Part shown: in pieces, positions 1-25,174 of the stretch
Layout: each line of letters begins with the position of its first letter
How positions within the stretch are numbered: the stretch's first letter is position 1
DNA from: a virus
Direction: 5' to 3' (one strand)
Virus record (IMG/VR): IMGVR_UViG_3300030060_000740
Coordinates: 1 to 25,174 of that record
DNA length: 25,174 nucleotides
Position numbers and translations under genes: made by a program
The notes under the pieces: model-generated
Seen by the model: only the letters and a program-made list of their open reading frames with translations
Told to the model about the DNA's origin: nothing
Database searches by the model: none

Positions 1-1085
1 AAGTCCTAACCAATAGTCAGATTGGTGGGCGAAGGAATATTATCATCAATGGTGCTATGTTAGTCGCACAGAGGGGTACGTCATTTAATTATACTACTAC
101 AGATGCTTATTCACTTGATAGGTTTAGAATTGATGTGACAGGTGGTGACAATTCAGCAGGTGCTTTTACATTAACTCAAGCTGATATTACGGATTTGCCG
201 GGATTTACAAAAGCAATGAAGTTTGATGTAACAACTGCTGATACATCTATCGCAGCAGGTGAAGCATTAAATTTATCTTATAGAATTGAAGGTCAAGACT
301 TACAACAATTAAAGAAGGGAACGTCTGAAGCTGAAAAATTTACAATATCTTTTTATGTAAAAGGAACTGCAAAAACATATGCTTTAGAAGTTTTAGACAT
401 AGATACAAGTGGTAATAGGAGTATAGCTAAAACATTTAATGTAACTACTTCTTGGAATCGTGTCATACTTACGTTTGATGGAGATACAACTGGACCTTTA
501 GACAATGATGCAAATAGAAGTTTAGATTTAAATTTCTTTTTTCATGCAGGTTCAACTTACACTGGTGGTACTTTACAAACATCTTGGGGAGCTATGACAA
601 ATAATGAAAGAGCGGCAGGTATAGGTTCTTTATATTCTAGTACAGATAATGAATTATTTATCACTGGCTTACAGATGGAAGTAGGTGAACAAGCCACACC
701 ATTTGAGCATAGGTCATTTGGGGAAGAACTAGCTTTGTGTGAAAGGTATTATGAAAAAAGTTATGAATATGGCACTGCAAGTGGCACAAGCACTGGAGTA
801 GGGTCATTACAAGCAGGAGGAGGTGTTACTGGTGCAACAGAGAGTTTTATTGGTGGATTAACAATAAAATATAGAACTATTAAAAGAGGTACTACAGCAG
901 TAACAATGTATGACAAAAGTGGTAATTCTGGAAAAATTCATAGGGTTCAATTAGGTTCTGTTTCAAGTGCAAATAATACTGCAACAGTAGAAAATGGTGG
1001 AACTACTGGGTTTACTGTTTATTCTGCTAGTGGTGCAAGTGCAAGTGGTATTCAAGGTCAATTTGAAGCAGATTCGGAGTTATAA
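1..1085 (+). CDS. Tail fibre / receptor-binding protein, C-terminal part (5' end outside window)
   Basis: The frame starting at base 3 is open from the window edge, so the ATG at 57 is internal and the gene begins upstream. Just before that ATG the frame reads GRRNIIINGAM, and QRGTSF follows; this is a motif I know from tail-fibre and tail-collar proteins of tailed phages. The middle looks like a beta-rich carbohydrate-binding module (for example KFTISFYVKG and LQMEVGEQATPFEHRSFGEE). It is followed by the typical LALCERYYEKS segment and a Gly/Ser/Thr-rich C-terminal beta domain of about 100 residues. The expected role is binding the host surface at the tail tip. The stop (1083-1085) sits next to the start of a small gene at 1087. 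The assignment to the tail-fibre class is fairly safe. The receptor is unknown. Confidence 0.8.
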   Translation, partial: VLTNSQIGGRRNIIINGAMLVAQRGTSFNYTTTDAYSLDRFRIDVTGGDNSAGAFTLTQADITDLPGFTKAMKFDVTTADTSIAAGEALNLSYRIEGQDLQQLKKGTSEAEKFTISFYVKGTAKTYALEVLDIDTSGNRSIAKTFNVTTSWNRVILTFDGDTTGPLDNDANRSLDLNFFFHAGSTYTGGTLQTSWGAMTNNERAAGIGSLYSSTDNELFITGLQMEVGEQATPFEHRSFGEELALCERYYEKSYEYGTASGTSTGVGSLQAGGGVTGATESFIGGLTIKYRTIKRGTTAVTMYDKSGNSGKIHRVQLGSVSSANNTATVENGGTTGFTVYSASGASASGIQGQFEADSEL

Positions 1086-1086
1086 A

Positions 1087-1257
1087 ATGAATATAGAAAA
1101 TGCTCAATATATACAAAATTTAGATAATGAAATTTCAATGATAAGTGCAACAATAGATGGTGTTGTAATTTTTGTACCAATATCAACTGACAACAGACAC
1201 TACCAAGCAATCCAAGAATGGGTAGCTGAAGGTAACAAGATAGAGGATGCCGACTAA
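1087..1257 (+). CDS. Small conserved phage protein downstream of tail fibre (56 aa)
   Basis: The start at 1087 is preferred over the far-upstream in-frame ATG at 994, because the latter would overlap the tail-fibre gene by 92 bases. GGAG lies 7 bases before 1087. The protein is acidic, with a short beta-like segment (GVVIFVPIS) and a C-terminal YQAIQEWVAEGN motif. A similar 'Y.A...W.AEGN' ending is common in tiny proteins encoded directly behind phage tail-fibre genes. Position suggests a role in fibre folding or attachment, but that is inference. No catalytic motif, signal peptide or membrane segment is visible. Confidence 0.7.
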   Translation: MNIENAQYIQNLDNEISMISATIDGVVIFVPISTDNRHYQAIQEWVAEGNKIEDAD

Positions 1258-1259
1258 TC

Positions 1260-1496
1260 ATGGAAAGCATTGACCCAATGTTATTTTGGAACATAATCCT
1301 AACTATGGTCGTTGTACCATTCGGTTGGGCATTTAACAAGATGTTCCAAGAAGTTAAACGAATACAGATACTCCTTAACAAGACACGAGAAGAGTATGCA
1401 CGTAAAGATGATGTAAAAGATGATATGCACGAGTTGATGGATGCACTAAGAAGATTAGAAGATAAGTTGGATAAGGTATTAATAGGAAGTAGATAA
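1260..1496 (+). CDS. Small one-helix membrane protein, candidate holin
   Basis: This is a 78-residue protein. A hydrophobic segment at about residues 8-27 (FWNIILTMVVVPFGWAF) is followed by a charged region rich in Lys, Asp and Glu that looks like a coiled coil (about residues 28-75). One N-terminal membrane helix with a highly charged cytoplasmic tail is a layout seen in small phage holins and in some membrane-anchored structural accessory proteins. The position after the tail-fibre gene and before the internal virion genes resembles the lysis spot in several marine podoviruses. No spanin or lysin lies next to it. The only lysin candidate is at 22447-22884, on the other strand. Its stop overlaps the next start by one base (TAATG). 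Holin function is inferred from topology only. Confidence 0.65.
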   Translation: MESIDPMLFWNIILTMVVVPFGWAFNKMFQEVKRIQILLNKTREEYARKDDVKDDMHELMDALRRLEDKLDKVLIGSR

Positions 1497-3433
1497 TGGC
1501 AATGTTTAGAGGCTTTAAGCCACAAGGATTACAAAAGATAGCCAACAGACTTGGGTATCAAGGTTCTTTAGATAACTTTGATAATTATCTTGAACAGAAT
1601 CCTGAAAAGAAAAGACAGATGATTGTCTTCCAAGAAGCTGCAAAAGAGATGGCTCGTGGTGGTGTTGTTAAGATGCAAGAGGGTGGCACTCCAACACAGT
1701 CTACTCCTTCTTTTACACCTGCAGGACAAGCGTATGTAACAACTCTTGGTGAAGGTCAAGGTCAAGTACCTGCATACTCAGGAGACCCATCACTACAAGA
1801 TGTTACAGGAACATTATCACAGACAGGTGCTATACCTGTGGGTGCAGTGACACAACCACAACTGACACCTGTAATGCAAGAGCAAATAATACAGCCTGAC
1901 TTAGGAGCACTAGGAACGACTCCAACGACACCAACAGCACAGGCTATTACAGCACAAGCTGATGCTCCTGTTACTGCAACTGCCACACAAATGGAAGCAG
2001 CACAAGCTAGTCCACAAGTGCAAGACGCAATACAAGCTAATCAGGCTGCTCAAACAGATTTAAATGACCCAAGAGCAAAAGTTGTGGCAGCACAACAAAC
2101 AGCGTCTAGTGTAGCAAATGTAACTGCTGCACAGGGAAACTCTATACAATTAGACAACCCTATACAAAGGCAAATACAAGCAGGTGAACTTATTGACACT
2201 ACTGCAGATGCAGAAAAAGCAAGGGCATTCACAGAGCAAGTTGAGGCAGCTACATCTACACCAACTGACCAAGCAACTGTGGCAGGACAATTAGCAGGAC
2301 TGACTGCAAACTTTGATGCAACAAACCCACCTTCATGGGCAGCAGGAGCAATCAGAGGTGTTAATGCAGTTATGCAACAAAGAGGTTTAGGTGCATCTAG
2401 CATTGCAGGACAGGCACTTGTACAGGCAGCAATGGAATCAGCATTGCCTATTGCACAAGCAGATGCAAACACTGTAAGAACTTTTGAGCTACAAAACTTA
2501 TCTAACAGACAACAAAGAGCAATATTAGCAGCACAGCAAAGAGCTAACTTTATTGGATTAGAGTTTGACCAAGCGTTTCAAGCAAGGGTACAAAACTCTG
2601 CACGTATCGCTGACATAGCAAATAAAAACTTTACTGCAGAACAGTCAATAGCTTTAGAAAATAGTAGGGCAGCAAACACTGTTAATTTAAATAATTTGTC
2701 TAACAGACAGGCACTAACGATGGCAGAGGCATCTGCTCTCGCACAGTTAGATACAGCTAACTTAAATGCAAGGCAACAAGCAGCAGTACAGAATGCACAA
2801 AACTTTTTACAGATGGACATGGCGAACTTGTCTAATGAACAACAAACAGGGATGTTTAATGCACAGGCTATAAATCAGTCTCTGTTAACAGACCAAGCTG
2901 CTGAAAATGCTTCAAGGCAATTCAATGCAACATCACAAAATCAAGTAGACCAATTCATGTCTAACTTGGCAAATCAGATATCACAGTTTAATGCAACACA
3001 ATCTAATGCACAGGCACAGTTTAATGCAGGTGAAGCAAACACAGTAGCTCGTTTTAATGCAGAGGTGTCTAATCAAAGAGACCAATTTAATGCTACGAAT
3101 CAACTTGCTATTGCACAAAACAACGCAGTGTGGAGAAGAGAGATTGCAACTGCAGATACTGTAGCACTTAATCGTGCTAATGAACTAAATGCAAAAGCAG
3201 TATTAGATGTATCCAATCAACAGTATGACAACTTATGGCAATTTTATTCTGACACTATGGAGTGGGCATGGAAAAGTGCCGAGAGTGAGTTAGACAGAAT
3301 AAATGCAATGGCAGTAGCAGAGGTAAGTAAAGAGGCACAAGAATACTCAGCAAACGCTACAAAGGCTGCCGCAGGTAAAACTGCACTAGGTTCTATGATG
3401 GGTACATTAGGTGCTGCAATAATAGGTTTATAA
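1496..3433 (+). CDS. Repetitive Ala/Gln/Asn-rich virion protein, candidate internal/ejection protein
   Basis: This is a 645-residue protein. The N-terminus (about 1-60) is basic and mixed. Residues 60-250 are low-complexity, rich in Thr, Pro, Gln and Ala. Residues about 325-540 hold degenerate repeats of the type NLSNRQQ, NLNARQQ, NLSNEQQ and QFNA(T/G/E). The last 100 residues are helical and end in a Gly/Ala-rich hydrophobic tail (GSMMGTLGAAIIGL) that could insert into or lie on a membrane. Long helical Gln/Asn/Ala repeats are typical of phage internal core or tail-tube ejection proteins. No enzyme motif is visible. AGGAAG precedes the start, and the gene overlaps its predecessor by one base. 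I do not recognise a named family. The virion role is inferred from composition and position between tail and ejection genes. Confidence 0.7.
   Translation: MAMFRGFKPQGLQKIANRLGYQGSLDNFDNYLEQNPEKKRQMIVFQEAAKEMARGGVVKMQEGGTPTQSTPSFTPAGQAYVTTLGEGQGQVPAYSGDPSLQDVTGTLSQTGAIPVGAVTQPQLTPVMQEQIIQPDLGALGTTPTTPTAQAITAQADAPVTATATQMEAAQASPQVQDAIQANQAAQTDLNDPRAKVVAAQQTASSVANVTAAQGNSIQLDNPIQRQIQAGELIDTTADAEKARAFTEQVEAATSTPTDQATVAGQLAGLTANFDATNPPSWAAGAIRGVNAVMQQRGLGASSIAGQALVQAAMESALPIAQADANTVRTFELQNLSNRQQRAILAAQQRANFIGLEFDQAFQARVQNSARIADIANKNFTAEQSIALENSRAANTVNLNNLSNRQALTMAEASALAQLDTANLNARQQAAVQNAQNFLQMDMANLSNEQQTGMFNAQAINQSLLTDQAAENASRQFNATSQNQVDQFMSNLANQISQFNATQSNAQAQFNAGEANTVARFNAEVSNQRDQFNATNQLAIAQNNAVWRREIATADTVALNRANELNAKAVLDVSNQQYDNLWQFYSDTMEWAWKSAESELDRINAMAVAEVSKEAQEYSANATKAAAGKTALGSMMGTLGAAIIGL
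2470..3120 (+). repeat. Degenerate coding repeats (NLSNRQ / QFNA units)
   Basis: Within the 1496-3433 gene, short units recur. Sequences coding for NLSNRQQ, NLSNRQ, NLNARQQ and NLSNEQQ lie at about 2490, 2690, 2755 and 2825. Sequences coding for QFNA or RFNA recur at about 2920, 2985, 3020, 3050 and 3085. The units are similar in protein but not exact in DNA, so they look like old internal duplications kept by selection on the protein. Confidence 0.65.
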
Positions 3434-3444
3434 TAGAGGTATAG

Positions 3445-3690
3445 ATGATTAGGAATCCTGCAAAATCAGTTTACATAAAATTTGATACAATGGCTAGTAT
3501 GATGAAGATAGATTCAACACCTGCTCTCAAACAAACAACAACAAAAGGTTTGTTACAAAGAGTGTCTAATTTAGATTTCACTAAGAAAGAGGGTGAGAAA
3601 CAAGAGCCTTTAGAGATAGCTATGGATTACTTTGTAGCAATTAGACAGGCTAGAGAAGCAATAAAAAGAGAAGAAGATGTATCAGGATAG
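3445..3690 (+). CDS. Hypothetical protein, virion cluster (81 aa)
   Basis: The protein is basic to neutral, with a Lys/Gln-rich middle and a helical C-terminus (about residues 55-75). AGAGGT lies just upstream of the ATG. It overlaps the next gene by 14 bases, and the two are probably translated together. I do not recognise a family; no membrane segment, signal peptide or catalytic motif is visible. Its place between large structural genes suggests a small virion or assembly protein. Confidence 0.65.
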   Translation: MIRNPAKSVYIKFDTMASMMKIDSTPALKQTTTKGLLQRVSNLDFTKKEGEKQEPLEIAMDYFVAIRQAREAIKREEDVSG

Positions 3691-4180
3691 ACAAGAACCA
3701 ATATTTGAATTACCTGTTCCGGGCATGGGATTGACACACGAGGTAGGTGCAAGACCTTGGCAGACACCTGCTAAATACAAAACTGTTGATGAAGTGGCAC
3801 AGTTTTATATATCACAAATGCAGAGTGATTCTTTTGCCGACCAAGTAACTAATCTACTAGAAACTAAAATGCCTATTACCATGATTGCTAATTCTATGAA
3901 TACTGTAAATATTATGGAGGGTGTTCATAGTATAGACATAGGCATGATGACTATGCCAATAGTTATGGAAACAATAATGTTAATAGCAGACCAACAAGGC
4001 ATAGATTATGTAACAGGCTTGGAAAGAGATTATAATACACAAGTTATGGAAACAGACATACATTCAGCAGCAGAACAAGCAAACGTAGAAGATGATTTAC
4101 CTGTAGAGGATGTTGTAGAAGAAGAGGAAACACCTGTTCCTGAAGAAGCACCTGTGGGTTTGATGGCTAGGAGAACATAG
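3677..4180 (+). CDS. Conserved phage structural-module protein (167 aa)
   Basis: The N-terminus has a Pro/Gly-rich segment (LPVPGMGLTHEVGARPWQTP), followed by a helical domain of about 100 residues with several Met-rich stretches. The C-terminal 40 residues are very acidic (EEEETPVPEE). I recall proteins with a similar 'GARPWQ.P' opening in the structural modules of marine podoviruses and myoviruses, with no defined function. The acidic tail might act in assembly or DNA mimicry, but nothing here shows it. Its stop TAG directly precedes the next ATG. Confidence 0.65.
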   Translation: MYQDRQEPIFELPVPGMGLTHEVGARPWQTPAKYKTVDEVAQFYISQMQSDSFADQVTNLLETKMPITMIANSMNTVNIMEGVHSIDIGMMTMPIVMETIMLIADQQGIDYVTGLERDYNTQVMETDIHSAAEQANVEDDLPVEDVVEEEETPVPEEAPVGLMARRT

Positions 4181-5581
4181 ATGGCAAAAGTAGATATAAC
4201 AAATGAAAATGAAACTAATCAAGAGACATCTACTTATAAAGGTTTTAATAATAAATATTTAAAAGCAGCTTTATTAGCTGTAAGTTCGTACTATTTAGCT
4301 AAAAAAGACCCCTATGTATTGCAGGGTATAAATCAAGTTAAAGACAAACTAGAAGAGGCAGACGCTGAAAGCAGAAGAGACTACATAAAATCTAGTGCAA
4401 CTAGTATTGGAAAGGTTATAGCAGAAAACAGAGCTAGAAGAAAAGAAAGATTAATAGGCTTTAAACAAAAAATTAAAGACTTAAATGTATATACTAAAGA
4501 TTCTTACTTATCGGCTAATATGGTAAAAGATGGTTTGTATAAAGAAATGTTGAAATTTGGAAAACAGGGCAATGATATTAGTACGCTTTATAGTGTTACA
4601 AATGATTTTAAAAAACAAAATAATATTCCAACAGGATTAACTGACTCTGAGTTAGCAAGTGCTCTAGCAGGACCTGTAAATAATATAAGCAAAGATTTAA
4701 ATACAAAATTTTTAGCACCTAAGAAAACTAGTTTTATATCTAACTTTATAACAGGAGGTGGACAAGAAGATGTTAGTGCTGAAGTTAAAGCACAAATACA
4801 AGCTATTGCACCTGATTTAGACGATGATAATATAGATAATATTATGATAGGTGGTGGTTCATTAACCGATAGAGGTAAGCAGTTCTTAACACCTAATATA
4901 AGAGGAGACTATACTGCTAGAAATACCAACAATGATATTGTGGCTGCTATAGTGGCTTCTACAGGTGGCAAATTAAAAATAGGTGAAAATGTATCAGGAG
5001 AAACTGTTTATAGCTATGATTCTGAAATTAAAGAAAGAATTATTAATGCTAACCTAATGTCTCTAGACGTCAACAGAAGAGTCGCTGAGTTACTACAAAA
5101 AGAACAAGGCATGACACGTGTAAAAGCTACTCAATTAATTATAAGACAACTTGATTTGAATAATGCTAACAGTTCTTACATAAAATTAGGTTTATCTACA
5201 GGGGTTAATCAAACTAAACTTTCAGATTTTAAACCTACATTGAGTATATCAGAAATACAAAAAGGAACTAAGTCTAATAATATAACTAAAAGTTCAAAAG
5301 TAATTTTAAATAAAAAGAATAATGTAGTTAAGTCCAACGTATTGAATTTACCAAAAACAGCAACAGCTATACTAGATAGTTTATTAACATTAAAAAACAA
5401 TCCACCTATGGGAGGTCAGGGTAATAAAAAAGTAAATACAACCCAATATAACACTGATAAATTTGAGTTAAAATCTAAACTTATGCAGGTGTTAACAGGA
5501 GATTCAGATAGTCCTTTTTTTAATGACCAAGCAAAGGCTAATAAATATGTGAATGACTTTTTATCTAAAAATAAAATTTAG
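4181..5581 (+). CDS. Hypothetical virion protein, candidate internal/ejection protein (466 aa)
   Basis: AGGAG lies 7 bases before the ATG. A short hydrophobic stretch near residues 28-40 (YLKAALLAVSSYYLA) is too short and interrupted to be a sure membrane helix. It is followed by a Lys/Arg-rich helical part (about 50-110) and a long Asn/Lys/Ser-rich C-terminal half. The composition (many Asn, Lys, Ile) differs from the Ala/Gln-rich gene at 1496-3433. I recognise no domain. The location directly upstream of the giant ejection-like protein suggests that both belong to the internal core injected with the DNA. That is inference from gene order. Confidence 0.6.
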   Translation: MAKVDITNENETNQETSTYKGFNNKYLKAALLAVSSYYLAKKDPYVLQGINQVKDKLEEADAESRRDYIKSSATSIGKVIAENRARRKERLIGFKQKIKDLNVYTKDSYLSANMVKDGLYKEMLKFGKQGNDISTLYSVTNDFKKQNNIPTGLTDSELASALAGPVNNISKDLNTKFLAPKKTSFISNFITGGGQEDVSAEVKAQIQAIAPDLDDDNIDNIMIGGGSLTDRGKQFLTPNIRGDYTARNTNNDIVAAIVASTGGKLKIGENVSGETVYSYDSEIKERIINANLMSLDVNRRVAELLQKEQGMTRVKATQLIIRQLDLNNANSSYIKLGLSTGVNQTKLSDFKPTLSISEIQKGTKSNNITKSSKVILNKKNNVVKSNVLNLPKTATAILDSLLTLKNNPPMGGQGNKKVNTTQYNTDKFELKSKLMQVLTGDSDSPFFNDQAKANKYVNDFLSKNKI

Positions 5582-5589
5582 AGGTAAAA

Positions 5590-8500
5590 ATGCTAGAAGC
5601 TAAAGATAAATCTAGTTACAATTTCCTAGACAAAGAAAATAAAAATAAAGAAAACTTAATTAACAATAAAGATTTTTTAAGTGAAGCTCGTAACTTTCTT
5701 GTAAAAAGAGGAGGATATAGTAAAGAAAGATTAAAAGATAATAATGAAGTCTATGAGCAATTTTTAGAACATTTTCGTTATCAAAATGTAAATGAAGTTA
5801 GTGCTGTTCGTGATTTAGAATATGCACAAAACGCTAACAAGCAAGACAAAAAAGAGTTTGCAAATCTAATAGAGCTATATGATACTATAGATACAGACTT
5901 TAATCTTGAAACTGTAAAAGATTTTGCAGGTGGTATTTTAACTGCTCCGTCAACCTACTTGGGGATATTTACAGGAGGAGCAGGTAAACTAGCTTCAGGT
6001 GCAGCAACTCAAGTATCTAAGGTTGCATTAAAAAAACTACTTCAAAAAGGCTTATCTAAAGAAGTAGCCAAAAAAACTCTCCGTAATCAAATCAACAAAA
6101 ATATAAAAAAAGAAATAGCTAAAAGAGCCACAATTACTGGTGCTATAGAAGGCACTATAGGAACAGGTCAAGGTTTAGCACAGGAGGAAACACGTGTAGA
6201 AACAGGACAACAAAAAGAAATAGATGTAGGACAAGTTGCATTGACAGGTGGTGCTTCTGCTTTTGGTGGTGTTATATCAGGTGCTATAGTAGGTAAACAG
6301 CAAACTAAATTAGCTAGAGATGCTGCAAAGTTGGCTAGAATATCAGAAAGCTCTGAGAAAGCAATAGCTAAACAGGCAAATGATAACGCAAAAGAAACTA
6401 TAAAACAAGCCACAACGAGTGGAACAAAAAAACAAAGAAGACAAAATAAAGTTAATATTGGTGTTGTAAGAAGAAGATTAAAAGATTTAGCTGCTCTTGA
6501 CCCTGATAAAGTTAACTTAGGTAAAAAATTAAAAGAGGATATAGCAAAGGCTAAAGGAGTAGATGGTCTTACAGTTGGTCTACCTACAGAGTTATTTGAA
6601 AATATAACTGCTGCAACTTTAGCGTTAGCAGAAGCAGGTAAATTCAAACTAGGTAGAAATCAAAGAATTACATCAGGTATACAACAAGCTATAAGTAAAG
6701 GTAAAGAAAAAGGTGGTTTAGATTTACCTGAGATACAAGACATCTTATCTAAATATAATTTAACACTAGATACATTTTCCTTAATATACAAAGCAGAGTT
6801 ATCAGAAGCAGGTAGAACTCTAGGGTTTTCAGGTGGCTTAACTAATCAGATGAAAAGATTAGGTCAAAGAAGAGCTTTGTCTGATGGTGAAAAAGTAACA
6901 GATAATCTAATAAAAGATATAGGAGAGCTAGAAGCAAGAGGAATGACCACTATAAATCCTAATGAAGCCAAACAGATTGCTAGTGGCAAGGCTCAAGATA
7001 GATTTTGGGGAACTTTAGATAGAACAAGACTTGGTTTAATGACATCTCAAATAGCTACAACTATGCGTAACTTTGAGAATGCAGGATTTAGAACATTCAT
7101 TGATGCAGGAACTAGATTTGCCGATAACTTTTTTAGAGTTGGTATGGGATTAGTTGAAAAAGCAACTTTAAAACAAAGAGGCACTCTTGGTGGTAGAGAT
7201 TTTTCACTAGAAGGATTTGGTGGTGGTGTTCTTGATGTGTACAAAGGGTTACTTGACCCTTATGAAGCTAGAGTTGTAAGAAATATATTTCAAACTAATA
7301 CTCCTGATTTAGCAACCAAATTGTTTAGAGAAGCTGCAGATTTAGAGTACAGTTTAGTTGGCTCTAATAAAGTTAATCAATCATTAGCTTGGATAGGAAC
7401 AAAAGCTAATATATTAAACACATTTAGTGATAATGTGATGAAACAAGCTATGTTTTCTGCTTCTTTAAAAAGAAGACTAGGAACAAAAGAATTTTATAAT
7501 ATAATAAAGTCAGGTAAGTTTTCTCAAATAGATGATGCTACTTTAAAAGGTGCTATAAATGATTCTCTTGAATTTGTTTATCAAAAATCTTTTGATATGT
7601 ATGGAAAAGATACAGGTATGTTTGAGAAACTTGCTGCAGGAACTATAAAGGCACACAGAGAAATGCCTTTCTTTGTATCTTCTGTAATGCCTTTCCCAAG
7701 ATATATAGCCAATCAATTTAAGTTCGTTTATGAACACGCACCCATACTAGGCTTACTACCTGCGTCAAGAAAAGGTGCAAAAGAATATGATGTATATAAC
7801 AGAATGGCAAAACAAACTATGGGTCTATCCATGTTAGCTATAGCATATGGTTGGAGAGACTTGAATGGACAGGATACAGAATGGTTTGAATTTAAAGATA
7901 ACACAGGCAAGATAATTGATGGTCGTGCTACGTATGGTCCTTTTGCACCATATATGTTAGCAGCAGATATACTTCATAGATACTTCAATGCAGACCCAAC
8001 AGATGTAGGAACTATATCTGCATCTGCTACAAAATATAGAAGAGACGCTATACAATCTATGTTAGGTTCTAGTTTTAGAACAGGTTATGGTGTTTATGCC
8101 ATTGATAAACTAATGATTGACCTCACGAGTGGTGCATCAAAAGGAGAGATAACTAGTAAATTATTAGGAGAATTTAGTGCTAATATATTAAATACATTCA
8201 CTCTTCCTGTTGCTATAGTCAAAGACTTTTACTCTCAGTTTGATAAATTTTCAAGAGCTATACCTGAAACAAGAACAGGTGAGGTAGACTTTCTGTCTAT
8301 ATTTTTAAATAGAGGTACGAGAGCATTTCCTGATGTAGGACCTGAATATGACTTACCATTAAGGAGTCCTTTTAGAAAAGGAGACTTATATGCCATAAAC
8401 CCACTAGAAAAACAAATATTTGGATTTAATAAAGGTCCTGCAAAGAACGCTGTTCAGAGAGAAATGTCAGAGTTACAGTTAGGTTGGTTTGACTTATATA

Positions 8501-8991
8501 GCAAAGACCCTAATGAAACCATAGATTTAAGATTAAGAAGAGAATTAAGTGAGCCTAATGGTAAGTTAAATTTAGTAGATAGGGTAACTGCTGCTATGGA
8601 AAATCCTCTATATGCAGATTTAAATAGAGCCGAAAGAGTTCCTAAATTTAGAGCTTTAGTAAAAACAGCTATAACTGAGGCTAGAGTAGCAGTTAGAGAG
8701 AAGATACAAGCTGAAGAGGTAGAGGTCGCTAAGAAGTTTGAACCTGAATTAAATGCTAGAACTATCGTTACAACTGTTGATATAGCTGATTACAACGCTT
8801 TACCTAGTTATAAAAAGAACGCAGTTACATCTAGATATAGAAGATTATTTCCTGTAAGAGAAGGTGAAGAGTTTTATGAAGGTAAAAACATAAGAGTAGA
8901 CGCTGATAGAATAATAAAAGGTGTGGATGGTAATGCTATAAGTGTCATGCAATGGGCATTAGAAAATGCAAAAGACGTACCTGCTATCTAG
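5590..8991 (+). CDS. Large internal virion / DNA-ejection protein (1133 aa)
   Basis: A strong GAGGT site precedes the ATG. Residues 1-110 are charged and helical. Gly/Ala-rich hydrophobic stretches occur at about 112-136 (GGILTAPSTYLGIFTGGAG) and 215-232 (GGASAFGGVISGAIVG), which could insert into membrane. A long helical body follows, with the segment VSSVMPFPRYIANQFKFVY at about residues 697-715. I associate that PFPR(F/Y)..N motif with large internal virion proteins of podoviruses, the functional analogues of T7 gp16. Such proteins leave the capsid first and help form the DNA conduit across the cell envelope. No lytic transglycosylase motif is evident. The gene ends the rightward block, and its 3' end overlaps the convergent MazG gene by 8 bases. 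Confidence 0.7.
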   Translation: MLEAKDKSSYNFLDKENKNKENLINNKDFLSEARNFLVKRGGYSKERLKDNNEVYEQFLEHFRYQNVNEVSAVRDLEYAQNANKQDKKEFANLIELYDTIDTDFNLETVKDFAGGILTAPSTYLGIFTGGAGKLASGAATQVSKVALKKLLQKGLSKEVAKKTLRNQINKNIKKEIAKRATITGAIEGTIGTGQGLAQEETRVETGQQKEIDVGQVALTGGASAFGGVISGAIVGKQQTKLARDAAKLARISESSEKAIAKQANDNAKETIKQATTSGTKKQRRQNKVNIGVVRRRLKDLAALDPDKVNLGKKLKEDIAKAKGVDGLTVGLPTELFENITAATLALAEAGKFKLGRNQRITSGIQQAISKGKEKGGLDLPEIQDILSKYNLTLDTFSLIYKAELSEAGRTLGFSGGLTNQMKRLGQRRALSDGEKVTDNLIKDIGELEARGMTTINPNEAKQIASGKAQDRFWGTLDRTRLGLMTSQIATTMRNFENAGFRTFIDAGTRFADNFFRVGMGLVEKATLKQRGTLGGRDFSLEGFGGGVLDVYKGLLDPYEARVVRNIFQTNTPDLATKLFREAADLEYSLVGSNKVNQSLAWIGTKANILNTFSDNVMKQAMFSASLKRRLGTKEFYNIIKSGKFSQIDDATLKGAINDSLEFVYQKSFDMYGKDTGMFEKLAAGTIKAHREMPFFVSSVMPFPRYIANQFKFVYEHAPILGLLPASRKGAKEYDVYNRMAKQTMGLSMLAIAYGWRDLNGQDTEWFEFKDNTGKIIDGRATYGPFAPYMLAADILHRYFNADPTDVGTISASATKYRRDAIQSMLGSSFRTGYGVYAIDKLMIDLTSGASKGEITSKLLGEFSANILNTFTLPVAIVKDFYSQFDKFSRAIPETRTGEVDFLSIFLNRGTRAFPDVGPEYDLPLRSPFRKGDLYAINPLEKQIFGFNKGPAKNAVQREMSELQLGWFDLYSKDPNETIDLRLRRELSEPNGKLNLVDRVTAAMENPLYADLNRAERVPKFRALVKTAITEARVAVREKIQAEEVEVAKKFEPELNARTIVTTVDIADYNALPSYKKNAVTSRYRRLFPVREGEEFYEGKNIRVDADRIIKGVDGNAISVMQWALENAKDVPAI

Positions 8992-9346
8992 TATCCCCTG
9001 ACCCTTGTATAGTGCCTCTCTTCTTTCTGTCATATAACTTATCAAGATTATTTTCCATTAGCTTACCAAGACTAACATTTAGTTCTGTAGCTAACATGGC
9101 ACAATACCATAACACATCACCAATCTCTGATGCTAAATCAGATTGTGTGCCATCTCGTATTAATTTTTTAGCTTTCCCTGCTACCTCTCCTGCTTCACTT
9201 GTAAGACCTAAAACAAGATAAGGCAACGCATCTTTCTTTGGATAGATTGCAGTTGCCTTTGCCTTGTTCTGATACTCGTCAGCAGTTATCATGCTTTTAT
9301 TTTTAGATTGCATGAACTTCTTTGCTTCTTCCTCTAGTTTCCTCAC
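8984..9346 (-). CDS. mazG: MazG-like NTP pyrophosphohydrolase
   Basis: This is a 120-residue all-alpha NTP pyrophosphohydrolase. The metal-binding ExxE...ExxD signature is complete: E51 and E54 in SEAGEVAGKAKK, and E74 and D77 in SEIGDVLWY. The C-terminus has the usual ending of phage MazG proteins (RGTIQGSGDTR). The family hydrolyses nucleoside triphosphates to monophosphates. Phage versions are thought to adjust nucleotide or (p)ppGpp pools, although that role is debated. The start is a GTG at 9346, chosen because GGAG lies 10 bases upstream; the alternative ATG at 9313 has a poorer site. The gene overlaps the upstream gene by 44 bases, and its 3' end overlaps the converging ejection gene. 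Confidence 0.9.
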   Translation of the reverse strand: MRKLEEEAKKFMQSKNKSMITADEYQNKAKATAIYPKKDALPYLVLGLTSEAGEVAGKAKKLIRDGTQSDLASEIGDVLWYCAMLATELNVSLGKLMENNLDKLYDRKKRGTIQGSGDTR

Positions 9347-9578
9347 GTTTTAACTTCTCCAAGTTCTTATAATATGCAAAGTTGTATCCTCTTTGCCACT
9401 CTCTGTGTTGCATAGTATTTTGATTGTAAGGACTTACTGTAGATATTATCTTAGTTCCTTTCTTGCCTAAGTTTTGTATGTACTGTTTCCCCCTGAAAGC
9501 ATTTACACCTCTTTCAAACTGTATTCTTAGAGGTGCATCATACTTATTTAGATTTGGATTTCTCTTCTTTTTGCTCAT
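9303..9578 (-). CDS. RMF-like small basic protein (91 aa)
   Basis: This is a strongly basic protein. Residues about 21-68 match the pattern of ribosome modulation factor: ERGVNAFRGK, an insert, then SPYNQN and HREWQRGYNFAY. In E. coli RMF the equivalents are QRGYQAGIAG, CPY and RSQWLGGW. RMF binds the 30S platform and dimerises idle ribosomes. A phage homologue could modify host translation, or could simply use the fold for other RNA or DNA binding. This protein has an insertion of about 10 residues between the two halves, and the Cys of the CPY motif is Ser. AGAGGA precedes the ATG. It overlaps both neighbours. The family assignment rests on visual pattern only. Confidence 0.6.
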   Translation of the reverse strand: MSKKKRNPNLNKYDAPLRIQFERGVNAFRGKQYIQNLGKKGTKIISTVSPYNQNTMQHREWQRGYNFAYYKNLEKLKREETRGRSKEVHAI

Positions 9579-9789
9579 TAATCTGCTTCCTCTCTAAATA
9601 TTTCATTATCATTGATAGCCTATCATCATATTTACCAATCTCTGCTACTTCTTTGTCCATAGCTTCTATAATATCAGAGTGCTCTCCAATACCTGTAGAC
9701 CTACTTAAGTATATTTCTACGTTAGCTATATGTTTATTTATATGCCCAACGTAGTAAGATTTTAATGCTGATAATAACATTTCTCTCAT
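9544..9789 (-). CDS. Hypothetical helical protein (81 aa)
   Basis: A strong AAAGGAGAAAACTA sequence precedes the ATG, and the ATG overlaps the previous stop by one base. The protein opens with MREMLLSALKSYYVGHINKH and has a helical body with conserved-looking LSRSTGIGEHSDI, ending in a Lys/Glu/Ser-rich tail. Proteins of this look (a short helical protein whose N-terminus mentions a 'GHI..H' motif) recur in T7-like marine phages, but I cannot name a function. It probably belongs to the early nucleotide-metabolism operon. Confidence 0.7.
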   Translation of the reverse strand: MREMLLSALKSYYVGHINKHIANVEIYLSRSTGIGEHSDIIEAMDKEVAEIGKYDDRLSMIMKYLERKQINEQKEEKSKSK

Positions 9790-10205
9790 TAGTTTTCTCC
9801 TTTAAATGTTTTAATTACGTCAGAAGAGAATAGTTTCTGTATGTTTAGTAAGTACATCTTAGATGCGTTATTATCTCCACCTGACACAGACCTCTTGTAG
9901 TCTAGTTTGTCAATAAGTTTTTTAAGATTATTAACATTAAACACCAATGTGCAAAAAACATCATCCCCTACACATAAGTTATGAAACCAATAGTCTGCTT
10001 CTGTAGCATTGATACCACTAGGCTTACCATAACTTTCATACTCAATGGCTATGTTACCTGTTCTTTGCCACATATCTCTTTCACTCTTGACTTCAATCTT
10101 TTTGTCTTGCAACATATCTGCTACATATTTTTCTCTGACCTGACCATAATGTAAGTCTATATCAAATTTCTTTCTGTCTTCTATACTCGGTTCAAGTTTT
10201 TCCAC
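9789..10205 (-). CDS. Candidate PD-(D/E)xK-type nuclease or DNA-binding protein (138 aa)
   Basis: A GTG start at 10205 is chosen because AAAGGAGC lies 6 bases upstream and no ATG occurs before residue 31. Residues 20-72 show a restriction-endonuclease-like order: a helix with E25 (GQVREKYVADML), a strand with E38 and K40 (KKIEVKSERD), another strand with E55 (TGNIAIEYES), then GKPSGINATEADYW. This resembles small PD-(D/E)xK proteins of phages and mobile elements that act as resolvases or restriction-like nucleases. The pairing of E25 or D30 with ExK is not certain. A second resolvase (endonuclease I) lies at 13030-13479. The function is therefore open. Confidence 0.6.
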   Translation of the reverse strand: MEKLEPSIEDRKKFDIDLHYGQVREKYVADMLQDKKIEVKSERDMWQRTGNIAIEYESYGKPSGINATEADYWFHNLCVGDDVFCTLVFNVNNLKKLIDKLDYKRSVSGGDNNASKMYLLNIQKLFSSDVIKTFKGEN

Positions 10206-10362
10206 GATTAGCTCCTTTGGCTTTTGGTTTAAGATGTAATAGTTCTCTTATATGTAACTTTCTACCTTTAAAGAAAACGATTAAGTTGATTGTCGTATTT
10301 ATAGTGATGGCAATAAGTAACCACCATTGCCACCATAATATATCTTCTGCTCCTTCTAACAT
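10192..10362 (-). CDS. Small one-helix membrane protein downstream of RNR (56 aa)
   Basis: This ORF fills the gap between the RNR and the next gene. Its ATG (10362-10360) overlaps the RNR stop as TAATG, and its TGA (10194-10192) overlaps the following GTG gene by 14 bases. The protein starts MLEGAEDILWWQWWLL, continues with a hydrophobic stretch to about residue 31, and ends in a basic tail (KAKGANRGK). That is one membrane helix with a Trp-rich edge and a positive cytoplasmic end. The ribosome-binding site is weak, so translation is probably coupled to the RNR. I recognise no family. Confidence 0.65.
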   Translation of the reverse strand: MLEGAEDILWWQWWLLIAITINTTINLIVFFKGRKLHIRELLHLKPKAKGANRGKT

Positions 10363-12290
10363 TAACTAGCTTCTATGTCCACTATCTCACAGACACCTGC
10401 AGTACAGGCTAACTCTTTACTGCCACTAGTTGTGTCTTCCTTTTCAAACTCCTGTAGCCTACTCCAATCTATAGTAGTTGGCATAGCCTTTGCCAGTGTA
10501 TTATATTCTTCTTCCTTTATATCCTGATAAGGAGCTTGTTTATATGTATGTTCACTAAAAGGTAAAAAGGATATGCCTGATACCTCATCAAAGTTATCGT
10601 ATACCCATGCACCAACTCGCATCCATTCATGCTCCTTGACAGATATAGTTACAGATGGTTTATGCTCACACCAATGTCTCTGAAACAACAACCAATAGTC
10701 TAGTTGCTCTATAGCAGACATCTCAGTTCTAGTGATAGCACCTGATGGTGATTTCATAGGAAAGCTAAACACAGTCGTGCTATCAGGCTTCATGACATCA
10801 GGCTCTGCAGGAATACCTGCGTCTTTCATAAACTGTGTGAGTGGGTCTTTGTTATCGCCACGCACAGTTCTAACATAGAAAGGGTTGTGTCTTGCATGAA
10901 TGCCACTTGCACTGTCAACTAGCTGTGATACTGTTCCTGATGGCTTGATGCAAGTGATTGCAGTTGACTGTGGTATACCTAAGTCTTTAGCAATCTTCTT
11001 GTTGGTCTCTACTGCTACATCTCTCAGTGCCTGTAGATTAACTATTAGATTACTATTATCAGGAGACAACACAGGACAATCAAGTATGCCTGTTAGTGAT
11101 ACACCTAATAATCTTTCTTCTTCTGTGTTATCTTTCCACACTTTTCTTAGATATTTAAATCTAGTTAACGTAGATTGAAATGTACCAAGAATAGTGGCTA
11201 ATCTAACTTTATCTTTTAGAGTTTCTATATCATCTGTTTCACGTGCAACAACTTCTGTTAAATTACAGAACTGATATGGTCTAAGTATAATTTCACTACA
11301 GGGATTGCAACCAAAGTAATAGTCTGCATCTCGTCTGCCATTCTCAAGTGCTTTTACTTTGGCAGCCTGTCTGTTAAAGATGCCACGTTCACCTGATTTA
11401 GATTCATATAATGATGTCCACTCTCGCATGAATGTACCCATCTCAGGCTTACCTTTGAATGCAACAGAGTTGTTAGCCAATGCTCTTTGACCTTCATTCT
11501 CCCACCATTGTCCTGATTTGGCATGACGCATTTGGTCATCACCTAAGTTAGACAAAGATATGAGAGCAGAACGTCTGACACCACCAACAACAACAACCTC
11601 ACCTATCTTGCACATGATATCATGGCATTCAATAGGAAACAAACGTCTGCCCTTTGCACCTGTAAACTTTTCTATGCAAAACTGAAATAGCTCTTCAAGA
11701 GGAGCAGGTCCTGATGCCCTGCCACCAAAGGTTTTTAGTCTTGCACCTGCAGGTCTTACCTGTGAGACATCCCATGTAGGTATTTGTCCTACATATAACA
11801 TAGCAATGAGTTCTCTCAAGGCTTTTGCCCAACCTTGTCTGCTATCATCTACCCTAATTGTTGTAGTGCTATTCTCAAAGTGCTCATTTACTATAGGAAG
11901 TTTATCTACATTCTCTCGTTCAACAGAGAAGCCAACACCTGTGCCACACATAAGAATATACATACACTCATCAAAGCTACGAGGACTATCAACAGGTATA
12001 TAACTACAGTTGTAACCTGCAACATGGCATCTGTCTAAAGCTACTCCTGATGTCATTAATGCTCTCATGCTTGGCATGATACCCAAAGACATGATAGTAG
12101 TAGATAGCTTTTCTTTGAGTGCTTTAGTTAAAGTATAATTATGATTCTTATTAAGATGGTCTTCCATGTAATCAAAGTATCTGTCCACAGTTTCAACCCA
12201 TGTCTCTCTTCTTTGCTCGTCTTCTTTCCATCTTGCGTAACGAGATAACGCAATAAAATTTTGATAGTCTGTTGGTAAATAATTTCTCAT
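10362..12290 (-). CDS. nrdJ: Class II (adenosylcobalamin-dependent) ribonucleotide reductase
   Basis: This 642-residue protein is a monomeric RTPR-type class II enzyme. It reduces ribonucleotides to deoxyribonucleotides with a B12-derived radical. The redox cysteines fit C95 (GYNCSYIP) and C342 (FCNLTEV). The radical-site loop NPCSEI carries N329, C331 and E333. The KPSGTVSQL phosphate-binding motif lies at about 449-457, and the C-terminal relay pair C629/C634 sits in ACTAGVCE with the same C-x4-C spacing as the Lactobacillus enzyme. GGAG lies 6 bases before the ATG, and the previous gene's TAG directly abuts it. The enzyme needs no R2 subunit or oxygen but does need cobalamin from the host. 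In the operon it supplies dNTPs for the polymerase. Confidence 0.95.
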   Translation of the reverse strand: MRNYLPTDYQNFIALSRYARWKEDEQRRETWVETVDRYFDYMEDHLNKNHNYTLTKALKEKLSTTIMSLGIMPSMRALMTSGVALDRCHVAGYNCSYIPVDSPRSFDECMYILMCGTGVGFSVERENVDKLPIVNEHFENSTTTIRVDDSRQGWAKALRELIAMLYVGQIPTWDVSQVRPAGARLKTFGGRASGPAPLEELFQFCIEKFTGAKGRRLFPIECHDIMCKIGEVVVVGGVRRSALISLSNLGDDQMRHAKSGQWWENEGQRALANNSVAFKGKPEMGTFMREWTSLYESKSGERGIFNRQAAKVKALENGRRDADYYFGCNPCSEIILRPYQFCNLTEVVARETDDIETLKDKVRLATILGTFQSTLTRFKYLRKVWKDNTEEERLLGVSLTGILDCPVLSPDNSNLIVNLQALRDVAVETNKKIAKDLGIPQSTAITCIKPSGTVSQLVDSASGIHARHNPFYVRTVRGDNKDPLTQFMKDAGIPAEPDVMKPDSTTVFSFPMKSPSGAITRTEMSAIEQLDYWLLFQRHWCEHKPSVTISVKEHEWMRVGAWVYDNFDEVSGISFLPFSEHTYKQAPYQDIKEEEYNTLAKAMPTTIDWSRLQEFEKEDTTSGSKELACTAGVCEIVDIEAS

Positions 12291-12440
12291 CTAGGTCTCC
12301 ATTAACACTTTAACTTGTTTTACTTTAACTCCATCCACGTCATAAAACAACTCTTTAACATATTCCTCAAAGTCTTCTCTTACATCTCCGTCAGAGGGAA
12401 CAGGATATTCTTCTTCGTCAACATCCAATGTCAACATCAT
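12291..12440 (-). CDS. Small acidic protein upstream of RNR (49 aa)
   Basis: This frame is open from the ATG at 12440 (a second ATG follows) to a TAG at 12293-12291, which directly abuts the RNR start (TAGATG). It overlaps the upstream DUF3310 gene by 23 bases. The RNR ribosome-binding site lies inside its last codons. The protein is rich in Asp, Glu and Val (for example DVDEEEYPVPSDGDV and DGVKVKQVKV), which fits a small beta/alpha fold. It has no membrane segment and I know no family. The exact tiling with both neighbours is the main evidence that it is real. Confidence 0.6.
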   Translation of the reverse strand: MMLTLDVDEEEYPVPSDGDVREDFEEYVKELFYDVDGVKVKQVKVLMET

Positions 12441-12714
12441 TTTTACTTTTATCATTTTCTACTACGTCTATTAGTTTTTTGAGATACCATTGTGCTTTAT
12501 TTAAATCTTCAACACCATTCTTATACCTGTATCTCCAAAGGTATTTCATTATATTACCTTGCAAGTAATGCTCAAAGCCATCATCTGTCATAGCCTTGAT
12601 TGCATCAATACATTCTATCCCTGATTTATTGTAGTGAGGTGGATGATTAACCATATCCTGTTTCTCTAACTCTTGCTTCTCTCTCATCCTCATGTACTCC
12701 ATATGCCTTAACAT
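12418..12714 (-). CDS. DUF3310 family protein
   Basis: Residues about 21-85 carry the family core: VNHPPHYNKSGIECIDAI, then YLQGNIMKYLWRYRYKNG and a DLNKAQWYLKKLI helix. DUF3310 proteins are very common in phage genomes, often near DNA metabolism genes; some are annotated as nucleotide kinases, but no function is proven. The ATG at 12714 overlaps the previous stop by one base. Met residues at 5, 8, 10 and 21 are alternative starts, and the family core would begin just after Met21. The ribosome-binding site at 12714 is weak, so the exact start is unsure. Confidence 0.9.
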   Translation of the reverse strand: MLRHMEYMRMREKQELEKQDMVNHPPHYNKSGIECIDAIKAMTDDGFEHYLQGNIMKYLWRYRYKNGVEDLNKAQWYLKKLIDVVENDKSKNDVDIGC

Positions 12715-13046
12715 TATTTCTTCTTCTTATCAAATGATACTACTATAACATTGTCTTGTTTGTCAATTATTTTTGGCTTATTTTTTATGTTATCTAACTC
12801 ATCTTGTAGCTTTAAATAATCCAAAGCTCGTGTTCTTATATCTTCATCTTTTTCCATCATAGGAATACTAGCACATATAATTCTACAAAATTCTAATACA
12901 CCATAGTAATCCTCATCATTCATGGGATTTTCTTTAGATGATACTACTGAAACATCAACTTCCCCTGTCCATCTTTTAGCAGGGTTTAACATAGGCTTTA
13001 CTTGTATAAGAAAGTCTTCAGGATTTATATCATCTAATTTTGGCAT
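12714..13046 (-). CDS. Hypothetical protein between endonuclease I and DUF3310 (110 aa)
   Basis: The protein opens with MPKLDDINPEDFLIQVKPML, has KRWTGEVDVSVV and a helical middle, and ends in a beta-strand plus poly-Lys tail (NVIVVSFDKKKK). It overlaps its neighbours on both sides (17 bases upstream, 1 base downstream). I recognise no domain. The position in the recombination and nucleotide-metabolism stretch suggests an early accessory role only by context. Confidence 0.7.
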   Translation of the reverse strand: MPKLDDINPEDFLIQVKPMLNPAKRWTGEVDVSVVSSKENPMNDEDYYGVLEFCRIICASIPMMEKDEDIRTRALDYLKLQDELDNIKNKPKIIDKQDNVIVVSFDKKKK

Positions 13047-13479
13047 CTTTTCTTCTGTCTCTAATATCTATTTTTGCAGGGTGTTTCTTTTTACCCTTTT
13101 CTCTTATCCAACTAATAGGTATAGTTTTATCGCTAAACATAAAACCATGCTCATTGCACCAATCAGCAAGAGTTGTCTTACTACCTTTGTATATTTTGGA
13201 ATTGCTATTGCTAAAAACAAATCTAATATCTAAATCAGGGAATTGCTTCTTGATAGCTATTGCCCTAACTCTTTCTCTAGGTAGAAACCTGCCTTTAGCT
13301 TCTATAATTATTCCGTTTCTTAAAATGAAATCAGGGGTGTAGGAACGATACATTATCTCTTCCCACCTTATTTTTAGAGTTTCGTATTCAAACTTAGCTC
13401 GTCTTTTCTTTAAGTCTTTTACTATACTATGCTCTAAACCACCCCTGTATCCATCTTCTAGTTGTGCTCTGCCAAACAC
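13030..13479 (-). CDS. T7-type endonuclease I (Holliday-junction resolvase)
   Basis: The protein matches T7 gp3 in the core. All four T7 catalytic residues have counterparts: E16 (GGLEHS), D50 (SYTPDF), and E60 and K62 (IIIEAKG). The later segments DIRFVFSNSNSKIYKGS and WCNEHGFMFSDKTIP also follow the T7 order. The enzyme cuts branched DNA, resolves replication and recombination intermediates, and helps break down host DNA. I place the start at the GTG at 13479 (149 residues), which overlaps the previous stop as TAGTG and has GGAGAG about 12 bases upstream. The frame extends to a TTG at 13503, but that would add 8 residues and has no ribosome-binding site. Confidence 0.93.
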   Translation of the reverse strand: MFGRAQLEDGYRGGLEHSIVKDLKKRRAKFEYETLKIRWEEIMYRSYTPDFILRNGIIIEAKGRFLPRERVRAIAIKKQFPDLDIRFVFSNSNSKIYKGSKTTLADWCNEHGFMFSDKTIPISWIREKGKKKHPAKIDIRDRRKDAKIR

Positions 13480-13697
13480 TATGTTAAGTCTCTCCAATAC
13501 CAATTAAAATGTGTGGCAGTTGAAGGATATCCAAGAGCTTTCATCTCTTCTTTTACTGCTTCGTCAGCTAACTTTTTAGCTTCCATTGCTTCTCTTAGAC
13601 CTTTGGTTCTGAGTTCACGATAGGCTTTCTTAGCTTCTGCTAACTCTTTCTCCATTTGTTCTATTTCGTTTTTTAAATCCTCTACTTTTTTCTCCAC
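13479..13697 (-). CDS. Small coiled-coil protein (72 aa)
   Basis: The frame is open from an ATG at 13751, but I prefer the GTG at 13697: GGAG lies 6 bases upstream, and the GTG overlaps the stop of the displaced exonuclease tail as TAGTG. The protein is then almost one long charged coiled coil (about residues 3-50; Glu/Lys/Ala heptads), followed by a short aromatic tail (THFNWYWRDLT). No catalytic residues are seen. It might be a dimeric accessory factor for the exonuclease or the endonuclease on either side, but that is only context. Confidence 0.65.
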   Translation of the reverse strand: MEKKVEDLKNEIEQMEKELAEAKKAYRELRTKGLREAMEAKKLADEAVKEEMKALGYPSTATHFNWYWRDLT

Positions 13698-13866
13698 TAT
13701 ATACTCCATATATTCTTTGCTTCTTTCTTCATTGCATCTGACCATTCCCATTTATCAAAGTTAGGGTATTCAAAAGAAGCTAACTCATGCTTGTCATCAC
13801 TAAGAGACAAGAACCTTTGTATTGTAAAAGCAACATTTTTTAGTTGCTTCTTATACTTAGTTAAAT
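13697..13866 (-). other. Displaced C-terminal part of the exonuclease (in -1 frame)
   Basis: Right after the exonuclease stop (TAA, 13863-13861), the -1 frame stays open for 55 codons and ends at TAG (13699-13697). It starts LTKYKKQLKNVAF, continues through RFLSLSDDKHELASF and YPNFDKWEWSD, and ends AKNIWSI. It has no ATG or GTG start of its own except a Met near the end. The W-x-W-S-D...A-x-x-I-W ending looks to me like the usual C-terminus of these phage exonucleases. The next gene starts exactly on its stop. One extra T in the TTT run at about 13863-13865 would join both parts into about 245 residues. Confidence 0.65.
13828..13849 (-). repeat. 7-bp inverted repeat (hairpin) just downstream of the frame break
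   Basis: AAGCAAC and GTTGCTT arms flank an 8-base A/T loop. On the leftward transcript this stem lies about 13 bases after the exonuclease stop. It is AT-rich, with three G-C pairs, and is followed by only four U residues, so it is weak both as a terminator and as a frameshift stimulator. Its function is unknown. Confidence 0.4.
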
Positions 13867-14430
13867 TACCTTATGTTGCTTTGAACTAGCAAAGAACAGG
13901 TCTACACTTTTCTTGGGATATGCCATAGAATACATAGCCATTTGTCTTTTTTGTGCTTCAGTAGGATTAGATGGCATTCTATTTGTGGTCTTTAAATCAA
14001 CTATCTTGTCTTTAAACAAGAAGTCAACATATCCCATAATCGGCACAGGCAAGTCCTCAACTTTAACTTCAACCTTTTCTTGATAGGTTTCAAGATTTTC
14101 GTAGTTAAAGTTTTCGTCAAGAACAGTGCCAAAGCCTTTAAGAGCATCCTTTTCTTTCAAGGTTTTACCATCATTTAAATCTACACCTGATTCACAACAC
14201 AAGGTTATGAACTTGGTATCAAGAGCTTTAAAATCAAAGAAACCTTTCTCATATTTTTCAGCTAAAGCATACTCTTCAGCAATACCTCTTACTGCACCTG
14301 CACCACTAGATGACCTGACACCAAAAAGGTATCGCATAATCCACAATGGCTTATCTCCTATGAAAGTGTTTATACTACTAGGAGATAAGTAATTAATATT
14401 GTGAACTGCAAATGGATTATTGCTTCTCAC
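13861..14430 (-). CDS. PD-(D/E)xK exonuclease (Cas4/RecB-like), ended early by a frame break
   Basis: Read to its first stop this is a 189-residue protein. Motifs: NYLSPSSINTFIGDKPLW (N-terminal helix), RGIAEEYAL with E53, IMGYVDF with D136, IVDLKTT with D145 and K147, and QMAMY (Q163, Y167), the QxxxY box of Cas4/RecB-type nucleases. Phage enzymes of this type digest DNA ends for recombination or for recycling host DNA. GTG at 14430 overlaps the previous stop (TAGTG), with GAGG upstream. The protein stops abruptly after FFASSKQHKVI; the natural continuation is in the -1 frame (13697-13866). All catalytic motifs lie before the break, so the short form could still be folded in part, but it lacks the last helices. 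Confidence 0.85.
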   Translation of the reverse strand: MRSNNPFAVHNINYLSPSSINTFIGDKPLWIMRYLFGVRSSSGAGAVRGIAEEYALAEKYEKGFFDFKALDTKFITLCCESGVDLNDGKTLKEKDALKGFGTVLDENFNYENLETYQEKVEVKVEDLPVPIMGYVDFLFKDKIVDLKTTNRMPSNPTEAQKRQMAMYSMAYPKKSVDLFFASSKQHKVI

Positions 14431-15317
14431 TAAGCTACATCTTCCTCTGTGACATCAATAAAACTATCAACTGTATTTTTATCGTCATCACTTATGTCTT
14501 TTTTAGTTTTCATATCCCACTCATTGTATATATAAGTGTTATAATTATCTATCCAAGCCATGAAGTTAATGAAAGTATCTTGGTCATCTTTAGATACATC
14601 CATTTTCTCTTGTAAATCAAGAGTGTATGTAGGCAGGTAAAAAGAATTACCATTAGGAAGTTTCCTCTCCTCAGTATTCAGAGCAATAGAATGTTCAACA
14701 GGTAATCTCTTTACTTGTGAGAACTTTTTAAATGGCTCTCCCATAGTTTTGAAAGCATCTCTGTTGTCTATTTCCCAAATAAAAGGAATTGTTCCTCTAT
14801 CTACTTTTTTACCATTCTCATCAACAGAGTCAACTAAATCGACTGTGCCAAAGATGACACGAACTCTTTTGATTTGTCTGATAACATCCTGTGTTTCCAC
14901 AGGCAATGCCTTAAAGTCTTTGATATAACCTGTAGGCTTACCACAATTAAACTTACCTTGATTGTCTTTTAAATCAACATTCAAGTTGTCTGACATTATG
15001 GTTTTATGATATATCCCCAAAGGCTCTCCTTGCTTTGCAGACATATTCTTTACAAACCTCTTGTACATAAATCTTTGTATAAAAGGTCTTATTTTTGCTG
15101 ACGTGCCATAGAGTGTGGTCTCTTCAGGTATCTCTAACTTGTATGTACCACCCTTTACTAACACTTTGTCTGACCCAATAATAGGACTATGGTTAATCCT
15201 AAATCTTGGCAATGACTTAGGTTTATCATCTGATGATGATGTTTCTCCTGACATTCCCATAGCTTTAGCCATAACTGCATAGTTATTGGTATCAATAGTC
15301 GTTACTTCATTTACCAT
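14430..15317 (-). CDS. Acidic-tailed protein between polymerase and exonuclease, candidate SSB
   Basis: This is a 295-residue protein. The N-terminal 35 residues look disordered (Ser/Asp-rich). A mixed alpha/beta body follows with no catalytic motif (for example PRFRINHSPIIGSDKVLVKGG and IPFIWEIDNRDAF). The last 30 residues are rich in Asp and Glu (SDDDKNTVDSFIDVTEEDVA). An acidic disordered C-terminus, plus a place between DNA polymerase and exonuclease, is typical of phage single-stranded DNA-binding proteins such as T7 gp2.5. I do not see a clear OB-fold signature, so SSB is a hypothesis. AAAGGAG lies 9 bases before the ATG, one of the best ribosome-binding sites in the window, which fits a highly expressed protein. 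Confidence 0.7.
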   Translation of the reverse strand: MVNEVTTIDTNNYAVMAKAMGMSGETSSSDDKPKSLPRFRINHSPIIGSDKVLVKGGTYKLEIPEETTLYGTSAKIRPFIQRFMYKRFVKNMSAKQGEPLGIYHKTIMSDNLNVDLKDNQGKFNCGKPTGYIKDFKALPVETQDVIRQIKRVRVIFGTVDLVDSVDENGKKVDRGTIPFIWEIDNRDAFKTMGEPFKKFSQVKRLPVEHSIALNTEERKLPNGNSFYLPTYTLDLQEKMDVSKDDQDTFINFMAWIDNYNTYIYNEWDMKTKKDISDDDKNTVDSFIDVTEEDVA

Positions 15318-15352
15318 ATAAGTTTTCTCCTTTATAAAGTTGTATCGTTATA

Positions 15353-17380
15353 TCACAAAACATCTTTTGTGTCAAGCCAATTATCACCTATTTTTGCTTC
15401 AAGTAACAATGGCACATTGAAATCAATCTTAAAATGTTGACTTACTAAATCTGTTATTATTTCGTTCATACTCTTAATTATAAATGTTACTTTATCTACC
15501 TCATTTGGATGAACATCAATAACAATAGAATCGTGTACAGTATTTACAATACAAGACTCTAATTTAGACAACTGCCTGTCTATTTCTAATAATACTAAAG
15601 GCACAATATCAGCAGTAGCAAATGATTGCACAGGATAATTCTTTATCTGTGTGAAATGAGACACTTTTCCATAAGAATTTCTTCTTACATCAGGAAATGC
15701 AAACTCTCTACCTGATGGTGTTGTTATTTTACCTGTTCCTATAGCCTCTTTAGCCAATTTGGAATGCCATAATGCGATTCCTTTGTACTTTTTGTTGAAC
15801 TGTTTATAATATGTAGCTTGAGCAATCGTTCTCCCAAATCCTGTTGCTCCGTACAAGGGTGCAAACGTATGTGCTTTCGCTTCTTGGCGAGATATTTTCT
15901 CCCCTGCATCACTAATAACACTAGCAGTATAACTATGCACATCAAATCCATCTTCAATCTCCCTCATTGCAGTTTTATCTTGTGATAAGAATGCTGACAC
16001 TCTAAATTCTAACTGTGCAAAGTCAGCTTCTAATATTTGTCCACCTTCCCAACGAGATACAAACACTTTTTTAACAGGGAATGTACCACCTCTAGGCATA
16101 TTCTGCATATTAGGGTCAGCACCACTAAATCTGCCTGTTGCAGTTCTGTGTTGTAGCAATCTAACGTGTAACTTACCATCAGATTTTAGGTGTGTTGTTA
16201 TTCCCTCAACAAAAGATGATAAGTATGTTTCTAATGCTGACAATCTCTGTAAATCTTCTAAAAAGTTTTGTGCATTTGTAAGATTTTTACTCTTAGCTAT
16301 GTTCTGTAGTATAACTAAGTTAGTTTTATTGACAGTAAAACCATTTGCACTTACCCATTTTGCATTTGGTGGTGTAAACTTTAGTCCTGCTACTGCAGAG
16401 GTACGTTGAAAGTGATATCCATTAGAGTTACAATCATTGCAGTTATTAGTATTAGCATAAGGTACACCATTCTTCCTAACCTTTCTTATTTTTCCTGTTC
16501 CAAAACAAGTTTGGCATCTCTCTGCCTTTGTTTTGTATACTATGTCTGAATTATCTTTGACTGTTTGTTTGTAATCTTTATCAGGCATATATGGTGTAAA
16601 AGAATTTGCCCACATAACCTTGTCTTTTGGCTTTCTACTGTAAATAACCCATGACATTTGTTCAGGACTACTTAAATTAATAGGTGTATCCCCCATTAGT
16701 TGTACAACTTGTTCCTTTAACCTGTTCTCTATGGCAATCTTTTCATTCTCAAACTCAGTCTTAACTTTTTCTAATGTGTCAACATCAACTTTGAATCCTC
16801 TTTTATATATCTTAGCCAATGCAACTGCCACTTTGTTTGTTAGTATAACAGTTTCCATCAAACCTGCATCTTCCAAACTATTTAATCTCATGTATTGTCT
16901 TTGACTAAGTTGTTGTGTAGCTTCCAAGTCTGCTATCAAGTATTCTGTTAACTCATCTCTTGGTATTTCATCTGTTGCATAACCTTTTGCAAAGTAATCT
17001 TTCAATGTGTCTTGCTTTTTAGTAGGTAGGTCATATCTATTTGCACAATCTTTTAGGTGCAATGGTTCTTTAACACCTCTTTGTAACACATACTCTGTAA
17101 GCATTGTGCAGAATATTGCACCATCATATTTAAATCCTGATTCCCACAACCACATCAGGTCATAAACAAAGTTATGTCCTATAAGTATAGTTGCCCTGTC
17201 TAACAAAGATTGTATAGCATCAAAGTTATTCTCTTCGCCATCCATGTTAAACAAATGTCTTGTTCCATTATCCTCAAGACAACCCACCATGACTAATTTA
17301 TTGTCAGCTTCAAATGGGTCAAGATGCATCTTGCCATCTCTCTTTGTTACTGTATTTTCTACATCAAGTGTTAGCTTCAT
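15353..17380 (-). CDS. Family A DNA polymerase with DnaJ-like zinc finger insert
   Basis: Start at 17380 (675 residues), because the protein then opens with the Exo I strand (MKLTLDVENT; D6, E8) and GAGG lies upstream; the frame extends to 17437, but those codons lie within the HNH gene. The 3'-5' exonuclease has Exo II (IGHNFVYD; N70, D74) and Exo III (YLIAD; Y147, D151). Residues about 289-317 hold CQTCFGTG ... CNDC (C289, C292, C314, C317), half of a DnaJ Cys-rich domain. The polymerase follows: motif A (EADFAQLEFR, D452), motif B (RQEAKAHTFAPLYG; R498, K502, F506) and motif C (VHDS; H616, D617). F506 is at the place of E. coli Pol I F762. The zinc-finger insert is what I remember from HMO-2011-type phages. 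This is the replicative enzyme. Confidence 0.95.
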   Translation of the reverse strand: MKLTLDVENTVTKRDGKMHLDPFEADNKLVMVGCLEDNGTRHLFNMDGEENNFDAIQSLLDRATILIGHNFVYDLMWLWESGFKYDGAIFCTMLTEYVLQRGVKEPLHLKDCANRYDLPTKKQDTLKDYFAKGYATDEIPRDELTEYLIADLEATQQLSQRQYMRLNSLEDAGLMETVILTNKVAVALAKIYKRGFKVDVDTLEKVKTEFENEKIAIENRLKEQVVQLMGDTPINLSSPEQMSWVIYSRKPKDKVMWANSFTPYMPDKDYKQTVKDNSDIVYKTKAERCQTCFGTGKIRKVRKNGVPYANTNNCNDCNSNGYHFQRTSAVAGLKFTPPNAKWVSANGFTVNKTNLVILQNIAKSKNLTNAQNFLEDLQRLSALETYLSSFVEGITTHLKSDGKLHVRLLQHRTATGRFSGADPNMQNMPRGGTFPVKKVFVSRWEGGQILEADFAQLEFRVSAFLSQDKTAMREIEDGFDVHSYTASVISDAGEKISRQEAKAHTFAPLYGATGFGRTIAQATYYKQFNKKYKGIALWHSKLAKEAIGTGKITTPSGREFAFPDVRRNSYGKVSHFTQIKNYPVQSFATADIVPLVLLEIDRQLSKLESCIVNTVHDSIVIDVHPNEVDKVTFIIKSMNEIITDLVSQHFKIDFNVPLLLEAKIGDNWLDTKDVL

Positions 17381-17843
17381 TGCTAAATAAACCCTCTTCT
17401 CTTTGTAACTGTGTGTGTTCAGCGTGACAATTAGCACAAAGAACTCTACACTTTCTCATTTCATCTTTAATTTTTTTTAATCCACAAGAACTCATCCTAC
17501 TAATCTCTCTCAACTTTGAGTTTACATCTAAATGGTCAAACTGTAAAGCATCACTACATTTTTTATACCCACATACCTGACAACCAAAATAAAGTTTTAC
17601 CCTTTTAATATATTTTTTAGTTTTCTTAACGTGTTCTTTTTGTTGCTTTCGTTTACGTGAACGTATTTTAACCATAGTCTGTGGTGAGTTCCACATCTCA
17701 TATACTTTATCTCCTCTTTTGTAATAGTACATGAATGTATATCCATCTTCTCTTACGTCATAGTGTTTAAGAGGTAAATTTAAAGCATCTGCTTCTTTCC
17801 GACTTAGATACTCCATTTTCATTTTGTAAATAGGTAAGTTCAC
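17364..17843 (-). CDS. HNH endonuclease, possible free-standing homing endonuclease
   Basis: This is a 159-residue protein. The C-terminal half is a treble-clef HNH domain: CQVCGYKKC (C88, C91), LQFDHLD (D103, H104) and CRVLCANCHAEHT (C136, C139, H140, H143). Residues 60-85 are very basic (KIRSRKRKQQKEHVKKTKK), as expected for DNA contact. The N-terminal 55 residues carry EYLSRKEADALNL and WNSPQTM, perhaps a target-recognition part. The GTG start at 17843 overlaps the helicase stop (TAGTG), without a good ribosome-binding site; Met8 or Met10 could also serve. The end overlaps the polymerase start by 17 bases. Insertion between helicase and polymerase is a favourite place for phage homing endonucleases, but a role in packaging or recombination is possible. 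Confidence 0.85.
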   Translation of the reverse strand: MNLPIYKMKMEYLSRKEADALNLPLKHYDVREDGYTFMYYYKRGDKVYEMWNSPQTMVKIRSRKRKQQKEHVKKTKKYIKRVKLYFGCQVCGYKKCSDALQFDHLDVNSKLREISRMSSCGLKKIKDEMRKCRVLCANCHAEHTQLQREEGLFSNEANT

Positions 17844-19066
17844 TATAAATATCTAGCAGTTAAATAATCTAATTCACAATGTTCAACACCATGCCAACCT
17901 GACAATTTATTCTTTACAACATTCAAATGTCTTGCAGGACTTTCTTCTTCGTTATCAGGATTTTTGACTGCATCTTTAGCTATCAAAAGCATCAAATCAG
18001 CTTCGGCAGCCTTACCTGTTCTACTACCTTCCATCATAGCCTGATTCAAGTATACCTTGCCCTCTGCTTCTGCTGACAGTTGCGACATATAGAATATTGC
18101 ACACTCGTGTATCTTAGCTATCTGTCTAGCATGAATAGCATTAGCTTTTAGAGCTTCGTCAGGTCTAGCAAAGCCACCTGACCTTGCAAACTTATCTCCC
18201 ATATCAAGTATGACTATGTCAGGCTTGTATGATTTGCAAACACTCTCAACCCATGCCATATCACGACCTGATGCATCTTTGATAAATATGTTCTTCTTAA
18301 CTGTTTCATATATATCTCTAGCTTTCTCAGGGTTCTTTTTTATGTCATGCATTGTCATGCCTGTTGCTGATGTTAGATACCTTGCACCAACTCTATGTGC
18401 TGATTCTTCGTTACATAACACAACACACTTAGCACCTTGATGTGCAAAGCCACCTGTACTAGCAACGAGTGATGCATGAAAGGATGTCTTGCCTGTGTTT
18501 GGTCTAGCACCTACTTCAATCAAATGTCCTGCAGAAACTCCCTCTACTTTTCTAGTCAAGGCAGGTATGTTGAATGTCCACTTAGCTTCCAAGCTATTCT
18601 TGGATATCAAAGTTTCTAAACTCATGTCATCCCATTCTATGTTAAGATTCGGTGTAAAATCATCTCCATATAATTCAAGAATATTTCTAATGGGTTCAAG
18701 AGAGGATTGATTACCATTGACATAATCAAAGCCGATATTAGCAATGTCTTCGCCAACAACTTGCTGAAATAACTTAGACAATACTTCTTGTGCAACGTCT
18801 TCTCCAAGTGGCTTCTCCTTTTTTATTCTGCTAAACAAATCCAAGTAGGCTTGTTTCTGTGCAGTAGTCATTGATGGATTGCTTGATATAAACAAGGCTT
18901 CAATCTCATCAGGTGTTACTGTTCTCTCATATGTTGACATTGCTTTATCAACAGATTGCTTTATCTTTCTCACATCTTTGCTAAACAATCTATCAGGACA
19001 CTTAGCACCTCTATGTTCATCATAGAATGGTTTGTCCATTAAACTTCTAATTAACGATAGTTCCAT
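17843..19066 (-). CDS. DnaB-like replicative helicase
   Basis: This is a 407-residue protein. The N-terminal 160 residues are helical. The RecA-like ATPase core follows: Walker A GARPNTGKTS (K193, T194), the H1a-like CNEES (about 219-222), Walker B PDIVILD (D288), the H3 region FYMSQLS (Q329), and a C-terminal VVKNKLSGWHG segment that fits the H4 loop. It would unwind the duplex 5' to 3' ahead of the polymerase as a hexamer. The enzyme is separate from its primase, whose gene overlaps it by 20 bases, unlike the fused T7 gp4. AAAGGAG lies 8 bases before the ATG, inside the end of the primase gene. Confidence 0.92.
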   Translation of the reverse strand: MELSLIRSLMDKPFYDEHRGAKCPDRLFSKDVRKIKQSVDKAMSTYERTVTPDEIEALFISSNPSMTTAQKQAYLDLFSRIKKEKPLGEDVAQEVLSKLFQQVVGEDIANIGFDYVNGNQSSLEPIRNILELYGDDFTPNLNIEWDDMSLETLISKNSLEAKWTFNIPALTRKVEGVSAGHLIEVGARPNTGKTSFHASLVASTGGFAHQGAKCVVLCNEESAHRVGARYLTSATGMTMHDIKKNPEKARDIYETVKKNIFIKDASGRDMAWVESVCKSYKPDIVILDMGDKFARSGGFARPDEALKANAIHARQIAKIHECAIFYMSQLSAEAEGKVYLNQAMMEGSRTGKAAEADLMLLIAKDAVKNPDNEEESPARHLNVVKNKLSGWHGVEHCELDYLTARYL

Positions 19067-19838
19067 GTTGGTTCTCCTTTGGGGTTAGGGTATATAAGTT
19101 ATTTAAGTCTTCTTCATTCCTGTATTTTAAATCGTCATTCAATCTTAAAACTTTTACATCAGGCACATGACCTCTTAGTTCTTTTGCAAAGGCTAGTGTT
19201 TTGGGCATTGCATCAGGGTCTAGTGCTATAATCACAGTCGAGAATTGCGATAGATACTGCCTGTGTGATTCGCTTAATGATGTTCCCAACACAGCTACCC
19301 CTACAAAAACATCACTACCTACAACAGTAGCACTAATGCAATCCTCAACTACGATTGCTACACTACCACAACCAAAATAATAAGGCAAGTTCTTTTTTCC
19401 ATATCTTTTCCACTTAGGAAGTCTGTGTGTAACTGCTTTGCCTATGGCATCAACAATCACACCATTCTCCTTGATAGGAAACACCACCCTCTTATCTTTT
19501 ATATCGTAATGTAGATTCAATTTATCACAGTCTAGTTCCCAAAGCTCACAGAAATCCATGACCTCTCGTCTATAACCATGATGTACCACAAACTCAGGCA
19601 TAGTGAATTTATCATCTAGTTGTTTAACTAATTCTAATGATGATTTAATATCATCTACAGATAAGTGTATTCTTTTTGACCCTGACAATCTACAGGATGC
19701 TTTGTAACAGTTCCATAAAAGATTGCCCATATTATTTGTAACACTAAAAGTTTTATAGCCATTACAATTAGGACAGTTTAATCTTTTACTTTCTCCTACA
19801 CTTAAATGTAAATCATTTATATATGTATATATACTCAT
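19047..19838 (-). CDS. DNA primase (zinc ribbon plus TOPRIM)
   Basis: The start at 19838 gives 263 residues and has AGGGAAG upstream within the end of the integrase gene; a GTG at 19862 in frame would overlap the integrase and is less likely. The zinc ribbon uses C22, C25, C44 and C49 (CPNC...CYKASC). A TOPRIM core follows: IVVEDCISA with E165, and IALDPDA with D207 and D209. This is the layout of T7 gp4-type primases, which lay down short RNA primers. The helicase part is encoded by the next gene. The zinc ribbon has C-x4-C in its second half instead of the more common C-x2-C. Confidence 0.92.
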   Translation of the reverse strand: MSIYTYINDLHLSVGESKRLNCPNCNGYKTFSVTNNMGNLLWNCYKASCRLSGSKRIHLSVDDIKSSLELVKQLDDKFTMPEFVVHHGYRREVMDFCELWELDCDKLNLHYDIKDKRVVFPIKENGVIVDAIGKAVTHRLPKWKRYGKKNLPYYFGCGSVAIVVEDCISATVVGSDVFVGVAVLGTSLSESHRQYLSQFSTVIIALDPDAMPKTLAFAKELRGHVPDVKVLRLNDDLKYRNEEDLNNLYTLTPKENQHGTIVN

Positions 19839-19845
19839 ATATGTA

Positions 19846-20766
19846 TCACTTCCCTGTGGCACTTAATATGCTTATACCATAGTTTTTTCGAGTTGTCAAT
19901 GCATTTTTTGCAGAGTCAAGTGTATTTTTCATGTAAGGCTTTACTGACTGTGGGTTTGCATGACCTGTAACTGACATAATTTGACCCATTGAAACTCCTG
20001 CTTCAACCATCTCTGTAGTACCTGTTCGTCTTAAATCAGCGATTCGTAGCTCATCAGGAAGTCCACAGAGCTTGATTACCTTTCTAGCCACTATGGATAG
20101 CCTATGAAGAGTATAGGGGTTGTATGAGCTTCTAATCGCCTTTGGTACAGGTGCAACATATTCTTGAAAATCATAATCTCTTTTCTGTTCTTGCAACATT
20201 TCAAATAAATCTTCACTAATTGGAAGACTAACACTTGCACCTCGTTTAGATTGCTCAAGATTCAGTACACCATTGTTAAAATCTATGCTTTCAAACTTGA
20301 GTAACCTCATATCTCCTACTCTTTGACACCATTCATAGGACATTTGTACAATTAAACCTATGCTCCTGTACCTAAAATCACTATAACAAAAGTCAAGTAG
20401 TTTTTTTATCTGTTCTCTTGTCCAAATTACCTTTCTAGGCTTGTTAGTTTTACATTTAAACGTAGAGAATGGATTATATTCAACATAACCCATCTCCATT
20501 CCAAATGAATATACTTTCCTAGATGATGCGACAATATGATTCGCCATATAAATGCCTCTTTTTAGCCACACTTCATATGATTGTCTAGCCATAGCACCTG
20601 TTAGTTTATCAGCTTTAGTTATACAAATAGAATGCTTATTCAATTTTGTGTTTAACATTAGCTCTAAACAATTTGAATAATCTACTTTAGTTTTATAGGC
20701 TAACATACTGTAATCACTAGACTTATAGTATTCATCTACTAGTTGTTTAACTGTTATTTTTGCCAT
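19846..20766 (-). CDS. int: Tyrosine recombinase / integrase
   Basis: This is a 306-residue protein of usual length. Residues 1-105 form the core-binding domain (SAM-like, with ARQSYEVWLKRG). The catalytic domain shows R149 (WCQRVGDMR), K174 (EQSKRGAS), R246 (IADLRRTGT), H269 (VTGHANPQ) and Y278 (VKPYMKN). The first residue of the usual H-x-x-R box is Ala243, not His. A strong AGGAG lies 6 bases before the ATG, within the last codons of a tiny gene. It could integrate the phage genome or resolve multimers. No attachment-site core or tRNA-like sequence is visible nearby. The gene lies directly upstream of the primase rather than in a lysogeny module, and no repressor or excisionase is in the window. 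Confidence 0.93.
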   Translation of the reverse strand: MAKITVKQLVDEYYKSSDYSMLAYKTKVDYSNCLELMLNTKLNKHSICITKADKLTGAMARQSYEVWLKRGIYMANHIVASSRKVYSFGMEMGYVEYNPFSTFKCKTNKPRKVIWTREQIKKLLDFCYSDFRYRSIGLIVQMSYEWCQRVGDMRLLKFESIDFNNGVLNLEQSKRGASVSLPISEDLFEMLQEQKRDYDFQEYVAPVPKAIRSSYNPYTLHRLSIVARKVIKLCGLPDELRIADLRRTGTTEMVEAGVSMGQIMSVTGHANPQSVKPYMKNTLDSAKNALTTRKNYGISILSATGK

Positions 20767-20767
20767 G

Positions 20768-20851
20768 TCATACTCCTATGTAACATGAAAAGTATAATAC
20801 TACTATTGCACTTATTAGTAGTACAACTATAGCATCATTGTTGGGGTTCAT
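20768..20851 (-). CDS. Tiny hydrophobic membrane peptide upstream of integrase (27 aa)
   Basis: The ATG at 20851 follows the previous stop by 2 bases, with AAAGGTG 7 bases upstream. The TGA (20770-20768) is one base before the integrase ATG, whose AGGAG lies inside this gene. The peptide starts MNPNNDAIVVLLISAIVV and ends CYIGV, so nearly all of it is one membrane helix. Exact tiling between two genes and a good ribosome-binding site support coding. It could instead be a leader peptide that couples integrase translation to the operon. I know no family. Confidence 0.5.
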   Translation of the reverse strand: MNPNNDAIVVLLISAIVVLYFSCYIGV

Positions 20852-20853
20852 AA

Positions 20854-20985
20854 CTACACCTTTATAGCTATATAAATACACAATGCTATTATCAGTAGCT
20901 TACCATAGTCGAGGTCAAACTTTGTACCCTCTCCAAATTTTTTATGATAATCTACATTAAAAAAGTCTGTTATTCTATGCCACAT
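20854..20985 (-). CDS. Small membrane protein with C-terminal helix (43 aa)
   Basis: A near-perfect AAAGGAG lies 6 bases before the ATG at 20985. The protein has a soluble N-terminal 28 residues (MWHRITDFFNVDYHKKFGEG...) and a C-terminal hydrophobic helix (LLIIALCIYIAIKV) ending at a TAG (20856-20854). This is the topology of a tail-anchored protein. It is followed 2 bases later by the 27-residue membrane peptide. I recognise no family. Confidence 0.65.
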   Translation of the reverse strand: MWHRITDFFNVDYHKKFGEGTKFDLDYGKLLIIALCIYIAIKV

Positions 20986-20998
20986 TTTTTTCTCCTTT

Positions 20999-21145
20999 CT
21001 ATTCAAATGTTTTTTCTATCCATACTATTTTTCCATCAATCATATCTATAATTTGTTTGGCATCATAAGCCATCATATAGATATAAAAAGTACCATATTC
21101 CTCTTTACCTCGTGGGTGTTCTATTTCTACATAATATCTATTCAT
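20999..21145 (-). CDS. Small hypothetical protein (48 aa)
   Basis: The start at 21145 is preferred to 21190, since AAAGGTGGAG lies just upstream and it overlaps the previous stop by 8 bases (ATGAATAG). The protein starts MNRYYVEIEHPRGKEEYG and has two beta-strand segments, an Ala/Asp helix (MMAYDAKQIIDMI) and a final strand (KIVWIEKTF). That beta-beta-alpha-beta look is common in tiny phage accessory proteins. No function is visible. Confidence 0.65.
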   Translation of the reverse strand: MNRYYVEIEHPRGKEEYGTFYIYMMAYDAKQIIDMIDGKIVWIEKTFE

Positions 21146-21494
21146 GTTCTCCACCTTTGTCGTTATCGTCATACTTAATTCTCTTACCATTGTAATACAT
21201 ATATCTACTTCTGCTTGGTGTATGATAGCCTTTCTTCAAAAAGAATGTAGGCTTTCTCTTTGCAGTTTCAAATGTAGCTACAGTTAAAACAATAGCACTT
21301 ATTAGAAATACATGGGCAATGGCAGTTATACCAAACACCCACATACTACCAAAGTACATAGAAAAAACTATGCACCACATCCATGCTAATACTTGCATGA
21401 CCATGTGTCTAGTGTTCAAGTCAGGTATATGTCGCAATGGATTACGTTGATGATTCATAACTGATTGCCATGAATCGTGTACTATTTTAGTCAT
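21138..21494 (-). CDS. Membrane protein with two predicted helices (118 aa)
   Basis: The start at 21494 is chosen (AAGGA 9 bases upstream, 8-base overlap ATGACTAA with the previous gene) over 21506. After a 35-residue soluble N-terminus, two hydrophobic stretches occur: about residues 34-49 (QVLAWMWCIVFSMYFG) and 51-73 (MWVFGITAIAHVFLISAIVL). The C-terminus is basic and Tyr-rich (SRSRYMYYNGKRIKY). It is probably an inner-membrane hairpin with both ends in the cytoplasm. Roles such as superinfection exclusion or a lysis accessory are possible, but nothing shows either. Confidence 0.7.
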   Translation of the reverse strand: MTKIVHDSWQSVMNHQRNPLRHIPDLNTRHMVMQVLAWMWCIVFSMYFGSMWVFGITAIAHVFLISAIVLTVATFETAKRKPTFFLKKGYHTPSRSRYMYYNGKRIKYDDNDKGGEHE

Positions 21495-21765
21495 TCTCTG
21501 TTCCATCCTTTATCCTAGTTCTACATACATTTGTACCTAACATATCAAACATAGTACAACCATAATCATAGCCTTGTTTATAATAATGGTGTGATTGTTT
21601 TTCATCTCGTTCTCCATGAAGTAATCCATCTGCCACACCATCTTTAAATGCACTTAAAATTTCATTAACTGCTAGTTGTCCTACAGAGCCATGCCTATCT
21701 ATAAAAGAATTAGGTATTTTTTCAGTTGTATCACTAGTCGCTAGTTGGTCTCTTTGTATTGCCAT
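21487..21765 (-). CDS. Hypothetical soluble protein (92 aa)
   Basis: AGGAG lies 6 bases before the ATG. The protein has a polar N-terminus, then AFKDGVADGLLHGERDEKQS, HHYYKQGYDYGCTMF and a short tail. The G-x-x-x-G helix followed by Tyr-rich GYDYG vaguely recalls the two-helix RMF-like pattern of the gene at 9303-9578, but the Pro-Tyr and Trp residues are missing. I recognise no family. Confidence 0.65.
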   Translation of the reverse strand: MAIQRDQLATSDTTEKIPNSFIDRHGSVGQLAVNEILSAFKDGVADGLLHGERDEKQSHHYYKQGYDYGCTMFDMLGTNVCRTRIKDGTEND

Positions 21766-21775
21766 TTTTCATCTC

Positions 21776-22450
21776 CTATTTTTTATCTATGTAAACTCTT
21801 AGATGTGTTGATTGCTCTATACTTTGACCATAATGGGTAGCACCTGTACCTTTTAACTCAGGCTTGATGTGTTGCCCTCGCACTCTCATGGTATAGGAAT
21901 CATGGTTAAGATATACTTTCATACCTCTAGTTAGCTTTTTGCCATACTCATTGTTAGGTATCTCAGCGAATACATATCTAGCTCCTCCAAATTGCATGGC
22001 ATCATGGTATGCTTTTTTATAATGCTCATTCTCTTCAGATAGCTTTTTTATTATGTCATCTTTCTCTTCAATGATAGAGTCAAGTTTATCTATCTTGCCA
22101 TGCAGATTGTGATATTCTTGTGTATCATTATTAGTTAGTTGTGTTTTATAAACCTCTATGTCCTCTTTAAGGCTTTCTACTACATTAGCAAGATGTACAC
22201 CCTCATTAACTGCATCATCTTTTTCTTTTCTTAACTCCTCAAGAGTATAATCTCTTGGCTTTGTTTCCTTTTGGCTAGATAGCTTTACAAAAGCTCTGAC
22301 CATATGTTGAAAGTCCATATGTGAGATAGGTATATATCTATCCTCTTCTTTTGAATAGTATGCCTTGTAATTCAAGTCATACATATCACTTGCAAGTTTA
22401 CCTGTGGTTGTTGTTGCACCTAGCATTGTTACTACTCTGTGTATTTTCAT
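21776..22450 (-). CDS. Coiled-coil phage protein (224 aa)
   Basis: AAAGGAG lies 8 bases before the ATG, which overlaps the hydrolase stop as ATGA. Residues 1-60 form a mixed domain (KIHRVVTMLGATTTTGKLAS...). Residues about 70-150 are a charged coiled coil (ELRKEKDDAV..., IDKLDSIIEEKDDIIKKL). The C-terminus is a likely beta domain (GMKVYLNHDSYTMRVRGQHI, THLRVYIDKK). No catalytic motif is found. The coiled coil suggests an oligomeric or scaffold role. I do not recognise the family. Confidence 0.7.
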   Translation of the reverse strand: MKIHRVVTMLGATTTTGKLASDMYDLNYKAYYSKEEDRYIPISHMDFQHMVRAFVKLSSQKETKPRDYTLEELRKEKDDAVNEGVHLANVVESLKEDIEVYKTQLTNNDTQEYHNLHGKIDKLDSIIEEKDDIIKKLSEENEHYKKAYHDAMQFGGARYVFAEIPNNEYGKKLTRGMKVYLNHDSYTMRVRGQHIKPELKGTGATHYGQSIEQSTHLRVYIDKK

Positions 22451-22884
22451 TTTGTTCTCCTTTCATTTTCCCACTTATAAAATATGTGGTCATCTATTCT
22501 AGTTATATAAGTCTTTGTTTCTGCCCAACTTGGGTTAACGTAGTAGGCATGATAATGTGTTGCACCTTCGACAAAATCATCTAGGTTGCCATAGTATACA
22601 CCTTTAGCAACTTTGAGTGCAACATCCCATGCTTTCTTTTCTCTTGCCTTATCACTCTTACCATCACAATACCAACTGAATTGACACTTGTTCTTGATAG
22701 GTAGTGTAGGTTTCCATTTGTATGTTAATCCCTGTTTAACGACATCACATACGTTGTTTGGATATCTTGAATCCTGTACCCTATTCATAACTACTTGTGC
22801 AACTGCCACTTGACCTATGAAACTTTGGTTTTTAGATTCGTGATATACATTTAAAGCTAAACACATGATTGATTCAAGTATCAT
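22447..22884 (-). CDS. SleB-type cell-wall hydrolase, candidate endolysin
   Basis: The start at 22884 (145 residues) overlaps the methyltransferase stop as ATGA and has AAAGGTGG upstream; a GTG at 22893 is also in frame. The whole protein is one Hydrolase_2 domain: LNVYHESKNQ with the likely catalytic Glu14-16 region, GQVAVAQVVMNRV, QFSWYCDG, then EGATHYHAYYVNPSWA and DDHIFYKW. The family cuts peptidoglycan and includes spore-cortex and phage lysins. There is no signal peptide, so export would need a holin. It is the only lysin candidate in the window, yet sits in the leftward early cluster, far from the holin-like gene at 1260-1496. Confidence 0.88.
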   Translation of the reverse strand: MILESIMCLALNVYHESKNQSFIGQVAVAQVVMNRVQDSRYPNNVCDVVKQGLTYKWKPTLPIKNKCQFSWYCDGKSDKAREKKAWDVALKVAKGVYYGNLDDFVEGATHYHAYYVNPSWAETKTYITRIDDHIFYKWENERRTK

Positions 22885-24044
22885 TTTGTCCACCTTTCAT
22901 CCCATATAGGATTGTCTAATGTATATTCTTTTGGTTGTTCTTGTATTGTTTCATGCAATGCTTTTTGGAATCCACTATATCCATCAAAGCACGACAACAC
23001 AACCATACCATCATGCAATGGTAGGTTTTTAATTATATGTTTAATGGTAGGAATATTAAAACCATTGCCTAGCATCTTGTATCGCTGACTATTTGATACA
23101 TGATTAGTGTAGTCATCAGATAATCCTTGTAGTCTTTCACACTCTAATGGTGTTAGCTTTCTCCATGTCATATCCTTAACTAAGATATTATCTTTTTGTA
23201 CAGTAGTTAAACAATTAGTTTTATCATCATCCCTTACTTCTATTTGTGTAGTGAAAGGTAAATCTAATTGATAGTCTTTTCTAACACCATCTTTGTTTAA
23301 TCTCCTGTTGACAATACGACCACCTTTAGTTGAATAAGTAGCTACTTTAGGTTGCCTGTTGCCACCTTGCATTGTCAATAGAGTTGGTGCTTTACCATCC
23401 TTATGATAAACTCTTTTGGCTTGTTCATGTTTGTAATGTGCATATTCTTCAGCATGACCAACTTCAATACAACCTACCATAGTACGTTGTTTTCTTTGGA
23501 TACTATTCCACCATACTGCACCATTGTAGGTAGCAGTTAGACAATGTGATTTACCCTCTTTGCTAGTCATTTCATCACAGGCTATGCCATCTTCTTGTAG
23601 TATGTCTTGTAAGACTATGCCTTTATCTTTAATGTCCATATCAACAGGAATGTTTGTCCAATATAATCTTTTCCTGTTTTGTGCAGTAAAGTTACTAGAG
23701 TTAATCATAATAGGTTTTACTCCTAGATACTTTGATATAACGTCTTGATACTCTTGTTTCATCACTACGTTTTCAAGTAAAAAGTATTTAGGTTTTAGTG
23801 TGTCTTTTAGTCTGACAAACTCAAAGAATAATTTACTACGTTCATCATTAAAGTTTAGTTGTTTTCCTGCAAAGCTAAATCCTTGACATGGACTACCACC
23901 TACTAGAATATCTAGTTCTTGATTCCATTCCAATGGTGGTTTGATTTGTGTTACATCCCCTAATTGTATTGTGTTAGGGAAGTTAGCTTGAGTTACTTTG
24001 ATAGCATACTTATCTATCTCACTCGCATAGTATTTGTATTTCAT
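22881..24044 (-). CDS. DNA cytosine-C5 methyltransferase, apparently circularly permuted
   Basis: This is a 387-residue protein. The N-terminus starts directly with motif II (YYASEID, residues 5-11), then motif IV GGSPCQGFS with catalytic C53, motif VI LLENV (89-93), motif VIII QNRKRLYW (122-129), a target-recognition region (about 140-290), and motifs IX-X (RKLTPLECERLQGL, LGNGFNIPT). Motif I, the SAM-binding FxGxG strand that is normally first, is absent there. A matching sequence, VVLSCFDGYSGFQKAL (348-362), follows motif X at the C-terminus. AGGAG lies 8 bases before the ATG, and a sigma70-like promoter lies 31 bases upstream. No partner restriction enzyme is seen, so this is an orphan enzyme, probably protecting phage DNA. 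Confidence 0.92.
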   Translation of the reverse strand: MKYKYYASEIDKYAIKVTQANFPNTIQLGDVTQIKPPLEWNQELDILVGGSPCQGFSFAGKQLNFNDERSKLFFEFVRLKDTLKPKYFLLENVVMKQEYQDVISKYLGVKPIMINSSNFTAQNRKRLYWTNIPVDMDIKDKGIVLQDILQEDGIACDEMTSKEGKSHCLTATYNGAVWWNSIQRKQRTMVGCIEVGHAEEYAHYKHEQAKRVYHKDGKAPTLLTMQGGNRQPKVATYSTKGGRIVNRRLNKDGVRKDYQLDLPFTTQIEVRDDDKTNCLTTVQKDNILVKDMTWRKLTPLECERLQGLSDDYTNHVSNSQRYKMLGNGFNIPTIKHIIKNLPLHDGMVVLSCFDGYSGFQKALHETIQEQPKEYTLDNPIWDERWTK

Positions 24045-24074
24045 TTGTGTTGCTCCTGTAGGTGTTGTGTCTAT

Positions 24075-24103
24075 GTTATATAACTTAACTTAGGTAGTGT
24101 CAA
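24075..24103 (-). promoter_or_regulatory. Sigma70-like promoter for the methyltransferase operon
   Basis: On the minus strand TTGACA (24103-24098) and TATAAC (24080-24075) are separated by exactly 17 bases. The -35 box is perfect and the -10 differs from consensus in one base. Transcription would start near 24068, about 25 bases before the methyltransferase ATG, and could run through the whole leftward cluster. Confidence 0.75.
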
Positions 24104-24113
24104 GTTATATTTT

Positions 24114-24284
24114 TCATTGTAGTTTTATTTGATGTGGTAGCCAAAAGCTATTACATATTAAATAGTATGTCTTACCATTATCGTGGTGGTCATAGTATCC
24201 TGTAATCTCGCCCATAGCTATATGTTTTTTATCGTCAGATTGTGCTATGACTGATGTTCCTAATTTGTATTTATATTTAGTCAT
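24114..24284 (-). CDS. Small hypothetical protein, SH3-like pattern (56 aa)
   Basis: The start at 24284 is preferred to 24296 because GGAG lies 6 bases upstream and it begins one base after the previous stop. The protein is MTKYKYKLGTSVIAQSDDKK..., with a GEITGYYDHHDNGKTYYLI strand pair and a final WLPHQIKL. The order of short beta strands with GEI.GY and W.P..I resembles small SH3-like barrels in phage and bacterial proteins. This is a loose visual match, and the function is unknown. The methyltransferase promoter follows its stop. Confidence 0.65.
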   Translation of the reverse strand: MTKYKYKLGTSVIAQSDDKKHIAMGEITGYYDHHDNGKTYYLICNSFWLPHQIKLQ

Positions 24285-24285
24285 A

Positions 24286-24798
24286 TTATTCTCCATAATA
24301 TTTTTCTACTTTGTTGTATAACTCTTTTAGGCTATCTTGATTAGCTTGATATAGTATTCCTATACCACCTTTGTCTATCCATTTTTCTATATTCTTTGGC
24401 TTATCATCTATTAGGATGTTGCCTAGAGTATATAAACTATTCCTTGCATACTTTTCTTTTCGACCTGTAAAGATTGCATCACTTGGTTTATAGTTATGTT
24501 TAGATAGCCAATGCCTTTTCCAAAAGGATGAATTGTCATTGTCGTATCTTAATGGGGATGAAAGTATAATCCATTCTCCATTTGTAAGTTTATTTATATA
24601 ACTAATCAGTTTGTCGCTAGTCTTAAACTTAGGTATAGTTCCAAAAAAATCAGTTCCTTTTAAATCTTTTATGGTTTTATCTATATCTAATTCTTTCCAA
24701 TGCTTTACGTTGTATTTGTTTTCTAATGCTTTGAAAAAATCAGCTATCACTCCATCCATATCTATGTAAACTTTTCTTTTGATGTGTTGGTTAAGCAT
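24286..24798 (-). CDS. HAD-family 5'(3')-deoxyribonucleotidase-like phosphatase
   Basis: This is a 170-residue HAD protein. Motif I is YIDMDGVIADF (D13, D15), motif II is IILSSPL with S80/S81, a Lys follows in the GRKEKYA region, and motif III is ILIDDKPKN (D131, D132). The match is to the NT5C-type 5'(3')-deoxyribonucleotidases, which dephosphorylate dNMPs and are common in phages, where they help balance nucleotide pools. AAAGGA lies 7 bases before the ATG. The upstream spacer (24799-24865) carries a -35 box and an inverted repeat. Confidence 0.9.
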   Translation of the reverse strand: MLNQHIKRKVYIDMDGVIADFFKALENKYNVKHWKELDIDKTIKDLKGTDFFGTIPKFKTSDKLISYINKLTNGEWIILSSPLRYDNDNSSFWKRHWLSKHNYKPSDAIFTGRKEKYARNSLYTLGNILIDDKPKNIEKWIDKGGIGILYQANQDSLKELYNKVEKYYGE

Positions 24799-24822
24799 TT
24801 TATTATCCTTTCTTTTAGTTGT

Positions 24823-24857
24823 ACAAGTAGACTACACTATTATAATCTACTTGTCAA
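24823..24857 (-). promoter_or_regulatory. Perfect 9-bp inverted repeat with TTGACA box (operator/promoter candidate)
   Basis: ACAAGTAGA (24823-24831) and TCTACTTGT (24846-24854) are exact reverse complements 14 bases apart. On the minus strand a perfect TTGACA (24857-24852) overlaps one arm. A 17-base spacer leads to a weak -10 (TAGTCT, 24834-24829), within the other arm. A TATAAT in the loop (24844-24839) is too close to that -35 to pair with it. No U-run follows, so a terminator is unlikely. This looks like a regulated promoter for the HAD gene. Confidence 0.5.
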
Positions 24858-24865
24858 CAGTTTAG

Positions 24866-25174
24866 TTATGCAACTAATTCAAGTTTCTTAAATTCGTTAG
24901 AGGATATCCATTTAGAAACTTCTTGTTCTCTTGCCCACATTGATAAACTTTCAGTATCATTGCCCATTTCTTTTAGCTTAAATCCATTTTGGTCATCAGC
25001 ATAACTAGAGTAATTAGTAAATGCAGAATATAAAGCAAATACGTTTGCTCCTCTATTGCCAACTTCATGTTGATATAGAGCATTCATTTTTTCAGCTTTT
25101 CTATCTGATTTAACTATGCCTTTTATGATATCAGCAACATCAACTCCATCAAGTTTTATATTTGCCCATGCCTG
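24866..25174 (-). CDS. DUF932-like protein, C-terminal part (5' end outside window)
   Basis: The frame is open to the window edge, so the ATG at 25087 is internal. Before it the frame reads WANIKLDGVDVADIIKG and SDRKAEKM. The visible 102 residues include NVFALYSAFTNYSSYADD and a helical end (MWAREQEVSKWIS). That 'Y.a.T.Y..' helix near the C-terminus is what I recall from DUF932 (phage/plasmid-like TIGR03299) proteins, which are common early genes of unknown function. The match is modest, because only the end of the gene is present. Confidence 0.6.
   Translation of the reverse strand, partial: QAWANIKLDGVDVADIIKGIVKSDRKAEKMNALYQHEVGNRGANVFALYSAFTNYSSYADDQNGFKLKEMGNDTESLSMWAREQEVSKWISSNEFKKLELVA

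Follow-up and report, generated by a model that had tools for sequence, protein, structure and literature searches.

A phage C5-cytosine DNA methyltransferase gene with the features of a natural circular permutant cut between motifs I and II

Among 20,677 sequences of REBASE, the natural permuted C5-methyltransferases were reported to share a single topology, cut in the variable region (PMC5944983, 2018). This natural type, named type H, includes M.BssHII, M.Alw26I, M2.Eco31IC, M.Esp3I and M2.BsaI, and the type cut between motifs II and III (II/III) was said not to seem to occur naturally (PMC5944983). Permutants of M.MpeI and M.SssI engineered with a cut in the SAM-binding half were active, and a possible cost in SAM affinity was suggested for such a cut; the engineered type A presumably corresponds to a cut between motifs I and II (I/II). 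The same study noted that the termini of canonical C5 enzymes lie close together, that fragments 1-61 and 62-395 of M.MpeI complement each other and that split C5 enzymes work in trans (PMC5944983). No paper on natural I/II, II/III or III/IV permutants was found in the open-access literature. The I/II cut is not described there as natural, and it is part of a wider overlooked set of permutants.

The window, that is the whole stretch of DNA analysed here, comprises 25,174 nucleotides of a virus, a marine phage (IMG/VR record IMGVR_UViG_3300030060_000740). A C5-cytosine DNA methyltransferase gene lies at 22881..24044 on its minus strand, as an open reading frame of 387 codons (387 aa) with the ATG at 24044-24042 and the stop at 22883-22881; over this interval, numerous stops interrupt the plus strand. 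The coordinates of the original prediction stand, and the minus strand has to be added to them. The product matches TIGR00675 (dcm; E 4.7e-46, 157.9 bits for a cut-off of 100.65) and PF00145, where residues 5-341 cover profile columns 25-322 of 324 (E=2.7e-44, cut-off passed). Since the Pfam match begins at column 25, at motif II, the N-terminus has no counterpart of the first 24 columns, which represent motif I. An own-genome search detected no other PF00145 gene in the whole record.

The motifs, all on the minus strand, follow one another in the order II-III-IV-VI-VIII-TRD-IX-X-I. The new N-terminus is the motif II strand, residues 3-12 (YKYYASEIDK, 24009..24038), placed by alignment and by a DSSP strand at 3-8, with the core YYASEID at residues 5-11. 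Motif III (QLGDV, residues 27-31, 23952..23966) was placed by alignment. Motif IV occupies residues 49-60 (GGSPCQGFSFAG, 23865..23900) and contains the core GGSPCQG with the catalytic Cys53, P52 and C53 being invariant in 88 sequences. Motif VI (YFLLENV, residues 87-93, 23766..23786) carries Glu91, invariant in the alignment together with N92, and motif VIII (AQNRKRLY, residues 121-128, 23661..23684) carries the invariant Q122, R124, R126 and Y128. The signatures of the family, namely the Pro-Cys nucleophile, the ENV of motif VI and the QxRxR of motif VIII, are therefore present and invariant or nearly so among the 88 aligned sequences. They are followed by the variable or target-recognition region (TRD; approximately residues 150-292, 23169..23597), of low model confidence and variable in the alignment, and by the alignment-based motifs IX (residues 294-313, 23106..23165) and X (residues 320-341, QRYKMLGNGFNIPTIKHIIKNL, with GNGFNIP, 23022..23087). 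Within a single chain, motif X comes ahead of motif I, and the N-terminus is devoid of motif I, as in a circular permutant. The start at motif II and the succession of IV, VI, VIII, IX and X had both been foreseen, and motif III can now be inserted between them.

This arrangement resembles type H in being circularly permuted with X ahead of I. The type H enzymes, however, have their N-terminus between motif VIII and the TRD, in the variable region, whereas the window enzyme starts at motif II. The engineered M.MpeI and M.SssI permutants, especially the class B cp62M.MpeI, come closer by their cut in the SAM-binding half and their junction of X to I, but they are laboratory-made and cp62 is cut between II and III (PMC5944983). 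The canonical phage orphan enzymes of the same families (PF00145, TIGR00675), such as Roseobacter phage CRP-603 gp10, CRP-9 gp12 and locus L034, share all motifs and about 45-71% identity over II-X, and differ by an N-terminal motif I.

The SAM-binding motif I, of the FxGxG-like kind, is found at the C-terminus, where it reads VVLSCFDGYSGFQKAL. The matching segment, residues 347-363 (MVVLSCFDGYSGFQKAL, 22956..23006), begins after a linker of about five residues behind motif X; residues 346-365 had been proposed. A motif I HMM made from 86 canonical N-terminal motif I segments of related phage enzymes was run against the six frames of the window. It matched the C-terminus of the methyltransferase frame with E=4.6e-6, and everything else at 1.3 or worse. 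The same HMM is weak in the clade of L005 (E 0.0087 at Z=1000). The C-terminal SxFDGYSG is conserved between clades, while the linker and the tail diverge. In addition, a phmmer search of PDB sequences aligned residues 296-364, from IX through I, with the permuted plant DRM2/NtDRM (E 4e-13), in which motif X also runs directly into motif I. The plant DRM enzymes are cut further along, so that motifs I to IV come after X, whereas motif I alone does so in the window protein.

A single-chain AlphaFold2 model, computed from the 88-row alignment, reached a mean pLDDT of 74.5 and a pTM of 0.71, with low pLDDT in the target-recognition region and over the final 15 residues. The average for residues 341-370 is 87-90, and DSSP assigns a strand to residues 3-8 (motif II), a second one to 347-352 and a helix to 358-369 (motif I). 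In an in silico deletion control limited to residues 1-341, strand 3-8 was reduced to a bridge at 6-7 and the pLDDT of residues 1-10 dropped from 87 to 81. Because strand 3-8 collapses once the C-terminus is removed, the C-terminal strand is predicted to pair with that of motif II, in the manner of beta1 and beta2 in the normal fold; in this predicted model, the relocated motif takes its usual place in the fold again. A fold search superposed the II-X core on DNMT3A, DNMT3B, M.HhaI and M.MpeI with Z scores of 22-23.5 (23.4 for DNMT3A and M.HhaI), in alignment rows that cover residues 1-346 and hence stop ahead of the relocated motif I. The chain would then begin with beta2, continue with catalysis (IV, VI, VIII), target recognition and IX-X, and end, past the short linker, with the strand-loop-helix of motif I slotting beside beta2 and completing the SAM pocket. 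The original prediction had expected a C-terminal segment packing beside the N-terminus, and the strand-helix modelled at a pLDDT near 90, along with the effect of its removal, agrees with this view.

The permuted order is not confined to the window. A scan of viral contigs detected three contigs at 96-98% identity and seven at 76-84%, all of them in the order II to X, then I. A third clade (L032, L033 and L057; 57-65% identity), in which motif I is likewise C-terminal, came from a profile scan. At least 10 other viral contigs, falling into three sequence clades, share the window order and none of them has an N-terminal motif I, so that these homologues do not refute the original prediction. 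More distant relatives (38-71% identity) have an N-terminal motif I and the normal order, which is what would be expected of an unpermuted ancestor. In a census of a larger locus set, the counts were 219 for I-II-IV-X, 8 (distinct) for II-IV-X-I and 28 for IV-X-I-II. Two local changes were observed within these clades. In comparison with its near-twin L033:2998-4143, L057:2998-4011 is devoid of 44 residues of the target-recognition region, a module loss that could be a possible change of specificity. L011 and L005 are near-identical except for a replaced stretch extending from motif VI as far as the beginning of the TRD (residues ~94-145), which suggests recombination within the gene.

The motif order, the relatives and the predicted strand pairing all uphold the proposed circular permutation with a cut between motifs I and II. 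The best explanation as a whole, with a probability of about 0.88, is that the gene encodes a phage orphan C5-cytosine DNA methyltransferase naturally permuted at an I/II cut, and four other explanations have to be weighed against it. The least credible is a wrong start, a frameshift or an assembly artefact that would hide a canonical motif I upstream and leave a chance match at the C-terminus. Motif I is short, so chance matches can arise; yet a chance match was rejected in view of the E-value of 4.6e-6 and of its being the sole match in six frames. The upstream region was equally informative. An in-frame stop lies 16 codons 5' of the ATG, and a -35 hexamer TTGACA (24098..24103) and a -10 hexamer TATAAC (24075..24080), separated by 17 nt and together carrying 11 of 12 consensus bases, are read directly on the minus strand. 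The TTGACA is present in L002-L004, with a similar element in L005-L011. A Shine-Dalgarno sequence AGGAG (24053..24057, minus strand), 8 nt 5' of the ATG, is conserved in L002-L011. The promoter tool did not list the hexamer pair, as it demands a T at the last -10 position. The stop, the hexamer pair and the AGGAG indicate that no 5' end has been lost, in line with the promoter originally suggested. In the permuted relatives L002-L011 and L032/L033/L057, no upstream motif I was detected within up to 1.2 kb in three frames (best E 0.25-1.4). A wrong start and an assembly artefact were rejected on these grounds and by the same order in independent contigs. It is also very improbable, if slightly less so, that the C-terminal motif I is a separate peptide, translated from an internal ATG before VVLS and complementing the main chain. 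The window clade does retain a Met at the start of motif I and the M.MpeI fragments 1-61 and 62-395 do complement (PMC5944983), but the L005 and L033 clades are without this Met.

The two remaining explanations concern the state of the enzyme and are both improbable, albeit less so than the preceding ones. A domain-swapped dimer, in which two chains would exchange motif I and use it in trans, is compatible with a fold prediction that covers a single chain and with the known trans-complementation of split C5 enzymes (PMC5944983). It is made unlikely by the short linker from X to I, comparable to the X-I stretch aligned to DRM2, and it is not needed if the termini are as close as in canonical enzymes (PMC5944983). 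An inactive or decaying relic, kept for another reason after the permutation broke SAM binding, is the least improbable of the four, although still doubtful; it finds an argument in the SAM-affinity cost put forward as a suggestion for cuts in this half (PMC5944983). Against it, the catalytic residues are invariant, and the frame is open in at least 10 contigs, those of the permuted relatives containing no second PF00145 gene. Comparison of the window gene with L107 gave a pN of 0.093 and a pS of 0.51 over II-X, which as a sequence comparison is evidence of purifying selection. The pN of motif I was 0.12, for a small count of approximately 4.5 nonsynonymous differences, as compared with 0.44 for the linker and 0.66 for the tail. 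Even with such small counts, the contrast with the flanks suggests that the relocated motif I is constrained, and this motif is conserved between clades.

As judged from its sequence, the window protein is more than a simple end-to-end permutation, motif I being inserted between motif X and a C-terminal tail typical of canonical relatives. This tail (KEYTLDNPIWDERWTK, 22884..22931, minus strand) is the tail of the canonical L049, L037 and L058 (KEYLLTDPIWDERWTR in L049), and that of L033/L057 (EWVEMYNNNKENV) is the tail of the canonical L039 and of the L118-type enzymes. Because motif I is placed before a tail shared with canonical relatives, an origin by tandem duplication, fusion and internal deletion is suggested, as a reconstruction of which no surviving intermediate was seen. 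Two tandem methyltransferase copies would have been fused from motif X of the first to the start of the second. The first copy would have lost motif I, and the second motifs II-X, retaining the tail, in which the ribosome site for the downstream gene is located; the start Met of the second copy would be left before VVLS. Indeed, the Met before VVLS in the window clade matches the start Met of the canonical MNVLSLFDG. The tail DNA contains a Shine-Dalgarno-like AAGGTGG (as in the window) or AAGGAG, and the start of the next gene overlaps the stop or lies directly against it. These features may account for the retention of the tail. An arrangement that could yield a permutant by fusion exists in Croceibacter phage P2559Y (L194:1334-3470), where two tandem methyltransferase genes are adjacent, 1 nt apart. 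A neighbour in Pseudoalteromonas phage H40/1, considered as a motif I-III fragment after tblastn, turned out on translation to be a canonical enzyme beside an unrelated neighbour, and the GenBank matches H73 and H90 over X-I are canonical.

The number of permutation events was approached with trees. The I/II type formed one clade in a quick tree; a careful tree placed it in two positions with weak support, a single clade being recovered in 34% of bootstraps, and a joint clade of the I/II and III/IV types was not rejected (p 0.79). The sequence FDGY is common to the I/II permutants and occurs in none of the 86 canonical motif I segments. This shared sequence favours one origin for the I/II type, while the trees are compatible with one or more events.

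Further natural permutants were found with cuts located one or two motifs later than in the window enzyme. The III/IV type is represented by 28 distinct complete ORFs among the loci collected. Phage nd4 WRQ08028.1 (L027:781-2457) and many viral contigs have motif IV (MIKLLIGGSPCT) at the start and stop just past motif III (GDAFDLRHPDWTIGY); L183, L184 and L189 form a second group, and L358-L391, including L380, are further loci of this type. The II/III type comprises L270 (L270:1960-3342, a Synergistales contig) and the viral contigs L403, L405, L418 and L419, in which motif III (MKHLGDITK) opens the chain and motif II (ASEIEEFPIAVTK) closes it, as well as L420. The II/III junction is present in human faecal phage records, too, and in the Faecalibacterium phages Toutatis and Lelie (L476:970-2381 and L477:1149-2381), where the frame is apparently broken by a frameshift and the annotation shows two genes or one shortened gene. 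Like the window gene, the III/IV (nd4, L183, L184, L380) and II/III (L270, L403, L405) loci are phage or phage-like C5 enzymes in which X is joined to I. At the level of sequence, the statement that the II/III type does not seem to occur naturally is contradicted. A scan of a genome collection with conserved IX/X words gave, in its best 80 rows, only canonical or partial enzymes except L270; as it relied on these words and these rows, it does not prove absence from bacteria.

The surroundings of the gene are those of a phage. The next gene (22447..22893, minus strand, PF07486) encodes a cell-wall hydrolase or endolysin, and its true start is likely the ATG at 22884, overlapping the methyltransferase stop (ATGA); a downstream PF07486 gene with an overlap occurs also in several canonical relatives. 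Upstream of the methyltransferase lies a deoxyribonucleotidase-like gene (24286-24798, minus strand; PF06941, phrog_2643). The window also encodes a DnaB helicase, an integrase, a ribonucleotide reductase and a polymerase of the polA type that shares 62-65% identity with its counterparts in HMO-2011, CRP-1 and CRP-345. Near the integrase, the layout of the window is like that of HMO-2011-type phages. Two of the latter, CRP-603 and CRP-9, have a canonical-order family member in the equivalent early region; the phage collection searched contained no near-identical isolate. By analogy with its canonical relatives, we infer that the window enzyme binds SAM and is active, that its most likely substrate is cytosine in the DNA of the phage itself, and that its biological role is presumably protection against host restriction.

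Taken with the other permutants, it appears somewhat probable that phages repeatedly make I/II, II/III and III/IV permutants by fusion of tandem copies, and that these work as normal enzymes. Such genes may be missed, the nd4 and Lelie copies being annotated as 'hypothetical protein' and profile models matching part of the chain. If this repeated occurrence of functional permutants is true, the published picture of the variable-region cut as the sole natural one, perhaps owing to a cost in SAM affinity at other positions, would be wrong. The I/II permutant, together with the II/III and III/IV ones, runs counter to the single natural topology reported in 2018, and provides natural enzymes on which the idea of a SAM cost can be measured.
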